From NCBI GenBank assembly GCA_017642885.1, contig JAEPOM010000001.1:310001-374000 (forward strand): DNA of 64,000 bases, read 5' to 3'. Below the pieces are notes generated by a model. It searched no databases. It saw only the letters and a program-made list of their open reading frames with translations, and was not told the DNA's origin. The position numbers and the translations under genes are program-made. Source of the DNA: Henriciella sp. (lineage in GTDB: Bacteria; Pseudomonadota; Alphaproteobacteria; Caulobacterales; Hyphomonadaceae). Below, piece by piece: positions 1-64,000 of this stretch (within the stretch, counting starts at the first letter, position 1; each line of letters begins with the position of its first letter).

Positions 1-519
1 TGGTTCGAGGACATCCCGCCCGAAGAAGCAGACTTGGTGATCGATGTGAACGTGAAGGGCGTGGTCAATGGCGTCTACGCTGCACTGCCGCTCCTCAAGG
101 AAACCGAAAACGCCCGGATCGTAAACACAGCCTCAACCGCCGGAGTTGTTGGGTCACCGCGCCTCGCGGTCTACTCAGCAACCAAGTTTGCGGTGCGCGG
201 ACTCACCGAAGCGCTCGATGTAGAATTGTCAGGGCTCGGCATCCGCTGCACCAGCCTGATGCCATGGTTTATTGATACACCGATCCTGGACATGGGCGCG
301 ACCGAAGGGTCCAACGTCAAAATGGCGGATGAGATTCGTGACCAGGGCCAGGATGTGTATCCGGTCTCAGTTGCAGCCGAAACCGCCTGGGACGCCGCTC
401 ACGGCAAGGATGTGCATTACATGGCCGGTAAACGCGCCAAACAGGCGCGCTTCGCGGCCCGCTTTATGCCGGGGCGCATGAAGAAACAAATTTTGCAGGG
501 TTTGCCGAAGCGAGACTAA
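1..519 (+). CDS. Short-chain dehydrogenase/reductase, 5' end outside the window
   Basis: The reading frame is open from the first base, so this is the C-terminal part of a longer protein. The visible 172 residues carry the SDR NVKG block that packs against the coenzyme site, then an active-site YSATK sequence (the family Tyr-x3-Lys) preceded by the conserved serine region NTASTAG. The family uses NAD(P)H to reduce or oxidise a carbonyl or alcohol. The substrate cannot be told. The Rossmann glycine motif lies upstream of the window. The gene converges on the wall hydrolase with only six bases between the stops. Confidence 0.9.
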   Translation, partial: WFEDIPPEEADLVIDVNVKGVVNGVYAALPLLKETENARIVNTASTAGVVGSPRLAVYSATKFAVRGLTEALDVELSGLGIRCTSLMPWFIDTPILDMGATEGSNVKMADEIRDQGQDVYPVSVAAETAWDAAHGKDVHYMAGKRAKQARFAARFMPGRMKKQILQGLPKRD

Positions 520-525
520 GCGGCT

Positions 526-1575
526 TTAACCGCCGATCGCGTCGATCATCTGACGCGACTCAACCGCCTCAAGCGCCTGAGCGTTGAGGTCTGCAACGGT
601 CAGTTCAGTTTCAACAGGCGCGTCTGACGGTGTCAGAACTTCTGGCGTCTGTGCAACGGCTGCGTCAGCTGGCACCAGCGTGGTGACACCGGCCCGGCGC
701 TGAGCCAAGCGCGCCGCCTGACGAGCAGAGGCCACGGACCATTCGCCGCCGCGTGGGAAGCGGTAAAAGATGTGCGTTCCGATCTTGTTGGTCTTGATCA
801 GTCCGGAATTCCATACAGGGTTCACGTAAGTGGCGTGATAGTGCGTCGCCCCACCCGTCTTACCTTCATTCAGGTCCATGATCACGTGAGCCGCGATGGA
901 TTGGGCCTTTTGCCATTTTTCGCCGCGTGGCTGTTTGCTCATCGCGCCGTCACAGGTGAAGGTAAACTGACAACCGGTCGTGCGGGTCGCCCCTTGATAG
1001 ACAACATCGCAAACCGAGTTCGGATAACGATGATCTTTAACACGGTTCATGATGACTTCGGCAACGCCGAGCTGGCCCGAATACGTTTCGCTGCGGGCTT
1101 CGTAATAGATCGCGGTTGCCAGACATTCAGTCTGAGCCAGCATGTTTTCAGCTTCAGCGCGCTTTGGCACTTCCAATGAAACGACACTGCTGATCGCGGC
1201 TGCATCACGATCATAAGCGGCATAGCGGCTAAGCGCAGCACTCGGATCGCGTTGCAGCGAAAACTCGACCGTACGAAGCCATTCATGGCTCAACAGTTCA
1301 GACTGATCTGTTAGCGCCGAAGTGACTTCAATTTCTTCTTCGCGGATTTCCGCAAGTTGCGCGCTGCGATCACGGAATTGCTCAGCACTTTGCTGATCCG
1401 CGTTCACGGTCGAAATCATCGGCATTGCGAGCACAAATGCGCCAAAGCAGGATGCGCCGAGCGCACCATGCGTGAATTTCTTTCTCTGATGGGCCGATGT
1501 CTGCGCTTTCCACCAGCGCTGAATACGCGCGGTCAGTGAAGCGCCCGTCATCGGGTTGTTTGATACGTCGGTCAT
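526..1575 (-). CDS. SleB-type cell wall hydrolase with N-terminal membrane anchor
   Basis: This 349-residue protein has a Hydrolase_2 (SleB/CwlJ) domain at about residues 150-265. It begins CLATAIYYEARSE, whose glutamate (residue 159) is the probable catalytic acid, and continues with VAEVIMNRV and the GCQFTFTCDG cysteine region, all typical of the family. A hydrophobic stretch at about 37-58 is a probable single membrane segment, so the enzyme should face the periplasm, where the family cleaves peptidoglycan glycan strands. Residues 270-349 are a low-complexity Ala/Val/Glu-rich tail outside the domain. Alphaproteobacteria do not sporulate, so a role in wall remodelling is inferred. The gene has its own 373-base upstream region. 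Confidence 0.85.
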   Translation of the reverse strand: MTDVSNNPMTGASLTARIQRWWKAQTSAHQRKKFTHGALGASCFGAFVLAMPMISTVNADQQSAEQFRDRSAQLAEIREEEIEVTSALTDQSELLSHEWLRTVEFSLQRDPSAALSRYAAYDRDAAAISSVVSLEVPKRAEAENMLAQTECLATAIYYEARSETYSGQLGVAEVIMNRVKDHRYPNSVCDVVYQGATRTTGCQFTFTCDGAMSKQPRGEKWQKAQSIAAHVIMDLNEGKTGGATHYHATYVNPVWNSGLIKTNKIGTHIFYRFPRGGEWSVASARQAARLAQRRAGVTTLVPADAAVAQTPEVLTPSDAPVETELTVADLNAQALEAVESRQMIDAIGG

Positions 1576-1948
1576 CGTCGTCTTCTGGTCCCACCACTCT
1601 TGCAGGGTCTAAACTCTACAAGCGCCAAACTCTTCCTTTTTAACGCGGCCTTCTTGCCGTCATGGATTGCGTTCTTCCGTGCTGCATATTTCCTGCCAGC
1701 CTAGAAAATCAATTCTATTTTCTGTCAGAATTGTCCGATTTCTTATGTCCCAAGCGAGCTGAATGCGCCCTGAATTGGGGTCTTCACAGCGCCCGATAGC
1801 GCTAAATGGCGGGATTCATTGCAAAATCAAGACTTGGTTAACTCTTTTAACCCTGACGACGCGCGCAAGCATTGTTGCGTACAAGTCACAGTTCGAAAGA
1901 TCACAATTTGTTGCGATCTTGAAATGAATCGGCGTTTTTCAGTCTATG
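1576..1948. other. Intergenic region upstream of the wall hydrolase gene, no gene seen
   Basis: This 373-base region lies between two minus-strand genes, so it should hold the ppdK 3' end and the hydrolase promoter. I see no credible CDS or RNA gene. It contains several short perfect inverted repeats: two overlapping ones at 1703-1733 (listed separately), GGTTAA/TTAACC at 1836-1852, and AAGATC/GATCTT near 1898-1921. None is followed by a clear T-run. Confidence 0.6.
1703..1733. repeat. Two overlapping, mutually exclusive 7-bp inverted repeats
   Basis: AGAAAAT (1703-1709) is complementary to ATTTTCT (1717-1723). The 7 bases between them, CAATTCT (1710-1716), are themselves complementary to AGAATTG (1727-1733). 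The two hairpins cannot form together. This could be a protein-binding site or a structured leader, and function is unproven. It lies about 130-160 bases upstream of the wall hydrolase start. Confidence 0.5.
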
Positions 1949-4630
1949 TCAGTCCTGATTCAGGACGGCATGGGCCGCAGCCAGGCGCGCAATCGGCACC
2001 CGATAAGGTGAACAAGATACATAATCGAGTCCAATATTGTGACAGAAAATCACTGAAGCCGGGTCCCCGCCATGCTCCCCGCATATGCCGAGTTTGATGT
2101 CTGAACGGGTGCCCCGACCACGCTCAGCCGCCATGCGGACGAGTTCACCGACCCCGTCCTGATCGATCGTAACGAACGGGTCTTTCTCATAGATCCCTTG
2201 CTCCTCATAAGAGGTCAGGAACCGGCCCGCATCATCACGCGAAATGCCCAGTGTTGTCTGGGTCAGGTCGTTTGTACCGAACGAGAAGAACTCCGCCGTT
2301 TCAGCGATTTGCCCCGCCCGGAGCGCAGCGCGTGGCAGCTCAATCATCGTGCCGACCAGATAGTCCAACTTGCTGCCGGTCTCTGCGAAAACGGCCTTGG
2401 CCGCGTCATCAACGACCGCCTTCAGGATATCCAGCTCTTTGCGCGTACCGACCAGTGGGATCATCACCTCAGGCACTGGCTGAACGCCGGTATCCTTAGC
2501 GACCCGCACCGCGGCTTCGAATATGGCGCGCGCCTGCATCGCGTAGATCTCAGGATAGGTAATTCCAAGGCGGCAACCGCGATGCCCAAGCATCGGATTA
2601 CTTTCATGCAACGCGTCGGCCTGTGCCTTCAGCGCTTTCAGATTCATTCCGGACGAGGTCGCGACCTCCTGCATTTCCGCATCCGAGTGCGGCATGAACT
2701 CGTGCAATGGCGGATCGAGCAGCCGGATCGTGCAGGGCAGCTCGCCCATGATACGGAAAATCTCTTCAAAATCCGAACGTTGCATGGGCAGTAGCTTTTC
2801 AAGCGCGGCCTCACGCCCGTCTTTCGTCCCCGCCAGGATCATGCTGCGCACCACCGGAATCCGCTCCGCGTCGAAGAACATGTGCTCTGTGCGGCAGAGG
2901 CCAATGCCTTCTGCGCCGAACTCTTTCGCAACGTCTACATCCGCCGGTGTTTCCGCATTGGTGCGGACCCGGAGTTTGCGGACCTTGTCGGCCCAGCCCA
3001 TCAACAGGCCGAAATCACCAGACAGGTCTGGTTGCTGCATTTCGACTTCGCCGAACAGGACCTCGCCCTCTGCGCCGTCGACAGTGATGGTTTCGCCTTT
3101 TTTGATTTCCCGGCCACCGACACGGAACACGCCGGCCTCAGCATCGATCTGCAAGTTGCCAGCGCCGCAAACGCAGGGGCGTCCCATGCCGCGCGCCACA
3201 ACAGCTGCGTGCGAGGTCATCCCGCCGCGCGCTGTGACGATCGCCCGGGCCGCGTGCATGCCGTGAATATCTTCCGGGCTGGTTTCGACGCGGACGAGAA
3301 TCACCGCGCGGCCGGCTTCGGCCAGATGCGCAGCCTCATTGGAGTCGAACACAACCTGGCCGACGGCTGCACCGGGGCTCGCCGGGAGGCCTTTGACGAT
3401 GACGTCACGCTTGGCATTCGGCGAAATCGTCGGGTGAAGCAACTGGTCCAGCTGCGCCGGCTCTAGGCGCAAAATGGCTTCTTCTTCGCTGATCAGCCCT
3501 TCCTGGGCCATGTCGACGGCAATCTTTAGCGCTGCCGCTGCAGTCCGCTTGCCGTTTCGGGTTTGCAGCATGTAGAGCGTCCCATCTTCGACGGTAAACT
3601 CGATATCCTGCATGTCGCGATAGTGGGCTTCCAGCGTGTCCGCGACGTCGGTCAGCTGCTTATAGACAACCGGCATGACTTCTTCGAGCGGAGCCTCGTC
3701 GGATTTCAACTCATCCGCGCGCGCTCGGCTGATCGGAGCGGGTGTTCGAATGCCGGCGACGACGTCTTCACCCTGCGCGTTGGTCAGGAACTCGCCATAG
3801 AATGTATTGCCGCCGGTTGATGGATCGCGGGTGAAAGCCACACCAGTTGCCGACGTCTCGCCCATGTTTCCGAACACCATGGACTGGACGTTCACGGCAG
3901 TGCCCCATTCGGCGGGAATGTCATTCAGCTTGCGATATAGGATCGCGCGATCATTCATCCACGATCCGAAGACCGCGCCGATCGCGCCCCAGAGCTGCTC
4001 ACGCGCATCATCCGGAAATGGCTTGCCCAGTTTGTCGCGAACCGCGTCCTTGTACTGGCTGACAATCTCTTTCCAGTCCGCCGCTTCCATCTCAGTGTCG
4101 AGTTCGAAGCCCTGGCTGTCTTTATAGTCGTCGAGAATATACTCGAATGTGTCATGGCGCAGGCCGAGCACGACATTGGAATACATCTGGATGAAACGGC
4201 GATAGCTGTCATAGGCGAAGCGCTCGCCTGCCTTCGCGGCGAGACCCTGTACAGTCACTTCAGAGAGACCGAGGTTCAGCACCGTATCCATCATTCCGGG
4301 CATTGAAGCGCGGGCCCCGGACCGGACCGAGACTAGCAGCGGATTGCCCGCATCGCCGAAGACTTTACCGGTTTTCTGCTCCAGCGCCTTCAGCGCCTCA
4401 TCGACCTCGGCATCAAGGCCTTCAGGATAAGCTTCTTCAAGATCATAATACGCGGTGCAGACTTCAGTGGTCAGCGTAAATCCTGGCGGGACAGGCAGGC
4501 CAAGGCTCGCCATTTCAGCGAGGTTGGCGCCTTTTCCGCCCAGCAGATTCTTCATCGAAGCGCCGCCATCAGAACTTCCGCCGCCAAAAGAATAGACCCA
4601 TTTGGTGTCTGCGTTTGCGCCATCAGCCAT
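1949..4630 (-). CDS. ppdK: Pyruvate, phosphate dikinase
   Basis: PPDK interconverts pyruvate + ATP + Pi and phosphoenolpyruvate + AMP + PPi in the cytoplasm, linking glycolysis and gluconeogenesis. The N-terminal nucleotide domain shows GGKGANLAEMA. The central swivelling domain has the phosphohistidine motif GGMTSHAAVVARGMGRPC. The C-terminal PEP/pyruvate barrel has the catalytic-cysteine region GICGEHGGDP and FGTNDLTQ. The length of 893 residues is normal. The ATG at 4630 is chosen over an in-frame start 25 codons upstream because GAGGAG lies about 8 bases before it and the family begins near MADG..KWVYSFGGG. Confidence 0.97.
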   Translation of the reverse strand: MADGANADTKWVYSFGGGSSDGGASMKNLLGGKGANLAEMASLGLPVPPGFTLTTEVCTAYYDLEEAYPEGLDAEVDEALKALEQKTGKVFGDAGNPLLVSVRSGARASMPGMMDTVLNLGLSEVTVQGLAAKAGERFAYDSYRRFIQMYSNVVLGLRHDTFEYILDDYKDSQGFELDTEMEAADWKEIVSQYKDAVRDKLGKPFPDDAREQLWGAIGAVFGSWMNDRAILYRKLNDIPAEWGTAVNVQSMVFGNMGETSATGVAFTRDPSTGGNTFYGEFLTNAQGEDVVAGIRTPAPISRARADELKSDEAPLEEVMPVVYKQLTDVADTLEAHYRDMQDIEFTVEDGTLYMLQTRNGKRTAAAALKIAVDMAQEGLISEEEAILRLEPAQLDQLLHPTISPNAKRDVIVKGLPASPGAAVGQVVFDSNEAAHLAEAGRAVILVRVETSPEDIHGMHAARAIVTARGGMTSHAAVVARGMGRPCVCGAGNLQIDAEAGVFRVGGREIKKGETITVDGAEGEVLFGEVEMQQPDLSGDFGLLMGWADKVRKLRVRTNAETPADVDVAKEFGAEGIGLCRTEHMFFDAERIPVVRSMILAGTKDGREAALEKLLPMQRSDFEEIFRIMGELPCTIRLLDPPLHEFMPHSDAEMQEVATSSGMNLKALKAQADALHESNPMLGHRGCRLGITYPEIYAMQARAIFEAAVRVAKDTGVQPVPEVMIPLVGTRKELDILKAVVDDAAKAVFAETGSKLDYLVGTMIELPRAALRAGQIAETAEFFSFGTNDLTQTTLGISRDDAGRFLTSYEEQGIYEKDPFVTIDQDGVGELVRMAAERGRGTRSDIKLGICGEHGGDPASVIFCHNIGLDYVSCSPYRVPIARLAAAHAVLNQD

Positions 4631-4954
4631 TGTATGAACTCCTCGATTCCCACTCGGAATGCGCCGACACTTCTGCCGGGACTCTATTGGAAAGCCAAGC
4701 GCCATGGTTGGCGCTGAGAATCAAGACGTCATTTCGTCTGATTACGCTGTCACCGAACAAACATGCCTTATCTGGGCTGAATCGACCTGAATTTAGCATA
4801 ATCTTGTTGCTGCGCTGCAACATGAATCAAACCCAACAGATCGCCTCATGCGCTGTTCACTCTGCATCTCGCACAATCGTGAAACGTTTTTGAGATGTAA
4901 CGATAATGACGCGTCTTAGAATCAAAGCACAATACGCTTCGAAAGGCTGGGCTG
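4631..4954. other. Intergenic region upstream of ppdK and a small plus-strand gene
   Basis: This 324-base, relatively AT-rich stretch lies between the divergent starts of ppdK (minus) and the 35-codon membrane ORF (plus). It should therefore hold both promoters. No convincing CDS, RNA gene or long palindrome was seen. The repeated use of TTGTTGCTGC/GCTGCAAC near 4803-4820 gives a short imperfect inverted repeat. Confidence 0.5.
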
Positions 4955-5062
4955 ATGTTAAAACTAAGACTACGGGACCTGGTGTCCCTCACCACGCTTG
5001 CCGGGCTGAGCGCGATTGCACTCTGTCTCGTACTGGTGACCGATCCTTCGCTGTTGGGCTAG
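4955..5062 (+). CDS. Putative 35-residue single-span membrane protein
   Basis: An ATG at 4955 opens a 35-codon frame ending at 5062, directly abutting the glyS stop on the other strand. The product begins MLKLRLRDLVSLT, a basic amphipathic head. It continues with about 18 hydrophobic residues (LAGLSAIALCLVLV) and ends TDPSLLG. This is the pattern of a small inner-membrane protein with its N-terminus inside. A weak GAAAGG lies about 9 bases upstream. No known family is recognised. The case rests on the membrane-like composition and the fit between ppdK and glyS. It could be a chance frame. Confidence 0.45.
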   Translation: MLKLRLRDLVSLTTLAGLSAIALCLVLVTDPSLLG

Positions 5063-7132
5063 CTAGCCCTCAATCTTGCTGAAATCGGCCACTGTGCCGA
5101 TGGCTTCGCGCATCATGTTGAGCAGGTTCAGCCGGTTCTCGCGAATGCCAGAATCGTCAGCATTCACCATCACGCTGTCCGGACCATCGAAGAACGCGTC
5201 GACCGGCGCACGCAAGCTGGCCAGCGCGGACATGGCTGCGGCGAAGTCTTCCTGTTCGAGCGCAGTCTTGGCGGCGCTCGATGCCGATACCACGGCTTTA
5301 TGTAGGGCAGTCTCGGCTTTTGCAGAGAGTTTCGCCGCGTCGACACCGCCGTCATAAGCGCGCTTGTCCTTCTTTTCCTCGGCGCGAAGAATGTTGGCTG
5401 CGCGCTTATACCCTGCCAGCAGATTCACCCCGTCTTCGGAGTCGAGGAAAGCCGCCAGCGCTTCGACGCGCTTTACGATCAGGACAAGGTCATCCTCCCC
5501 AAGCGCGAACACGGCATCGATCAGATCATGCCGCTGCCCCTGGTCACGGAGGTATTGTTTGAGGCGGTCCGCGAAAAACTCCGCGAGTGCATTTACGTCC
5601 GCGAACGAACTCGCAATTTCGAAATTTGCGGTTTGCGCCGCTGCTCGAATGGGCAACCGAACCCCACTCTCTAACACAATCCGAACCACACCCAGCGCGG
5701 CGCGGCGCAAAGCAAACGGATCCTTGGATCCCGTCGGCTTTTCATCAATCGCCCAAAAGCCAACCAGCGTGTCGAGCTTATCGGCCAGCGCCACCGCAAT
5801 ACTCACGGGCTCCGTTGGCACAGCATCAGAAGGACCTTGTGGCTTGTAGTGATCGCGAATGGCGTCCGCGACCCGCGCGTCTTCACCCGCTTCAATCCCG
5901 TAATAGCGCCCCATCACACCTTGCAGTTCGGGAAACTCGTACACCATTTCCGAGACCAGATCCGCCTTGGCGAGACGCGCGGCGCGTTCAGCAAGATCGG
6001 CATCAGCACCGACTGCCGGTGCCAGCTCGCGCGCCAGGGCAGCCACGCGGTCCACTTTGTCAGCAATCGTGCCGAGCTCTTTCTTGAAGTCGATCTTGCC
6101 AAGCTTTGGCGCCATCGCGTCGAGCCCGGTCTTCTTGTCATTCTCCCAGAAGAAGCGGCCATCTTCGAGACGCGCCGACAGGACTTTCCGGTTACCCGCC
6201 GCAATCGCTTTGCCGCCATCTGCCGCGTCGATATTTGCGACAACAACGAAATTGGGAGCGAGCGTTCCTGTCTTTGGGTCGCGCACCGCAAAATACTTCT
6301 GGTGCGTACGCATCGAGAGCTGGATCACTTCGGGCGGCAATTCGAGGAAAGCTGGATCCATCTCACCGAGGATCACCATCGGCCATTCGGCGAGGCCGAC
6401 AACTTCTTCCAGCAAACCTTTGTCTTCGACCAGCTCTAGGCCGGCCTTCTTGCAGATGGCTCCGGCTTCTTTTTCGATTTTCTCGCGCCGCGCATCGCGC
6501 GTCAGCAGGACATGACCCTTTCCAGAGAGCTGAGCGACATAATCGTCGACGCCCGTGATCTTGAACGGTCCACGGCCATGCACGCGGTGGCCTTCGGTTT
6601 CATCGCCGCTGGCAATACCATCGACTTCAAACGGAACGACCTTGCCATCAAACAGGCAGACAATGCGCTGCAAAGGGCGCACCCAGCGCATCTCGCCGCG
6701 GCCGGTGCGCATTGATTTTGGCCAATGAAAATTGCGCATGATGTCAGGGATCAGTTCAGACACGATGTCCGGCGTCGCCCGTCCCGGCACCGTGCGTTTG
6801 GCGACATAGAAATCGCCTTTCTTGGGATCGGACCGCACCTCGGCTTCATCGATGGAGCTGAGACCTGCGCCGCGCAGGAAGCCCTCGACCGCCTTGTCCG
6901 GCGCGCCAACCTTGGGACCTTTACGCTCCTCGGTCACATCATCTGACCCGGCGGGGACGCCCTCACAGACGACGGCCAGACGCCGCGGTCCGGACATGGA
7001 CGCGGCTTTCTCAACGCCGAGCCCGGCCTCGCGCAGCCCCTTCAGGACTGCATCCTGGAGGTCACGCTCCGCCTTGGCCTGCATGCGTGCAGGAATTTCT
7101 TCGCAGAAAATTTCGAGGAAAAGTTCAGCCAT
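5063..7132 (-). CDS. glyS: Glycine--tRNA ligase beta subunit
   Basis: This is the beta chain of the bacterial alpha2beta2 glycyl-tRNA synthetase, which charges tRNA-Gly in the cytoplasm. The beta chain provides the tRNA-binding parts. The 689-residue length is normal. Recognisable blocks are the N-terminal FLEIFCEEIPARM, the B3/4-like VRPLQRIVCLFDGKVVPF, PPEVIQLSMRTHQKYF, and the HD-like LADKLDTLVGFWAIDEKPTGSKDPFALRR. The alpha subunit is encoded upstream on the same strand (8194-9096), with three small genes between the two, an insertion relative to the usual adjacent glyQ-glyS order. Confidence 0.97.
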   Translation of the reverse strand: MAELFLEIFCEEIPARMQAKAERDLQDAVLKGLREAGLGVEKAASMSGPRRLAVVCEGVPAGSDDVTEERKGPKVGAPDKAVEGFLRGAGLSSIDEAEVRSDPKKGDFYVAKRTVPGRATPDIVSELIPDIMRNFHWPKSMRTGRGEMRWVRPLQRIVCLFDGKVVPFEVDGIASGDETEGHRVHGRGPFKITGVDDYVAQLSGKGHVLLTRDARREKIEKEAGAICKKAGLELVEDKGLLEEVVGLAEWPMVILGEMDPAFLELPPEVIQLSMRTHQKYFAVRDPKTGTLAPNFVVVANIDAADGGKAIAAGNRKVLSARLEDGRFFWENDKKTGLDAMAPKLGKIDFKKELGTIADKVDRVAALARELAPAVGADADLAERAARLAKADLVSEMVYEFPELQGVMGRYYGIEAGEDARVADAIRDHYKPQGPSDAVPTEPVSIAVALADKLDTLVGFWAIDEKPTGSKDPFALRRAALGVVRIVLESGVRLPIRAAAQTANFEIASSFADVNALAEFFADRLKQYLRDQGQRHDLIDAVFALGEDDLVLIVKRVEALAAFLDSEDGVNLLAGYKRAANILRAEEKKDKRAYDGGVDAAKLSAKAETALHKAVVSASSAAKTALEQEDFAAAMSALASLRAPVDAFFDGPDSVMVNADDSGIRENRLNLLNMMREAIGTVADFSKIEG

Positions 7133-7155
7133 ATCAGCCCAATAAGTGTCGTGTT

Positions 7156-7395
7156 TTAAAGATTGTTATGTGCGCCATCGCACAGCGGTGCTTTGCCGGT
7201 TCTTTTGCAAGCGCAGGAGAAGACTTTGCCAGTCTTCGGCGCTTCCCAGCCTTGGGGAATGAAATCCGTGTCCTTGTGCGAGCCGTCGCAGAACGGTTGA
7301 TTGGCCGAGCGTCCACAGGCGCACCACCAGTACATCTTGCCTTCTTCGACCTCGACCGCAATCGGTTCGGTTCCGCCAACTTCTGGGTCTGCCAT
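7156..7395 (-). CDS. Double CDGSH iron-sulfur protein
   Basis: This 79-residue protein has two CDGSH-type [2Fe-2S] sites. The first reads CACGRSANQPFCDGSH and the second CACKRTGKAPLCDGAH. Each gives the Cys3-His1 ligand set of the family (C-x-C, then CDG[S/A]H). Tandem CDGSH proteins without a membrane anchor are known in bacteria, where they bind two 2Fe-2S clusters. Their roles in redox or cluster transfer remain loosely defined. The start codon overlaps the upstream cupin stop by one base (TGATG), so the two are probably translated together. Confidence 0.9.
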   Translation of the reverse strand: MADPEVGGTEPIAVEVEEGKMYWWCACGRSANQPFCDGSHKDTDFIPQGWEAPKTGKVFSCACKRTGKAPLCDGAHNNL

Positions 7396-7760
7396 CAGAT
7401 CTCCTCCAAATCCTTCACAGTAAAATCACTCTCCGCGCCATCGCCGGTATTCACCGTTGTCATAGGCTCGAGCAGGACAACATGACACTCATCTCCGACA
7501 GCGCCAGGGCGATGCTCGATGCCGCGCGGGACGATGATAAACTCGCCCGCCTCGACAATCTCTTCGCGGTCCCGGAAAGCCATGCGCATTGATCCTTTTA
7601 CCACAAGGAAGAGCTCGTCTTCCTCGTCGTGGGAGTGCCACTGAAAGTCGCCGCGAAACTTGGCGAGCTTCAGATGCATATCATTCACCTGCCCGGCAAT
7701 TTTCGGCGTCCAGGCCGCATCGAACAAATCAAATTTCTCAGCGAGATTCACTTTGGTCAT
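7395..7760 (-). CDS. Small cupin-domain protein
   Basis: This 121-residue single-domain cupin carries metal-site motif 1 in the form HWHSHDEEDELFLVVKG, with His and Glu ligands (the first residues here read FQWHSHDEEDE). Motif 2 is near GEFIIVPRGIEHRPGA. Proteins of this pattern bind a divalent metal. The activity (isomerase, dioxygenase or ligand sensor) cannot be assigned from the sequence. It starts inside the stop of the upstream lipoprotein gene (ATGA overlap) and overlaps the CDGSH gene by one base, so it sits in the middle of a tightly coupled three-gene run between glyQ and glyS. Confidence 0.88.
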   Translation of the reverse strand: MTKVNLAEKFDLFDAAWTPKIAGQVNDMHLKLAKFRGDFQWHSHDEEDELFLVVKGSMRMAFRDREEIVEAGEFIIVPRGIEHRPGAVGDECHVVLLEPMTTVNTGDGAESDFTVKDLEEI

Positions 7761-8197
7761 GGCAGTGGATCCTCATGATACTGATCGCGGAGATTGGGGA
7801 TCTCAGCGTCCGTCATGTCGAACATCGCTCGCCGGGTGAAGCCGCCGCGATACCGCTCACCATCCGTGAAACGCCAGTCGGCAATGTCCGCCGTGAGAAA
7901 AGGCACTTCAGACCCGCCAGAGGTTTCGCCGATGAAACCTGTAAACTCGCGCCGAATATTGCGCAGCTCTTCATAGTCGCGGCCATAGGCGCTGGACGGC
8001 ATGATCACCGTGACGCGGAAATCGGAATAAGCCTCATTGTCGCTCTGCCAGGCCTGGAAGAAGATCGGCAAGGCCTGCCGCGCTTCGCTGACCGCGTTCT
8101 GCACGCCGCGATCCTTGTAGAGCGCCGGAGAGCCTGGTGTCGGACTGCAGCCGGCAATCGCCAGGACCAAAAGAACAAGAGCGCCGCGCCGGATCAT
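7757..8197 (-). CDS. DUF2314 lipoprotein
   Basis: Starting at the ATG at 8197 the protein is 146 residues: [17 protein letters not shown] gives a lipoprotein signal with a lipobox cysteine. This start overlaps the glyQ stop (ATGA). The in-frame start 11 codons upstream would spoil the signal peptide. The mature part resembles DUF2314: an [12 protein letters not shown] helix, a V-rich strand and a closing [21 protein letters not shown] block, like the family's 'I-x-DWM...G...GGYT' end. The function of DUF2314 is unknown. The predicted location is the periplasmic face of a membrane. Confidence 0.8.
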
Positions 8198-9096
8198 GCC
8201 TCGGCTCTCTCCGCTTCCTGCGTCGCCCATTGCTCCGCCGCACCGCGTGCGAGATCGCGAACACGGCCGATAAAGGCCTGGCGTTCCGTCGGCGAAATCG
8301 CACCGCGCGCATCAATCAGGTTGAACACATGGCTGGCTTTGAGTGCAAAATCGTAAGCTGGCAGTGGTTTCCCAGCGGCGCGCAGGGCGTTGGACTGGCT
8401 CTCACAATCGCTGAACCAGCGCTGCAGCATTTCAACGTCGGAATGTTCGAAATTAAACGCCGATTGCTGACGCTCATTTTCAATAAAGACATCACCATAA
8501 GATAGCGGAGTTTCGCTGTCGGGCGCGTTGAAGGGCAGATCGTAGACATTGTCCACGCCGAACACATACATGGCGAGGCGTTCCAGGCCGTAGGTCAGCT
8601 CGCCGGAGACCGGGAAAACATCGAGCCCGCCAACTTGCTGGAAATATGTGTACTGGCTGACTTCCATGCCGTCGCACCAGACCTCCCAGCCGAGCCCCCA
8701 GGCCCCGACTGTCGGGTTTTCCCAATCATCTTCGACGAAGCGAATATCGTGCACCATCGGATCGATGCCGATCTCGTAGAGCGAGTTCAGGTAGAGATCC
8801 TGCAGGTTCTTCGGATTGGGCTTCAGAATGACCTGGAACTGGTAATAGTGCCCGAGCCGCATCGGGTTCTCGCCATAGCGCGCATCGGCTGGACGCCGCG
8901 AGGGTTGCACATAGGCTGCGCGCCAGTCTTTCGGGCCAAGCGCCCGGAGCACCGTCGCCGGATGCAAGGTCCCGGCCCCGACTTCCATGTCGTATGGCTG
9001 CAGGATCGCGCAGCCCTGCTCGGCCCAGTAATTCTGGAGGCGCAGGATCAATGCCTGGAAGGAGTTTGGTTTATCGCGTGCGACGGGTGCGGTCAT
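8194..9096 (-). CDS. glyQ: Glycine--tRNA ligase alpha subunit
   Basis: This is the catalytic alpha chain of bacterial class II glycyl-tRNA synthetase. The start at 9096 gives [31 protein letters not shown], matching the family N-terminus and its normal length of 300 residues. An in-frame start 40 codons upstream has no family support. Conserved blocks include [22 protein letters not shown], the class II motif region [19 protein letters not shown], and GLERLAMYV. The reading frame ends in an ATGA overlap with the DUF2314 lipoprotein, so expression of glyQ, the three small genes and glyS is probably linked. Confidence 0.97.
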
Positions 9097-9167
9097 GGTT
9101 TGCGGCCCATAAAACTTATGCGCTCCGCCTACCCCCGTCTGGCCGTCGGGGCAACCATTCGGTGCGC

Positions 9168-9905
9168 TTAATTCCAGTCGATCTCGGCGCCGTTGCGCTG
9201 CATGTCGAGCGTCCATCCCCTGCGTTCGCCGCCTTTCTCTTCATAGAGATAGCGCGGCTCCAGCAAGCGCATGGGCCCCGAGCGGAGGCCCTTTCGCGCC
9301 CGCACCAGGACCCGCTTCGCTTCTGCACCCGGATAGGAATGGATCGGCAGGACCGTGATCTCGCCGGTCTGGCGCTCGATGATGGACAGAATTCGTGCCA
9401 GATCCGCGGCCCGGTGCACCATCACGAACGTGCCCTTGTGCCGAAGCGCGAACAGCATGGCATTGATCCAGTCTTTTAGAGAAATGTTTTCCAGATAGGC
9501 CGCTTCCTTCCCCGTCCCGGGTGCCTGGATGGTGCCCGTTTCAAAGAATGGCGGGTTTGAGAAGACAAGCTCATACCGGTTCTGCCATTTGTCCTCTAGA
9601 TCATTCGCATTGCCCTGGACGATCTCCACGCGATCCTCGAATCCGTTGGCCCGTGCGCCTTGATGCGCGAGCCCTGCCATGGCTGGATCGATTTCAAGCC
9701 CAGTGAGACGAGCCTGCTTCAACCTGTGCGCCGCCGGGAGGAGCGCGCCGCCTGACCCACAGCCCATCTCCAGAACTTCGCCCTGGATGGAACAATCTAG
9801 TGCCGACGCCAGCAGCAGACTGTCGGTCCCGGCGCGAAACCCCTGCTCGGGCTGGTAGACCTTGATGCGGCCTGAATAGAAAGCATCGACCGTGTGAGCG
9901 GTCAC
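9168..9905 (-). CDS. TrmN6-like SAM-dependent methyltransferase
   Basis: This 245-residue class I methyltransferase carries the family's front motif [20 protein letters not shown], a SAM-binding glycine loop [14 protein letters not shown], an acidic strand end LTGLEIDP, and the N6-adenine catalytic motif NPPFFE. This combination matches the tRNA1(Val) adenine-37 N6-methyltransferase group (YfiC/TrmN6). The exact tRNA target is inferred from the family. The start overlaps the DUF2007 stop (ATGA), so the two are coupled. Confidence 0.85.
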
Positions 9906-10111
9906 GCATCTTTCTCCACTTCGCGCAGCAGGAAACGAGCCCGCTCTGCGAGATCTTCCCGCACTGTGATGCGAATTGGCACCATCGGTCCTCGCCCATC
10001 AATCATCGCAGTATGCTCGTCCAGAACGAACGGTTCGATACCGTCTTCCCGCAATACATGCTGGATATAAGAGAGTTTCACCAAGTCATTGGTGCGAAAC
10101 ACTTCTTCCAA
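9902..10111 (-). CDS. DUF2007 small protein
   Basis: This is a 69-residue protein of the DUF2007 ('putative signal transducing protein') type. It has an N-terminal V(F)RTND segment, a helix that recognises position (YIQHVLREDGIEPFVLDEH), and a C-terminal strand-helix VPIRITVREDLAERARFLL. The family has a ferredoxin-like, ACT-like fold without proven function. It is coupled to the downstream methyltransferase by a 4-base overlap, an arrangement that suggests joint expression. The divergent promoter region toward the prenyl synthase is only 108 bases. Confidence 0.8.
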   Translation of the reverse strand: MEEVFRTNDLVKLSYIQHVLREDGIEPFVLDEHTAMIDGRGPMVPIRITVREDLAERARFLLREVEKDA

Positions 10112-10219
10112 GGTCGTTTCTCCTAAATTGCCACATGCGGTGGCTTACCGCAGCTGCGAGACTTCAATTTTGCGCTACCTCTATGGAAAGCGAAGCAAAA
10201 GTGAAATAGGACTTCCGGC

Positions 10220-11239
10220 GTGACAGCGCAAACCAACCCTTCCCGCACTTCTGACATCGACACGATTGTTGACCGTCTGCAGACCATGCTGAGCGACGAC
10301 CTCACGGCGACGGAGGCCTTGCTCGTCCAGCGTGCCAAGAGCCCAGTTGATGTTATACCGGACCTCTCCGGCTATATCGTCTCGGCCGGTGGCAAGCGCC
10401 TGCGCCCGATGATTACACTGGCAGCGGCGCACGCATGTGGCGGGACAAATCCCGGCACGCACGCTCTGGCGACGGCGGTCGAGTTCATTCACACCGCTAC
10501 TCTCCTTCACGATGACGTTGTCGATGACAGCGATCTCCGGCGCGGTAAAAAAGCGGCGAAGAATGTCTGGGGCAACAATGCCTCCATCCTGGTTGGAGAC
10601 TTCCTTTTTGCCCGCGCCTTCACACTGATGGTCGAGACTGGCAGCCTGGAAATCCTGCGCATTCTATCCGATGCATCTTCGGTGATTGCGGAAGGTGAGG
10701 TTCATCAGCTGGCTGCGGCGAGCCGAACGGATCTCCCAACCGAAGAGTATCTCGCGATTATCGAAGCCAAGACGGCTGCCCTGTTCGAGGCGGCGGCAAA
10801 GGCAGGCGCGCTGTCAGCGGGCCCGCAAGGCGAACCGTTTGCAACAGCGCTTGCGGCCTATGGAAAAAATCTCGGCCTCGCCTTCCAGATCATTGATGAC
10901 GCCCTGGATTATGGCGGCACCACGTCGGTAATCGGCAAAGCAGTTGGCGACGATTTCCGAGAGGGTAAATCAACGCTCCCCGTGATCATTGCGCGCCGGC
11001 GCGGAAGTTCCGAAGATCAGGACTTCTGGGATCGCGCTCTCAATCCGGACCAGCAAACTGAAGGTGACCTCGCGCACGCGATTTACCTGATCCGCTCGAC
11101 CGGTGCGGCGGAAGCCACATTGGTTGAAGCAAAGGCGTATGCTGAGCTGTCGAAAGCTGCGCTGCGCGCTTTACCGGACAGCGAGTGGACCAAGGCGCTT
11201 GCGGATCTCGCGGACTTCTGTGTCAGCCGCGCCCATTAG
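10220..11239 (+). CDS. ispB: Trans-polyprenyl diphosphate synthase (octaprenyl/decaprenyl type)
   Basis: This enzyme adds isopentenyl units to an allylic diphosphate to make the long side chain of ubiquinone. The 339 residues show GGKRLRP (57-63), the first aspartate-rich motif HDDVVDD (97-103) followed by RRGK, and the second motif IIDDALD (224-230). The residues before the first motif are small, as expected for a long-chain enzyme, but the exact chain length (C40-C50) cannot be read from sequence. The start is a GTG with AGGA about 9 bases upstream. The gene may head a plus-strand run continuing through ispE. Confidence 0.93.
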   Translation: MTAQTNPSRTSDIDTIVDRLQTMLSDDLTATEALLVQRAKSPVDVIPDLSGYIVSAGGKRLRPMITLAAAHACGGTNPGTHALATAVEFIHTATLLHDDVVDDSDLRRGKKAAKNVWGNNASILVGDFLFARAFTLMVETGSLEILRILSDASSVIAEGEVHQLAAASRTDLPTEEYLAIIEAKTAALFEAAAKAGALSAGPQGEPFATALAAYGKNLGLAFQIIDDALDYGGTTSVIGKAVGDDFREGKSTLPVIIARRRGSSEDQDFWDRALNPDQQTEGDLAHAIYLIRSTGAAEATLVEAKAYAELSKAALRALPDSEWTKALADLADFCVSRAH

Positions 11240-11320
11240 GGATCACGGCGAAACATGACCGCCAATTAAATTTCAGACTTTTACTTGCCTGAAACCGCAG
11301 TCATTGAGAGAAGACGAGCT

Positions 11321-13063
11321 ATGTTTCGCGCGCTCGCTCTCACTGTATCATGCCTTGTGCTGTCTTCCTGTGTCTCAAACGGCTCCGGTACGCCTTCGGA
11401 AATCCTTGCGCGCGCTGAGGCCGATACTCAGTTGCGCCGGGAAATCGATACGCTGAGCACGTACGCCGTCGCCAAATATGCGGGCCTGACGGACGATGCG
11501 CAGACATCCGCCCGCCAATATGCCCGGCTACTGCGAAGCGTGCAGGATGATCCATGGGTGGCCGAACAGGCGATATTCTCAATCTTGCGGGTTGGCGAAG
11601 TGTCGCGCGCGGTGGCGCTCGCAAAACGGCTGCCACCAGACACACTTGCTGAAACCGAACTCCCACGCCTGCTCATGGCGGTCGATGCAACACAGCGCGG
11701 CGCATCTGATGAGGTGTTCACCTATCTCGATCAGCCGTGGCGCAATGAATATCACGCGATGCTGGCACGCAGCCTCGCCGCGTGGAACCTTCTGGAAGGT
11801 GACCCGCAAGCCGCCATCTTGCTTCAACAGCAGGCCGGCGGCGATGATGGCCTGTTCACGATTATGGGACAGACCCTGGCCGCGATCATGAAAGCCAATG
11901 CTGGTGATGAGGCCGCGGCCCGGTCAGACCTCGGCTACCTATTTGATCTGGGGGCGCGACTGGCTCTGGGCGTCGAAGCAGAAGCGCGACTTCTGGCCCG
12001 AGATGGTCAGACTGAGAAAGCGCTTCAACACCTCACCGCGTTCCGTACGGAAGTGGGGCGGCATCCCGCCCTCACAGCTTTGCAGTACGAGATTGAAGCG
12101 GGAAGTATCAACCCCGTTCCAACCTATTCGGCGGCCCAAGGCACTGCGCTGGCCTTCTATCTCGCGACCGCGCCGCAAGCCACGCAATACTATAATGACG
12201 TCCCAGCGGTTTATTTCGCCATGGCGAGCTATCTTGATCCGGAGCTGGATGTCGCCAAGACGCTCTGGGCCGACGTCCTCGATCAATCCGATCGACGCGT
12301 CGAAGCCATCGCCTTGCTGCAATCGATACCAGAAGCCTCCGTGCATCATACCAGCGCGCAGGGACAGCTCGCCTGGGCTTTGCGGCGCGAAGGACGCGAC
12401 GATGAAGCGCTGACAATCGCCCGCGAAACACTGGCGCGAACCGATAATCGCAATATTCGCGTGCAGCTGGCCGACCTGCTTCAATCCCTCGGACGGGATG
12501 GCGAAGCTGCCGACACGTTCTCCGACATTATTGAAGCCGATGAGGCCGAAGGCCTGTATGATTGGCGCATCTATTATGCTCGAGGCGGCGCCCGCGAGCG
12601 GCTCGGCGAGTGGCCTCCCGCCGAGAACGACTTGCAGACGGCGATGAATCTGCGACCCGACAATCCGACGATCATGAATTATCTCGGTTATAGCTGGATC
12701 GATCGCGGGATAAATCTGGATGAAGGTCTTGCGCTGATTGAAACCGCATTGCGATATGCGCCCGAAAATGGCGCGATCACGGACAGCCTTGGCTGGGCCC
12801 ACTATAAGCTTGGCAATTATGAGCGGGCGATTTTCTATCTCGAGCGCGCGGTTGAGCTTGAGCCTACCATCGCGGAGATCCTGGACCATTTGGGCGACGC
12901 CTATTGGCAAGTCGGACGCTTCAAAGAGGCAGGCTTCCAATGGGAGCGCGCCCTGAAATACGCCGCGGATGAGGAAGAACGCGAACTATTGAGCAAAAAG
13001 CTCGCGGGCGGCATCGCCCTCCTGCAAGCCGCAAACGAGACTCAGGTTCCTGCCTATCCATGA
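11321..13063 (+). CDS. TPR-repeat lipoprotein
   Basis: The ATG at 11321 gives a 580-residue protein with a lipoprotein signal (MFRALALTVSCLVLSSC). An upstream in-frame start would add charged residues before it. The rest is helical and contains clear TPR units in the second half (about residues 330-560), including MNYLGYSWIDRGINLDEGLALIETAL and GAITDSLGWAHYKLGNYERAIFYLERAVELEP. TPR scaffolds mediate protein contacts, so an envelope assembly role is inferred. The stop overlaps the ispE start (ATGA), implying translational coupling. Confidence 0.88.
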   Translation: MFRALALTVSCLVLSSCVSNGSGTPSEILARAEADTQLRREIDTLSTYAVAKYAGLTDDAQTSARQYARLLRSVQDDPWVAEQAIFSILRVGEVSRAVALAKRLPPDTLAETELPRLLMAVDATQRGASDEVFTYLDQPWRNEYHAMLARSLAAWNLLEGDPQAAILLQQQAGGDDGLFTIMGQTLAAIMKANAGDEAAARSDLGYLFDLGARLALGVEAEARLLARDGQTEKALQHLTAFRTEVGRHPALTALQYEIEAGSINPVPTYSAAQGTALAFYLATAPQATQYYNDVPAVYFAMASYLDPELDVAKTLWADVLDQSDRRVEAIALLQSIPEASVHHTSAQGQLAWALRREGRDDEALTIARETLARTDNRNIRVQLADLLQSLGRDGEAADTFSDIIEADEAEGLYDWRIYYARGGARERLGEWPPAENDLQTAMNLRPDNPTIMNYLGYSWIDRGINLDEGLALIETALRYAPENGAITDSLGWAHYKLGNYERAIFYLERAVELEPTIAEILDHLGDAYWQVGRFKEAGFQWERALKYAADEEERELLSKKLAGGIALLQAANETQVPAYP

Positions 13064-13950
13064 CGCGTTTGTCGGAATTCGCGCCCGCGAAAGTGAACCT
13101 CTCGCTGCATGTCGGCCCGCCAAAGGAAAACGGGCGGCACAATCTGGTTTCCCTGGTCGCTTTCGCAGATGTCGACACCGCCGACGTGATCACAGCGGAA
13201 CCCGCCAGCCATTTTAGCCTGGCCGTCGATGGGCCGTATGCCGAACAATCCGGCCCCGCCAAACACAATCTGGTGCTCAAGGCTGCCCGCGCGATGAACG
13301 ATGCCCTCGACGGCAATGCCCCGACATTGGCGTTCCGGCTGATCAAGAATCTGCCCTGCGCGGCTGGTATTGGCGGCGGCTCTGCAGATGCGGGCGCAGC
13401 GCTGCGCCTAATTGTGCGCGCCCATGGCGGCGAGACGGTTCAGACTATGGCGGAGACCATTGCGCCTTTGCTCGGCGGCGACGTGCTTGCCTGCTTTCGC
13501 AACCTTCCCGGTCTGATGACCGGCGAAGGCGAGAATTTTGATCCTGTCCTCAGCGTGCCGCGCATTCCCGCAGTTTTGGTCAATCCTGGCATTGCCTGCC
13601 CAACCGGGCCTGTATTTGCGGCCTATGATGATGTTGCGCCAAGTGCATTGCCCGAGCATCCGCCACTGCCGGACAATCGCACCGCGATCCGGGCTTTTCT
13701 ATCCTGGCTCCGCGATAACACCGAAAACAGCCTTGAGACACCGGCCATGAGTAAGCATCCCGAGATCACGCGGACGCTCGCCACGCTGCAAGCTGTGCCT
13801 GGAGCTCGTCTCATACGGATGAGTGGATCCGGCGCGACTTGCTTCGCCCTGTTCGATTCCATGGAGGCTGCGGAGGACGCCTCATCCTCGCTCTCTGGAC
13901 AGAACGCCGACTGGTGGGTCAGTGCGACGATGCTGGGAGCAGGCTCATGA
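13060..13950 (+). CDS. ispE: 4-diphosphocytidyl-2-C-methyl-D-erythritol kinase
   Basis: This GHMP-family kinase phosphorylates CDP-methylerythritol in the MEP isoprenoid pathway. The N-terminus FAPAKVNLSLHV contains the substrate-binding Lys/Asn. The ATP loop reads PCAAGIGGGSADAGAAL. The C-terminal motif is MSGSGATCFALFDS. The length of 296 residues is normal. It overlaps its neighbours on both sides by ATGA. Its position next to a prenyl synthase and an undecaprenyl-phosphate transferase is consistent with an isoprenoid/envelope operon. Confidence 0.95.
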   Translation: MTRLSEFAPAKVNLSLHVGPPKENGRHNLVSLVAFADVDTADVITAEPASHFSLAVDGPYAEQSGPAKHNLVLKAARAMNDALDGNAPTLAFRLIKNLPCAAGIGGGSADAGAALRLIVRAHGGETVQTMAETIAPLLGGDVLACFRNLPGLMTGEGENFDPVLSVPRIPAVLVNPGIACPTGPVFAAYDDVAPSALPEHPPLPDNRTAIRAFLSWLRDNTENSLETPAMSKHPEITRTLATLQAVPGARLIRMSGSGATCFALFDSMEAAEDASSSLSGQNADWWVSATMLGAGS

Positions 13951-15005
13951 GCGGCCAACTTGCGATCGCGGCCGCCGGCTTTACCGCGCTTGGGTTCGCC
14001 CTCTGCCTGCTCTTTTGCGCTCTGGTGAAACGATCTGGCATTGTCGACGAGCCAGATGGCGGACGTAAACAGCAGTCCACGGCCATCCCCCGCCTCGGCG
14101 GCGTCGCGATCGCTGCAGGTGCCGTGCTTGGAAGTCTGATCAGTTTTTTCATTCTGCTCCTGGCCTGGGGCACAGCGCCTGACGCTGGGTTTTCGCGTCT
14201 CTTCTCTGAGATTTCAAACCTGTTGCAAGGATATGAAACGGTTCTGGTCTTTGTCGCAGGCGCATTCTTGCTCGGGCTTTGGGATGATGTCTGGACGGCG
14301 AACACCAAGCTAAAGCTCATCGCGCTTGCGGGCCTGTGCATCGGCGTCGCCGCATTCGGGCTTATCCCCGACGCCCTCACTTCGCCGTGGGGCGACGTCA
14401 CATTGCCGGTCGTGCTTATCATTGGTAGCGCCGCCTGGCTGCTGGTTTTCACCAATGCTGTGAACTTCATAGATGGCTCTGACGGTCTCGCCGTCGGATC
14501 GCTCACCATCATGCTCATCGGCCTCGCGACCTGTGGTACGCTGGTTGGAGCCTGGAGCTTTAGCGTCTTGTGGTTCTCACTGTTTGGGGCGCTTGTTGGC
14601 TTCCTGATGCATAACTTGCGAGGGACGCTATATGTGGGCGACGCCGGAGCCCTCGGATTGGGAGCCTTGTTTTCGGGCCTCGCCCTGATCTCGGGATTAG
14701 ACATCTGGACCGTCGCAACGCTCGCTCTGCCTTTCCTGGTGGACGTCTTGATGACCCTGATCTGGCGCGCCAAGCATGGTCGCAACTGGCTCGAGCCGCA
14801 CCTCGACCACGCCTATCAACGCCTCATCGCAAGCGGGTGGAGTCATCTCGACGTGGCAATCCTGTATTGGGGGTTCAGCGCGGTTAGCGGCGCGGCGGCC
14901 TACATCGCTGCGAAAGGCGGCGGCGCGGCCCCGTTCGCGGTGTTCTGGGGTCTATGCCTCGCCGGGATCGCCCTGTGGATCCGGCATCGGCGCGCCGCTG
15001 AGTGA
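13947..15005 (+). CDS. WecA/MraY-like polyprenyl-phosphate sugar-1-phosphate transferase
   Basis: This is an integral membrane glycosyltransferase-4 family protein of 352 residues from the ATG that overlaps the ispE stop. About ten hydrophobic segments are visible. Family signatures are VDEPDGGRKQQSTAIPRLGG (cytoplasmic loop 1), LLGLWDDVW (Mg site), NAVNFIDGSDGLAVG and YVGDAGALGLGA, plus a late HLDHAYQRL histidine loop. Such enzymes move a sugar-1-phosphate (often GlcNAc-1-P) from a UDP-sugar to undecaprenyl phosphate, starting O-antigen or other surface polysaccharides. MraY itself is less likely because no mur genes are nearby. The 3' end overlaps the opposing gene by 54 bases. Confidence 0.88.
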   Translation: MSGQLAIAAAGFTALGFALCLLFCALVKRSGIVDEPDGGRKQQSTAIPRLGGVAIAAGAVLGSLISFFILLLAWGTAPDAGFSRLFSEISNLLQGYETVLVFVAGAFLLGLWDDVWTANTKLKLIALAGLCIGVAAFGLIPDALTSPWGDVTLPVVLIIGSAAWLLVFTNAVNFIDGSDGLAVGSLTIMLIGLATCGTLVGAWSFSVLWFSLFGALVGFLMHNLRGTLYVGDAGALGLGALFSGLALISGLDIWTVATLALPFLVDVLMTLIWRAKHGRNWLEPHLDHAYQRLIASGWSHLDVAILYWGFSAVSGAAAYIAAKGGGAAPFAVFWGLCLAGIALWIRHRRAAE

Positions 15006-15539
15006 CGCAATTTCGCGGGCCATTTCTCTCGCCGGATAAGTCTGCGCCTTTAGATTTGGTCTACAGGTCCAGGCGACGGGAAAAAGCAACACCACCATCG
15101 CCAGGCCGGCAATACCTGCCTCAATCGATCCGCGCCCCGTCAGATCCGTAACGCCCGCAAAGATCAGAAAGAGCCCCAGCAAGGTCCCAGCGACACCCAA
15201 AACAAACAAAGCAATCCGCCACGGCGCTGAATAGCCCTTCGCAATACCGAGATCCGGCTGCAAGCGATCCAGCTCCAATAAAACGGCGTGAACGAGCGCG
15301 AAGAAGGCATCGCGACCACCACCCTGATCATTGCATTCGATTTTGGTCACGCCCTGCTCCGATTTCAGGTGCAGCCAGGCGCTACGCGTGCCGCGATAGC
15401 TTACGGTGTTCCAACTTGCCGAAGTGACCGATGCGAGGTCCAGCGCCGCGGCGCCGCCCCGTCGCATCAAATGGCCGTCTTCAATGGCCCAGGTCTGCTC
15501 TTTGCGAACCGGCGCGGGTTTGAACGTATACTCGTGCAT
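14952..15539 (-). CDS. Uncharacterised membrane protein with two spans
   Basis: This 195-residue protein begins with a soluble part of about 105 residues rich in beta-strand-like sequence (RRGGAAALDLASVTSASWNT), resembling a PH-like membrane-protein head. Two hydrophobic segments follow at about 107-130 and 140-160. It ends with a cytoplasmic-type tail PAREMAREIASLSG. No family is assigned. It converges on the sugar-phosphate transferase, and the last 54 bases of the two genes overlap tail to tail. The ETF-QO gene ends upstream on the opposite side. Confidence 0.7.
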   Translation of the reverse strand: MHEYTFKPAPVRKEQTWAIEDGHLMRRGGAAALDLASVTSASWNTVSYRGTRSAWLHLKSEQGVTKIECNDQGGGRDAFFALVHAVLLELDRLQPDLGIAKGYSAPWRIALFVLGVAGTLLGLFLIFAGVTDLTGRGSIEAGIAGLAMVVLLFPVAWTCRPNLKAQTYPAREMAREIASLSGAPMPDPQGDPGEA

Positions 15540-15563
15540 GCCCGTCGCCTCCTAGGTCCAAAT

Positions 15564-17243
15564 TTACATGTTCGGATAGGCCGGCCCGCCGCCGCCTTCA
15601 GGGGTGACCCAATTGATGTTCTGGTTCGGGTCTTTGATATCGCAGGTCTTGCAGTGAATGCAGTTTTGCGAGTTGATCTGGAACACGGGCTCTTTGCCGT
15701 CTTCCTCAATCCACTCATAAACCCCAGCCGGGCAATAACGCGCGGACGGCCCGTTGAACACGTCATGCTCAGAGGCTTTCTGCAAAGCGAGGTCAGCGAC
15801 CTTCAGGTGCTTCGGCTGATCTTCAGCGTGATAGGTGTTGGTGAAGGACACATTGGTCAGCTTGTCGAAGCTGAGCACGCCGTCTGGCTTTGCATATTCA
15901 ATCGGCTTGAACTTGCTGGCGGGCTTCAGATACTCGTGGTCGGCTTTGCCATGCTTCATCTGCGGGATGTAACCGAAGCCGAGAAGGTAGCGCATCCACA
16001 TGTCCGGCATGCCCAGCACCGCCCCTGGCATCGTGCCGTAGCGCGACATAAGCGGCTTCACGTTGCGCACACGGGCAAGATCCGTCCAGACCCAGCTATC
16101 GCGGACTGCTTGCTGAAACGAGCTCAGCTCATCCGAGGCACGCCCCGCACGAAGCGCTGTCACAGCCTCTTCAGCCGCAAGCATGCCGGTCTTCATGGCA
16201 TTGTGAGTGCCTTTGATGCGCGGCAGGTTCACGAACCCGGCTGAGCACCCGATCAGCGCACCGCCCGGGAAGGTCAGTTTTGGAATCGACTGGATCCCGC
16301 CAGATGTGATCGCGCGGGCGCCATAGGCTTCGCGCTTCCCACCTTTGAGGAATTTAGAGATCTCATCATGATGCTTGTAGCGCTGGAACTCGTCATATGG
16401 CGACAGGTGCGGGTTCTTGTAATTTAGGTGCACCACATAGCCCACTGAAACGTAATTCTCTCCGCCTTCAGAGAAGTGGTAGAGGAATCCGCCACCATTG
16501 CCGTCCTTGTCTTTCACCGGCCAGCCAAATGTGTGCTGGACGTACCCGGCGCTAAACTCGGGATGATCTGCTGGGACTTTCCAGACTTCTTTCAGACCAA
16601 TGCCATATTTTTGCGGATCGCAGTCCGCTTCTAGGTCGTATTTTGCTTTGACTTCCTTGGTCAGGGAACCACGAGCGCCTTCTGCAAACAGGACATACTT
16701 ACCCAGCAGTTCCATGCCAGGCTCGTAATCCGGTTTGTGGCTGCCATCTTCTGCGATGCCCATAACACCAGCGACGACGCCGCGGACTTCGCCATTGTCG
16801 CCGTACACGACTTCAGAAGCGGCAAATCCCGGGAAGACCTGAACCTCCAGCTCTTCCGCGCGCTCACCCAGCCAACGGCAGACATTGGCCAGCGAGCCGA
16901 TATAGCAGCCATGATTGTGCATGAACGGCGGGAACGCAAAGGTTGGCATCGCCATCGAGCCGTTGGGACCAAGCAGCTTGTACTTGTCCGCATTCACTTC
17001 GGTGCGGATCGGACGATCGTCACGAGTGCGCCAGTCGGGGATCAGCTCATCCAGCGCTTTCGGATCCAGTACGAGACCAGAGAGGATGTGCGCGCCAATC
17101 TCTCCGCCTTTTTCCAGGACGACCACTTCCAGCTCTTCGCCAGCTTCATTCGCCAACTGTTTCGCCCGGATTGCTGCTGCGAGCCCTGCGGGGCCGCCAC
17201 CGACAATCACCAGGTCAAATTCCATCGACTCGCGTTCGCTCAT
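15564..17243 (-). CDS. Electron transfer flavoprotein-ubiquinone oxidoreductase
   Basis: ETF-QO passes electrons from ETF (fatty acid and amino acid oxidation) to ubiquinone at the inner membrane. The FAD-binding start DLVIVGGGPAGLAAAIRAKQL is clear, as is GARGSLTKEVKAKYDL. The C-terminal single 4Fe-4S domain reads CPAGVYEWIEEDG and QINSQNCIHCKTCDIKDP, giving the cysteine ligands. The ATG at 17243 is preferred because GGGAGAG lies 6 bases upstream. A start 9 codons earlier adds nothing family-like. The protein is 559 residues, the usual length. Confidence 0.96.
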   Translation of the reverse strand: MSERESMEFDLVIVGGGPAGLAAAIRAKQLANEAGEELEVVVLEKGGEIGAHILSGLVLDPKALDELIPDWRTRDDRPIRTEVNADKYKLLGPNGSMAMPTFAFPPFMHNHGCYIGSLANVCRWLGERAEELEVQVFPGFAASEVVYGDNGEVRGVVAGVMGIAEDGSHKPDYEPGMELLGKYVLFAEGARGSLTKEVKAKYDLEADCDPQKYGIGLKEVWKVPADHPEFSAGYVQHTFGWPVKDKDGNGGGFLYHFSEGGENYVSVGYVVHLNYKNPHLSPYDEFQRYKHHDEISKFLKGGKREAYGARAITSGGIQSIPKLTFPGGALIGCSAGFVNLPRIKGTHNAMKTGMLAAEEAVTALRAGRASDELSSFQQAVRDSWVWTDLARVRNVKPLMSRYGTMPGAVLGMPDMWMRYLLGFGYIPQMKHGKADHEYLKPASKFKPIEYAKPDGVLSFDKLTNVSFTNTYHAEDQPKHLKVADLALQKASEHDVFNGPSARYCPAGVYEWIEEDGKEPVFQINSQNCIHCKTCDIKDPNQNINWVTPEGGGGPAYPNM

Positions 17244-17338
17244 TATTTCTCTCCCAAAAGCTGGCAGCACGACTTGCGCGCCATTTAGGTATAATCCAGT
17301 ATTCGCCCACCTCTTTAGCCAAAGTTTACAAGGTCACA

Positions 17339-18187
17339 ATGCCCCAAAATGCCTCTGCCGCAGCGTTAAAGGCGCTCACCGAGTGGTGGGAGGAGATGGG
17401 CGTGGATGTTGATCAGGCTGAAATCAGTGCAGCAATGAAGGCGCAACCAGCAGATTCGTCAGGGCCCGCCCGGGATCTCAAGCCGGTGAGATCGGAATCG
17501 CCGAAGCAATCCCAAGATCAAGCTCGGGGACCGCGCAAATCGCGTCGAAAACAATCAAAAACCCTGGAAGATTGGGTCGCCGAGGCCGAATCACTCGCTG
17601 CGGGAGCAGACTCGCTAGAGGCGCTCAAAGCGGCGATTGAAATCTTCGAAGGCTGCCCGCTCAAGCAACTTTGCGACAAGACGGTCGTTTATGACGGCAC
17701 CCTCAGCGCGCCGGTTATGGTCCTCGGCGAAGGACCCGGCGGCCAGGAAGACCGCATGGGCCTGCCTTTTGTTGGCAAAGCCGGACAGCTGCTCGACAAG
17801 ATGCTCGCGGCGATCGGTTTGGATCGGAAAACCAATACGTTCATCTCAAACGTCAATTATTGGCGTCCTCCGGGCAATCGCAATCCGGAGGCCGATGAGC
17901 TCGCCGTCTGTCGCCCTTTCGTCAACCGGATGGTCGATTTGGCTCAACCGAAAATCATCATCGCAACAGGCGGCGTGGCGGCAAAATCTCTGCTGGACAC
18001 GAAGACGGGCATCATGCGTCTGCGCGGATCTGAGCGTCCGTTTGAGACACCGGCAGGCACCACCATCCCACTCGTTCCGATGTTTCATCCCGCTTACCTG
18101 CTCCGCCGCCCACAGGATAAAAGCCGCGCCTGGCGAGATCTGCTGCTGGTTCAAGCGCGGTTGAAAGAAATGGGCGTCGCGCTCTAA
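17339..18187 (+). CDS. Uracil-DNA glycosylase, family 4-like
   Basis: This base-excision repair enzyme removes uracil from DNA. From the ATG at 17339 the protein has 282 residues. The active-site motif A reads GEGPGGQEDRMGLPFVGKAGQLL (from residue 130), and motif B is MFHPAYLLRRP. Cysteines C106, C112 and C191 sit near where the Fe-S ligands of family 4 lie, but the fourth canonical cysteine is not obvious. The first 100 residues are a charged linker (GPRKSRRKQSKTLEDW) outside the core. The next gene begins one base after the stop. Confidence 0.9.
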   Translation: MPQNASAAALKALTEWWEEMGVDVDQAEISAAMKAQPADSSGPARDLKPVRSESPKQSQDQARGPRKSRRKQSKTLEDWVAEAESLAAGADSLEALKAAIEIFEGCPLKQLCDKTVVYDGTLSAPVMVLGEGPGGQEDRMGLPFVGKAGQLLDKMLAAIGLDRKTNTFISNVNYWRPPGNRNPEADELAVCRPFVNRMVDLAQPKIIIATGGVAAKSLLDTKTGIMRLRGSERPFETPAGTTIPLVPMFHPAYLLRRPQDKSRAWRDLLLVQARLKEMGVAL

Positions 18188-18874
18188 ATGCCCGCCCCGC
18201 TTTCGATCATTATCCCGGCCTATAATGCTGAGGGCGTGCTTCCGCTCTGTCTGGCCTCGCTGATGCCAGGCCTGGAAACCGGGCTCATCCGCGAAGTGAT
18301 TTTGGTCGATGGTGGCAGCGAGGATCAGACCCGGCGTCTGGCCGAGGGCGCGGGTGCCAATGTGATCACGGCGCCGGAAAAAGGTCGCGCCGCACAATTG
18401 TTACAAGGCGCACGAGAAGCCCGCGGCGACTGGTTGCTCTTTCTTCACGCGGATACGGCACTCTCGCGGGATTGGGGCGAGCGGGCGAAGAGCCACATCG
18501 CCGAACGCAAGGGCAAAGCCGCCGCCTTCACGCTCGCCTATCGATCCGATCATCCGATGGCGAAAATCGTCGCACGGCGGGCAAATTGGCGCGCGCGAAC
18601 CCTCGGCCTCCCTTATGGCGATCAAGGTCTTCTGATCTCGCGCAAATTGTATGACGAGGTTGGCGGTTATCCCAACGCGCCATTCATGGAAGACCTCAAA
18701 ATCGTCCGCGCCATCGGTAAGACGCGCCTGACGATCCTCTCTGCTGAGGCCCGCACGGATGCCTCCAAATATGACCGTGATGGCTGGCGCAAGCGATCCT
18801 GGCGCAATGCCATCCTGGTCACGCGATATTTTCTTGGCGCGAGCCCGGAAAAATTGGCAAAGTCCTATTCTTAG
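18188..18874 (+). CDS. Family 2 glycosyltransferase, rSAM/selenodomain-associated type 2
   Basis: This 228-residue GT-A fold protein starts with LSIIIPAYNAEGVLPLCLASL, has the nucleotide-sugar site VILVDGGSEDQT, a G..RA.QLL.GA block, and the metal-binding LLFLHADTAL (a DxD-like HAD). This is the pattern of the 'transferase 2, rSAM/selenodomain-associated' family (TIGR04283). The donor and acceptor are unknown. It directly follows the uracil-DNA glycosylase and precedes a DUF2283 gene and the partner family 'transferase 1'. No radical-SAM selenodomain gene is present in the window. Confidence 0.85.
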   Translation: MPAPLSIIIPAYNAEGVLPLCLASLMPGLETGLIREVILVDGGSEDQTRRLAEGAGANVITAPEKGRAAQLLQGAREARGDWLLFLHADTALSRDWGERAKSHIAERKGKAAAFTLAYRSDHPMAKIVARRANWRARTLGLPYGDQGLLISRKLYDEVGGYPNAPFMEDLKIVRAIGKTRLTILSAEARTDASKYDRDGWRKRSWRNAILVTRYFLGASPEKLAKSYS

Positions 18875-18896
18875 AGGCTCGATTCGAGGATGCGCT

Positions 18897-19094
18897 ATGT
18901 CGCTGGATGCTAACTGGGACGAGGAATTGGAGGCGGGATACGTCTACCTGCCAGACCATCCCGGAGCGGGCACACCGGGCTGTGTCGCCCGCTCGATCGA
19001 TGTTTTCGCACTCGATGAAAGCCTGCGCGGCGTTCAAATCATCCTTGATATTGATGACCGCAACCGTGTGATCGGGATCGAGATTGTGCGCTGA
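18897..19094 (+). CDS. DUF2283 protein
   Basis: This small protein of 65 residues opens MSLDANWDEELEAGYVYL and closes GVQIILDIDDRNRVIGIEIV. These match the two ends of DUF2283, a compact beta-rich family with a conserved 'D.....G.V..IEI' finish. GAGG lies about 9 bases before the ATG. It sits between the two rSAM/selenodomain-associated transferases, overlapping the downstream one by one base (TGATG), so the three form a single unit. The function is unknown. Confidence 0.8.
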   Translation: MSLDANWDEELEAGYVYLPDHPGAGTPGCVARSIDVFALDESLRGVQIILDIDDRNRVIGIEIVR

Positions 19095-19699
19095 TGCCCC
19101 GCGCTCATGTCTTGATCTACGCCAAACCCCCGCGCATGGGGCTCGCTAAGACCCGGCTGGCGAGAAGTCTCGGATCCGCAACGCAGGCGCGGCGGATTGC
19201 CATGATGACGCTGTCGAAAACCATGCGCGCCGCTATGGGCGGAACCTGGACCCCTATTCTCTATACCGCACCAGATAGCGCGCTCGGCGAAAGCCTGGGC
19301 GGGATCTGGCCCGCACATCTGAGCCGCAAGTCTCAAGGCCACGGCGACCTGACCCAGCGCCTCGAAAAAGGCCTGTTTGAAACGCCGCCTGGGCCGATTT
19401 TATTTATCGGTGCAGACGCGCCCGACCTCTCGCCGGCACTGCTGCGCCGAGCGATCAGAGCCCTCAGCTCGAATGACGCCGTATTCGGACCGGCAAGCGA
19501 TGGCGGCTTCTGGTTGTTCGGACTGTCCCAGCGGGCGCGATCCACCTCCCCGTTTGGAAATGTTAGGTGGTCAAGCCCGCACGCGATGGCCGACGTGAAG
19601 GCTAACCTCCCAGAGGGGGCTCGTGTGGCGGAACTGCCCGTATTGATTGATATCGACGAAGCAGAAGACTGGCGCGCCTGGACCAAGGCACGGAGCTGA
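19094..19699 (+). CDS. DUF2064 glycosyltransferase-like, rSAM/selenodomain-associated type 1
   Basis: This 201-residue protein begins VLIYAKPPRMGLAKTRLAR, the GT-A nucleotidyl/glycosyl start of TIGR04282/DUF2064. It continues GDLTQRLEKG, the ILFIGADAPDLSPALLRRA metal/phosphate region, and FGPASDGGFWLFGL, all as in the family. Members are found with TIGR04283 transferases, some in arsenosugar or selenium-related clusters. No such marker occurs here, so the product stays open. The gene overlaps the DUF2283 stop by one base. A lipoprotein gene follows after 72 bases. Confidence 0.85.
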   Translation: MPRAHVLIYAKPPRMGLAKTRLARSLGSATQARRIAMMTLSKTMRAAMGGTWTPILYTAPDSALGESLGGIWPAHLSRKSQGHGDLTQRLEKGLFETPPGPILFIGADAPDLSPALLRRAIRALSSNDAVFGPASDGGFWLFGLSQRARSTSPFGNVRWSSPHAMADVKANLPEGARVAELPVLIDIDEAEDWRAWTKARS

Positions 19700-19771
19700 T
19701 TGCGACCCAAAAATTAAAACTTGTCCGGACAAATTTTCCGTGTGACCTTGTCGAAAATGGAGGGTCACATC

Positions 19772-20311
19772 ATGCGCTATTTGAAATCCGGTTTCGCGGC
19801 CATACTTTTGCTCGGAACGGGCGCTTGCGTGACCGTCACCAAAGGCGCTGAAACGTCCGCCGCGCCGGTGATCGAGTATCCCCATGTAAAGCGCCCCAAC
19901 CTGGTTGTGTCCGACATAGAACGCTCACTGACCATTTATCGCGACATTCTCGGCCTCACGGCGTCGGATGTTTCGACCTCGTCGGCGGAGTCCTATTCCT
20001 ATCCGGTGTTCAAGATTCCGGAAGGCGCGCAAATCCGCGGTGCAACCCTGCATGAACCTGGCGAACAGCGCGTCCTCGCCCTCACGGAACTAGCCACTCT
20101 GGATCTTCCGCGTCCGTCAGCCGCCCCGCATATGAGCGCTGTTGTGATCGGCGTCACAGACCTTGCGAGCAAGTTCGAACAAGTCGAGGCCCTCGGGCTG
20201 ACGGTAACAGAGCCAAAGATCGCGGGCGGCGTCGACTTCGATTTTGTGGAGCAGGCCTTTGTCGACTTCGACGGACACCTGATCGTGCTGTATGAAGTGC
20301 TGACGAACTAA
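19772..20311 (+). CDS. VOC (glyoxalase-fold) lipoprotein
   Basis: The ATG at 19772 is preceded by GGAGGG at a good distance. It yields MRYLKSGFAAILLLGTGAC, a lipoprotein signal with lipobox LGTGAC. The mature protein carries a vicinal-oxygen-chelate domain: RPNLVVSDIERSLTIYRDILGL at the front and DFDGHLIVLYE at the end. VOC domains in lipoproteins are uncommon, and the usual cytoplasmic roles (lyase, dioxygenase, drug binding) may not apply. The stop overlaps the argC stop by three bases, tail to tail. Confidence 0.8.
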   Translation: MRYLKSGFAAILLLGTGACVTVTKGAETSAAPVIEYPHVKRPNLVVSDIERSLTIYRDILGLTASDVSTSSAESYSYPVFKIPEGAQIRGATLHEPGEQRVLALTELATLDLPRPSAAPHMSAVVIGVTDLASKFEQVEALGLTVTEPKIAGGVDFDFVEQAFVDFDGHLIVLYEVLTN

Positions 20312-21348
20312 GGAAACAGCGCCTGCAGGCCTGACAGGCCCAGCGTCTCGTCCCAGTCCATCATCAGGTTCAGGTTCTGGATCGCCTGGCCGCTGGAGCC
20401 TTTGACCAGATTATCGATCACCGCGATCACCACGACCCGGCCTTTGACCCGGTCAGGATAGACGGCGATCCGGCAATTATTGGTGCCGCGGACATGCCGC
20501 GTGTCTGGCGGGGGCGATCCGAGCGGCAATACGGAGACGAAAGGGGCGTCTGCATATTTCGCGGCGAGCGCCGCCTGGATCTGATCCACATCGCCGCGGA
20601 CATGGCAGGTCACCAGTTCGCCGCGCGTCATCGGGATCAAGTGCGGCGTGAACGTGACGCCAATGTCCGAGCGATCCGCTTGCAGATTGAGTTCCTGCTC
20701 GATTTCCGGTGCATGGCGATGCGTACCAACCCCGTAGGCGTGGAGACCTTCGGCGGCCTCGGAGAACAGATTGCCCTCTTTCAATCCGCGCCCGGCGCCA
20801 GACACGCCGGATTTTGCATCGATAATGACGCTGTCGGGGTCGATGATCTGAATAATCGGAAGCAGCGCCAGCAAGCTCGCAGTGGGATAGCAGCCCGGAC
20901 ACGCCACAAGGGTCTCGCCAGAAAGCGCCGCGCCGCGCCATTCCGGTAGCCCGTATTTCACGGTCGCAGTTCTCTCGGGGTTTAGGTGCGCGCGGCCATA
21001 CGTTTCGGCGTAGAGATCGGCATCTCGCAGGCGATAATCCGCAGACAGGTCGACGACCCGGACATGATTAGGCAGCGTTTCGATCAGATCCTGGCTGGTG
21101 CCATGCGGAAGACAGCCAAACGCCACATCAACGTCTGACCAATCAACATCATCGGCTTTTACCACGGGAAGGTCCGCGGCGCCGGCAAGATGTGGGAAGA
21201 TCTCTGACAGCTGTTTCCCGGCAAGGCTGTGGCCGGTGGCAGCTATCGCATCAACGCGTGGATGCCCGGCCAGAAGTCGGACGGTTTCAGCGCCCGTATA
21301 TCCTGATGCACCAAGCACTGCGGCTTTCAGCTTTGTCTCAACACTCAT
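20308..21348 (-). CDS. argC: N-acetyl-gamma-glutamyl-phosphate reductase
   Basis: This arginine biosynthesis enzyme reduces N-acetylglutamyl phosphate with NADPH. It has the N-terminal LGASGYTGAETVRLL dinucleotide loop, the catalytic cysteine in VACPGCYPTASLLAL, and the GVSGAGRGLKE and HLIPMTRGELVTCHVRG blocks. The length is 346 residues from the ATG at 21348. A TTG two codons upstream is possible. It lies just downstream of rpsI, but a terminator separates the two, so it probably has its own promoter in the 78-base gap. The argD gene is far away at 39784. Confidence 0.95.
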   Translation of the reverse strand: MSVETKLKAAVLGASGYTGAETVRLLAGHPRVDAIAATGHSLAGKQLSEIFPHLAGAADLPVVKADDVDWSDVDVAFGCLPHGTSQDLIETLPNHVRVVDLSADYRLRDADLYAETYGRAHLNPERTATVKYGLPEWRGAALSGETLVACPGCYPTASLLALLPIIQIIDPDSVIIDAKSGVSGAGRGLKEGNLFSEAAEGLHAYGVGTHRHAPEIEQELNLQADRSDIGVTFTPHLIPMTRGELVTCHVRGDVDQIQAALAAKYADAPFVSVLPLGSPPPDTRHVRGTNNCRIAVYPDRVKGRVVVIAVIDNLVKGSSGQAIQNLNLMMDWDETLGLSGLQALFP

Positions 21349-21372
21349 GACCAAACCCTTGTTCCAGATACG

Positions 21373-21399
21373 AAAAAGGCGCCCCGCTGGAGCGCCTTT
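21373..21399 (-). terminator. Rho-independent terminator after rplM-rpsI
   Basis: AAAGGCGC (21375-21382) pairs perfectly with GCGCCTTT (21392-21399) around a 9-base loop. In the minus direction the hairpin runs into five T residues. It lies 28 bases beyond the rpsI stop and ahead of argC, so it should end the ribosomal protein transcript. Confidence 0.8.
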
Positions 21400-21426
21400 A
21401 TCACGTGTTCAAAAAAACCGTAACGC

Positions 21427-21915
21427 TTAGCGCTTGGAGAATTGGAAGCTACGGCGGGCTTTCGCACGGCCATACTTCTTACGCTCAACAACACGCGGGT
21501 CACGTGTCATGAAGCCAAACGGCTTCAGTACGCGGCGCAGTTCTGGCTCGTAATTGACCAGCGCGCGCGCAATACCGTGACGGACCGCGCCAGCCTGACC
21601 TGACAGACCAGAGCCTTTGACAGTCGCAATCACATCATACTGTGTGCGGCGATCAGCTTCGACCAGAGGCTGCTCAAGCACCATGCGCAGAACCGGGCGA
21701 GCGAAATACTCGTCCTGGTCTTTGCCATTGATGGTGACTTTGCCCGTACCTGGCTTCAGCCAGACACGTGCCGTCGCAGACTTGCGTCGACCTGTGCCAT
21801 AAGAGCGTCCATGCTCGTCAATCTTCGGCTCAGCCGTGATTGGGGCCAGTTCGACAGCGCCTTCGCCGTCGGTGACGTTTTTCAGGTCTTCGAGGGATTG
21901 TGCAGTTTCAGCCAT
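21427..21915 (-). CDS. rpsI: 30S ribosomal protein S9
   Basis: This protein of the small subunit head binds 16S rRNA, and its tail reaches toward the P site. The core motif [18 protein letters not shown] and the basic C-terminal end RRSFQFSKR (ending in the conserved Lys-Arg) are clear. There is an N-terminal extension of about 35 residues ([14 protein letters not shown]...), as in other alphaproteobacterial S9 proteins. The total length is 162. It follows rplM after two bases in the conserved L13-S9 operon. Confidence 0.97.
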
Positions 21916-21917
21916 CT

Positions 21918-22382
21918 TTAAGAGACCTTCGTATTCTTGGTGTTCATCGCAGCAAAGTCGACCGCTTCAGGACCTTGGGCCTCGTGCGGATGCTCTGCAC
22001 CGGCATAGACACGCAGTTTCGAGAACTGCTTGCGGGCCAGCGTGCTTTCTTTTGGCATCATGCGCTTAACAGCCATTTCAATGGCGCGCTCAGGGAACCG
22101 ACCTGACATGATTTTGCCAGCCGTCGTCTCTTTAATACCACCCGGGTGACCGGTGTGGCGGTAATAGACTTTGTCCGCCAGTTTGTTGCCTGTGAATTTC
22201 GCTTTCTCGGCATTGACCACGACGACAAAGTCACCGGTATCAATATGAGGCGTGAAGTCAGCGCGGTGCTTGCCACGCAGACGTTTAGCGACGTAGGAAG
22301 CAAGACGACCCACCACGACATCGGTTGCGTCGATGACGATCCAGTTGTTCTCAACGTCGGCAGGTGCGTTATAAGTTTTCAT
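21918..22382 (-). CDS. rplM: 50S ribosomal protein L13
   Basis: L13 is an early-assembling protein of the large subunit. The start at 22382 gives [29 protein letters not shown], matching the family N-terminus. A codon seven positions earlier is in frame but less likely. The blocks [14 protein letters not shown] and [22 protein letters not shown] are conserved, and the length is 154 residues. The gene heads the rplM-rpsI operon and is divergent from a lipoprotein gene with only 37 bases between the two starts, so their promoters must overlap. Confidence 0.97.
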
Positions 22383-22419
22383 TGCTCCGCCGGAGCCTCT
22401 CATTCGGAGTTATTGGATA

Positions 22420-23430
22420 ATGTTCAAGCGCCCGCATCTACGCGCCGCGAAACGCCTTGTCAACGCGCCTTCCGCCCTTGCCCTGCTTTTCCTTGTTGCG
22501 GCCTGTAATCCGGGGGGAGAGCCCGCCGCCACCGACTCCGTGGACTCGCCCATAGCACCGCCTGAATCCGCCGAACCAGAAGGCCTCGTGCTCCCCGCAG
22601 TCTGGCAGACAAAAGACCTGGAAACTCCGGTCGCCAGCGTCGCCCTCGCGGGTGCTGTCGGCTCAACGGTTGCTGTTGCGTACGAGGATGGCGGCTTGCA
22701 ATTCCTCGACTTCGAAGGCGAACGGGTGACGGAGAAGGCCAATATGGGCGTCTCGAAAGTCGCGGATGGCCGGTATATGCTGCTGCAGGACACACCCGTA
22801 ACCGTCTTTCCAGCCATCACCAGCGACGGGGACCTCACCCTTTACATTCACGGCGGAGAATTAGCCGAACCCCTTCCCTATCCCCTCGACGCAGGAACCG
22901 ATGACCTGATCGAGGGCATCTGCGGCGCCGGTCCAATAGCGGAGAGCGACGGCGTGATGCGTGTGGGATTCTGGACGCAGGGCGAGCGACGACAGTTGCG
23001 CACCGGCCGGATCGTCGAAGCAGGGTCTGACCTTGTTCTCTTGTTGAATGAGCCAATCCCGGCTGCACGCGATATCACCGCTTGCGTCCTCTCAGACGGC
23101 GACGCACTCGTTTACGCCGATCCCGTGCTTGCAGCGGCGGAGGTCAAACACAGAAACAAGACTTACCGTTTCGTGCTCGATGATCTCGGGGGTTACTCGC
23201 TCAGCAATGATGCGGGCGATGTCTACCCATTCACTGTCAGGGACGGCATCAGCGTCAGACCGCCCGCCAGGCCTGTGACGATGGCCGGAACCGGCGATGC
23301 CCGCGGCGGCGGCTATCCAGGTGGTCTTATTGTTATTGGCGGTGAGAATGCGAGCGGCGCACACACGGTGACCTATATAGACCCGAGCAAAGTTACGCGG
23401 GAACCGTTTGGCTACGCTCCGAACGAGTAA
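22420..23430 (+). CDS. Uncharacterised lipoprotein, possible beta-propeller-like
   Basis: The product is 336 residues with a long basic head and a signal ending LLFLVAAC, a probable lipobox. After a Pro/Ala-rich linker the protein has repeated short strand-like segments (ASVALAGAVGSTVAVAYEDGG, GVSKVADGRYMLLQDTP, PVTMAGTGDARGG). These resemble an irregular beta-propeller, though no family repeat is certain. It ends overlapping the opposing ctaA gene by 38 bases. No function is assigned. The predicted location is the periplasm, membrane-anchored. Confidence 0.75.
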   Translation: MFKRPHLRAAKRLVNAPSALALLFLVAACNPGGEPAATDSVDSPIAPPESAEPEGLVLPAVWQTKDLETPVASVALAGAVGSTVAVAYEDGGLQFLDFEGERVTEKANMGVSKVADGRYMLLQDTPVTVFPAITSDGDLTLYIHGGELAEPLPYPLDAGTDDLIEGICGAGPIAESDGVMRVGFWTQGERRQLRTGRIVEAGSDLVLLLNEPIPAARDITACVLSDGDALVYADPVLAAAEVKHRNKTYRFVLDDLGGYSLSNDAGDVYPFTVRDGISVRPPARPVTMAGTGDARGGGYPGGLIVIGGENASGAHTVTYIDPSKVTREPFGYAPNE

Positions 23431-24436
23431 TCCAGACCAACCAAACGGCAGCCAGCATCACAATCACTCCAAGACCCTGATGGATCAGGGCGATTGGAAG
23501 CGGCGCAGCGTTCATAAGGGTAAAAATCCCCCAAATCGCCTGCGCCGAAACCAGCGCGGCGATTAGATAGAACCCTTTCGCCAAAACTGAGCCGCGAGCG
23601 AGAAATGCGCCGAGCAGCGCCATCGCCCACAAGGTGTATGCAAAAAAGCGATGATTGAACTGGGTGGCCGCGCGCCCTTCGAACAGGCTGCGTGCGCCCA
23701 GTTGCTCATCGACATAGTGAGACGGGATGAGCTCCCCCGCCATGAGCGGCCAGTCCGTATAAGTCCGTCCCGCATCCAGACCTGCAACCAAAGCGCCGCT
23801 TAGCATCTGAATGCTGGTGAGGATAAGAAGTGCAAGCGCGATGACCCGCAATCGCTGATGGACTTGGACAGGCGGTTTTTCGCCGAGATCAAGCCAGTAC
23901 CATGCGGTCACCGCGATAATCAGCAAGGCCAGCCCAAAATGCGTCATCAGGCGGTAGGGCGCGACATCCAACCGATCCGTCTCGCCAATACCGCTCGCGA
24001 CCATCCACCAGCCAATAAAGCCTTGCAGACCGCCAAGCGCGATCAAGACGATCAGCCGAATGGCCCATTTGCGCGACAGCCATCGCTTGGCTGCGAACCA
24101 GACGAATCCAGCAATCGCGACCAATCCGATCAAGCGCCCAAACAGGCGATGCCCCCATTCCCACCAATAGATGTATTGGAACTCGGACAGGGTCATATTG
24201 TAATTCTGCTGCTGGAATTCCGCCGTTTGCTTGTACTTCTCGAACTCCGCCAGCCAGCCCGATTCACCGAAAGGCGGCAGTGCCCCTTTGAGCGGTTCCC
24301 ATTCTGTAATCGAAAGACCAGAATCAGTCAGGCGCGTCGCCCCCCCGATCAGGATCATCGCATAAACCATCAAACCAATCAGAATCAGCCAGCGGCGGAT
24401 CCAGCGTGCGGCAACAGGAGAGATTGCGTGAGGCAT
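23393..24436 (-). CDS. ctaA: Heme A synthase (COX15/CtaA family)
   Basis: This membrane enzyme oxidises the C8 methyl of heme O to make heme A for cytochrome oxidase. The 347 residues show about eight spans. Conserved blocks are GGATRLTDSGLSITEWEPLKGALPP, YWWEWGHRLFGRLIG, ALVAGLDAGRTYTDWPLMAG, FNHRFFAYTLWA and LIHQGLGVIVM. The histidines in EWGHRLFGR, FNHR and IHQ are heme ligands in the family. It is a normal length. The start is next to a divergent DUF2842 gene, as in other alphaproteobacteria. Confidence 0.95.
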   Translation of the reverse strand: MPHAISPVAARWIRRWLILIGLMVYAMILIGGATRLTDSGLSITEWEPLKGALPPFGESGWLAEFEKYKQTAEFQQQNYNMTLSEFQYIYWWEWGHRLFGRLIGLVAIAGFVWFAAKRWLSRKWAIRLIVLIALGGLQGFIGWWMVASGIGETDRLDVAPYRLMTHFGLALLIIAVTAWYWLDLGEKPPVQVHQRLRVIALALLILTSIQMLSGALVAGLDAGRTYTDWPLMAGELIPSHYVDEQLGARSLFEGRAATQFNHRFFAYTLWAMALLGAFLARGSVLAKGFYLIAALVSAQAIWGIFTLMNAAPLPIALIHQGLGVIVMLAAVWLVWITRSERSQTVPA

Positions 24437-24511
24437 AATGCGCTCTATTTGAAGTTCTGATCACGAACAGCAACCGGCCACACGGTCGCAGGAACAAGGA
24501 AATAGCAGTTC

Positions 24512-24727
24512 ATGCCGAGGTCTCAACGACGACTGATTGCCAGCATTCTTGTCATGCTGTTCCTGGGATTCTGGATCTGGGGCGCAGCAACCATCGGCAC
24601 CCAGCTTGCCGCCGGCCCGAAATGGGCCAGTCTGATCTTCTTCGTGGTCGCCGGGATTGGCTGGGCGGTGCCCCTGAAGCCGGTCTTCAATTGGATGAAT
24701 TCCGGCCCCGAAGAACCGTTAGATTAG
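24512..24727 (+). CDS. DUF2842 membrane protein
   Basis: This 71-residue protein has two hydrophobic segments (residues 8-28 and 38-55) and the family ending GIGWAVPLKPVFNWMN. DUF2842 is a short alphaproteobacterial family of unknown role, often found by heme A synthase. GGAA lies 10 bases before the ATG. The gene is divergent from ctaA, with 75 bases between the starts. Its stop overlaps that of the DEAD-box helicase by four bases. Confidence 0.85.
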   Translation: MPRSQRRLIASILVMLFLGFWIWGAATIGTQLAAGPKWASLIFFVVAGIGWAVPLKPVFNWMNSGPEEPLD

Positions 24728-26052
24728 GCGCTCACGTTTGCGCGGTCGCGGTTTCGTTGGTTTTTACCTGGACGCTTGCGAGATCTTTGCTTCGTCTTGG
24801 AGACACCTTCCGGACGGTTACGCCGGGAATCACGCTGTGGAGGTTTGCCCGAACGCCGCGATGGACCTTTCGGTTTGCGAACGCGGACAGACGCATCGGG
24901 TGTCGGTAGTATGTAGTCTTCGCACCCTTCCGGGGTGGGGAGAACCTCAACCGCAACGCGGGTGACCTTTTCGACTTCGCGCAGGTAGTAGAGTTCATCC
25001 TCTGCAACCATGGAAATCGACACGCCTTCGCGTCCGGCGCGGGCCGTACGCCCGATGCGGTGCACATATTGCTCGGCAATGTTTGGCATCTCGAAATTGA
25101 TCACATGGCTGATACCATCAATGTCGATGCCGCGCGCGGCAATGTCAGTTGCAATCAGGACCCGGCAGTCGCCATTTTTGAACGCGTTTAGCGCTTTCAG
25201 GCGCTGCGGCTGGGATTTGTTGCCGTGAATCGCCTGCGCCTTGTGGCCTTTGGCCATTAGTTTGCGGACGACCTTGTCAGCGCCGTGCTTCGTGCGGGTA
25301 AAGACCAGCGCACGGTCAATGCCGGGATCTTCGAGCAATTTACCGAGCACGGACAGCTTGTGATTGTTCGGCACGTGCAGAACGCCCTGCGAAACGCGCT
25401 CCGCCGTCGTGCTTTCCGGTGCGACCGAGACGCGAACCGGATCATCGAGATACTTGCCTGCCAGATCTTCGATCAGTTTCGGCATCGTCGCCGAGAACAA
25501 GAGAGTCTGACGATCGTCCGGCACTTGTGCGATGATCTTTTTCAGATCGTGAATGAAGCCCATATCGAGCATCTGGTCCGCCTCATCGAGGATTAGAACC
25601 TCGACATCGCTGAGCCGAACGGCGCCCTGATTCATCAGGTCGAGGAGGCGTCCAGGCGTTGCCACCAGAACGTGGCAGCCCTTCTGGAGATCACGGATCT
25701 GCCGGTTGATCTTCACACCGCCAAATACGGTCTGCGTCACGCATTCCATGAATTTGGAATAGGTTCGGAAACTGTCTGCGATCTGACCTGCCAGCTCGCG
25801 CGTCGGCGCCAGGACCAGCACGCGAGTGTGCTTAGGTTTGCGGTTTTCCGGCTCGTCGAGCAGGAAATCCAGAGTTGGGAGCGCGAAGGCGGCCGTTTTA
25901 CCGGTGCCCGTTTGCGCGATGCCGAGCATGTCTCGGCCTTCGAGAAGGTGAGGAATGGCCTGCGCCTGAATCGGTGTTGGCGTGTCATATCCTTCAGCTG
26001 TAACAGCTTTGAGGACCTGCTTGTGCAGATCCATGTCTGTGAATGTCGTCAC
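24724..26052 (-). CDS. RhlE-like DEAD-box RNA helicase
   Basis: This ATP-dependent RNA helicase has the core motifs in order: PTPIQAQAIP (Q), AQTGTGKTAAF (I), PTRELAGQI (Ia), TPGRLLDL (Ib), DEAD (II), SAT (III), IATDIAARGIDI (V) and HRIGRTARAG (VI). The C-terminal 60 residues are strongly basic (SRRSGKPPQRDSRRNRPEG), as in RhlE proteins. The start is a GTG giving MTTFTDMDLHKQVLKAV, consistent with the family. A GTG and a 257-base upstream region without other genes leave room for a regulated 5' UTR. Confidence 0.93.
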   Translation of the reverse strand: MTTFTDMDLHKQVLKAVTAEGYDTPTPIQAQAIPHLLEGRDMLGIAQTGTGKTAAFALPTLDFLLDEPENRKPKHTRVLVLAPTRELAGQIADSFRTYSKFMECVTQTVFGGVKINRQIRDLQKGCHVLVATPGRLLDLMNQGAVRLSDVEVLILDEADQMLDMGFIHDLKKIIAQVPDDRQTLLFSATMPKLIEDLAGKYLDDPVRVSVAPESTTAERVSQGVLHVPNNHKLSVLGKLLEDPGIDRALVFTRTKHGADKVVRKLMAKGHKAQAIHGNKSQPQRLKALNAFKNGDCRVLIATDIAARGIDIDGISHVINFEMPNIAEQYVHRIGRTARAGREGVSISMVAEDELYYLREVEKVTRVAVEVLPTPEGCEDYILPTPDASVRVRKPKGPSRRSGKPPQRDSRRNRPEGVSKTKQRSRKRPGKNQRNRDRANVSA

Positions 26053-26309
26053 GAGAAGTCTTTCATTGTGCGAGCACGTGCCAGCTTACCGGCTCCAAAC
26101 GCGCTCTCCCCGTAGAGGGGGTGGTCGGGAACGGCCTGCGCGAATGAGGGCGTTTAGGAAACTGTGCGTCTGAAGAGGCTGGCTCTCGCTTGCGTCAAAG
26201 CAAACGGCGATTCACGCTGCCAGTCCCATGCGCGTGTTCCGCGCTGCGACAGGCGCCACATGCAACTGCTTGTCTTAAAGGTCAATGAACGCTGCGCAGT
26301 AATCCGCCG

Positions 26310-27272
26310 CTAGTCTTCGTCCTGGATTTTCTTGGCTTCCTTGCGGAGACGCGCGAACATTTCGGACACGTCCTCGTCTTCCGCCTCGCTCGGATCAGGA
26401 TCTTCGCCGCCAAGTTCTTCCAATGTCAGCTCGTCTTCTTCGTCGATGACGAGTTCAGCTTCGATGGGCTCATCCACCTGGGACTCGCTCGACGGGGACT
26501 CTTTTGTCGAAGCCTCATCCAGAGACGGTTCTGCTTCGCTCGGAACAGGTGCCTCAGTCTCGACATCGCGCTCGAACAATTCAGATTCGGTGCTGCCAAA
26601 CCGCCCGATCACCGTCTCAGAACAGATCAGTGTCTGGCCCACACGCGGCAGCACATCGACGCTGCCTGGCACGTAAAGATCGCACCAACCGCCAAGGCGC
26701 AGCGTGCCGATTTTGCGACCCAGACGCACCGCATCGCCCGACTCATTAGCTATTTCCAGACGCGGCCCAAGGCCCCCGGTGGCGAACCTCATACCGACGG
26801 CTCGCGATCCGCTTTCCAGCGAAACAAACGCAACGGCCAGGCCCGGACGATCGGGCTTCATGGCGGCAAAAGCCGCCGGGTCGCCGGTTTCGAGGATCAC
26901 ATGATCAATCGCACCATCCATCGGCGCGTGGATGCCATTGGTCTTGGTCGGGCCGACTGAAATGCGGACGCGGGTCCAGTCGCCGCCACGCAGGCGCAAT
27001 TCATCGGGTGGGCTTGCGCCGCCGACAGAGGCCACCAGGCCGTCCGTGGGCGCCGTAATCAACCCTTCGCCCTCAGGTGAGGTTCGCTCCGCCGTTCGGG
27101 TCGCAAAAAGGATAACGATGGCCGCGAGAAAGCCGAGCCAGAAGAGCGGACCCCAGACGATCCCCATCAGGATCCCGACCAGCCATGCGGCAAGCGCGCC
27201 GACATAGCCTTCGAGATCGAAACCGGCCCGCAACCACGGGAAACTTTTGCGGCTGAAGTCTTCGTCTGACAT
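26310..27272 (-). CDS. Phosphatidylserine decarboxylase-like protein lacking the catalytic Ser and His
   Basis: The 320 residues align with the short PSD/archaetidylserine decarboxylase family. There are two membrane spans at 24-57, a GEGLITAPTDG block with the conserved Asp77, an APMDGAI block, and KIGTLRLGGWCDLYVP followed by VGQTL.ICSETVI. The self-cleavage site, normally FGSR with the serine that becomes the pyruvoyl group, reads LGGW, with Gly195 in the serine position. The catalytic His of the family's NVFxxHVNRAP motif is Asn112. An acidic tail of about 85 residues (from 233) follows. The activity is therefore probably lost or changed. AGGAGG precedes the ATG, 14 bases after the ABC exporter stop. 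Confidence 0.85.
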   Translation of the reverse strand: MSDEDFSRKSFPWLRAGFDLEGYVGALAAWLVGILMGIVWGPLFWLGFLAAIVILFATRTAERTSPEGEGLITAPTDGLVASVGGASPPDELRLRGGDWTRVRISVGPTKTNGIHAPMDGAIDHVILETGDPAAFAAMKPDRPGLAVAFVSLESGSRAVGMRFATGGLGPRLEIANESGDAVRLGRKIGTLRLGGWCDLYVPGSVDVLPRVGQTLICSETVIGRFGSTESELFERDVETEAPVPSEAEPSLDEASTKESPSSESQVDEPIEAELVIDEEDELTLEELGGEDPDPSEAEDEDVSEMFARLRKEAKKIQDED

Positions 27273-27286
27273 GGGCGATTTGCCTC

Positions 27287-29128
27287 CTATTCGGCTGCTG
27301 CGACGGTGAGGGCGTCCCGTTTGGCTTGTCGCGCCCACATATCGGCATATTCGCCGTCCGCTGCCAAGAGCGCGTCATGCGTTCCGCGTTCGATGACCTG
27401 TCCTGCTTTCAAAACAACGATCTCATCAGCGTTCTGCACGGTCGACAGGCGGTGCGCGACCATCAGCGTCGTTCGGCCCTTGGAGGCCTCATCAAGTGCA
27501 TCCTGTACCGCCGCTTCAGTTGCGCTATCCAGCGCCGAGGTGGCTTCATCCAGCACCAGGATGGCAGGATCGGCCAGGATCACCCGGGCAATGCCAACCC
27601 GCTGCTTTTCGCCGCCCGAGAGCTTCAGACCGCGCTCGCCGACGCGCGTTTCCCATCCCTCTGGCAAGCTTTCTATGAAATCGAGCAGTTGGGCCCGCCG
27701 CGCCGCATCGCGCAGCTCGTCCATGCTGGCATCAGGTTTGGCATAGCCGATATTCGATTTGATCGTTTCGTTGAACAGCACCACGTCCTGCGGCACCAGC
27801 CCCAGCGACTGACGAAGGCTCTCCTGCGTAACGTCCCGAACGTCCTTGTCGTCGATCAACACGCGGCCACCCAGCACATCGTAAAAGCGGAAGAGCAGTT
27901 TCAACAGTGTAGACTTGCCAGCGCCTGAGGTGCCGACAAAGGCGATCTTCTTCCCTGCCGCGAGATCGAAGCTGACATCTTTCACGCCGACAGCGCGCGC
28001 ATCGTGGGTAAAGCTTACCCCCTCGAACACGACGTCGCCTCTAACGTCTTTCAAGATCTTTGCATCATCCTTATCTGCCACTTCCGGCTTCATGCCGAGC
28101 AGGCCGTAAAGCTTCTCCAGGTCAACAGCGCCCTGCTTAATCTCACGCCAGGCCCAGCCGAGGATGTTCAGCGGCGCGTAGAGCGAGAAGAACATGGTCA
28201 TCACACCGGTCAGGTCACCAACCAGCATCGTGCCCTGCGACACGTTCCAGGCAGAGATCAGCAAAGCGGCCAACAAACCGGCATTCATCACAAAAGCTTG
28301 CGCTCCGTTCAGGACATACATGGATCGGATCGCATCGACATAGTGCACGTTGTAATTTCGCATGGCATCGTTGAAACGGCCGGTCTCCCGGGTTTCGGCA
28401 GCGAACGATTTCACCGTCTCAAAATTGTTCAGAATGTCGACGGCAACGCCCCGAAACCGGGTATCGGCTTCATTCATGCGCCGCCGCTGGCGCACGCGCC
28501 ATTCAGTAATCACAATCGTCGACCAAGCGTAGAGTATGATCGTCACCACGGCGACAAGTGCGAGCCAAGGATCGTAGGCAAAGGCGAGCGCGATAGATGC
28601 CAAGATCAACCGCACGACGGTAGGACCAATATTGAACGCCAGGAACCGGATAAGATAATCGATTGCACTCGCGCCGCGTTCGATCACGCGATTGAGCGCT
28701 CCGGCACGGCGCGTCTGATGGAATCCCAGCGACAGGCTTTGTGCGTGGCCAAAGGCATCAACACAGGCGAGGCGCTGTGCATCCTGACTCACTGGCGAAA
28801 ACAACCAGTCGCGCAATTGCGGCAAACCTGCCCCGAGAAAGCGAACGCTGAGCGCAATTGAAAGCCACATCAGCGCGGGCCCAAAGCCTGCCACTATGCC
28901 TGCATCATTGGCCACAAGCTTGTTGATCGCGTAGCCGAGCAGGAGCGGGAACGCGACCTCGAGAACCGCCGCCGCCAAAGTCAGCAAAATGGCCAGCACC
29001 ATAACCGGGCGCCACTTGCTCAGCTCCGGTCGGGCCAGGAGCTTCAGAATTCGTCCAATAGAAACGCCAATTCCACCATCGGCGCTTTCAATTTTGTCGG
29101 GATCGGTTGTTTCGGCGTGCGCAGTCAT
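27287..29128 (-). CDS. Atm1/HMT1-like ABC exporter (fused permease-ATPase)
   Basis: This 613-residue half-transporter has six membrane spans in residues 40-320 and an ATPase with Walker A GTSGAGKST, Q-loop PQDVVLF, signature LSGGEKQRVGIARV, Walker B ILVLDEATSALD and H-loop AHRLST. The membrane part resembles Atm1/ABCB7 and bacterial HMT1 proteins: ALNRVIERGASAIDYLIRFLAFNIGPT, TEWRVRQRRRMNEADTRF, and VLNGAQAFVMNAGL. Those proteins export glutathione-linked compounds (metal- or sulfur-containing). It is the first of two closely spaced minus-strand genes, followed by the PSD-like gene. Confidence 0.9.
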   Translation of the reverse strand: MTAHAETTDPDKIESADGGIGVSIGRILKLLARPELSKWRPVMVLAILLTLAAAVLEVAFPLLLGYAINKLVANDAGIVAGFGPALMWLSIALSVRFLGAGLPQLRDWLFSPVSQDAQRLACVDAFGHAQSLSLGFHQTRRAGALNRVIERGASAIDYLIRFLAFNIGPTVVRLILASIALAFAYDPWLALVAVVTIILYAWSTIVITEWRVRQRRRMNEADTRFRGVAVDILNNFETVKSFAAETRETGRFNDAMRNYNVHYVDAIRSMYVLNGAQAFVMNAGLLAALLISAWNVSQGTMLVGDLTGVMTMFFSLYAPLNILGWAWREIKQGAVDLEKLYGLLGMKPEVADKDDAKILKDVRGDVVFEGVSFTHDARAVGVKDVSFDLAAGKKIAFVGTSGAGKSTLLKLLFRFYDVLGGRVLIDDKDVRDVTQESLRQSLGLVPQDVVLFNETIKSNIGYAKPDASMDELRDAARRAQLLDFIESLPEGWETRVGERGLKLSGGEKQRVGIARVILADPAILVLDEATSALDSATEAAVQDALDEASKGRTTLMVAHRLSTVQNADEIVVLKAGQVIERGTHDALLAADGEYADMWARQAKRDALTVAAAE

Positions 29129-29175
29129 AGCCCGCCATATGGGACACCCACACCGTTATGAACAGGTCTCAGCAG

Positions 29176-29202
29176 AAAAAGAAAAGCCGCCCAAAGGCGG
29201 CT
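29176..29202 (-). terminator. Rho-independent terminator after the TonB receptor
   Basis: AGCCGCC (29185-29191) and GGCGGCT (29196-29202) form a perfect 7-bp stem with a 4-base loop. On the minus strand it is followed by TTTCTTTTT. It is 12 bases beyond the receptor stop and upstream of the ABC exporter start. Confidence 0.8.
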
Positions 29203-29213
29203 GATCTCAAATT

Positions 29214-31358
29214 CTAAAAGCGTCCGCTGATCGTAACACGCGCGTTTAATGGCGCGCCCACAGTTGCCTGGTGCGTGCTGTGAGAGTTCGGGAAGTAAAT
29301 CTCGTCGGCCAAATTCTCGACATTCAACTGAATTCGCAAATCGTCCGAAATGTCATAGTAGGCCGCCGCATCTATTCGAGTGTAGCTCGGCAGAACTGCG
29401 CTATTGCTATTATTGATGAAACTCTCGTCTTGATAGGTCACACCAAGCCCGAGCCCAAACCGATCCGTGACCTGGTAACTGTTCCAGAGCGAGAACATGT
29501 TTTCCGGCAGTTCGCGCGGTCGCAGACCCGTTGCCCCGGATCGATCGACCTGCTCGCCGTCGAGATAACTATAACCGCCTGAAACGTACCATCTTTCGCT
29601 CAGCTGGCCCTGAAGCTGGAGCTCGAAACCAGAAACTTCTGTATCGATCACATCCAGGGTTGAGGCATCATTGTCCGCCACCTGAGGCGAGCTCTGCTCA
29701 ATTTCGAAGACAGCTGCGGTGAAGCTCATATCGGAATGGAAGTCCCATTTCACCCCAGCCTCGAGATTGGTGAACGTATTCGGGTCGAGGGCGTTATTGT
29801 CGCCATTGATATTGGCGAACTGTTCCCCAGACCGCGGCAGGAAGGATTCCGAATAACTGCCATAGATAGATACGTTCTCGACCGGCTTGTAGACGAGCCC
29901 GAAACGTGGAGAGATCTCCTCGTCCGTCCGGCTGCGATTGCGATCGGCGGCCGCGACTGACGGATCGAGATTGTCGACAGAAATGTCGAACCGATCGAAC
30001 CGTGCACCGATGATGATATCGAGTTGGTCGGAGATTTCGATCTCGTCTTGGATATAGGCCGAGATAACTTCTACGGTTGCTGCGGTGTCGTCGTTCAAGT
30101 CGGAGAATGTCAGCGTCGTAGCATTGCCGCTCGCGTTGGTCCCTGTCCCGCCGCTAAAGCTCAACGGGCGCATGACATCGAAAAACTCTACATCATCATT
30201 GGACCCGCTCCAGACTGGATTGAAGCGATCATTGTCATTGGTGGTGTCGATATACTCGATGCCCGAAACGACAGTGTGACCGAAACGACCGGTATCGAAC
30301 TCGCCAATCAGATCACCTGACAGGATGAGGTTCTGGCGCTGCGTCGTATCAACATAGCCATCAATGCCGACAATATTGGTCGCCGGATCAAAGCTGGACG
30401 CGTAGAAATTTCGATAGAGCTTGTCATAATCGCCATAGAAGACGCTGACGCGGCCTTTCAGCGTTTCAGCAAACTGGTGCTGAACAAGTGCCCGCACAAG
30501 ATGCGCTTCCAGCTGTGTGGTGTTGAGCTCGGGGTCCCCGAACACAATGTCTTCGAAGGCCTCAACCGGCTCGCCATTGGCGCCCGTTGGGATGCCGCGA
30601 TCGATGAAGCGCTCATGGTCGACATACTCGTACGACACGTCCAGCGTTGTTTCGGGACTGAGTTCAAACCGAGCCGTTGGGTTGATGCCAATCCGGTCGC
30701 CATCGTAAAAATCCCGATGGTTTTCCAGGCTCTCATACATCGCATTGATGCGGAACGCCGCAGCGTCGCTGACCTCGAAATTACTATCCACCTGCGCCCC
30801 GAAACCGCCAAATGAATTCAGGCTCGCCTGATACCCGGTAAAGGTCTCGCCCAAAACGCCCTTCTTGGTCACCCGGTTCAGGATCCCGCCAGTGCCGCCG
30901 CGCCCAAACAAGAGCGCATTCGGACCACGGAGGATTTCGACCTGCTCAAGATTGTAGAGCGGACGGTAATACTGCACGTCGTCGCGCACGCCATCGATGA
31001 AGAAGTCAGCGGTTGAGCGGACGCCCCTGAAGATGACCGCATCCCGGTGGCCTTCCCCTTGCGAAGCGCTCACACCAGGCGTGTAGTCGATAATGTCGCC
31101 GATGCTGTCAAAGCCCTGCTGAAGGATCTGGTCCGCCGTAACGATGCTCAGGCTTTGCGGGACATCAATGATCGGGGTCGGCGACTTCAGCGCATTCACC
31201 TGATCCGCATAAAGGTAAGTCCCCACAACCACGATCTGGTCTTGCACATAGACATCGTCATTTGCGGCGTCGTCTGGGCTTTGAGCCATCGCCGCAGGCA
31301 CTGCAAGCACCAGAGCAAGCGCGGCAGAACAGAAAAACTGGGAGGAGAAACGGGGCAT
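29214..31358 (-). CDS. TonB-dependent siderophore receptor
   Basis: This outer-membrane transporter imports ferric siderophores with energy from TonB-ExbBD. Its 714 residues include a signal peptide (about 1-25, ending PAAMAQS), a plug with IIDVPQSLSIVTADQILQQ, GVRSTADFFIDGVRDDVQYYRPLYNLEQVEILRGPNALLFGRGGTGGILNRVTKK, and a barrel ending VTISGRF with the terminal aromatic residue. The plug matches the FhuA/FoxA-like siderophore group (TIGR01783). A possible Fur box lies upstream, and a terminator follows the gene. Confidence 0.93.
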   Translation of the reverse strand: MPRFSSQFFCSAALALVLAVPAAMAQSPDDAANDDVYVQDQIVVVGTYLYADQVNALKSPTPIIDVPQSLSIVTADQILQQGFDSIGDIIDYTPGVSASQGEGHRDAVIFRGVRSTADFFIDGVRDDVQYYRPLYNLEQVEILRGPNALLFGRGGTGGILNRVTKKGVLGETFTGYQASLNSFGGFGAQVDSNFEVSDAAAFRINAMYESLENHRDFYDGDRIGINPTARFELSPETTLDVSYEYVDHERFIDRGIPTGANGEPVEAFEDIVFGDPELNTTQLEAHLVRALVQHQFAETLKGRVSVFYGDYDKLYRNFYASSFDPATNIVGIDGYVDTTQRQNLILSGDLIGEFDTGRFGHTVVSGIEYIDTTNDNDRFNPVWSGSNDDVEFFDVMRPLSFSGGTGTNASGNATTLTFSDLNDDTAATVEVISAYIQDEIEISDQLDIIIGARFDRFDISVDNLDPSVAAADRNRSRTDEEISPRFGLVYKPVENVSIYGSYSESFLPRSGEQFANINGDNNALDPNTFTNLEAGVKWDFHSDMSFTAAVFEIEQSSPQVADNDASTLDVIDTEVSGFELQLQGQLSERWYVSGGYSYLDGEQVDRSGATGLRPRELPENMFSLWNSYQVTDRFGLGLGVTYQDESFINNSNSAVLPSYTRIDAAAYYDISDDLRIQLNVENLADEIYFPNSHSTHQATVGAPLNARVTISGRF

Positions 31359-31406
31359 TGAGTGGACTACCTGATTGATTTCGATGAGCTCGCTTAGAAG
31401 AACCGT

Positions 31407-31424
31407 AAATGAAAATCAATCGCA
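31407..31424. promoter_or_regulatory. Possible Fur-type box upstream of the siderophore receptor
   Basis: AAATGAAAATCAATCGCA, about 50-65 bases before the minus-strand receptor start. On the receptor strand it reads TGCGATTGATTTTCATTT, close to the AT-rich, TGA-x3-TCA-type Fur operator. This is a weak match by eye only. Confidence 0.4.
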
Positions 31425-31522
31425 ACTAGGACGAAAATGCAAGTCAGTCGCAGAAATATCACAGGTATTTCCACGTATGCGATCCAGACTAGAAAATCGC
31501 GACACTGCGACAGCTTTCTTCT

Positions 31523-31541
31523 GGTTTTCGTTACGAAAACC
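31523..31541. promoter_or_regulatory. Perfect 19-bp palindrome upstream of the LOG-family gene
   Basis: GGTTTTCGTTACGAAAACC: two 9-base arms around one central T, 39 bases before the ATG at 31580. The length and perfection suggest a dimeric repressor operator. No matching known operator is recognised. It could serve either the LOG gene or the divergent receptor gene. Confidence 0.6.
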
Positions 31542-31579
31542 CTTTAAGGCTCGTCCGGTTTGAATCAGAGGCTAGGTGA

Positions 31580-32143
31580 ATGACCGGATTAAAATCTGTT
31601 TGCGTGTATTGTGGATCGTCGAATGATGTGAAGCCCGATTATTTGCGTCTGGCACAGGACCTGGGGCGCACGCTGGCACAGAAGAATATTCGCCTCGTCT
31701 ATGGCGGCGGTGGCGTCGGCCTGATGGGCGCCTGCGCGCGCGCAGTCCATTCCGATGGCGGCGAAGTGCTCGGCATCATGCCGCGTTTTCTGCTACAGAA
31801 GGAACGGATCTTCGAAGACGTCCCGCACGAAATTGTCGATGATATGCACACGCGTAAGCAGCGCATGTTCGACGAAAGCGATGCTTTTATCGTCTTGCCC
31901 GGCGGCATCGGGACCCTCGAAGAAGCTGTCGAGATGCTGAGCTGGGCGCGCCTTGGCCTGCACGCAAAGCCGATGGCGTTTCTCGACGAAGATGGCTTCT
32001 GGGCCCCGTTCTTCGAGCTGATGGATCATATCATTGATGGCCGGTTCACCCCTGAAGAGTTTCGCGCCGCTCTGGTTCACGAACACACGCCAGAGGCCGC
32101 CATCCAGGCCCTCTGCGACCGCGTCGTGAAACTCGGGGATTAG
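31580..32143 (+). CDS. LOG-family protein (TIGR00730), cytokinin riboside phosphoribohydrolase-like
   Basis: This is a 187-residue Rossmann-fold protein with the family signatures VYGGGGVGLMG and the PGGIGTLEEAVEMLSW active-site loop. The upstream acidic-basic motif THKQRMFDESDAFIVL region is preserved as MHTRKQRMFDESDAFIVLPGG. The LOG fold hydrolyses nucleoside 5'-monophosphates (cytokinin nucleotides in plants, AMP-like nucleotides in bacteria). AGGTGA precedes the ATG. A 19-bp palindrome lies 39 bases upstream. It converges on gltX. Confidence 0.9.
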   Translation: MTGLKSVCVYCGSSNDVKPDYLRLAQDLGRTLAQKNIRLVYGGGGVGLMGACARAVHSDGGEVLGIMPRFLLQKERIFEDVPHEIVDDMHTRKQRMFDESDAFIVLPGGIGTLEEAVEMLSWARLGLHAKPMAFLDEDGFWAPFFELMDHIIDGRFTPEEFRAALVHEHTPEAAIQALCDRVVKLGD

Positions 32144-32166
32144 TCGCGAGCCGACTAATCGCCAAT

Positions 32167-33504
32167 CTAACCCAAACGCTGGAGCGCGCGTTCGCGTCCC
32201 ATCAGGACGAGCATGTCGCCAACGCTTGGGCCGCGCTCCATGCCGGTGAGGGCTTTGCGGAGCGGCATGAACAAGCCTTTGCCTTTGCGACCGGTCTGTT
32301 CTTTCAGAGAAGAAGTCCAGGTACCCCAGGTCTCGGCGGTGATATCGCCTTCCGGCAGCAATGTTGCCGCGGCTGATATGAAGTCTCGGTCTTCGTCGTC
32401 AACGATCGGATCGATTTCGCCAAACGCTACGGGCACAAATCGCGCCGCGTCTTCCACCGTTTCGCAATTTTCTTTGACCAATTGCCAGAAAACCTCGTTC
32501 GCCGCCTGAGGATCGATTGCTGCTAGGCGGGCCTGGGCGTCTTCGAATGTCATATTGTGCGTGATCGCGGCGTTGAGACTGCGAAGCTCTGCTTCGTCGA
32601 AACGTGCCGGGGCGCGGCCAATCTTGTCGAATGCGAACTCCTCGGCGAGCTGCGCCAGCGACTCGCGCATCTCGACATTGTCACTCGTGCCAAGTTTGCC
32701 GAGCAGCGAGCAAATCGCGAGAGGCTCAATACCCTGGCTGCGCAACTCACCCATGCCGAGCGACCCCAGGCGCTTCGAAAGACTGGCGCCGTCTGTGCCA
32801 ACCAGGAGCGGTGTATGCGCCATATCGGGCGCGGTGCCGCCCAAAGCTTTGAAAATTTCGATCTGAGCGCCGGAATTGGTGACGTGATCCTCTCCGCGGA
32901 CAACGTGCGTGATGCCGGCCTCGATATCGTCGACACAGCTCGGGAGCGTATAAAGATAAGACCCGTCGGCCCGGATCAGAACCGGATCGGACAAGGAGCT
33001 TGTATCAATCGCCTGCTCGCCGCGCACGAGATCGGTCCAGACGATACGTTCCCCGCTCAGTTTGAAGCGCCAATGCGGTTTGCGGCCTTCGGCTTCGAAC
33101 GCAGCTTTCTCATCGTCGGTAAGGTCCAGGCCAGCGCGATTATAGACAGGCGGTTTGCCCCGAGCGCGTTGAAGCTTTCTCTGACGATCAAGCTCGTCCG
33201 CGGTTTCGTAACACGCATATAGCAGGCCCATGTCACGCAACTTGTCGGCGGCGGCGTCATATTGGTCAAAGCGCTCTGATTGTTTGAACGTCTTGTCCCA
33301 GGTCAGTCCCAGCCAGGTCAGGTCATCGCGAATGCCTTGCTCATACTCCGCGGTCGAACGCTCAGTATCGGTATCATCGATGCGCAGAATGAACGTGCCG
33401 CCCTGGCCTTTGGTGAAGAGCCAGTTGATCAGCGCGGTGCGGACGTTTCCGACATGCAGTTTCCCGGTCGGAGAGGGAGCAAAACGGACGACAGGTTGGG
33501 TCAT
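32167..33504 (-). CDS. gltX: Glutamate--tRNA ligase
   Basis: This class I synthetase charges tRNA-Glu, and in many alphaproteobacteria a paralogue mischarges tRNA-Gln for later amidation by GatCAB. The HIGH-like motif is FAPSPTGKLHVGNVRTALINWL and the KMSKS-like motif is SLSKRLGSL. GGTFILRIDDTD and VRGEDHVTNSGAQIEIFKALG are conserved. It is 445 residues, a normal size. Whether it is the discriminating or the nondiscriminating copy cannot be told without the second gltX. The link matters because an unusual tRNA-Gln lies in the window. Confidence 0.95.
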   Translation of the reverse strand: MTQPVVRFAPSPTGKLHVGNVRTALINWLFTKGQGGTFILRIDDTDTERSTAEYEQGIRDDLTWLGLTWDKTFKQSERFDQYDAAADKLRDMGLLYACYETADELDRQRKLQRARGKPPVYNRAGLDLTDDEKAAFEAEGRKPHWRFKLSGERIVWTDLVRGEQAIDTSSLSDPVLIRADGSYLYTLPSCVDDIEAGITHVVRGEDHVTNSGAQIEIFKALGGTAPDMAHTPLLVGTDGASLSKRLGSLGMGELRSQGIEPLAICSLLGKLGTSDNVEMRESLAQLAEEFAFDKIGRAPARFDEAELRSLNAAITHNMTFEDAQARLAAIDPQAANEVFWQLVKENCETVEDAARFVPVAFGEIDPIVDDEDRDFISAAATLLPEGDITAETWGTWTSSLKEQTGRKGKGLFMPLRKALTGMERGPSVGDMLVLMGRERALQRLG

Positions 33505-33633
33505 GGCAGAGCCTTAGTGGATTCAGAGCGCTCCTTCCACACGAAAACGCCTCAAAAGCCAAGTCATTGCCGCCACATTTGACAGAAACAGTCGAGTCCC
33601 GGCAGAGCCTGAGAAGGCGAATGGGAGAGAGCA

Positions 33634-34383
33634 ATGATCCGATTGACCGCAAGCGTACTGGCCACAAGCTTGGCATTGACGGCGTGCAACCCGTCAGCCC
33701 CTGTTTCGGGAGACATAGATACGATCGCTCCGGAAGCGGATCTGGATACCGGGTCCGAAACAGAAACGGAAACCGATCTCACAGAAATTCTCGCTGATCC
33801 TGATGATATTGAGACCGTGGGTTATCCGGAAGGTTGGGAAATGCAGCTCTACTGGTCTGGCGAATACCCGAATGGATTTGCTGTGACTCAGGAAGGAACC
33901 ACCGTAATGGGGCATGAAACCATCACGTTCGGTGAGTACCCTCCAATCTATTGCGGCCTGCCCCACAAAGCGACGTACAGTCCGTGGAATGTGGCACGTA
34001 TGATCAGCGATGAATTGGTTTTCGTTGCTATGACTTTCCCAACCACGTTCACGATCAATGAAGATGTCAGTCTTGAAGTGTTTGTTGGCGACGGTGTCGA
34101 GCAGCTGGACCTGAAGGCCGGCGACACGCTGACTTACAAGTCCTATATCGCGGAAGGTTTTTTCATCGCTGAGAAGGATGGCGTTTCCTACGAGATGAAC
34201 GAGGCCGCCCTACCCCAGAGCACAGAGTTCGAGCAAGGCCCCGAAGATGAGGAATGGGTGCAGGTCACCTGTGCTGATGCCGAAGAGACGCGCGCCTGGG
34301 TACGCTATGAGCAGGCTTTGCAAGCACCGGGCGTCGAACCATACGAATATACGGGTTTCGGTGAGGCGGCAGATCTGCCCTAA
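33634..34383 (+). CDS. Uncharacterised acidic lipoprotein
   Basis: A lipoprotein signal MIRLTASVLATSLALTAC is followed by a very acidic linker (residues 24-65, DTIAPEADLDTGSETETETD), then a compact domain with strands FAVTQEGTTVMGHETITF and QVTCADAEETRAWVRYEQAL. Three cysteines are present after the lipobox. No family is recognised. It is divergent from gltX and precedes the DUF1499 gene by 81 bases, with an independent ribosome binding site, so the two may or may not be co-transcribed. Confidence 0.72.
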   Translation: MIRLTASVLATSLALTACNPSAPVSGDIDTIAPEADLDTGSETETETDLTEILADPDDIETVGYPEGWEMQLYWSGEYPNGFAVTQEGTTVMGHETITFGEYPPIYCGLPHKATYSPWNVARMISDELVFVAMTFPTTFTINEDVSLEVFVGDGVEQLDLKAGDTLTYKSYIAEGFFIAEKDGVSYEMNEAALPQSTEFEQGPEDEEWVQVTCADAEETRAWVRYEQALQAPGVEPYEYTGFGEAADLP

Positions 34384-34464
34384 GCGCGGTTCTCCCTGCG
34401 CAAATTATTTCCATGTCGGTTAGAATGGTCTATCTCGCCTGAAACGGGATAGAGGAGCCCCCCC

Positions 34465-35346
34465 ATGAGCGACGTTATCGAGACACCGACCGCCGGCTGG
34501 CGCATGAAAGTCGCGATTTTCGCGCTTTGTGCGTCGATCTTTACTGTTCTCTGGTTCACTGTTGCGGCGCTGGGGACGAAATGGGGATGGTGGCCCTGGC
34601 AAGTTGGCCTCGGGCAGATGACCATCGGCACCGGGCCGAAGATTGCGCTCGCGGCTCTCGCTGTTTCCGTCATCGCGCAGGTGATCGCGCTGATTAAAGC
34701 CCCTCGCAAACAAGCCTTCATCATCGCATTGGGCGCAACCCTGATCGCTGCGTTCACGATGTTCAGATTGGCTGGAATGGGCGCGCAAGCGGCGGCTCTG
34801 CCACCTTTGCACGACATCCAGACCGATTGGGCCGATCCGATCCAGTTCAGCCAGACACTGATGGCAGCCAGAACCGCCGATGGGGAAACCAATCCGGTAC
34901 TCGATGCTCCGACTGTACCTGACTATGCGGAGCAAAGATGGCCGGGCACCGCCGGTCGACTGGTCTCTGAAATCCAGGAAGAAGCGGAGATCAAAGAAGC
35001 CGGAAAAGGCACGGTCTATCCAAAGATGGAAACGCTCTACTTCGACGCGCAGCCGTCTGAAGTTGCCGGTGTCGCCGAACAGATCATGCGCAAAAAAGGC
35101 TGGGACCTCGTCTCGTCGGCATCAGAAGATGCGGCGGCGATCCAACTGGAAGCGACAGCAACGTCGGGCTGGTTCGGGTTCAAGGATGACATCGCCGTGC
35201 GGATCCGAGTTGCCAATGGCGCAACTGAAGTTGATATCCGCTCGACCAGCCGCGTCGGTCTGTCCGACCTCGGCGCCAACTCGACGCGTGTCTACGGGTT
35301 GATGATAGAGCTGGAAGACCGCGCCGACGGTCGCCGCGCGCCTTAA
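34465..35346 (+). CDS. DUF1499 membrane protein
   Basis: The 293-residue product has three or four N-terminal hydrophobic segments (residues 14-35, 53-70, 81-105), then a DUF1499 domain (about 150-285). The domain carries FDAQPSEVAGVAEQIMRKKGWDLV, SGWFGFKDDIAVRIRV and VDIRSTSRVGLSDLGANSTRV, which matches the family's closing 'RSxSRxGxSDLGxN' motif. The function is unknown. GAGGAG precedes the ATG. It converges on the MBL hydrolase, with 3 bases between the stops. Confidence 0.88.
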   Translation: MSDVIETPTAGWRMKVAIFALCASIFTVLWFTVAALGTKWGWWPWQVGLGQMTIGTGPKIALAALAVSVIAQVIALIKAPRKQAFIIALGATLIAAFTMFRLAGMGAQAAALPPLHDIQTDWADPIQFSQTLMAARTADGETNPVLDAPTVPDYAEQRWPGTAGRLVSEIQEEAEIKEAGKGTVYPKMETLYFDAQPSEVAGVAEQIMRKKGWDLVSSASEDAAAIQLEATATSGWFGFKDDIAVRIRVANGATEVDIRSTSRVGLSDLGANSTRVYGLMIELEDRADGRRAP

Positions 35347-35349
35347 AGC

Positions 35350-36261
35350 CTACGCGTCGACCTTGGTCAGACGATACTCGCTTTGAACGACAGGGTTCGC
35401 ATCGCTTGCGATGACGCGGCCTTCGTCGATCAGCTTGAACATATGACCGAGCAAGCTCATGCAAGCGGCTGGAAACAGGCGCTCTTCGAGCCCGATATAC
35501 ATGGCCTTGACCATTTCAGGGATTGAGGTCTCGCCGGCTTTCATCATGGCGATGACGCCGTCTTCACGCTCCTGGCGATGTTGGCGATAGGCCTGAATGA
35601 ATTCTTTGACAAAGGCCTTGCCCTCAATCGGTGACCCGTGTGTGGGCCACAAGATGTCGAATTCACGGTCTTCGATCTTGTCGAGGCTGTCGAAATAATC
35701 CGCCATATTGCCGTCTGGAGGCGCAACGATCGTCGTTGACCAGCCCATGATGTGGTCGCCGGTTAGACAGGCATTCTCTTCTTTAAGAGCAAAGCAGAGG
35801 TGGTTGGTTGTGTGGCCTGGCGTTTCGATCGTCTCGAGCGTCCATCCTGGCCCCTCGAAGATGTCACCATCACAAGTGCATTCGTCGGGCGAGAATCCAG
35901 CATCATCCTCACTACCCAGCTCGCCTTTGGCAGTCGGCTCGCCGCAGCCTTTGGCATAGACTTTACAGCCCGCCCATTCCGCCAGCGGCTTGGCCAGCGG
36001 AGAGTGATCAGAGTGTCCGTGCGAGACGAGAACGTATTTCACGGTTTCACCTTCGAGTGCTGCTTTGAGCGCCTCAAAATGGGTCTCATCGTGTGGGCCC
36101 GGATCGATCACAGCGACTTCGCCCCGACCGATAATGTAAACGCCCGTTCCGACAAAGGTGAAGGGTCCAGGATTGTTGGCGATCACACGCCGGATCAGTG
36201 GAGAAACTTGTTCCACTTTTCCATATTCAAATTCTATTTCACGCACAAAAGGAATGGCCAT
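35350..36261 (-). CDS. Metallo-beta-lactamase-fold hydrolase (LACTB2-like)
   Basis: This 303-residue zinc hydrolase has the signature VLVSHGHSDHSPLA (HxHxDH), a GHTTNHLCFAL histidine block, an LTGDHIMGWSTTIVAPPDGN metal site, and ILWPTHGSPIEG near the end. The C-terminal helical part (ERLFPAACMSLLGHMFKLIDEGRV) is winged-helix-like, as in LACTB2/MBLAC2-type proteins. The substrate is unknown. The gene lies 71 bases downstream of an ATP-grasp-like gene on the same strand. Confidence 0.88.
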   Translation of the reverse strand: MAIPFVREIEFEYGKVEQVSPLIRRVIANNPGPFTFVGTGVYIIGRGEVAVIDPGPHDETHFEALKAALEGETVKYVLVSHGHSDHSPLAKPLAEWAGCKVYAKGCGEPTAKGELGSEDDAGFSPDECTCDGDIFEGPGWTLETIETPGHTTNHLCFALKEENACLTGDHIMGWSTTIVAPPDGNMADYFDSLDKIEDREFDILWPTHGSPIEGKAFVKEFIQAYRQHRQEREDGVIAMMKAGETSIPEMVKAMYIGLEERLFPAACMSLLGHMFKLIDEGRVIASDANPVVQSEYRLTKVDA

Positions 36262-36332
36262 GGGAGTTTGCTGTCTTGTTTCTTCTTGATTTCTTCTGGG
36301 ACGTCCTGCCCTGATTTCGCAAGTCCGGCAAA

Positions 36333-37265
36333 CTACTTACGTTTCGGCGCAAACGCTGCGACAAAGGCCTTCGCCATCCGGCGTGTGGATTTCAGCTTGT
36401 CGCCAAGCTTGAGCGCCACGGGTGGTCCCATGTCAGTTTTGTTTGCGTCGACAATGTAAATCTTGCCTGACGCGTTGTCGCGTAGCACGTCGACCCCGCC
36501 CCACTCCAGACCGATCTCATCAGCAAATCGTGAGATCACGCGAATTTCATCTTCCGAGTAGGCGTTTTGGGGGGTGTCCAGCAGGACTTCCGCATTTTCA
36601 TTCAGGAATCGGCGGCCAATCGGGCGACGCTTGCGGAACACAATCGCGGGCTCACCGCCGCAAATGCAGCAACGCAAGTCTTCGATCAGGCCACCCTCAA
36701 TCTCATTATCGACGAGGACCTGATACGTCTTGTCGGCCTGAGGCGCGATTGGGCCTTCCAGGATGCGACCATCATGGCAGGCATTTTTCTCGGACTTTTC
36801 CACCATCGTGCCGGTAAAGGTCTGCGGGTCGACCGCCAGGCTGTACCCTGCGGCGCGCTCAAACGCAGCCGCGACGTTGGACTTGGAAATATCCGTGCAG
36901 CCGAAATTGACGAGTTTCGCGCCCGGCTTGGTCTTGGGAGGGGCGTGATTAGCCTCCGTCGAGTCGTCGAACTGAAATACAATGTCGGCGACGCTCGTGT
37001 CGGAAATAAGCTTCGCGCCAGACGCATGCATGACCGGCCAGATAAAGTACCAGGGGCGCGGTTTCTCAGGATAGAATGCGATTGTCGGCCGTTTGTGCCC
37101 GGAAATTCGTCGCCAGCTGCGCCAGGACTGAGCCAGAGTGTAAAAAGTCAGCCAGGTGAAGATATCATTGGCCAGTTCGCGCGTCGCAGGCACACGGTGA
37201 CCGGTCTTTTTGACCAGCCAGGCTCCGTCTTCATATTTAAAGTCTGTCAGCCAGTTTCGCGACAT
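36333..37265 (-). CDS. ATP-grasp-like protein of unknown substrate
   Basis: A 310-residue protein whose second half looks ATP-grasp-like: DKTYQVLVDNEIEGG, RKRRPIGRRFLNENAEVLLDT, and IGLEWGGVDVLRDNASGKIYIVDANKTDMGPP, where the late Asp/Asn pair is the expected Mg ligand set. The N-terminal part (PTIAFYPEKPRPWYFIWPVMHASGAKLI) resembles a pre-ATP-grasp domain. Similar uncharacterised alphaproteobacterial proteins are found, but no substrate is known. GAGGAG precedes the ATG, and the MBL hydrolase follows on the same strand. Assignment is from pattern only. Confidence 0.65.
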   Translation of the reverse strand: MSRNWLTDFKYEDGAWLVKKTGHRVPATRELANDIFTWLTFYTLAQSWRSWRRISGHKRPTIAFYPEKPRPWYFIWPVMHASGAKLISDTSVADIVFQFDDSTEANHAPPKTKPGAKLVNFGCTDISKSNVAAAFERAAGYSLAVDPQTFTGTMVEKSEKNACHDGRILEGPIAPQADKTYQVLVDNEIEGGLIEDLRCCICGGEPAIVFRKRRPIGRRFLNENAEVLLDTPQNAYSEDEIRVISRFADEIGLEWGGVDVLRDNASGKIYIVDANKTDMGPPVALKLGDKLKSTRRMAKAFVAAFAPKRK

Positions 37266-37341
37266 ACTTTACTCCTCGGCCTTCGCAGCGGCCTTTTATG
37301 CTGAACTCGCATTTTGTGAACACGCTAGCAAGGACTTTTGG

Positions 37342-37354
37342 TCACTTGAAGTGA
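37342..37354. promoter_or_regulatory. 13-bp palindrome upstream of the ATP-grasp-like gene
   Basis: TCACTTGAAGTGA: 6-base arms around a central G, 77-89 bases before the minus-strand start at 37265, followed by a second AAGTG/CTCAC pair. It may be an operator. The binding protein is unknown. Confidence 0.4.
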
Positions 37355-37384
37355 ATAAGTGCTCACAATTTTTTGAGGGTTGCG

Positions 37385-37795
37385 TTACAGGAGTGGCTTA
37401 AGCGCGGACAGATCATAGCCCGCACCTGCTGCAGCATCGACCACTTCATCGCCCATGCCTTGTCCGCCACGAGTCAGCGCCCAGGCCGAGATTGAGCGGG
37501 TTCCCGTCCGGCAATAGGCGAGAACAGGCGCAGGCGCTTCAGCCAGCGCCGCTCCGAAGCGTTCTAAAATGTCCGGGGTCGGCGCGCCTGCAAATGGAAT
37601 CGCCACGAACGTCAAGCCTAGTGCTTCGGCTTTGGCCCGAATGGCCCCCATTCTCGGCTGGTCAATACCGCCTTCGCCGTCGGGGCGGTTGGCGATCAGG
37701 GTCTTGTAGCCTGCATCTGCAATTGCCTGAACATCACCCTCATCAATTTGCGGCGCAACGGAGAATCCGTCTGTGACTTTGCGGATATCGGCCAT
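37385..37795 (-). CDS. TIGR01244/DUF442 phosphatase-like sulfurtransferase-family protein
   Basis: From the ATG at 37795 the protein is 136 residues: MADIRKVTDGFSVAPQIDEGDV, the family's opening with 'VAPQ.. D'. The central NRPDGEGGIDQPRM and the P-loop CRTGTRSISAW (Cx5R, the dual-specificity phosphatase cradle) are clear. Members occur alone or fused to beta-lactamase-type hydrolases and rhodanese proteins, and a role in sulfide or persulfide handling is proposed for some. Longer in-frame extension (35 codons) has no family match. It is 125 bases from the divergent OppB start. Confidence 0.85.
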   Translation of the reverse strand: MADIRKVTDGFSVAPQIDEGDVQAIADAGYKTLIANRPDGEGGIDQPRMGAIRAKAEALGLTFVAIPFAGAPTPDILERFGAALAEAPAPVLAYCRTGTRSISAWALTRGGQGMGDEVVDAAAGAGYDLSALKPLL

Positions 37796-37920
37796 GGGAG
37801 GAGCTCCGGTGTAGATGGGCGTTGACTTTGCGTCTGAGGACGTGAACGTAAGAAGTGTTGGCGGGGCTGCCAAGCCCTTCGTGTTGAATCTAATGCACAT
37901 AAACGTGGGGTTTCGGAACC

Positions 37921-38892
37921 GTGTCTGCCGTACAGCGTATCGCCTCGCGCATTCCCTGGGCTTATACAGGCCGCCGCCTCCTCATCGCCATCCCAACCCT
38001 GCTCCTGATCATTACGGTCGCATTTTTCATGATGCGTATGGCACCGGGCGGTCCGTTTGATGGCGAACGGAAGCTGAATGCGGCGACCGAAGCGGCATTG
38101 AACGCCAAGTTCGGGCTCGATAAGCCGCTCTGGCAACAATACACAGATTACCTCTGGGGCGTGATGCAGCTCGATTTCGGGCCCAGCATGAAAACGCTCG
38201 GCAAGAGTGTGAACGACCTCATCGCTGACGGCCTGCCGATCAGTCTGGCAATCGGGTTCCTGTCGATCACGCTCGCCATCATCGTTGGCACGGCGATGGG
38301 TATTTTCGCGGGCCTGCGCCAGAATACGGCGGGCGACTATTCCGTGATGGGGTTTGCTATGGCCGGGATCTCCATCCCGACCTTTGTGACCGGTCCGGTG
38401 CTGATCCTGATTTTTGCATTGACCTTCAGCGTCTTCGCCGTCGGGGGACTCGGGACGTATCCAAACATAGGCATGAGCTTTCACAATATGACCCTGCCGG
38501 TCATTACGCTCGCTTTGCCTCAGATCGCGATCATCTCGCGACTGATGCGAGCCAGCATGATCGAGACCATGCGCTCGGGCCATATCCGAACGGCGCGTGC
38601 CAAGGGCCTGTCAGAGCGCGATGTGGTGTTGAAACACGCCCTGCCGTCTGCCGTCCTGCCGCTGGTGTCTTATGTCGGCCCAGCCATGGCCCGTGTGATG
38701 ACCGGATCGCTCGTGATTGAACGGATTTTTGGTCTACCCGGCATGGGTTCCTACTTCGTCGATGGCGCCATCAACCGCGACTATACGCTCGTTATGGGAG
38801 CGCTGATTATCTACGCAACGCTGATCGTCCTGTTCAACCTGGTAGCAGATATTCTCTACGCCCTGCTCGACCCGAAGGTGAAGTATGACTGA
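37921..38892 (+). CDS. OppB-like ABC transporter permease
   Basis: This 323-residue inner-membrane permease belongs to the peptide/nickel family, with spans at about 17-40, 100-120, 135-155, 180-200, 245-265 and 287-310. Its C-terminal EAA loop reads IRTARAKGLSERDVVLKHALPSA, which contacts the ATPase. The large periplasmic loop GGPFDGERKLNAA matches OppB/DppB. The start is a GTG with a G-rich stretch about 10 bases upstream. The ATPases and binding protein expected for this system are absent from the neighbourhood. Confidence 0.9.
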   Translation: MSAVQRIASRIPWAYTGRRLLIAIPTLLLIITVAFFMMRMAPGGPFDGERKLNAATEAALNAKFGLDKPLWQQYTDYLWGVMQLDFGPSMKTLGKSVNDLIADGLPISLAIGFLSITLAIIVGTAMGIFAGLRQNTAGDYSVMGFAMAGISIPTFVTGPVLILIFALTFSVFAVGGLGTYPNIGMSFHNMTLPVITLALPQIAIISRLMRASMIETMRSGHIRTARAKGLSERDVVLKHALPSAVLPLVSYVGPAMARVMTGSLVIERIFGLPGMGSYFVDGAINRDYTLVMGALIIYATLIVLFNLVADILYALLDPKVKYD

Positions 38893-39787
38893 TACGATGG
38901 ACCTGACAGGCCGCAAGGAAGCGGTCGAAACGGCGATCCAGGGGGGACGCTCGCTCTGGGATGATGCGCGCGCGCGTCTGTTCCGCAACAAAGCCGCCGT
39001 TGTTTCCATGTGGGTGCTGGGCATTATCTTCTTCATCGCCGTGCTCGGGCCGTTCTTCTGGGTCCATGACTACCGGACGATTTCGAGCAATGTCGAACTC
39101 GCGCCGACTTTCGAGAACCTGCATTTGCTCGGCACCGATACGCAGGGCCGCGATAGCCTGGCCCGTCTGATGATTGGCCTGCGCATCTCGCTTGCGGTTG
39201 GCCTGGTGGCCACGATTGTTTCGCTGATCATTGGTGTAACCTGGGGCGCCGTTGCCGGCTTTGTCGGCGGGCGGGTCGACAATATCATGATGCGGTTCGT
39301 CGATGTGCTCTACGCGATGCCGTTCATCTTCTTTGTGATCCTGCTCCTCACCGTATTCGGACGGAACATTATTCTGATCTTCGCGGCGATCGGTGCGGTG
39401 GAATGGCTGACCATGAGCCGGATCGTTCGCGGCCAAACGCTCGCCTTGAAGAACATGGAATTCATCGAAGCCGCGCGCGCCACCGGCGTGCCATTCTTCA
39501 CGATTATTCGTCGGCACATTATCCCGAACGTGGTCGGCCCGGTCGCGGTCTATGTCACACTCACCATACCAGTTGTGATCCTGGCGGAGAGCTTCCTCTC
39601 CTTCCTCGGGCTGGGCGTGAACGAGCCGCTAACCTCACTGGGCGTGCTGATTTCCGACGGCGCCAAAGAGATGCAGGACAAGCCATGGATGCTGGCTGCT
39701 CCGGCTTTGACCATGATGGTCACGCTGCTTTGCCTGAACTTTATCGGCGACGGGCTGCGCGACGCGCTGGACCCGAAAGAACGCTAA
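38885..39787 (+). CDS. OppC-like ABC transporter permease
   Basis: This is the partner permease, 300 residues, with the OppC N-terminal extension (ARARLFRNKAAVVSMWVLG) and the periplasmic LGTDTQGRDSLARLMIGLRISLAVG block that follows the first span. The EAA loop is EAARATGVPFFTIIRRHIIPN, and the ending is FIGDGLRDALDPKER. It overlaps oppB by 8 bases. With OppB it would form the membrane channel for peptides or nickel. Dedicated ATP-binding and substrate-binding genes are not adjacent, so they must be encoded elsewhere. Its stop overlaps the argD stop by four bases. Confidence 0.9.
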   Translation: MTDTMDLTGRKEAVETAIQGGRSLWDDARARLFRNKAAVVSMWVLGIIFFIAVLGPFFWVHDYRTISSNVELAPTFENLHLLGTDTQGRDSLARLMIGLRISLAVGLVATIVSLIIGVTWGAVAGFVGGRVDNIMMRFVDVLYAMPFIFFVILLLTVFGRNIILIFAAIGAVEWLTMSRIVRGQTLALKNMEFIEAARATGVPFFTIIRRHIIPNVVGPVAVYVTLTIPVVILAESFLSFLGLGVNEPLTSLGVLISDGAKEMQDKPWMLAAPALTMMVTLLCLNFIGDGLRDALDPKER

Positions 39788-40977
39788 GTCGCGACTTCCC
39801 AGCTTCCCAGCGCCGCATCCATCACGCCAACCGCTTCCCGGACATCTGAGTCTTCGATAATCAGCGGCGGCGCGAGGCGCAGCACATTGTTCCCGGCGAC
39901 ACCGACGAGGAGGCCTCGTTCACGGCAGGCATTCTGAACCGGCTTTGGCAGTGCCTTCAATTGCAGCCCAGTCAAAAGCCCCTTGCCGGTAACTCCCGCC
40001 ACTTTGTCAGGATGGCTATCGGCCAAAGATTTCAAACCCTGCGCCACCGTTCCCGCTACGCGGCGGACCTGCGCCAGGAAATCTTCATCGGAGATGATAT
40101 CCCAGACGACATTGCCAACCGCCATAGCGAGCGGATTTCCGCCATACGTTGACCCATGACTTCCCGGCTGCATGACGCTGCCTGCGGCTTCCGTCGTCAG
40201 GCACGCCCCGAAAGGAAAGCCGCCGCCAACGCCTTTGGCGACACACATAATATCTGGCTCGGCATCAGGTGCCCATTCATGCGCAAACAGCTTGCCCGTC
40301 CGGCCCATGCCACACTGAACTTCATCATAGATGAGCAGAGCGCCGCGCTCGTCGCACAGCTTACGGAGTTCTGTCAGGCAGGTTTCAGGAATGGCGCGCA
40401 CGCCGCCCTCACCTTGTACAGGTTCGACCAGCACGGCGGCTGTCTTGTCGGTTACGGCTTTGTCCAGCGCCTCGTGATCACCGAACTCGACCTGGGTGAA
40501 GCCCGCCAGAGCCGGCCCGAACCCTTCAAGATATTTCGGATTTCCACCAGCATTGATCGCGCCAAGCGAACGACCATGAAACGCTCCGGAAAATGTGACG
40601 ATCTCATAGCGGTCGGCATCATCATTTGCCCAGTGGTATTTCCGGGCCGTCTTGATCGCACACTCAATCGCCTCGGTACCGGAATTGGTGAAGAAAACCC
40701 GATCTGCAAATGGTAGGCGCTCGCACATTTTGCGGGCCAGCTCTTCTCCCGCCGGAACGCGGAACATGTTAGAGGTATGCCAGAGTTTACCCGCCTGGTC
40801 TTGCAACGCTTCGACCATTGCCGGGTGAGAGTGCCCGAGCGCACTCACGGCGATCCCAGCCACAAAATCGAGATAGGACTTGCCATCCTCGGTGATCAGA
40901 CGGACGCCGTCTCCGCGCTCGAAAGCTTCCTCCGGTGGACGATAGACCGGCATGATGTGCTGGCGCGGATCGGACAT
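39784..40977 (-). CDS. argD: Acetylornithine aminotransferase
   Basis: This class III PLP aminotransferase converts N-acetylglutamate semialdehyde to N-acetylornithine in arginine biosynthesis, and some also act on succinyl-diaminopimelate. The 397 residues include DFVAGIAVSALGHSHPAMVEAL, FFTNSGTEAIECAIKTAR, TFSGAFHGRSLGA, EPVQGEGGVR, IYDEVQCGMGRTG and the PLP lysine in CVAKGVGGGFPFGA. AGGAGA precedes the ATG. It stands alone, away from argC, with a 531-base gap upstream. Confidence 0.93.
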   Translation of the reverse strand: MSDPRQHIMPVYRPPEEAFERGDGVRLITEDGKSYLDFVAGIAVSALGHSHPAMVEALQDQAGKLWHTSNMFRVPAGEELARKMCERLPFADRVFFTNSGTEAIECAIKTARKYHWANDDADRYEIVTFSGAFHGRSLGAINAGGNPKYLEGFGPALAGFTQVEFGDHEALDKAVTDKTAAVLVEPVQGEGGVRAIPETCLTELRKLCDERGALLIYDEVQCGMGRTGKLFAHEWAPDAEPDIMCVAKGVGGGFPFGACLTTEAAGSVMQPGSHGSTYGGNPLAMAVGNVVWDIISDEDFLAQVRRVAGTVAQGLKSLADSHPDKVAGVTGKGLLTGLQLKALPKPVQNACRERGLLVGVAGNNVLRLAPPLIIEDSDVREAVGVMDAALGSWEVAT

Positions 40978-41405
40978 TGGATTCTCCTGTCTGAGTCTGA
41001 AGTTTTCATGGCTTTGCTCTTCATCGCACGCTTGGCGAGCCTCTGACGGAAAGTCAACACATGGTCTGATTGAGGCACGAACTCACGGAGCATGCTACAA
41101 ATGAGACAAGATCATTCTAAGCCGCGAAGAATCCACACACGAATTTTCCTTACGAAATATTCAGGTGACAATTTCGGAATTCGCTATTGACGAAAAACGA
41201 TAAACTGTTATTGTTTTTCAATAATAAATGACTTGGCGGTTTCTCTCAATCCCTCTCTCCCCCTGAGCGTCGCTAGGTTGATAATTCTCACTCCAAACAT
41301 CTTGGCGGCTCCCAAACGGGGGTCGTTTCTTTTTGGGGGATGAAAATCTGAATGTTACGCCTTGGATGTCCCCGACCGGACTGTCCCAGAATGGCACAAA
41401 AGAAA
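40978..41405. other. AT-rich intergenic region between argD and the hisG terminator
   Basis: No credible gene is seen. Short minus-strand frames here run across the hisG terminator and lack codon bias. The stretch 41110-41230 is AT-rich relative to the surroundings and contains the hairpin at 41192-41219. A weaker AAACG/CGTTT inverted repeat followed by CTTTTT lies near 41316-41335. The argD promoter should be at the left end. Confidence 0.5.
41192..41219 (+). repeat. AT-rich 12-bp hairpin
   Basis: GAAAAACGATAA, a 4-base loop ACTG, then TTATTGTTTTTC. All twelve positions pair on the plus strand if one G-U is allowed. On the other strand the same position is an A-C mismatch, which suggests the plus-strand RNA is the functional orientation, if any. 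There is no plus-strand gene upstream, and no T-run follows. Confidence 0.5.
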
Positions 41406-41432
41406 AAGGCGCGACCATTTCGGTCACGCCTT
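41403..41432 (-). terminator. Rho-independent terminator of the hisSZG operon
   Basis: On the minus strand AAGGCGTGACC pairs with GGTCGCGCCTT (11 bp with one G-T pair) around a GAAAT loop and runs into TTTCTTTT. It lies 77 bases beyond the hisG stop. Confidence 0.85.
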
Positions 41433-41508
41433 GAAAAGTGATTGCAGCGTTTCCTCCCAGAAACTTGCAAATCCTGTATCGCCATAATGTCGCAGGTCGT
41501 CAAGCGAT

Positions 41509-42444
41509 TTATGACACCTGCTTAACAAATTTTTCGAACACTTCATTTTCCGGGTCGAAGACCTGGCTTACTGTTGTGATTGCAACAGATCCCGCTCCAA
41601 TACTGGCCAGGTGCCGCGCAGCTTCTCTGGCCATTGGAGAAGGGCACAAAGCCGTGCGGTCATTAAGCGAATTTAGTCCGAGCGCGGTCATTTCCGCTTC
41701 GCTGACCGGATGGGACAGCTCTAACCGCGCCAGGGTTGTCGCTCGTGCTGTTGCGGCAACGCCGTCCAACAATTCCCGAAGCGGCGCCAAGGCTGTCTCT
41801 GACCACTCAGCTTTCAAGGACGTTGTCAGCGCGGCCTGACTTTTCAGAATCACGCCGTCCTGCAGGATCTTCAATCCATTGGCTTTCAAGGTGGCCCCGG
41901 TCGAGGTGATGTCCACGATGACCTCCGCCGACCCGGCTGCGGGCGCAGCTTCGGTAGCCCCTGCACTTTCGACCAGCCGATATTCCCCCACCGCCCGCTC
42001 GGCAAAGAATCGCCGCGTCAGACTGAGGTACTTTGTAGCCACTCTCATCCGACGTCCATGGCGCTCACGAAACAAGGCCCCTGCCGCTTCCAGGTCCGCC
42101 ATGGTTTCAACATCAAGCCAGGCCGCAGGAACAGCCACGATCACATCTGCGCCGCCAAATCCGAGCCGGTGCAACACTTCAAAATCGGCCTCAGGTGAAG
42201 CCGATAGATCGTTCAACAAATCCTCGCCTGTAATGCCGAGATGGATCTGACCTTCAATAAGGCCGGTGGCGATTTCCCGGGCTGATAGAAGCATCACGTC
42301 GACATCGCCCAGCCCTTCGAGCTCGGCGCTATAACCGCGTCCGCCGCCCTTCTGGCGCAGCTTGAAGCCGCTCGCAGACAGCCATTGCTCGGACTTTTCC
42401 TTCAACCGCCCTTTGGACGGAATCGCGATCGATAAGCGGGTCAT
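41509..42444 (-). CDS. hisG: ATP phosphoribosyltransferase
   Basis: This catalyses the first step of histidine synthesis, ATP + PRPP to phosphoribosyl-ATP. The 311 residues show LSIAIPSKGRLKE, GLIEGQIHLGITGEDLL, RVATKYLSLTRRFF and the PRPP loop VDITSTGATLKANGL. This is longer than the short HisG (about 210-230 residues) that normally needs HisZ, yet a hisZ gene lies immediately upstream with an ATGA overlap. The extra C-terminal segment (from about 235) is therefore worth noting. It closes the hisSZG operon and is followed by a terminator. Confidence 0.93.
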   Translation of the reverse strand: MTRLSIAIPSKGRLKEKSEQWLSASGFKLRQKGGGRGYSAELEGLGDVDVMLLSAREIATGLIEGQIHLGITGEDLLNDLSASPEADFEVLHRLGFGGADVIVAVPAAWLDVETMADLEAAGALFRERHGRRMRVATKYLSLTRRFFAERAVGEYRLVESAGATEAAPAAGSAEVIVDITSTGATLKANGLKILQDGVILKSQAALTTSLKAEWSETALAPLRELLDGVAATARATTLARLELSHPVSEAEMTALGLNSLNDRTALCPSPMAREAARHLASIGAGSVAITTVSQVFDPENEVFEKFVKQVS

Positions 42445-43568
42445 GAACTTGCTCCCGAAACGGTTTCGAGGCGGTGCGGAATCACAATGCCGCCAATCGC
42501 GGTTGCGGTCACAGCGCCGCCAGAAAGATCTGAGAGCAGCGAATCATACCGCCCACCTGCCGCGATTGGGCGCTGCATCGCCGTTGCTGTGGCCCCGGTC
42601 GCGATCTCGAACACGAAGCCATCATAATACGTAAAGCGCCGACCGAATCGCGTTGCGAATGTCGCCGTTCCAAACAGGTTGGCGAAATCCGATCGCGCCA
42701 ACCGTTCGGTGCGCAATGAGAAGGTCTCCAATAAACCCTCCAGACCGTTCAGGCCCGCATCCTCGGCGAGCTTCTGTAGCGCAGCAGGCGCATCCTGGAA
42801 TGGCAGATCGAGAGAAAGAAGCGCGGTCAGAAACTCGTCGATTTCAGACGACAAACTCGTTTCGGCCGCAGAGGCGGCCTGTTGAGACAGGCGCTCCACC
42901 ACTTCATCCGACGTTCGTTCGCCGACGGGCTGCAGTCCTGTCATGGCATATATATCGTCTACAAAAGCCGCAATTTCTGTCCGGTCCATGCCTTTAAGAC
43001 GATGCGCAATTCCGGCCTGGCTGTCGGCGTGACCAGACAAGTATGCGCGAACCCCGCCTTCCTGACGGAACGCCCGTTTGAGACCAGCGGAGACATCGTC
43101 CGGCAATCCGAGCGTATCGACAAAACCTGGAAAGATCGAAAGATCGCCAAACGCGGTTTGTCCTGATGAAACTCCCGCCGCGGTACACGCGTCGGCCAAA
43201 GTTTCAAACAGCCAGACATCTTCGTCTACACCGCGCGGCGCGCCAAAACGTTCCAGGCCAATCTGTTCGTACTCCACCGGCTCACCCACAAGCGACGGCA
43301 GTCGAAAGACAGGCCCGCGATATCGCCGAATCGATTCCCCTGCGGGGTGGCTACCACGTGCTGAAATCTCGGCCTGCGCCACAGGCAGCGTCAGATCGGG
43401 ACGCAGCGCCCATTCGCGACCATCGCCGTCGGCGAAGGTACAAATCCGGCTGCGCACCACTTCGCCTGACAGCTCCAGCGGCACAGCAGCTTCAATGATC
43501 ACAGGAACGTCGACACTGTCGCCGCCCCGTTTTGCGATGGTTGAAAAAATCAGGTCGGAGAGGCTCAC
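42441..43568 (-). CDS. hisZ: ATP phosphoribosyltransferase regulatory subunit
   Basis: HisZ is a HisRS paralogue without aminoacylation activity that completes the catalytic and histidine-sensing complex with HisG. The 375 residues retain the class II fold: FADGDGREWALRPDLTLPVAQAE (motif 2 region) and RYDSLLSDL..GGAVTATAIGG near the end. The HisRS-type histidine loops are degenerate, as expected. It overlaps hisS and hisG by four bases each, so the three proteins are made in a coupled unit. Confidence 0.92.
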   Translation of the reverse strand: MSLSDLIFSTIAKRGGDSVDVPVIIEAAVPLELSGEVVRSRICTFADGDGREWALRPDLTLPVAQAEISARGSHPAGESIRRYRGPVFRLPSLVGEPVEYEQIGLERFGAPRGVDEDVWLFETLADACTAAGVSSGQTAFGDLSIFPGFVDTLGLPDDVSAGLKRAFRQEGGVRAYLSGHADSQAGIAHRLKGMDRTEIAAFVDDIYAMTGLQPVGERTSDEVVERLSQQAASAAETSLSSEIDEFLTALLSLDLPFQDAPAALQKLAEDAGLNGLEGLLETFSLRTERLARSDFANLFGTATFATRFGRRFTYYDGFVFEIATGATATAMQRPIAAGGRYDSLLSDLSGGAVTATAIGGIVIPHRLETVSGASS

Positions 43569-45040
43569 TGGTCCGCCTCCAGGATGGCCTGAATGCGAGC
43601 GATCATTTCTGCTCGCGGCGCTTCGAATTGGCCGGGACGCGCTTCGCGGTACTCATCATTGCTGGCAATCGCAGCCGCCTGGCGCGCGCCCTCTTTCAGA
43701 TCCTTGATAGTCACCACGCCCTTTTCCAGCTCGTCGCTTCCAACCATGATCACAGCCGGAGCGCCGCGGCGATCGGCATATTTCATCTGCGGGCGCATGC
43801 CGGAACTTCCCATATAGGCCTCCGCCCGGACGCCGGCTGAGCGCAGCTCCGTGGCGAGTTTAAGCGCTTCTGAGGGATCCTCACGGTCCATGTTCAGCAC
43901 AACAACTGGCCCATTGAGCGTTCCGATAGAGCCACTGATGGAGAACGCCGCTGCCAGACGGCTCACACCAACCGAGAATCCTGTCGCGGGAACTTTCTCG
44001 CCTGTGAAGCGAGCGACAAGGTCGTCATATCGCCCGCCGCCTCCGACTGAGCCGATCCGCACGGTGTTGCCGTCCTCATCGACCGTATCCTTGAGCAGCT
44101 CGGCCTCGAAGACCGAACCGGTATAATATTCCAATCCACGTACGACGGATGGATCGATTGTGACATCGCCTTCAGGGGCGCCGAGTGCCTCTAAACCGCG
44201 CGCGATCGCATCAAGCTCTGAGAGCCCGGCGGTTGCTTCTTCGCTATTGCCGACGGCTTGTCCGAGTGCTTCGAGCGTTTCGCTGCGCGTCGCGCGACCC
44301 GCTTCTGCAAATGCCAGCACTTGCTTGACCGCGGCGGCATCGAGTCCGGCCCCTTTGGTAAAGTCTCCGCTTTCATCCATTCGGCCAGCACCGAGCAAGT
44401 CCGCGACGCCGCTGGTGCCAAACTTGTCCAGCTTATCAAGCGCCCGCAGGATGGTTAGACGCGCGCTCTCGTCATTGGCGCCGACGTTTTCGAGCACGGC
44501 GTTCAGCAGACGTCGTGTGTTTACGCGGATGGTGAACTCGCCATCAGCTGCGCCAGCTGCGCGCATCGCTTCAGCCGCCATGGCAATCATTTCAGCGTCC
44601 GCATGCGCCCCGGCTGCGCCGACGGTGTCAGCGTCACATTGGAGAAACTCGCGAAACCGCCCAGGCCCAGGCTTCTCATTGCGCCAGACCGGACCTGCTG
44701 CATAGCGTCGGAACGGCTTCGGCAAGGTTTGCCAGTTTTCTGCAGCGAACCGGGCCAGCGGCGCCGTCAGATCGTAGCGCAGGCTCATCCATTGCTCGTC
44801 TTCATCCTGCAGCGCGAACACGCCAGCATTCGGACGATCATCGTCCGGCAGGAACTTGCCAAGGGCATCAGCGAATTCAAACGCCCCGGTCTCAAGCCCT
44901 TCAAATCCCCAGCGCCGGTAAACGCCGGTGATCTTTTCAATCATGGCCTGCTCAGCATGGATCAGATTTTCGCGCTTGTCCGGAAAGCCGCGCGGCTTGC
45001 GTGCCAGATCAATCGGTTTCGGCTGTTTGGTCTTGCCCAT
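43565..45040 (-). CDS. hisS: Histidine--tRNA ligase
   Basis: This class II synthetase charges tRNA-His. The 491 residues contain motif 2 SLRYDLTAPLARFAAENW and FRRYAAGPVWRNEKPGPGRFREFLQCDADTVG, the histidine loops LEYYTGSVFEA and GGGGRYDDLV, motif 3 GFSVGVSRLAAAF, and the C-terminal anticodon domain. It is first in the hisS-hisZ-hisG operon. A His-codon leader peptide and alternative hairpins lie about 200-270 bases upstream, with a tRNA-Gln gene between, so expression is probably attenuated by histidine supply. Confidence 0.95.
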   Translation of the reverse strand: MGKTKQPKPIDLARKPRGFPDKRENLIHAEQAMIEKITGVYRRWGFEGLETGAFEFADALGKFLPDDDRPNAGVFALQDEDEQWMSLRYDLTAPLARFAAENWQTLPKPFRRYAAGPVWRNEKPGPGRFREFLQCDADTVGAAGAHADAEMIAMAAEAMRAAGAADGEFTIRVNTRRLLNAVLENVGANDESARLTILRALDKLDKFGTSGVADLLGAGRMDESGDFTKGAGLDAAAVKQVLAFAEAGRATRSETLEALGQAVGNSEEATAGLSELDAIARGLEALGAPEGDVTIDPSVVRGLEYYTGSVFEAELLKDTVDEDGNTVRIGSVGGGGRYDDLVARFTGEKVPATGFSVGVSRLAAAFSISGSIGTLNGPVVVLNMDREDPSEALKLATELRSAGVRAEAYMGSSGMRPQMKYADRRGAPAVIMVGSDELEKGVVTIKDLKEGARQAAAIASNDEYREARPGQFEAPRAEMIARIQAILEADQ

Positions 45041-45100
45041 GGGGATGCCTTTGTATCGGTCGCGGTCCGTCTAGACGAAGCCGCCGCAGGTGTGAAGCTT

Positions 45101-45174
45101 TGGATGCCGGGGCTGGGATCGAACCAGCATTGACTGAGTCAAAGTCAGTTGTTCTTCCACAAGGCGACCCGGCA
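45101..45174 (-). tRNA. tRNA-Gln (UUG), atypical
   Basis: On the minus strand the 74 bases fold as a tRNA: acceptor TGCCGGG/CCCGGCA (U1-A72), anticodon stem ACTGA/TCAGT with loop CTTTGAC (anticodon TTG), variable loop CAAT, T stem GCTGG/CCAGC with TTCGATC, then T and an encoded CCA. Two features are odd. The D stem GCC has no good partner: only G10-C25 pairs, with C-A at the next two. The discriminator base is U rather than the usual G for tRNA-Gln. It lies between the his attenuator and hisS. Confidence 0.8.
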
Positions 45175-45202
45175 AAAGGTCGGATCGGTGGACACTCTGA
45201 AT

Positions 45203-45239
45203 TCACGTTATTTGGAGAAGGAATTTTATGAAAACGTGA
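45203..45239 (-). repeat. Additional 7-bp inverted repeat in the his leader
   Basis: On the minus strand TCACGTT (45233-45239) is complementary to AACGTGA (45203-45209), around a 23-base AT-rich loop. The left arm overlaps the 3' edge and T-run of the attenuator terminator, so it may compete with it. Confidence 0.5.
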
Positions 45240-45264
45240 GGCGCACCGAGATCGTTCGCGCCTC
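45231..45264 (-). terminator. Candidate his attenuator terminator hairpin
   Basis: On the minus strand GAGGCGC (45258-45264) pairs perfectly with GCGCCTC (45238-45244) around a 13-base loop, and TTTT follows after ACG. The 5' arm is also needed for the upstream hairpin 45257-45274, so the two are mutually exclusive. The T-run is short, so termination may be partial. Confidence 0.6.
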
Positions 45265-45274
45265 CTCGGGCGCG
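45257..45274 (-). promoter_or_regulatory. Candidate his antiterminator hairpin
   Basis: CGCGCC begins right after the leader peptide stop (minus strand, 45269-45274) and pairs with GGCGCG (45257-45262) around CGAGGA. A ribosome at the leader stop codon would cover the first arm and free GAGGCGC for the terminator. A ribosome stalled on the His codons would leave it free to pair. Confidence 0.6.
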
Positions 45275-45313
45275 TCAGGTCTGTTGATGATGGTGATGCA
45301 GTCTTGTTTTCAT
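45275..45313 (-). CDS. his operon leader peptide
   Basis: A 13-codon frame reads MKTRLHHHHQQT then TGA. Four consecutive His codons (CAT CAC CAT CAT) followed by two Gln codons are extremely unlikely by chance upstream of hisS-hisZ-hisG. The E. coli his leader has seven His in a row, and this is the same idea in a shorter form. The stop codon is immediately followed by the first arm of the antiterminator hairpin. No clear Shine-Dalgarno is seen. A TTGACG (-35-like, 45344-45349) lies upstream, but the -10 is weak. Confidence 0.85.
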   Translation of the reverse strand: MKTRLHHHHQQT

Positions 45314-45468
45314 GCCGCGGCCATTAGCTACCCAGCTGCGAAGCGTCAAGCCCGACCGCAAGATCATCGTTTCTGATCGGCAAGCGAGAATCAATAAAAT
45401 TTCACGGATAAATCAACCGTAAGTTATAGCCTCCCCCCTATGGTCACGGGGAAACTAGGGCCATTTAT

Positions 45469-46647
45469 TTGAAACGATTCTTTACCCTACTCGGCGCCAT
45501 GTCGCCCAGCACCAAGCTGGTTCGAGACGACGGTAGCTTTATCCTGTCGACGGAGGACATCCAACGTCGACGGATGGTCTTTGTCTCCAGTTTTGGCTTG
45601 GTCATGACCGTGATGTACACGATCCTGCAGGTTGTTCTGCTGGGGTTTGATAGTACTGGATTGTTCAATGTCGCGACCGGTGTCGTTGGCGCTGCGATTT
45701 GCGGCCTTGGGTTGAGGTTCAGCCTGTTTGGTGAGCGCCCTCAGCCAATGATCAGGATCCTATTGCTCGCATTTTCCGTCTTGATCTGGGGAGAGATTGC
45801 ATTTTCAGGCGGGATAACCGGGTACCATGTCGGCATCCTGCCAGTACTGCCCGTGATCGCCGCAATCTTGCTGAGTGCACGCGACACGATTCTCTTCACG
45901 GCGCTCAATCTGTTGGTCGTGCTCGGAATATCCGGTCTGGGCTATACCGGTTCATATCTGCCTGACTTCGCAATTGTCCCTGAAACCGATCTTATGATGT
46001 CATCCTTCATGATCATCCTTGCGATCCTTGGGTGCGGCGGCGCAGCGGTGACATTGGTTCTGCAGAGTGAGAAAGTGAATCGCCAGCTGATGGAATTGGT
46101 CGAGTACCAATCCCACCTCGCCGCGCATGACGCTCTCTCAGGGCTGGGCAACCGTATTCGCCTGCAACAACGTTTTGACGCGCTGAAGTCTGGCGAGACT
46201 TTCGACATCCTCCTGATCGACCTCGATGGCTTTAAGGCTGTGAACGACACGTTCGGTCACAATGCCGGCGACTATCTGATCAAGGCGCTGTCTGAGCGGT
46301 TGCGTGAGGTGACGGACGAAGAAGACTTGTTGGTCCGTCTGGGCGGCGACGAATTCGTCATCCTGCTTGAAAATGTCGACGGAACCCTGGCCAGCATTCG
46401 CAAGTATGCGGAGTATCTGATCGAGATCCTCAGCCGTCCCTACCTATGGGACAAGACCGTTCTGCGAATCTCGGCGTCGATCGGTCATGCCCGCTATCCC
46501 AATCATGGCTCGACACCGAGCAAGGTGCTGAGTCTCGCGGATAAGGCCCTGTATCAAGCCAAGGATGCGGGTAAGCGCCAATGCATCACTTATGGCTCGA
46601 CACCTGCTCCCAAACCGGCGCGTAAAGAGCATCCTCTGCGCGCATAG
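45469..46647 (+). CDS. Membrane-bound GGDEF diguanylate cyclase
   Basis: This makes cyclic di-GMP, the second messenger for motility and surface attachment. The N-terminal part (37-200) has about six hydrophobic segments, and a GGDEF domain follows (215-380) with AHDALSGLGNRIRLQQRF, LLIDLDGFKAVNDTFGHNAGDYL and the catalytic RLGGDEF (GGDEF at 292-296). The inhibitory RxxD site five residues before GGDEF is absent (the sequence is TDEED). The start is a TTG with AGGG about 8 bases upstream. An ATG ten codons later lacks a binding site. Confidence 0.9.
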   Translation: MKRFFTLLGAMSPSTKLVRDDGSFILSTEDIQRRRMVFVSSFGLVMTVMYTILQVVLLGFDSTGLFNVATGVVGAAICGLGLRFSLFGERPQPMIRILLLAFSVLIWGEIAFSGGITGYHVGILPVLPVIAAILLSARDTILFTALNLLVVLGISGLGYTGSYLPDFAIVPETDLMMSSFMIILAILGCGGAAVTLVLQSEKVNRQLMELVEYQSHLAAHDALSGLGNRIRLQQRFDALKSGETFDILLIDLDGFKAVNDTFGHNAGDYLIKALSERLREVTDEEDLLVRLGGDEFVILLENVDGTLASIRKYAEYLIEILSRPYLWDKTVLRISASIGHARYPNHGSTPSKVLSLADKALYQAKDAGKRQCITYGSTPAPKPARKEHPLRA

Positions 46648-46748
46648 CGCTGAAATCGAACGCAAAATCGCCCCATTCGGTGCAAATCAGCGCCTAAAAT
46701 TCTCGTAACAGTGCAGAAACGACCAAGCCGGGGCTTCCGGTGGCCATC

Positions 46749-46760
46749 GAACCATGGTTC
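46749..46760. promoter_or_regulatory. 12-bp palindrome upstream of chvI
   Basis: GAACCATGGTTC, 64-75 bases before the chvI start, perfect over all 12 bases. It may be a regulator site. No T-run follows. Confidence 0.35.
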
Positions 46761-46823
46761 AACAGCCGCCGACAATTTGGCCCGGTTACCTATCGATCGG
46801 GTTTGAAAGCAAAGGGCTGGACC

Positions 46824-47519
46824 ATGACCACACTTGCACTTGTAGATGATGACGAGAACATCATTGCCTCGCTGAAGATTTTCTTCGAAGCTGAGGGCTA
46901 TAATGTCCGCACCTACCATGATGGTCTGACGGCGCTCGGCGCGCTGACCGACAGCCCACCTGATCTTGCGATCCTCGATGTGAAGATGCCCAAGATGGAC
47001 GGCATGGAGCTCCTGAAGCGCCTGCGCCAAACCTCAGAGCTTCCGGTTATTTTCCTGACATCGAAAGACGAAGAGATTGATGAAGTGATCGGCTTCAATA
47101 TCGGCGCCGATGATTTTGTCCGCAAACCTTGTTCGAACCGCCTTCTATCAGAGCGTGTGAAAGCGGTCCTGCGCCGGGCGCGAGCTTCAGATAGCGGCCC
47201 GGAGGATGGCGACGTCAAGCCAATCGTTCGTGGACGTCTGACGCTCGACCCAAACCGTCACTCATGCTCCTGGGATGGTCATCCGGTTCGCTTGACCGTG
47301 ACCGAGTTCTTGATCCTGCAGGCTCTGGCGCAACGTCCCGGCTATGTGAAATCTCGCGACAACCTGATGGACGCGGCCTATGACGACCAGATCTATGTCG
47401 ATGACCGCACGATTGACAGCCACATCAAGCGGCTGCGCAAGAAGTTCCGCGAGAGCGACAAGGAGTTCGACTCGATCGAAACGCTGTATGGCGTTGGCTA
47501 TCGCTACAATGAAAGCTAA
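46824..47519 (+). CDS. chvI: ChvI-type two-component response regulator
   Basis: This OmpR-family DNA-binding regulator has 231 residues. The receiver has the acidic pocket VDDDEN (8-12), phosphoacceptor Asp52 in [13 protein letters not shown], and the Thr/Lys FLTSKDEE. The winged-helix domain ends [23 protein letters not shown], the hallmark of ChvI. In related bacteria ChvG-ChvI controls envelope, acid and osmotic stress genes. The ATG at 46824 matches the ChvI N-terminus (TTLALVDDD). The sensor kinase gene chvG, often next to chvI, is not present here. The next gene is a lipoprotein 26 bases downstream. Confidence 0.92.
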
Positions 47520-47545
47520 AATCTAGACGTGGTGGGGACTACACA

Positions 47546-48010
47546 ATGAAAACACAGATTATCGGTTCCGTTCTGGCAGCGGCGCTCGTGAACGCTTGCG
47601 GTGGCGGCGAGCCAGAGATCGTCGATCCGTATGCGGATCTGGCGGAAGACACGCTGCTGGTTCGGTTCGAAGCGAACCCGAATGTCGAGAACGGACAGTG
47701 TAATCCGAACGTCCATTACGCGCTGCGCACAAGCGAGGCGTATATTTTTGCGAACGTGAGCATCGCGGTCGGCGACAACCTCACAGGGTCAGGCGTCAAT
47801 CTCGCCAACCTCGAGGAGAGCGGCGTCGCCCGGACGGATGCCGAGCTGAACATGTTCGAAGCCTATGACCAGCCCTGCTCAGAGTTGCAAGTGAAAGTCA
47901 CTGATCTGAAATGCCGAACGGAAGCGGAAACCGATGGCTCACCTTGCCCCTCCCCTCAGTTTGAAGGGACGGAGATGTTCGCGAGCTTTCGCGGTTTGCC
48001 GGACTATTAG
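47546..48010 (+). CDS. Uncharacterised lipoprotein downstream of chvI
   Basis: The 154-residue product has a signal MKTQIIGSVLAAALVNAC with the lipobox VNAC followed by Gly-Gly-Gly. The mature part has four further cysteines (QCNP, QPCS, LKCR, SPCP) that could form two disulfides in the periplasm. The domain looks beta-rich. No family is recognised. It lies 26 bases after chvI, so it may be co-transcribed and related to ChvI-controlled envelope functions. The stop overlaps the opposing Sel1-like gene by four bases. Confidence 0.72.
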   Translation: MKTQIIGSVLAAALVNACGGGEPEIVDPYADLAEDTLLVRFEANPNVENGQCNPNVHYALRTSEAYIFANVSIAVGDNLTGSGVNLANLEESGVARTDAELNMFEAYDQPCSELQVKVTDLKCRTEAETDGSPCPSPQFEGTEMFASFRGLPDY

Positions 48011-48285
48011 TTGGCGAGTTGCAACCAGGCGCGCGCAGCGGCCAGAGCAGATTTGATATCTTCCTTGACCAGCAAGTCAGCCATTTCCTGACGACAAATC
48101 TTTGCGTCATCATAGCCTTTGAGCACAGCCAGGTTGAACCATTTGTGCGCAGCGATCAGATCCTGTTCGCAGTCCACACCTTCTGAATACGCAAGTCCCA
48201 CGCGGTACAGCTCTTCGCCTGTGGCCGTGGTTGCTTCCAACCCGGTTTCCGGCGCAATATCTGTTGCCATATCTGAATAAGGCAT
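48007..48285 (-). CDS. Sel1-like repeat protein, small
   Basis: This 92-residue protein contains one or two Sel1/TPR-like repeats: TGEELYRVGLAYSEGVDCEQDLIAAHKWFNLAVLKGYDDA, with the repeat consensus 'A...LG..Y..G.....D...A..W...A...G...A'. The C-terminal helix ends AARAWLQLAN. Such repeats make short superhelices for protein contacts. AGGATAAAGAAG precedes the ATG. It converges on the chvI-linked lipoprotein gene and overlaps its stop by four bases. Confidence 0.75.
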   Translation of the reverse strand: MPYSDMATDIAPETGLEATTATGEELYRVGLAYSEGVDCEQDLIAAHKWFNLAVLKGYDDAKICRQEMADLLVKEDIKSALAAARAWLQLAN

Positions 48286-48547
48286 CTTCTTTATCCTCTC
48301 TCGTTTCGAGAGGTGCTCGAGCTTGGTTTTCCAAGTCTCGAGACACCCACCATCACTGTCTCCAATTCCTCGGCGACAGGTGTGAGATTGCCGGACAGAC
48401 TCTTCTGTATGGTTAACGCAGAACGGCCCAAACAGGCAGTTCGTTAACGCCCACCGGGCGCGCCATTAAGAATTGGCGGGTTTTTGTGATGTTTTGGTAG
48501 GACAGGCGCAAAATTCCCATCGAACGCGTTAGTCATAGTGCGGCGCT

Positions 48548-50116
48548 CTAGCCCGGCACGACCGCCGCAATGAGACGCGGTCCGGGGACGGCGATTGCCT
48601 CCGCCAGGGCTTCATCGAACGCCTCAGCCGTTGTCGCTTCCGCTGCGGGTACGCCCATGCTGGTCGACAATTGCACCCAATCGATATCCGGGCCGCCAAT
48701 TGACAGCATGTCTTTTGCGGTCGGTCCGGGATTACCCGCACCCGTCCGATAAAGTTCAATATTGAGGATGCGGTATGAGTGATTGACGAAAACAATCGTC
48801 GTCACGTCGGCTTGCTCGCGCGCCATGCTCCACAAGGCCTGATTTGTGTACATACCGGCGCCATCGCCTGAGAGGCAAATCGTCTTCCGATCCTGCGCGG
48901 CAAGCGCAGCACCCAAAGCCAGAGGCATCCCCATCCCGATCGCGCCACCGGTCAACATCATCCAATCGTGCGGCTGCGCATTCTGCGTTGGAATGTAAGA
49001 CATCAGACCATTCGAGACGCCGTCATCTGAAACAATGGCGTTTTCCGGCATATGCCGGGCAAGGCTCTGCCCGACCGCTTGAGCTGTGAGATCTCCGGTC
49101 GGCGCATCTGGCACGTTCAGAGTCTCGACCGGTGCGCTCTCTTTCGCACCCATGGCATCAGCGAGCGCCGCCAGGGTTGCAGCACTATCGGTCCCGGCAT
49201 CGCCAAGATCCAGAACATCGCATCCTTCAGGGACAAGGAGGCTGGGCTTTCCGGGATAGGCGAAAAAGGCGACCGGTGGCTGGGTTCCGGCGGTCAGCAT
49301 CAAGTCGCTGCCCTCGAGGTCTGCCATCGCACCTTCCGCAAAATACTGCATGCGTTCGGGTGCAAACACGCCTGCCCCGCGGCGCATCTTTGTATAGAAC
49401 GTGTCGGTGAGGACGCGAACACCGGCGGCTTTCAAACGCGCCGCTGCTTGCAGACCTGTCTCGGACAAAGCTGTGCCATTAATGATGAGAACCGGTTTCG
49501 CGGCGTTGGAAATGGCCTCTACCGCGCTGTCGATTTGGGCCTTGGAAACCGAGCGAAGGGCGGGCGGCGTGACTTTCTCGCCTTCAATCCCGCCTTCAAG
49601 CCAGGCGCTATCCGCGGGAAGGATTAGAGAGACAGGTCCAGGTTTTGGTCCAAAGCTCGCCGCGAATGCTTCGGATGCGAGGGCGCCCGTATCGCCAACT
49701 CTGTTTGCGGATTTGATCCAGCGCGAGTTTGGCCCCGCCAGACCCACGATGTCGGAGGTGAGCGGCGCATCATATCTCAGATGGGGGACCGCGTGATCGC
49801 CAATGACATTGATCATCGGTGTGTTGGCGCGCCCCGCATTGTGAATGTTCGCCCCTGCATTCATGTACCCCGCGCCCAAGTGCAGCAGAGTCATCGCAGG
49901 GGTTCCTGAAATGCGCGCATACCCATCAGCGGCGCCGGTGGCGACGCCTTCGAACAAGCAGAGGACAGAGCGTATTCTCGGCTCGCCATCCAGCGCGGTG
50001 ACGAGATGCATCTCCGATGTGCCTGGATTGGCAAAACAGGCAGAGACGCCATTGTTCGCTAGCGTCGACACTAATGCTTCCGCTCCGGTGAGCGTCTCGT
50101 TCTGTGGGTCAGCCAT
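48548..50116 (-). CDS. Thiamine-diphosphate-dependent acetolactate synthase/benzoylformate decarboxylase-like
   Basis: This ThDP enzyme has 522 residues from the ATG at 50116. The PYR domain has the catalytic-Glu block VLCLFEGVATGAADGYARISG. The central Rossmann domain follows, and the PP domain has the metal motif GDGAGMYTNQALWSMAREQADVTTIVFVNHSYRILN (Asp/Asn ligands). The closest pattern is the benzoylformate decarboxylase/acetolactate synthase-like group. A feruloyl-CoA-synthase-like gene lies just upstream on the same strand, suggesting a link to aromatic acid metabolism, but this is inference. Confidence 0.85.
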   Translation of the reverse strand: MADPQNETLTGAEALVSTLANNGVSACFANPGTSEMHLVTALDGEPRIRSVLCLFEGVATGAADGYARISGTPAMTLLHLGAGYMNAGANIHNAGRANTPMINVIGDHAVPHLRYDAPLTSDIVGLAGPNSRWIKSANRVGDTGALASEAFAASFGPKPGPVSLILPADSAWLEGGIEGEKVTPPALRSVSKAQIDSAVEAISNAAKPVLIINGTALSETGLQAAARLKAAGVRVLTDTFYTKMRRGAGVFAPERMQYFAEGAMADLEGSDLMLTAGTQPPVAFFAYPGKPSLLVPEGCDVLDLGDAGTDSAATLAALADAMGAKESAPVETLNVPDAPTGDLTAQAVGQSLARHMPENAIVSDDGVSNGLMSYIPTQNAQPHDWMMLTGGAIGMGMPLALGAALAAQDRKTICLSGDGAGMYTNQALWSMAREQADVTTIVFVNHSYRILNIELYRTGAGNPGPTAKDMLSIGGPDIDWVQLSTSMGVPAAEATTAEAFDEALAEAIAVPGPRLIAAVVPG

Positions 50117-50189
50117 GGCGATTTCCAATCCTGCGTCGTGGTCCGTTTTGTTTATAGCGGTGCTACAGAAAATACAGGCCCTGAATCAA

Positions 50190-50229
50190 GACAGGACGAT
50201 GAATCGCGCGAGCGATCCATCGTCCTGTC
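50190..50229. repeat. Long perfect hairpin, about 18 paired bases, between two minus-strand genes
   Basis: GACAGGACGATG (50190-50201) is complementary to CATCGTCCTGTC (50218-50229). Inside, ATCGC and GCGAT continue the stem after a single A-C mismatch, leaving loop GCGA. No T-run follows on either strand, so it is not a standard terminator. It is 89-128 bases upstream of the ThDP enzyme gene start (50116) and downstream of the acyl-CoA synthetase gene. Confidence 0.7.
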
Positions 50230-50366
50230 AGGGTCCGCAGACAAGCCACAAAGGGGTATGGCTGCAAGAGGCATAGTTCTATGATCTTGCAGCGGCAATA
50301 TCTGACGTGGCGGCAGCGAATTCAAGTCATTCAATCTGGTGACACGGAAATACTGGTATTCAGACA

Positions 50367-52229
50367 TCAAAGGACGATGAGCCGTGAAGTTATACCATCA
50401 CTATATAGCTGCTCGACCTCGGTTTGCCGCAGGGTCTGGGCCTTGTTCTGATTGATGTAGCCCTTCTCTGTGATCTCTCCGGCATCGGGCTGAGGCTGGG
50501 TCGGTTGTAACAATACGCGGGCGATCCGGTTCGCTGCGTTCGGGTTACTCGCATTGTGTTGCGCCAATCCGGAACGAACCGCATCGACCACTTTTGGGTG
50601 CTCGATCATCTCAGATAGAGGGAGCTTTTCACCTACAAGCCGCTCGCAATAGCTCTCATTGACGAAGCCAAGCAGACAAACGGCATCCCGATTGAGGCCG
50701 CAAACCACAGCATCGGCGAGCGCGCCATCCACCGCCTGTACCGCCTGCACGCGGAGCTTACCGGCTGAGACCCACGTCCCGTTCGCAAGTTTGAACTCCT
50801 CGGCCGTGCGGCCATCAAAAGCGAGGCCTTTGTTGGGATCGTCTGGATCAACGAATCGCACCGCATCGCCGAGCCGATAGAACCCTTCTTCATCGAACGC
50901 GGCGCGAGTTTTTTCTTCATTGCGATAATAGCCTGGCGTGACGTTCACACCTTTAACCCGCAATTCTTTCTTGTCCCCCGCGGGCACCAGCTTGAACGTA
51001 TTGCCAGGCAGCGGCAGGCCGATCAGTCCCATCGTGTCATTCGGCCAATGCACGTTACTCGCAGTGGGAGATGTCTCTGTCGCGCCATACCCTGCAGACA
51101 AGGAAATCCGCTCTCCAGTGATGCGCACGGCAACCTTCTGGATGCGCTCATAGATATCCTGCCCCATCGAGGCTCCGCCATAAGCCATCTGACAGATCCG
51201 CTTGAAGAATGTCTGGGCCAGTGCTTCGTCTTGTTCGAACTCCGTCGCCAGCGCCGCCCAGGCCGCAGGCACCGTGGTGTGCTGGGTCGTCGACACTTCT
51301 TTCAGGTTGCGGATCATTTCAGGCAGGCGCGCAGGCGTCGGCGCACCCCAGTCGAGATACAGCGTCCCGCCCCAATCCGTCATGTTGTGAAGGATGGCAT
51401 TTGCACCATAGGTGTGGCTCCAGGGCAGGAAGTTACACATGACCTGAACCTCGCCCGTCACCTGCGCCAATCGGTCCTCGTCCCAGACAGAGCGGATCAT
51501 TTTGGCGTTCGCGGCAATCATGCCGTGCGTGTTGATCACGGCTTTTGGTTCACCTGTCGAACCAGAGGTCAGCATGAATTTCGCGACCGTTTCAGGCGTC
51601 AGGCGATCATAGGCTTCGTTGACCGAGTTGCCTCCAGAGACGGCAAACGCATCCAGTGATTGGCTCTGATATCCTGTCGGCGTATTGCGCGAATACAAAA
51701 CGAGACGGTCTTCGACTTGCATGCCATCGAGCCCGCGCTGATACTCGGCGCCGTCTTCGACATAGATATAGGCAGGCTCCACAAGGCCATCGACATAATT
51801 GAGCCGGGCGAAATCCTGGCTCAGCAAAGCATAGGCAGGCGTCACAGGCACGACCGGGCACCCTGCGAGCATAGCGCCATACATGACCAGCGCATGATCG
51901 ATCGTGTTGCGCGACAGGATCATGATTGGAGCCGCCGCCCCTGCATTCAGAAACCCCTGTGCCAGCGCGCGGATGCGGTCCCACGCTTCGGCATAGGTGA
52001 TCTCCTGCCACCCTTCTTTGGTCGGATCGACGGGATCGCGCTGTGCAAGCCAGATGCGATCAGGTGCCTGTTCGGCCCAGTATCTAAGCGGCCACAACAT
52101 GTGCGGTGGATAGTCTTTGAGAGGCTGCCCATTGCGGATCAGCACAGTGCCGTCATCGCGCGTTTCAATCAGCGTCTTTTGCGGCAGGTAGGGGAGTTCC
52201 CGAAAGGGAACATGACTGGTTTCGCTCAT
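50367..52229 (-). CDS. Feruloyl-CoA synthase-like AMP-forming acyl-CoA ligase
   Basis: This 620-residue AMP-binding enzyme activates an aromatic or fatty acid to its CoA thioester. The P-loop is FMLTSGSTGEPKAVINTH. The adenine-binding YGATETSP and the DGRTAEEFKLANGTW hinge are present. The ending DAGEITEKGYINQNKAQTLRQTEVEQLY resembles feruloyl-CoA synthases. The ATG at 52229 is chosen (a GTG three bases earlier is possible). The stop of the K+ channel gene is 3 bases upstream, so the channel and the synthetase are probably co-transcribed. Confidence 0.88.
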   Translation of the reverse strand: MSETSHVPFRELPYLPQKTLIETRDDGTVLIRNGQPLKDYPPHMLWPLRYWAEQAPDRIWLAQRDPVDPTKEGWQEITYAEAWDRIRALAQGFLNAGAAAPIMILSRNTIDHALVMYGAMLAGCPVVPVTPAYALLSQDFARLNYVDGLVEPAYIYVEDGAEYQRGLDGMQVEDRLVLYSRNTPTGYQSQSLDAFAVSGGNSVNEAYDRLTPETVAKFMLTSGSTGEPKAVINTHGMIAANAKMIRSVWDEDRLAQVTGEVQVMCNFLPWSHTYGANAILHNMTDWGGTLYLDWGAPTPARLPEMIRNLKEVSTTQHTTVPAAWAALATEFEQDEALAQTFFKRICQMAYGGASMGQDIYERIQKVAVRITGERISLSAGYGATETSPTASNVHWPNDTMGLIGLPLPGNTFKLVPAGDKKELRVKGVNVTPGYYRNEEKTRAAFDEEGFYRLGDAVRFVDPDDPNKGLAFDGRTAEEFKLANGTWVSAGKLRVQAVQAVDGALADAVVCGLNRDAVCLLGFVNESYCERLVGEKLPLSEMIEHPKVVDAVRSGLAQHNASNPNAANRIARVLLQPTQPQPDAGEITEKGYINQNKAQTLRQTEVEQLYSDGITSRLIVL

Positions 52230-52232
52230 CAC

Positions 52233-53015
52233 CTATCCTTGGCCAGGTGTTTCAATTTTCAACATGTCACCGCAATGCTTGCAGTGGATGGCATCGGAAT
52301 CATGCCGCGTCAGACCACACGCCTCGCAGGTATAGTCAACCTTGTCGCTGGGGAGTGTAATGGCGCGCAACAGTCTGAGAAAAAGCGTCAGGCCGAGCAC
52401 CATGATGACCACCGCCAGCATGCGCCCCCACGCGCCCTCCATCAAGATGTCACCATAACCGGTCGTGGTCAGGCTGGTCACCGTAAAATAGAGCGCGTCG
52501 ACATAAGTCTCGATGCCCGGATTGGTATCCTTTTGCAGTACGAAGACCAGGCCCGCCATCAAGAAGACGAACACAATGAGATTGGTCACGCGATCGAAGA
52601 TCTTCTCGTGTTGCTTCAGGTAAGAAGACACACCCTTCAGTCGCTTCAGCAAGGTGAAGGCGCGAATAATCCGCACCGCGCGCAGCAAGCGCAGGAAGGC
52701 CAGGTTCTGCGTGAACAGCGGCGCCAGCATCGAGATGACCACAATGAGGTCAGCCCAATTGTAGAACCGCTTCCAGAACTTCACCTTCGGCTGGGCAATA
52801 TAATAGCGCGCCGCGAGGTCGAGCCCGATCACCGCGCCAATCGCGTAATCTGCAATCGGATGCGAGACCCCATCGCCGCGAAATGGCGCCCAGAGAAAGT
52901 AGGCGATGGTCAGAATATCAAATGTCAGCAGCGCCAGCCGGAAGTAATAGGGCGCGCGCCCATGCCCTTCATATAGCCAGAACAATCTGCGGTTCAGCCC
53001 TTTTCGTTCGCTCAA
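52233..53015 (-). CDS. Voltage-gated K+ channel-like protein with C-terminal zinc ribbon
   Basis: This 260-residue six-span channel has an S4-like helix rich in Arg (FLRLLRAVRIIRAFTLLKRLKG, 108-128) and the selectivity filter TTTGYGD (183-189). The C-terminus, after the S6 helix, carries a CxxC-x11-CxxC zinc ribbon (C230, C233, C245, C248) in CEACGLTRHDSDAIHCKHCG. Bacterial Kv-like channels usually end in a short helical tail or RCK domain, so the ribbon is unusual. It is probably made with the acyl-CoA synthetase gene that starts immediately downstream. Confidence 0.9.
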   Translation of the reverse strand: MSERKGLNRRLFWLYEGHGRAPYYFRLALLTFDILTIAYFLWAPFRGDGVSHPIADYAIGAVIGLDLAARYYIAQPKVKFWKRFYNWADLIVVISMLAPLFTQNLAFLRLLRAVRIIRAFTLLKRLKGVSSYLKQHEKIFDRVTNLIVFVFLMAGLVFVLQKDTNPGIETYVDALYFTVTSLTTTGYGDILMEGAWGRMLAVVIMVLGLTLFLRLLRAITLPSDKVDYTCEACGLTRHDSDAIHCKHCGDMLKIETPGQG

Positions 53016-53243
53016 CGCTTTGCGCTCCCGTTCGCGAGTCCCAGACCATATCTATGACCGAAGCCTTTGGCGCTGTCATCAAAGCGGCGCACGCATCGCA
53101 TTGGGGAGGCAAGCCCTCACCCCGAAATTGTGATCTCAAATTGGCGTGAGGCGTGGTGAAGAGACGTGAAATGTATGTGAGCCGGAACCGGGCTAGGTCA
53201 GCTGCAATTCAAAAAAGACATTCACGCAAAAGGACCTCCCGCA

Positions 53244-53984
53244 ATGTCGAAACTCAAGCTGTTCTCCCTGGCCACGGCAACCCTTGCCGCCGTCGCCCTC
53301 CCCGCCCAGGCTCAGAATGATCAGGGCTGGTATGTCTCCGGATTCATCGGTGCTGGTTTTCCCGGCGACGCAGAACTGACCGGCGTGCAAAGCCCGGTTA
53401 CGGGCGCCCCGGGAATGGCCGGCGCCCCTGCCCGCATCGCAACCGACTTTGACAGCGACACAACACTTGGTGTCGCACTGGGCTACGACACGCCGTGGGA
53501 ATTCTTCGGCATCTTCAACACGCGGCTTGAAATTGAGTATTCTCGTCTGGAAGCTGATGTCAGCAGCGGCAGTTTCAATAGCGGCTCTCAGCCGTTCTCT
53601 GGCGATCTCAGCATCGATTTCTTCCTGATAAACAATTATTCCGACATCATCTGGGATGACAATCAAACCATCATCCCATTCGTTGGCGGCGGTCTCGGCG
53701 TCGCAAATGTTGATGCGAACATTCTGTATGCCGGAGGTGGCTCGCCCACTCCCAATTTCGTCGCCACCGGTGAGGATAGCGGCCTCGCGGGCACGTTCGC
53801 GGGCGGACTGACCTGGCTGACCGGCACGCCGTGGGAAGTCTATGGCGAAGCGCGCTACTATCAGATCCGTGACCTGGAATTCGAGCGCCGGTTCATCGGC
53901 GGCGGCGCAAATCTGTTCAATGCCAGCGTTGAAGACGATTTCGATGGCTCCAGCCTGACCATCGGTGCGCGATACAACTTCTAA
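53244..53984 (+). CDS. Outer-membrane beta-barrel protein
   Basis: The 246-residue protein has a Sec signal peptide MSKLKLFSLATATLAAVALPAQAQ. The mature part alternates hydrophobic and polar residues in strands (DQGWYVSGFIGAGFPG, RLEIEYSRLEAD, PWEVYGEARYYQIRDL) and ends GARYNF, a C-terminal aromatic barrel signature. The size and pattern match small OmpA/Omp25-like barrels. AAGGACC precedes the ATG, and a very strong terminator follows, consistent with high expression. The function may be structural or adhesion-related. Confidence 0.85.
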   Translation: MSKLKLFSLATATLAAVALPAQAQNDQGWYVSGFIGAGFPGDAELTGVQSPVTGAPGMAGAPARIATDFDSDTTLGVALGYDTPWEFFGIFNTRLEIEYSRLEADVSSGSFNSGSQPFSGDLSIDFFLINNYSDIIWDDNQTIIPFVGGGLGVANVDANILYAGGGSPTPNFVATGEDSGLAGTFAGGLTWLTGTPWEVYGEARYYQIRDLEFERRFIGGGANLFNASVEDDFDGSSLTIGARYNF

Positions 53985-54028
53985 GAGCTAGAGATTTTTC
54001 CTTCCTCTAAACCTGGCTCTTAGGTTTA

Positions 54029-54072
54029 GGCCCGGCGCGACCCTCCCTCTCACAGCGCCGGGCCCTTTTTTT
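54029..54072 (+). terminator. Strong rho-independent terminator after the barrel gene
   Basis: GGCCCGGCGC (54029-54038) pairs perfectly with GCGCCGGGCC (54055-54064), followed by seven T residues. It lies 44 bases beyond the barrel stop and ahead of ygfZ. Confidence 0.9.
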
Positions 54073-54118
54073 ATCGATCAGGATGACAAGCGATTGTAGC
54101 CAGCTTACATGCGCCAGC

Positions 54119-54979
54119 ATGACATCCGGTTTTATCCATCTACCCCAGCGCACGATCGTCTCTTTGCAGGGGCCCGATACGATGGCGCTCCTGGAACGCC
54201 TTGTGACCAACGCAACGACGGAATGGCCGAGCGGGGAAACCCGCTACGGCGCCCTGCTCACCCCGCAAGGCAAGATTATCGCTGATTATCTGGCATTGCG
54301 CACGGATGACGGTGTCATACTCGACGTCTCCAAAGACCATGCCGCAGACCTCGCTAAACGCTTGAAAATGTTCCGATTGCGCAGCGACGTCGAGATCGAG
54401 GTGCTGGACCATCTGCATGTGATGGCGAGCCTTGCGCCCGATCAAGATCCTCTCGAGGGTGCAGCTTATATCTATCAGGATCCGCGTTATCCCGACGGAC
54501 GGACTCGCGTACTGGTCGAGGAAACTATTCCGGATGCCGATGCGAGCGCGCTAGCCGCTTACCACGTAGACCGCATCGCCAATGTGGTCCCGGAGCAAGG
54601 CGCAGATTTCGGCGCGGCAGAAGTGTTTCCGGCCGAGATCAACATGGATGCGCTGAACGGTGTCGCGCTCAACAAAGGCTGCTTTGTTGGCCAGGAAGTA
54701 GTCAGCCGCATGCATCGCCGCGGGAAGATTCGCAAGCGCACGCTGTCCGCAACTGTGCCAGAAACTCTGAATGTTCAGCCAGGCGACGATATCAAAGCCC
54801 CCCTGCCGATCGGTACGATCAGCAGCGTTTCGGGCAAACACGCGCTTGCTCTGGTTCGAGTGGATCGGCTTCTGTCGGCGGAAAAGTCTGGCGCAGCGCC
54901 GACACTTCATGAAACTCCGGTCACGTTTGAGAAACCGGGTTGGCTTGAAGCTGAGCTCGCGCGTATGGAAGAAACATGA
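54119..54979 (+). CDS. ygfZ: YgfZ/GcvT-like folate-binding protein
   Basis: YgfZ helps mature some Fe-S enzymes and binds tetrahydrofolate. The 286 residues begin MTSGFIHLPQRTIVSLQGPDTMALLERL. The signature KGCFVGQEVVSRMHRRGK contains the conserved Cys. The TPQGKI.ADYL block is typical. The ATG at 54119 fits the family N-terminus better than the frame-matched ATG at 54083. It overlaps tag by four bases. Confidence 0.9.
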   Translation: MTSGFIHLPQRTIVSLQGPDTMALLERLVTNATTEWPSGETRYGALLTPQGKIIADYLALRTDDGVILDVSKDHAADLAKRLKMFRLRSDVEIEVLDHLHVMASLAPDQDPLEGAAYIYQDPRYPDGRTRVLVEETIPDADASALAAYHVDRIANVVPEQGADFGAAEVFPAEINMDALNGVALNKGCFVGQEVVSRMHRRGKIRKRTLSATVPETLNVQPGDDIKAPLPIGTISSVSGKHALALVRVDRLLSAEKSGAAPTLHETPVTFEKPGWLEAELARMEET

Positions 54980-55560
54980 GTGATCACACCTCTTGCGCCT
55001 GGGCGCCGTCCAAAGATGCGCTTTACCGGGCGTACCACGACACCGAATGGGGTGTGCCGGAATATGATTCCCGGGCCTTGTGGGAAAAGCTCCAACTCGA
55101 TGGCATGCAGGCAGGCCTGTCCTGGATAACGATCCTGCGCAAGAGGGAGACCATGCGTGAAGAGTTTGACGGTTTTGATCCGGAAAAGATCGCGCGCTGG
55201 ACCCAGCCGCGCATCGACAAGGCGTTGACCAATCCCGGAATTATTCGCAGCCCGAAAAAGATCGAAGCCTGTATCGGCAATGCCCGCGCTTTCCTCGATG
55301 GGATGGAGCAAGGCGAGGATTTCTCGGAGTTTTGCTGGAGCTTCGTCGACGGCAAACCCATTGTCAGCCATTTTGAGAATTATCGCGATGGCCCGACCAA
55401 GACTGAAATCTCAGAGACCTGCTCCAGGGCTCTTAAGAAACGCGGCCACAAATTTGTCGGCCCAACCATCGTCTATGCCTGGATGCAGGCTTGCGGACTT
55501 TACAATGATCATGAGGTCGGCTGTGTTCGACACAAACAGGTTCAGGAAATCGCTCGATGA
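54976..55560 (+). CDS. tag: DNA-3-methyladenine glycosylase I
   Basis: Tag removes 3-methyladenine from DNA in base-excision repair. The 194 residues open CAWAPSKDALYRAYHDTEWGVP, then have the helix-hairpin-helix region LDGMQAGLSWITILRKRE and the conserved C-terminal zinc-snap residues with GLYNDHEVGCVRHKQV. It is translationally coupled to ygfZ upstream (ATGA) and to the small lipoprotein downstream (ATGA), so all three are in one operon. Confidence 0.95.
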   Translation: MSDHTSCAWAPSKDALYRAYHDTEWGVPEYDSRALWEKLQLDGMQAGLSWITILRKRETMREEFDGFDPEKIARWTQPRIDKALTNPGIIRSPKKIEACIGNARAFLDGMEQGEDFSEFCWSFVDGKPIVSHFENYRDGPTKTEISETCSRALKKRGHKFVGPTIVYAWMQACGLYNDHEVGCVRHKQVQEIAR

Positions 55561-55811
55561 AATATGCCCTCACGCTCTCCTTCGCCGCTCTTGTCTTGTC
55601 GGCGTGTGTCACCTCAACTGAGTTTGACCGCGATCGCGCCTATAGCAAGTGCGAGTCGATTTCCGACAAGTCCAGCCGGGACCGCTGCATCGCTGACGCC
55701 ATCGCTCAGTCCGAACGTGAGCGCTCGCGAGAAGACGCCAAGGACCAGCAGCGACAAGACGATGCCGATCGGCGCGAGCTAGGCCGCGAAATCGCCGGCG
55801 TGAAAGACTAA
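55557..55811 (+). CDS. Small lipoprotein with C-x11-C motif (first of a tandem pair)
   Basis: 84 residues. A lipoprotein signal MKYALTLSFAALVLSAC is followed by a charged helical part with CESISDKSSRDRC (two Cys separated by 11 residues) and then an Arg/Asp/Glu-rich coil (QSERERSREDAKDQQRQDDADRRELG). It overlaps tag by four bases. The next small lipoprotein has the same spacing of cysteines, so the two look like diverged copies. The function is unknown. It is probably anchored in the envelope. Confidence 0.7.
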   Translation: MKYALTLSFAALVLSACVTSTEFDRDRAYSKCESISDKSSRDRCIADAIAQSERERSREDAKDQQRQDDADRRELGREIAGVKD

Positions 55812-55813
55812 GC

Positions 55814-55990
55814 ATGAAAGCGATCGTCCTCAGTCTTGGGCTCTGCAGCCTCCTTGCCGGGTGCGCGCTAGGACAAGACATTTATGACGAACGACGCATC
55901 GATGAGTGCCGGGAGCTCCCCACGCCAAACGAACGGCTGGATTGCGAACGCACTGTGCGAGATGAAGCCTCAGGTTTTCCCAGCACCTGA
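55814..55990 (+). CDS. Very small lipoprotein, second of a tandem pair
   Basis: A 58-residue frame starting at the ATG at 55814, two bases after the previous stop, reads MKAIVLSLGLCSLLAGC (lipobox LAGC), then a charged part with CRELPTPNERLDC, again two cysteines 11 residues apart. The spacing matches the upstream lipoprotein, suggesting local duplication. The motif ERLDCE resembles a common small Cys motif of alphaproteobacterial periplasmic proteins. A real gene is likely given the lipobox and the linkage. Confidence 0.65.
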   Translation: MKAIVLSLGLCSLLAGCALGQDIYDERRIDECRELPTPNERLDCERTVRDEASGFPST

Positions 55991-56079
55991 AGTGACTCTG
56001 CGTCTCGACCTTCGCTGCGCCTGACACTATCAATGTCCGCTACAGTAACGAAGCGCCGCTCCCGGCGTATGAGGGATTT

Positions 56080-57201
56080 ATGATCACACCCGTCATTTCT
56101 GCCACCGGTTTGTGGACCCCGGCGCAATCGGTTTCGAACGCTGAATTGGTCGAGAGTTTCAATGCCTGGGCGGACAAGTGGAACGCGGAACATGCAGCCG
56201 AAATCGAGGCTGGAACGCTGGAACCCAAAACCCATTCAAGCGTCGAATTCATCGAGAAAGCCTCCGGTATCAAATCGCGGTTCGTCGTTGATAAAACGGG
56301 GATCGTCGATCCGGACATGATGCGCCCAAACATCCCCGAGCGCCCGAATGATCAGATTTCCGTCCTGGCAGAAATCGCCGTCAACGCGGCTCGCGAGGCG
56401 CTCGATCGCGCCGGACGAGACCCGAAGGACGTGGATGCCGTCCTCTGCGCGGCGTCCAATATGCAACGCGGATATCCGGCCATGGCGGTCGAGATCCAGG
56501 ATGCGCTCGGCATTGATGGCTTTGGCTTTGATATGAATGTCGCCTGCTCATCGGCAACTTTTGGGATCCAGACCGGCGCCGATTTTGTGCGCTCTGGAAG
56601 CGCCAGGTCGGTGCTGATGGTCAACCCGGAGATCTGTTCGGGCCACTTGAATTTCACCGATCGGGACAGCCACTTCATTTTTGGCGATGTTGCCACGGCT
56701 GTTTTGATTGAAGCCGAGGACATTGCCCCAGCCGAGCATTGGAAGATCTTGGGGACGCACCTCAAGACGCAATTCTCGAACAATATTCGCAACAATTTTG
56801 GCTTCCTCAATCGCTGCGCGCCAGACGGAATTGGCGCCGAAGACAAATTGTTCGTTCAGGAAGGCCGCAAAGTGTTCAAGGAAGTCGTTCCCATGGTCGC
56901 GAAAATGATCATCGCGGAACTGGAGCGCCTTGAACTGGAAGCGCCCAACTTGCGCCGAATGTGGCTGCATCAAGCGAATGCCAATATGAACCGGCTCATC
57001 GCATCGAAAGTGCTGGGCAGGGAGGCCACGCCAGACGAGAGCCCGACCGTGCTCGACACCTATGCGAACACAAGCTCAGCCGGGTCGATCATCGCCTTCC
57101 ACAAGCATAGCGACGATATGGTTGCTGGGGACAAAGGCCTGATCTGCTCGTTCGGTGCGGGCTATTCCGCCGGAACTGTATTTGTAGAAAAAGCCGCCTA
57201 A
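56080..57201 (+). CDS. Beta-ketoacyl-ACP synthase III, FabH2-like
   Basis: This thiolase-fold enzyme of 373 residues condenses an acyl-CoA with malonyl-ACP. The catalytic Cys156 lies in DMNVACSSATFG, the His in MWLHQANANMNRLIA, and the Asn in TYANTSSAG. The opening GLWTPAQSVSNAELVESFNAWADKWNAEHAA and SSVEFIEKASGIKSRFVVDKTGI match the longer FabH2 group (such as Pseudomonas PA3286), which feeds medium-chain acyl-CoA from beta-oxidation into fatty acid synthesis. GAGGG precedes the ATG. It converges on the zinc-ribbon membrane gene. Confidence 0.9.
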   Translation: MITPVISATGLWTPAQSVSNAELVESFNAWADKWNAEHAAEIEAGTLEPKTHSSVEFIEKASGIKSRFVVDKTGIVDPDMMRPNIPERPNDQISVLAEIAVNAAREALDRAGRDPKDVDAVLCAASNMQRGYPAMAVEIQDALGIDGFGFDMNVACSSATFGIQTGADFVRSGSARSVLMVNPEICSGHLNFTDRDSHFIFGDVATAVLIEAEDIAPAEHWKILGTHLKTQFSNNIRNNFGFLNRCAPDGIGAEDKLFVQEGRKVFKEVVPMVAKMIIAELERLELEAPNLRRMWLHQANANMNRLIASKVLGREATPDESPTVLDTYANTSSAGSIIAFHKHSDDMVAGDKGLICSFGAGYSAGTVFVEKAA

Positions 57202-57205
57202 CCGG

Positions 57206-58432
57206 CTAATCCGCGGCGTCAAAATCTAATCCTGGACTTTCCAGACGGGTATGAGACCGCGCGCCGAAGAGCAGGAGCAGCGAGACGAATGCGATACTTG
57301 TTCCCTGGGAGGAAAAGAGTTCAAGCATCAGTGCAAAAAACCAGGCAGGGAGGTTTTGCGCGGGGAGAGTGAGCCCGCTCGCCTCCGCTGCCTGGCGCAG
57401 ATCGGCTCGCGCCCCTGCAATCCTGTCTTCGAGCATCGCCCTCCGGCGCGCGAGACCGAGCTCGTTCTGAGCGTCCCGATACGGCTTTTGATGCGTCCGG
57501 CCAACGGCTTCAACGCCCGCGAGATAGGCTTCCAGCCCCTCAATCGTCCGCGTCTCGGGCGGGATCCCCTGAAGTTGGCGTGTCCAGTCCGCGATCTCGG
57601 CCTCGCCTAGAGCCTGGACCTGCTGCGCCTGTGCCAGCTGTGCATCCTGCGCCTGCGCATTGTTCATCATGAACAGGGATGTGCCGGCTATGCTGGTCCC
57701 CGCGCCCGCGAGCGCGAAGACCAGCGACCGCATCGCCTCCCCAAAGCGACGACCTGACATATGCCACCAGAAAAACGTAAACCCACCGAACGAACACACA
57801 GAAGCAATCACGCCGCTCCACCCCCAGACGCGCGCCTGCGTGGCATCCAACACGCCGGCGCTGAACGCCTGATAATTCGCGAACCCGGAGAGCCCGGCTG
57901 CAGCGAGCCCCGCCACAAGGAAAATTAATGCGAGGAGCGAAATGATAATGCGCTCCCCCCAGCCACGGGTTGGCGCGCGCGGGGACTTTGACCGCGAAGA
58001 CCCGCGTCCAAAATCTGTTCGCCGCTCGCCTCGAGACTCTTGAACAAGTTCGACCCGCGGTAGATCAGAGACGGGGACGTTGACCGCAACAGTGGCGGGG
58101 ACGGGATAGGACTCACTAACGGACTCAACCGCGTCATCATCATTGGCCGGTCGTGGCCGCGGCGTGATCGGAACGATCTCGGCTTCAGCGTACGGCTCAT
58201 GGCTCCATTCGCCAGCCTCAGCTTTCTCGCGCAGATAAGCGAGCAACGGTCCCTCGCTGCCACAGGCGGTGCAATGCACACGCCCTCGTGCCAGCGACAG
58301 CTTCAGCCCGCGCGATGCACCGCACCCCGGACAGTCTTCGTGCGCGACGCCACGATCATCAAAGGCCTCTTCAAGGCCAGCGCCCCGCAAGGCCTGATCC
58401 AGGACGTCAGATGTCGTCGATATTGCGCCCAT
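57206..58432 (-). CDS. Zinc-ribbon, membrane and coiled-coil protein of unknown function
   Basis: This 408-residue protein combines four parts. Residues 31-60 hold a primase-like zinc ribbon (C34, C37, C54, C57 in CPGCGASRGLKLSL...VHCTACG). A disordered acidic/basic linker runs to 158. Three membrane segments (161-184, 203-223, 235-257) follow. An Ala/Gln/Glu-rich coiled-coil region spans 258-355, and a final span lies at 363-390. I know no family with this order. The CHC2-like ribbon suggests nucleic acid contact on the cytoplasmic side. A LexA-like GTTC-N7-GTTT box lies 35-49 bases upstream. Confidence 0.75.
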   Translation of the reverse strand: MGAISTTSDVLDQALRGAGLEEAFDDRGVAHEDCPGCGASRGLKLSLARGRVHCTACGSEGPLLAYLREKAEAGEWSHEPYAEAEIVPITPRPRPANDDDAVESVSESYPVPATVAVNVPVSDLPRVELVQESRGERRTDFGRGSSRSKSPRAPTRGWGERIIISLLALIFLVAGLAAAGLSGFANYQAFSAGVLDATQARVWGWSGVIASVCSFGGFTFFWWHMSGRRFGEAMRSLVFALAGAGTSIAGTSLFMMNNAQAQDAQLAQAQQVQALGEAEIADWTRQLQGIPPETRTIEGLEAYLAGVEAVGRTHQKPYRDAQNELGLARRRAMLEDRIAGARADLRQAAEASGLTLPAQNLPAWFFALMLELFSSQGTSIAFVSLLLLFGARSHTRLESPGLDFDAAD

Positions 58433-58466
58433 GCTAGCCCTCTACACGCGAGTTTGATCACATTTT

Positions 58467-58481
58467 GTTCTCTTTATGTTT
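58467..58481. promoter_or_regulatory. Possible LexA (SOS) box upstream of the zinc-ribbon membrane gene
   Basis: GTTCTCTTTATGTTT. Alphaproteobacterial LexA binds the direct repeat GTTC-N7-GTTC, and this has a single mismatch in the last base. It lies 35-49 bases upstream of the gene start, where a promoter would be. A further GTTC follows after 6 bases, at a non-ideal spacing. Confidence 0.4.
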
Positions 58482-58569
58482 CTATATGTTCTGAGTCAAT
58501 CGAGTTCTTCGGTAACTTCGATAATCGACGATTTTGGTCTGCTCGACGCGAAAACGGACCGGCGGCGCT

Positions 58570-59283
58570 TCAGCCCGGGTCCAGCGACCCGGTTATGGAC
58601 GCGCGTTGAGACAGCTCCATCCAATTGCCATGGCCGTCTTTAAGGAAAGAAATCCGGGCGGTCTTGCCGAGGGTTAGTGGCGGCGCCCCCTCGGTCGCGC
58701 CTTGTTCAACGGCCTGCGCGTGAAGGGAGTCGACTTTTGCGACCTGGATCGTGGTGTAGCGAAAGCCGGTTCGCTGCATTTCGCCGCCGTCAGTTTCGTC
58801 GGCAATGTCTGGTGCGATCACGCCGACAATCAGACTGCGTCCGCAGCGCACCGCCAAATGGTCCTGCAAGCGCGGAAGGCCGAGACTGTAATGATAGTGG
58901 TTCAGAAAGGCTTCCGCGCTGGCCGTCGCAACTTCGATGGCCCAGTGCTCAACGCCGCCATGGCCAATTGGAACCAGACGAAGGCTGTTCCCGTCCGGGT
59001 CGGTCAGATCTTGAATTTCGGTTCGCCCGTCTTGCGCGATGATCAGGCGCAGATATCCACCACGAGACGCAGGCGATAACGGATCGCGCGCATGGTTGAG
59101 CTTCAGCACCGCGCCGAAAAAATCGTGCCGATATTGGCGCACACCGCCGCCGACTGGCAGCATATGATCAAAAGCCAGCCCGACGTCGGTCTGCCAGAAT
59201 TTCAGCATGTCCTCCAATTGATTGGTGAACAAACCGACATCGAGACAATCCTTGGCGATCCAGGACGGAGTTTGATCTGACAT
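58570..59283 (-). CDS. VOC-family (glyoxalase/dioxygenase-fold) protein, two-domain
   Basis: The 237-residue protein carries two VOC-type modules. The first starts at LDVGLFTNQLEDMLKFWQTDVGLAFDHMLP and ends EIQDLTDPDGNSLRLVP. The second runs from VEHWAIEVATASAEAFLNHYHYSLGLP to SFLKDGHGNWMELSQR. The closing 'D.DGN..EL' motifs hold possible metal ligands. Reaction unknown. It lies upstream of the zinc-ribbon membrane gene on the same strand and is divergent from the Fur/Zur repressor. Confidence 0.8.
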   Translation of the reverse strand: MSDQTPSWIAKDCLDVGLFTNQLEDMLKFWQTDVGLAFDHMLPVGGGVRQYRHDFFGAVLKLNHARDPLSPASRGGYLRLIIAQDGRTEIQDLTDPDGNSLRLVPIGHGGVEHWAIEVATASAEAFLNHYHYSLGLPRLQDHLAVRCGRSLIVGVIAPDIADETDGGEMQRTGFRYTTIQVAKVDSLHAQAVEQGATEGAPPLTLGKTARISFLKDGHGNWMELSQRASITGSLDPG

Positions 59284-59403
59284 TCTCGGGTCTTTCCGCG
59301 CATTTTGGTCGCTAAACCTATGACGATCCCAGCGACATCTCGCAAGCCGATGACCATTTGCGCGTCCGATTTAACTCGACGCACACATCTGATCGGCATA
59401 TAC

Positions 59404-59426
59404 GTCATACTATGACACGATATCGT
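59404..59426. promoter_or_regulatory. Two adjacent palindromes at the fur/zur-like gene start
   Basis: GTCATACTATGAC (59404-59416, 6-base arms around a C) and ACGATATCGT (59417-59426) are directly adjacent. They overlap the probable ATG at 59412, suggesting an autoregulatory operator or a start further downstream. Confidence 0.4.
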
Positions 59427-59996
59427 ACGCGCACTCCCGCCACTGGCAAACGCCGGCTCCACCGTAGGCGCTGGCGCCAGCCAGATTCGAAAAAACCGAG
59501 CCGGGAAGAGCTGATTCAGGCTGCTTCAGACGAGGCGCAGCTGTCCGGCAAAAGCCTGACTGCGATCCGCAAGCACGTTCTAACCGTCCTGCTCGACGCC
59601 CAGCGCCCGATGACGGCTTATGAAGTCCTCGCGTCTCTGGAAGGGGTTGGCTCTGTTTCCCCTCCCACAGCGTATCGCGCGCTCGATTTCCTCGTCTCGC
59701 TCGGCTTCGTTTCTCGGGTGGAAAGCCTCAACGCCTATCTCGCACTCGATCTTGGCCCGAGCGATGTTCCGCTGGCCTTCTTCGTTTGCGAGAAGTGCGG
59801 TCAGGCCGAAGAAATCTCCGCCAATGACGCTGTCGTCAGCCTGATCAGCACCGCAGACCAGCAGGGATTTGGCGTCAGCCACGCCTCTCTGGAAGTGCGC
59901 GGCGATTGCCGCGGCAAGCTGGCCTGTGAGACCTGGGACGCCAAGCTCGCCGCCCCAGAAGCATCAGGATCGGTCGACGAGCACAGCCACGAATAA
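59412..59996 (+). CDS. Fur-family transcriptional repressor, Zur-like
   Basis: This metal-sensing repressor has about 194 residues. The winged helix shows LTAIRKHVLTVLLDAQRPMTAYEVLASL and PPTAYRALDFLVSLGFVSRVESLNAYL. The dimer domain has the structural CxxC in FFVCEKCGQAEEI and the SHASLEVRGDCRGKLACE C-terminus. The N-terminal 30 residues are strongly basic. Zur rather than Fur is guessed from the long, divergent N-terminus. The ATG at 59412 has no clear binding site and overlaps a palindrome, so the start is uncertain. Confidence 0.8.
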   Translation: MTRYRTRTPATGKRRLHRRRWRQPDSKKPSREELIQAASDEAQLSGKSLTAIRKHVLTVLLDAQRPMTAYEVLASLEGVGSVSPPTAYRALDFLVSLGFVSRVESLNAYLALDLGPSDVPLAFFVCEKCGQAEEISANDAVVSLISTADQQGFGVSHASLEVRGDCRGKLACETWDAKLAAPEASGSVDEHSHE

Positions 59997-60515
59997 AGCG
60001 GGCTCATCGCCCTCCACGGCCCAGGCGTGATTGGTAGCTCTCTGGATGACGACGTCGCCGGGCCCGATCACGGTCTCGTCCTTGTCCAGGATCAGACGCA
60101 CGCGGCCTTTGACGAGAATGATTGCATCCAGCGTATGGGTTGTATGCATCGCCGGATGCTTGCTCGTGTCGGGCTGGTGATCGCCGGCCCCAATATCAAT
60201 AAAGGCCTTTCGCGTCAGTTCAGCGATCATTTCCGGCGGGGCGCCTTCCGGCGTTGGACCAGACGTGAACCAGCGGATTTTGACCTTGCCTTTGTCGGGC
60301 GACAGAATGGCTTTCCCGGCGCCTTTGTCTTCGCAGGCCTTCGGATCGAGCGGCCCTGACACATCATCGTGCCAGATCTCCAGCAGGCCGCCGAGATCAC
60401 CGGTTCTAAACTCTGCCGCCGGGCCGCCATCTATCATGACATGAGATTTTCCGGCCTCATCATTGGCTGTAACAATCCGGCGGAGACCGGACAGCATGTC
60501 ATTCATTTTGCTCAC
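59964..60515 (-). CDS. Cupin-domain protein
   Basis: The 183-residue protein has a C-terminal cupin: HPAMHTTHTLDAIILVKGRVRLIL (motif 1, metal His/Asp) and VIGPGDVVIQRATNHAWAVEGDEPALFVAVL (motif 2). The first half is a separate beta-rich extension. The GTG at 60515 is chosen as start because GGAGGA lies 6 bases upstream of it. The ATG two codons earlier sits almost on top of that site. The last 33 bases overlap the 3' end of the fur/zur-like gene, tail to tail. The ligand is unknown. Confidence 0.78.
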   Translation of the reverse strand: MSKMNDMLSGLRRIVTANDEAGKSHVMIDGGPAAEFRTGDLGGLLEIWHDDVSGPLDPKACEDKGAGKAILSPDKGKVKIRWFTSGPTPEGAPPEMIAELTRKAFIDIGAGDHQPDTSKHPAMHTTHTLDAIILVKGRVRLILDKDETVIGPGDVVIQRATNHAWAVEGDEPALFVAVLVDRS

Positions 60516-60751
60516 GCGCATTCCTCCTCGAAGTCGTCTTCGAGACTAGGCCTGACTTGACGAGACTGGCAAGTTTCCGTTATCCGAGCGCCCAACGGAG
60601 ACTTTATGTTCACTATGTCCGAGACCCGGTAAGGGCCCCGACCGCAATACCAAAACGCGAGATGGGGCCAGAAACAGCCTGAGCTCTGATCCATACTCAT
60701 GGATCGGCCTGTTTCATTGCGCGCACGCCGCGCACTATCGGACTTTCAAAA

Positions 60752-61009
60752 ATGGATATTTCACGCGCCGAACAGCGCATTCTGCACTTGCTTGCGCAAG
60801 GCGGACGGATCGAAATCGAACGCGGTGAGGGCCGCAAAATCGAACGCGTATTCTGCATCAATAGAGAAGGCTGGCGCGCGCCTGGCCTGGACCTGTTCCT
60901 GTTTCGCAAGCTGAAACGACACAGGGCCATCGCCTCCAAGCGAGGCCAACCCTATCGGATCACGCGCCGAGGACTGGAACTCGTCCGGTCTGAGGTCGAT
61001 AATCGCTGA
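60752..61009 (+). CDS. YjhX-family toxin-like protein
   Basis: The 85-residue protein matches YjhX/UPF0386: MDISRAEQRILHLLAQGGRIEIER at the start, CINREGWRAPGLDLFLFRKLKRHRAI in the middle, and GQPYRITRRGLELVR at the end. In E. coli YjhX is the proposed toxin of the YjhX-YjhQ pair (YjhQ is an acetyltransferase-like antitoxin). No YjhQ-like gene is adjacent here, so this copy may be a solitary DNA-binding-type protein. No strong ribosome binding site is seen upstream of the ATG. Confidence 0.82.
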   Translation: MDISRAEQRILHLLAQGGRIEIERGEGRKIERVFCINREGWRAPGLDLFLFRKLKRHRAIASKRGQPYRITRRGLELVRSEVDNR

Positions 61010-61110
61010 CAAACCCGGCGGGAGGGTCACAAAACGTGACTCTCCCGTCACACTTTCGAAGATTGCTGCGATTTGTCCGAATTTGATCTTTTCGCTGCTG
61101 AGAACGAGTC

Positions 61111-61126
61111 TTAACTACTTGGTAAC
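61111..61126. promoter_or_regulatory. Possible CtrA half-site pair upstream of the desaturase
   Basis: TTAACTACTTGGTAAC: TTAA-N7-GTAAC, one mismatch from the CtrA consensus TTAA-N7-TTAAC, 49-64 bases before the ATG at 61175. Matched by eye only, so low confidence. Confidence 0.3.
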
Positions 61127-61174
61127 ACGATGCGGATGCATAATGTTCGTTACATAGACACGGAGGCCTTCAGA

Positions 61175-62065
61175 ATGATCCCTCGCTCGACTGCGATTCC
61201 CAAAACCTGGAAAACGTTCAACTTTGCGAGTTTCTTCTCGGCCTTCTTATACCCGGTGCTCGGACTTGCTTTGCTGATCACGATCACGGTGCTCGGTCTG
61301 ACGCTCTCGGGGCTGACCTTGCGTTGGTATTACCTGCCGCTTGGGATCGGGATCGTCGCGTTCTCCATCTTCATCTGCAATGCCGGGATCGGACCGCTCC
61401 ACCGCATCATGCAACACCGCGCGGGTGAGCTGAAAGCGCCGGGCCAGATTCTGACCATGCTGAACCTGATGATCGCGATGCAGGGCACGGTACGCGACTG
61501 GGTGAACTATCACAGTCAGCACCATCGCTTCTCTGACAAGCCGGGCGACCCGCACAATCCGTTTGAGTCCAAACGCTGGGCCTGGGTCGGCTGGATCCTG
61601 TGGCGCGATGCGAAGGATATGGCTCGCCCGATGTCGATGTGGCTAAAGCAACATCCGATCATTGTCTGGATGGATCAATTCTACAATTCCATCTCTTTGG
61701 TTTTGCATCTGGTCGTCCCGGCTGTGATTTACCTTATTGTCTGGGCCGCGGGCGGGTCGCTGGTTCTGACCGCCATCTGCCATGCCAGCTTCGTGATTGG
61801 CCGGGCCATTCAGTTTCACGCGACGACTTATGGCATCAATGTCCTTGGCCATTTGAAGACCCCGCTCTGGGCCGACCACTTGATCGGTCTGTTGACAGGC
61901 GGCGAAGCGTTTCACGATCACCATCATGACCAACCGGTCAGTGCGCTGCACCGTCCGCGAAAGGGGATCTGGAACCGGATTGTCGACTATAATGGTACGA
62001 TGCTGTTGATTTATGAGAAGCTCGGCTGGGTGAAGAACCTCAAGATCGCTCCGCAATTCGCTTAA
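61175..62065 (+). CDS. Acyl-CoA/fatty acid desaturase
   Basis: This membrane diiron desaturase has 296 residues from the ATG with GGAGG 8 bases upstream (an in-frame ATG 15 codons earlier lacks one). The histidine boxes are in order HRIMQHR, HSQHHR and HDHHHD. Four to five hydrophobic segments lie between them. The pattern is that of bacterial stearoyl-CoA-type delta-9 desaturases, which place a double bond in saturated acyl chains and adjust membrane fluidity. A CtrA-like site lies upstream. Confidence 0.9.
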   Translation: MIPRSTAIPKTWKTFNFASFFSAFLYPVLGLALLITITVLGLTLSGLTLRWYYLPLGIGIVAFSIFICNAGIGPLHRIMQHRAGELKAPGQILTMLNLMIAMQGTVRDWVNYHSQHHRFSDKPGDPHNPFESKRWAWVGWILWRDAKDMARPMSMWLKQHPIIVWMDQFYNSISLVLHLVVPAVIYLIVWAAGGSLVLTAICHASFVIGRAIQFHATTYGINVLGHLKTPLWADHLIGLLTGGEAFHDHHHDQPVSALHRPRKGIWNRIVDYNGTMLLIYEKLGWVKNLKIAPQFA

Positions 62066-62151
62066 CCGGAATCGCTGTTCGCGCGACGACAGTCTCGCCT
62101 CAACCAGATCTTTTTGCTTGGCTGCGCAATCCATGAACAGGAGCGCACGCT

Positions 62152-63195
62152 ATGGCCGATATTGCCAATGACCCTCGACTAGATCCTCGACTGAAAGCGG
62201 TTCTGACAATGATGCCCGCGTCGGATGAGAGCGATGTTGCATCGCGAGAGGCGCAAATCGAGCAGGCAAACTCGCCAGCCGCTCAGGCAGTAACAAAACA
62301 GCTCGAGCTGATGTTCGACATGGCAGACAATGAGATGATTGCGCCCTCAGCAGGCCTCGCCATTTCAGAGCATGAATTCACGTCCCAACCCGATGGCAAC
62401 ACAATTAAAATCCGGTTCGTGCGCCCGGATACGGACGAAGAGGTTCCTTGTATCTATTACATCCATGGCGGCGGGATGATGGTCTTCTCGTGTTTCTATG
62501 GCAATTACCGCGCTTGGTCGAAAATCATCGCCGCAAATGGCGTGGCCGTTGCCATGGTGGATTTCCGCAATTGCCTGACGCCGTCCTCAGCGCCAGAAGT
62601 CGCGCCGTTTCCGGCCGGACTGAATGACTGCGTCTCCGGCGTACGGTGGTTGTCGGAACAAGCCGGTTCGCTTGGCATCGACAAGGACCGAATCGTGGTT
62701 GCAGGAGAAAGCGGCGGCGGCAATCTCACAATCGCGACGGGTCTGAAGCTCAAACAGGATGGCGATATCGGCCTGATCAGCGGGCTCTATCCATTGTGCC
62801 CCTACATTGCCGGAAAGTGGCCGCAGGAGGCTCTGCCATCTTCAACAGAGAATAATGGCATCATGATCGGATTGCACTCAAATCGGGGCGCTATGGCGTA
62901 CGGCATGGAGCACCTGGATAACAAAAACCCCCTCGCCTGGCCGCTCTTTGCAACCGAGGACGATGTTCGCGGTCTGCCGCCCACCAAGATCAATGTGAAT
63001 GAATGCGATCCCCTGCGCGATGAAGGAATTGCGTTCTATCGCCTGCTGATGCGCGCGGGCGTCGATGCCCGGTGCCGGGAAGTTCGCGGCACCTGCCACG
63101 CAGCCGAATTGCTCATGGCGGCGGTTCCGGACATTAGCGGCGATACAGCTGCAGATCTCGCCCGGTTTGCCAAGCTAAGCGGCAACAAACGTTAA
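62152..63195 (+). CDS. Alpha/beta hydrolase, hormone-sensitive-lipase type
   Basis: This esterase/lipase-like protein has 347 residues. The oxyanion-hole motif is YIHGGGMMVFS, the nucleophile elbow GESGGGN (Ser), and the other triad members are in NECDPLRDEGIAFYRLLMRAGV (Asp) and RGTCHAAELL (His). HSL-type members act on short-chain esters, but the true substrate is unknown. AGGAG precedes the ATG. It follows the desaturase on the same strand after 86 bases. Confidence 0.88.
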   Translation: MADIANDPRLDPRLKAVLTMMPASDESDVASREAQIEQANSPAAQAVTKQLELMFDMADNEMIAPSAGLAISEHEFTSQPDGNTIKIRFVRPDTDEEVPCIYYIHGGGMMVFSCFYGNYRAWSKIIAANGVAVAMVDFRNCLTPSSAPEVAPFPAGLNDCVSGVRWLSEQAGSLGIDKDRIVVAGESGGGNLTIATGLKLKQDGDIGLISGLYPLCPYIAGKWPQEALPSSTENNGIMIGLHSNRGAMAYGMEHLDNKNPLAWPLFATEDDVRGLPPTKINVNECDPLRDEGIAFYRLLMRAGVDARCREVRGTCHAAELLMAAVPDISGDTAADLARFAKLSGNKR

Positions 63196-63290
63196 TACGC
63201 ATGGCCCTGAACCTGTTGTAACTACAGGCTTGATCCAAATCGGGACAGGTTTGCAAACAGCGTCCTAACGCGGGACGCGGGGTTGTGTGC

Positions 63291-63326
63291 AATTTTCAGG
63301 AAAATTCACCGATCGGTTTGAAACCG
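63291..63326. promoter_or_regulatory. Two palindromes upstream of sciP
   Basis: AATTTT-CAGG-AAAATT (63291-63306) and CGGTTTGAAACCG (63314-63326, 6-base arms around a G) lie 78-113 bases before the sciP start. They may be operators or hairpins in the sciP leader. Confidence 0.4.
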
Positions 63327-63403
63327 GATTTAATTCGGACGCTGTATAACCGCGCTATGGCTACAGAAGTGGCCTGTGAAACCAACAGACGATGGTGGAA
63401 AAT

Positions 63404-63673
63404 ATGGCGCAGAATGCACAATCTCTCAGTGTGCGTGGCCCGGATGGTCGCCCACTGACACTTTCAGACCTGCCAAAGCCCGGCATTACCCGCTGGGTGA
63501 CACGCCGCAAAGCAGAAATCGTTGCCGCTGTTAGCGGTGGCTTGCTTTCTGAGGAAGAAGCGCTTCGTCGCTACGACCTCACCGAAGAAGAATTCTCCGG
63601 CTGGCGGGTGCTTTACTCCAAGCATGGCCGCAAAGGCCTGCGAACAACCCGGCTCCAACAGTACCGCGCCTAA
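63404..63673 (+). CDS. sciP: CtrA inhibitor SciP (DUF1153)
   Basis: SciP is a small helix-turn-helix protein that binds CtrA and blocks its transcription activation at specific cell-cycle stages in Caulobacter. The 89 residues contain VRGPDGRPLTLSDLPKPGITRWVTRRKAEIVAAVSGGLLSEEEALRRYDLTEEEFSGW, then HGRKGLRTTRLQQYR, all conserved in the family. The ATG at 63404 has GGTGGA before it. An ATG at 63392 is also in frame. In Caulobacter sciP lies near flagellar genes, and here a partial FliF-like frame follows. Confidence 0.95.
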   Translation: MAQNAQSLSVRGPDGRPLTLSDLPKPGITRWVTRRKAEIVAAVSGGLLSEEEALRRYDLTEEEFSGWRVLYSKHGRKGLRTTRLQQYRA

Positions 63674-63801
63674 AGTTCAATCCGATCACCGATAGCATGT
63701 GATTGGATTGAGGGGACGAGGCCGGTGTTAAAGCGCCGTTTACGACGCCACCTGTAAAAGACACAGGTATGCCCGCATCTGCGCCGGGCGAAGGTGACGT
63801 A

Positions 63802-64000
63802 ATGAGCGCGAAAACCGGAATTCCTTTTCCGCGTCTTATAGCCCTGACTGCGCTTCTTCTCGCAGCGGGGCTTTTGTCGTTACGCGCCTACGATACCTTT
63901 GGTGGCGTGAAGTCCGAGCCCGTCGGCAGCGCCATCGAGCGCGAACTGACTTACCTACTGGAACCCGTCACCGGGGCGGAGAAAGTCCGCGTTTCAGTGA
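63802..64000 (+). CDS. FliF C-domain-like membrane protein, 3' end outside the window
   Basis: An open frame from the ATG at 63802 (AAGGTGA upstream; an ATG 33 bases earlier is also in frame) runs off the window without a stop. It encodes MSAKTGIPFPRLIALTALLL, a probable single membrane segment (residues 10-27), then IERELTYLLEPVTGAEKVRVSV. The latter resembles the start of the FliF C-terminal region ('..LSPIVGSGNVRVQV..'), which follows FliF's periplasmic domains. A short protein with only this region, upstream of where fliF would lie, is plausible given the sciP context. The gene is incomplete. Confidence 0.6.
   Translation, partial: MSAKTGIPFPRLIALTALLLAAGLLSLRAYDTFGGVKSEPVGSAIERELTYLLEPVTGAEKVRVSV

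Follow-up and report, generated by a model that had tools for sequence, protein, structure and literature searches.

The minus strand of the window (the whole 64,000-nt stretch of a Henriciella sp. contig that was analysed) carries a short leader ORF, followed by two hairpins, a tRNA-Gln gene, hisS, a hisZ-like gene and hisG. In the direction of transcription, the features are as follows.

45344..45349, minus strand: TTGACG, -35 element of the putative promoter P1
45321..45326, minus strand: TAATGG, -10 element of P1, placed by alignment and spacing, 7 nt from the leader ATG
45275..45313, minus strand: leader peptide ORF, with four His codons and then CAA CAG, conserved in relatives
45269..45274, minus strand: arm 1, CGCGCC, predicted 5′ arm of the antiterminator, adjoining the stop codon
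45257..45264, minus strand: arm 2, GAGGCGCG, common to the predicted terminator and antiterminator (45257-45262)
45238..45245, minus strand: arm 3, TGCGCCTC, predicted 3′ arm of the terminator
45231..45234, minus strand: short T-run, TTTT, 3 nt past the terminator stem
45101..45174, minus strand: extra tRNA-Gln(UUG) of phage type, with U73 and a D-stem weakened in this genome, from Rfam and model searches
45091..45096, minus strand: TTCACA, -35 element of the candidate promoter P2
45068..45073, minus strand: TAGACG, -10 element of candidate P2, downstream of the tRNA and upstream of hisS
43565..45040, minus strand: hisS, histidine--tRNA ligase, over the cut-off of NCBIfam TIGR00442
42441..43568, minus strand: hisZ-like gene, ATP phosphoribosyltransferase regulatory subunit, whose top NCBIfam matches are hisZ models, below their cut-offs
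41509..42444, minus strand: hisG, ATP phosphoribosyltransferase, over the cut-off of NCBIfam TIGR00070

Translation of the leader ORF (45313-45275, minus strand) gives MKTRLHHHHQQT followed by a stop codon, which bears out the four successive His codons that a first-pass annotation, made from the sequence alone, had described on this strand. No other short ORF in the window has four consecutive His codons, and 100 first-order Markov simulations yielded a mean of 0.03 and a maximum of 1. The amino acid that the run of this short leader encodes is also the one served by the genes behind it. The same annotation had placed a tRNA gene and then hisS-hisZ-hisG behind the leader. A tRNA-Gln(UUG) is indeed located at 45174-45101, between the leader and the hisS start at 45040. 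While hisS and hisG exceed their NCBIfam cut-offs, the intervening gene does not and is therefore termed hisZ-like.

The distribution of the leader was assessed in relatives. A hisS match was obtained in 98 of 105 genomes of the family, and the region upstream of the gene was examined in 88 of these. A leader with a His run precedes hisS in 62 of the 88; the other 26, some of which belong to Hyphomonas (genus g5), display no such leader, one of these regions being cut short. The leaders of Hyphomonas and the main Henriciella clade mostly take the form MNTxxHHHHHHA/S, and those of the window's own subclade begin MKTxx. A covariance model of the leader and its hairpins, built from 14 sequences and applied at E values up to 1e-4, matched 63 of 398 genomes of the order. 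These include 61 genomes of the window's family, each with one match save for a single genome that has a weak second match. Caulobacteraceae-type hisS loci (L116-L140 without L120) have a His leader of another design; in 21 of 24 a different, longer His-rich leader with two His clusters occupies the same place, no leader was found in one and the remaining two are cut short.

The two hairpins are mutually exclusive, as the first-pass annotation had proposed. In the predicted antiterminator CGCGCC (45274-45269) pairs with GGCGCG (45262-45257), while in the predicted terminator GAGGCGCG (45264-45257) pairs with TGCGCCTC (45245-45238), and the two structures exclude each other because both use 45262-45257. 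Folded alone, the antiterminator and terminator have energies of -11.6 and -16.5 kcal/mol, respectively. The region as a whole does not stand out from shuffled sequences in its folding (z of -1.2 to -1.3), and in its minimum-energy structure arms 1 and 3 are the ones that pair. Folding energy of the whole region, not being significant against shuffles, was rejected as evidence; support for the hairpins comes instead from conservation. In the 33 of 50 distinct leader segments used for the pairing counts, standard pairs fill 99.5% of cells for arms 1:2 and 96.6% for arms 2:3, compared with at most 64.1% and 74.6%, respectively, in slid controls. Arm 1 begins immediately 3′ of the stop codon in all 62 leaders, being exactly CGCGCC in 57 and a one-base variant in five. 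The arms are nearly invariant, and covariation, which the annotation had proposed to look for, is consequently weak, with one pair in each helix changed on both sides; the pairing itself is kept. These comparisons establish, at the level of sequence, the leader, its His codons and both helices. The annotation had staked its interpretation on the His-codon runs and hairpins recurring in Hyphomonadaceae, and regarded their absence among close relatives as fatal. Both recur, the leader in 62 of 88 loci and the mutually exclusive hairpins across 33 distinct sequences, and the earlier reading of the region as a histidine attenuator before hisS is supported.

The T-run is less uniform than the arms. 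The TTTT that the first-pass annotation attached to its terminator is present at 45234-45231, but only 13 of the 62 leaders have TTTT after the stem, and a terminator scan of the window region found no intrinsic terminator. The window's subclade has GTTTTC past the stem. In 47 of 62 leaders (loci L043-L056 and L144-L183) GTGTTC takes the place of the T-run. As TTTT lies behind the terminator in so few relatives, the mode of termination is unproven.

Upstream of the leader, the P1 pattern TTGACn-17 nt-TA, followed by 6-10 nt between the -10 hexamer and the ATG, is present in 62 of 62 cases, and a stricter form of this test is satisfied by base-shuffled sequence at a rate of 0.0006. The P1 spacing is thus also established by comparison and, because it is of the same type in all 62, the leader RNA is predicted to start at or near the ATG. 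The P1 transcript probably begins at the leader ATG or a few bases away from it, making it a leaderless or near-leaderless RNA. The trpL RNA of Sinorhizobium meliloti has its 5′ end at the ATG of the leader (PMC7298713), and leaderless mRNAs are common in Caulobacter, 375 having been reported for C. crescentus in a paper whose main text does not name hisS (PMC4117421). A promoter scan of the window region found nothing. Directly before hisS, 55 of 62 genomes keep a P2-like site with 17-nt spacing (rate of 0.0016 in base-shuffled sequence), although the pattern was picked after the alignment had been viewed. By eye, sites resembling P2 can also be made out in genomes of the family without such a leader. 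Given candidate P2, transcription of hisS may in some cases begin past the leader. No conserved promoter for the tRNA itself was seen by eye between the terminator and the tRNA. For this reason, and because the gene is flanked by the attenuator on one side and the P2-like site on the other, the tRNA may be made by P1 read-through only.

Taken together, the locus is very likely a ribosome-mediated transcription attenuator for histidine that precedes hisS-hisZ-hisG. P1 would start the mRNA at or beside the leader ATG. With an ample supply of charged tRNA-His, the ribosome would reach the stop codon and cover arm 1; arms 2 and 3 could then pair, and transcription would halt. A ribosome stalled at one of the His codons, or at the first of the Gln codons, would leave arm 1 free to pair with arm 2; no terminator would then form, and the polymerase would proceed through the tRNA-Gln into hisS-hisZ-hisG. 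The ribosome footprint extends ∼11-12 nt beyond the first A-site base. On this geometry, a ribosome halted at any of the His codons (6-9) or at the Gln codon in position 10 should leave arm 1 free, while one at the stop codon should cover it. With a phage-type tRNA-Gln captured between the switch and hisS, read-through from P1 would also yield that tRNA, and P2 would probably supply hisS at a basal level. Of the switch outlined in the first-pass annotation, the leader, the His codons and the helices are conserved, whereas stalling and termination, together with the transcript starts, tRNA processing and the role of P2, are what we infer from this arrangement.

Two other interpretations accept the leader but alter its role. 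The attenuator may be of minor importance for hisS if most hisS mRNA originates from P2, such that the leader mainly governs the P1 transcripts and, where present, the tRNA. The promoter-like site with its 17-nt spacer in 55 of 62 genomes, far above the shuffled rate, and the similar sites seen by eye in genomes without a leader are consistent with this proposal. The post hoc choice of the P2 pattern from the alignment, however, weakens its case, and a leader conserved this strongly can be expected to matter; we view a dominant P2 as rather unlikely. It is also conceivable that the leader acts other than by intrinsic termination, for example through Rho-dependent termination or RNA stability. 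The scarcity of TTTT past the stem and the negative terminator scan point in this direction. The presence of two mutually exclusive hairpins in an attenuator-like placement, with the stem followed by GTTTTC (window's subclade) or GTGTTC (47 of 62 leaders), nevertheless makes such a mode of action improbable.

The tRNA gene was mentioned in the first-pass annotation without further description; its presence is correct, but its identity as a phage-type tRNA-Gln that tracks Gln codons in the leader was missed. The annotation likewise did not record the P1 promoter of leaderless type, the P2-like site ahead of hisS, the pair of Gln codons, or how rarely relatives have a good T-run. Comparison establishes both the gene and its distribution. 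The extra tRNA-Gln(UUG) is found in 7 of 105 family genomes, at the his locus only, and all seven also contain an ordinary tRNA-Gln(UUG). A tRNA model built from the seven his-locus copies, which are thus its own training set, scores over 90 bits among the 105 family genomes only at these seven loci (the next best match scores 71.3), and at E values up to 1e-15 it finds only its seven training genomes among 299 of the order. All seven copies have the anticodon UUG and the cloverleaf of a bacterial tRNA-Gln(UUG). Four of the five anticodon-stem pairs show both-sided changes among the copies while the anticodon is unchanged, indicating that the his-locus gene evolved as a tRNA. A tRNA-like regulatory decoy for HisRS was also considered, and is ruled out by the constant UUG and the both-sided changes in the anticodon stem. 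Rfam scores lie at 56.4-61.6 bits for five genomes, at 47.2 for G114 and at 42.6 for the window, the last being the lowest of the 37 tRNA matches in that genome. The window copy has lost two of its D-stem pairs and may therefore be decaying. A U1-A72 pair is present in seven of the seven his-locus tRNAs. Such a pair, in combination with GatCAB and no GlnRS, is the identity rule for indirect tRNA-Gln charging. In the Henriciella genome gatB exceeds its cut-off, while no glnS was found over cut-off, which makes indirect charging of tRNA-Gln probable. The genome contains three partial matches of GluRS/GlnRS type, none of which is over the glnS cut-off, and a GluRS-like (gltX) ORF of 445 aa is located in the window at 32167-33504 (minus strand), ∼12 kb from the tRNA-Gln.

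The his-locus tRNA-Gln looks phage-derived. A 24-base tRNA motif matches 12 viral contigs, every one of which contains multiple tRNA genes, from 5 to 29 in the part of the contig covered. The motif lies inside a called tRNA-Gln in 11 of these, eight reading CUG and three UUG; in the twelfth, L208, it runs past the end of the stretch. The start TGCCGGGTCGTCTAA is common to the tRNA-Gln genes of the viral clusters and the his-locus copies. The closest relative seen, L207:1522-1596, comes from a viral contig on which ∼2.3 kb hold 13 tRNA genes together with a tmRNA gene. This copy, which reads UUG, agrees with the his-locus tRNA in its acceptor stem and in U73, and displays 81% identity to the copies in G016, G023 and G035 and 77% to that in the window. 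The other viral copies range from 64 to 80%, and among the 20 of 118 phage records listed, Pseudomonas phage tRNA-Gln shows ∼77-78% identity over 93% of the length. Origin from the genome's ordinary tRNA-Gln is less likely, as identity in that case is 64-72%, compared with 77-81% for L207. The viral tRNAs sit in clusters and the motif-bearing copies mostly read CUG, whereas the his-locus gene is a single bacterial gene within a biosynthetic operon and reads UUG. A plasmid search gave four partial matches. The exact 24-base pattern occurs in 0 of 385 genomes of the class, a result of little weight given that the window's own copy fails the pattern.

The leaders that precede an intact tRNA share a further property. 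Gln codons are present in seven of these seven leaders, in the forms HHHHQQT (four), HHHHQHM, QQHHHHQHS and QQHHHHHS, compared with 1 of 55 leaders without an intact tRNA. The exception, G013, has a tRNA remnant from which part of the T-arm is deleted. Two explanations may be advanced. In one, the His attenuator captured the phage-type tRNA-Gln, evolved Gln codons and came to sense both amino acids, with the codons lost upon decay of the tRNA; the Gln codons would then also answer a shortage of charged tRNA-Gln and give the captured tRNA a feedback. In the other, the Gln codons are incidental, CAY and CAR being one base apart, four His codons being sufficient, and the tRNA and Gln codons sharing nothing more than ancestry. 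The substitutions in the His tract favour dual sensing. Where the tRNA is present, the non-His residues are Gln in 10 of 10 cases. In tracts without it, P, L, Y, K, I, C, N and R are found, and Gln in just 2 of 26, both in G013. Excluding G013, 0 of 54 leaders lacking the tRNA contain Gln despite many other substitutions, which is difficult to reconcile with an incidental origin, although the retention of Gln codons by G013 beside a broken tRNA is in keeping with it. The Gln positions also differ between lineages, being residue 10 or 10-11 in Henriciella and 4-5, once additionally 10, in genus g8; that most g8 codons are at positions unlike those of Henriciella again speaks for dual sensing. 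Remnants of the tRNA were recognized by eye in several relatives, clearly in G015, partially in G003 and faintly in G026 and G001, and at the site of CAA CAG the remnant-bearing relatives display CCA AAG (HHLHPKT) or, in G003, CAT CAT (HHHHHHM), as expected if the codons are lost with the gene. G006 has no tRNA remnant and a leader reading HHHHHHR. That the tRNA lies past the attenuator but ahead of the P2-like site is also consistent with its control by the leader.

The phylogenetic evidence is limited by the number of events. On a hisS tree of 72 rows, 58 of which have leaders, the tRNA and the Gln codons each change three times, which is compatible with an incidental association. Independent pairs number two on starred branches and three on all branches; on the starred branches Gln differs in the same way as the tRNA in 1.9 pairs on average, shows no difference in 0.1 and never goes the opposite way, but the pairs are too few for the test to reach 0.05. 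A model of dependent evolution fits better than one of independent evolution (LRT 15.9, chi-square p ∼0.003). Such a test can mislead when events are few. Further points against dual sensing are that the ordinary tRNA-Gln(UUG) is present in all seven genomes and that the copies in the window and G114 look weakened. Moreover, Gln occurs in 4 of 21 Caulobacteraceae-type His leaders without such a tRNA, lying between His codons in L130 and L139 and outside them in L119 and L133, in line with an incidental origin. On balance, dual His/Gln sensing is plausible but unproven. We regard it, and the history of capture, codon gain and codon loss, as a tentative proposal with the lesser share of our belief, while the case for incidental Gln codons is about evenly poised.

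Comparison with known systems places the attenuator in a familiar class. At the gathering score Rfam reports only the tRNA in the window, and at E values up to 10 the tRNA and one chance match, with neither RF00514 nor a T-box. In the seven tRNA loci no family besides tRNA was found, and 13 other family loci gave no match. RF00514, the his operon attenuator of enterobacteria, is likewise a short leader with a His-codon run, competing antiterminator and terminator, and histidine genes downstream. It differs in that its model matches neither the window, the 13 other family loci nor the seven tRNA loci, and in that the system described here would control hisS-hisZ-hisG, uses two hairpins with one common arm and has a leaderless-type start. 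The trpL attenuator of S. meliloti is, similarly, an alphaproteobacterial, ribosome-dependent system with a 14-aa leader and an RNA that starts from the ATG; it responds to Trp instead of His and has been tested experimentally, and the available part of the report mentions no tRNA gene behind it (PMC7298713). In Bacillus, His-rich leader peptides precede hisZ and a hisS paralogue, and hence the same gene families, but these are leaders of Firmicutes, unlike the alphaproteobacterial leader of the window; that study reports that the leader sequences of Firmicutes and Proteobacteria are not similar (PMC2965389). A HisR repressor has been reported in some Caulobacterales (PMC9413887). In three of three Caulobacteraceae loci searched (L131:1223-1392, minus strand, and also L129 and L136), the Caulobacter sRNA CC3513 (RF01528) covers the part of the hisS upstream region that holds the His leader, in the orientation opposite to both leader and gene; it has no match in the window. 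CC3513 may be antisense to the attenuator, or may be the attenuator RNA with its strand mistaken.

A literature search by title and abstract yielded no description of this attenuator, or of a tRNA gene behind a leader-peptide attenuator. Vitreschak and co-workers may already have described this attenuator in 2004. The attenuator alone may thus be a known type of switch at a newly seen locus, with a prior description possible. It provides a compact His attenuator of leaderless type before hisS-hisZ-hisG across Henriciella and Hyphomonas, with no Rfam match in the loci searched. The captured tRNA in combination with Gln codons in the leader is a candidate novelty. If dual sensing were true, a tRNA gene would be regulated through ribosome stalling at its own codons, and the codon set of an attenuator would have been rewired once a tRNA gene landed behind it; the lineages with intact, broken and lost tRNA constitute a natural series for testing this. 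The E. coli ilvGMEDA and thrABC attenuators have mixed control codons, all of which match products of the operon's pathway. They resemble the present leader in that one leader carries codons for several amino acids, whereas the counterpart of the second codon in the present case would be a tRNA gene that the operon itself encodes.
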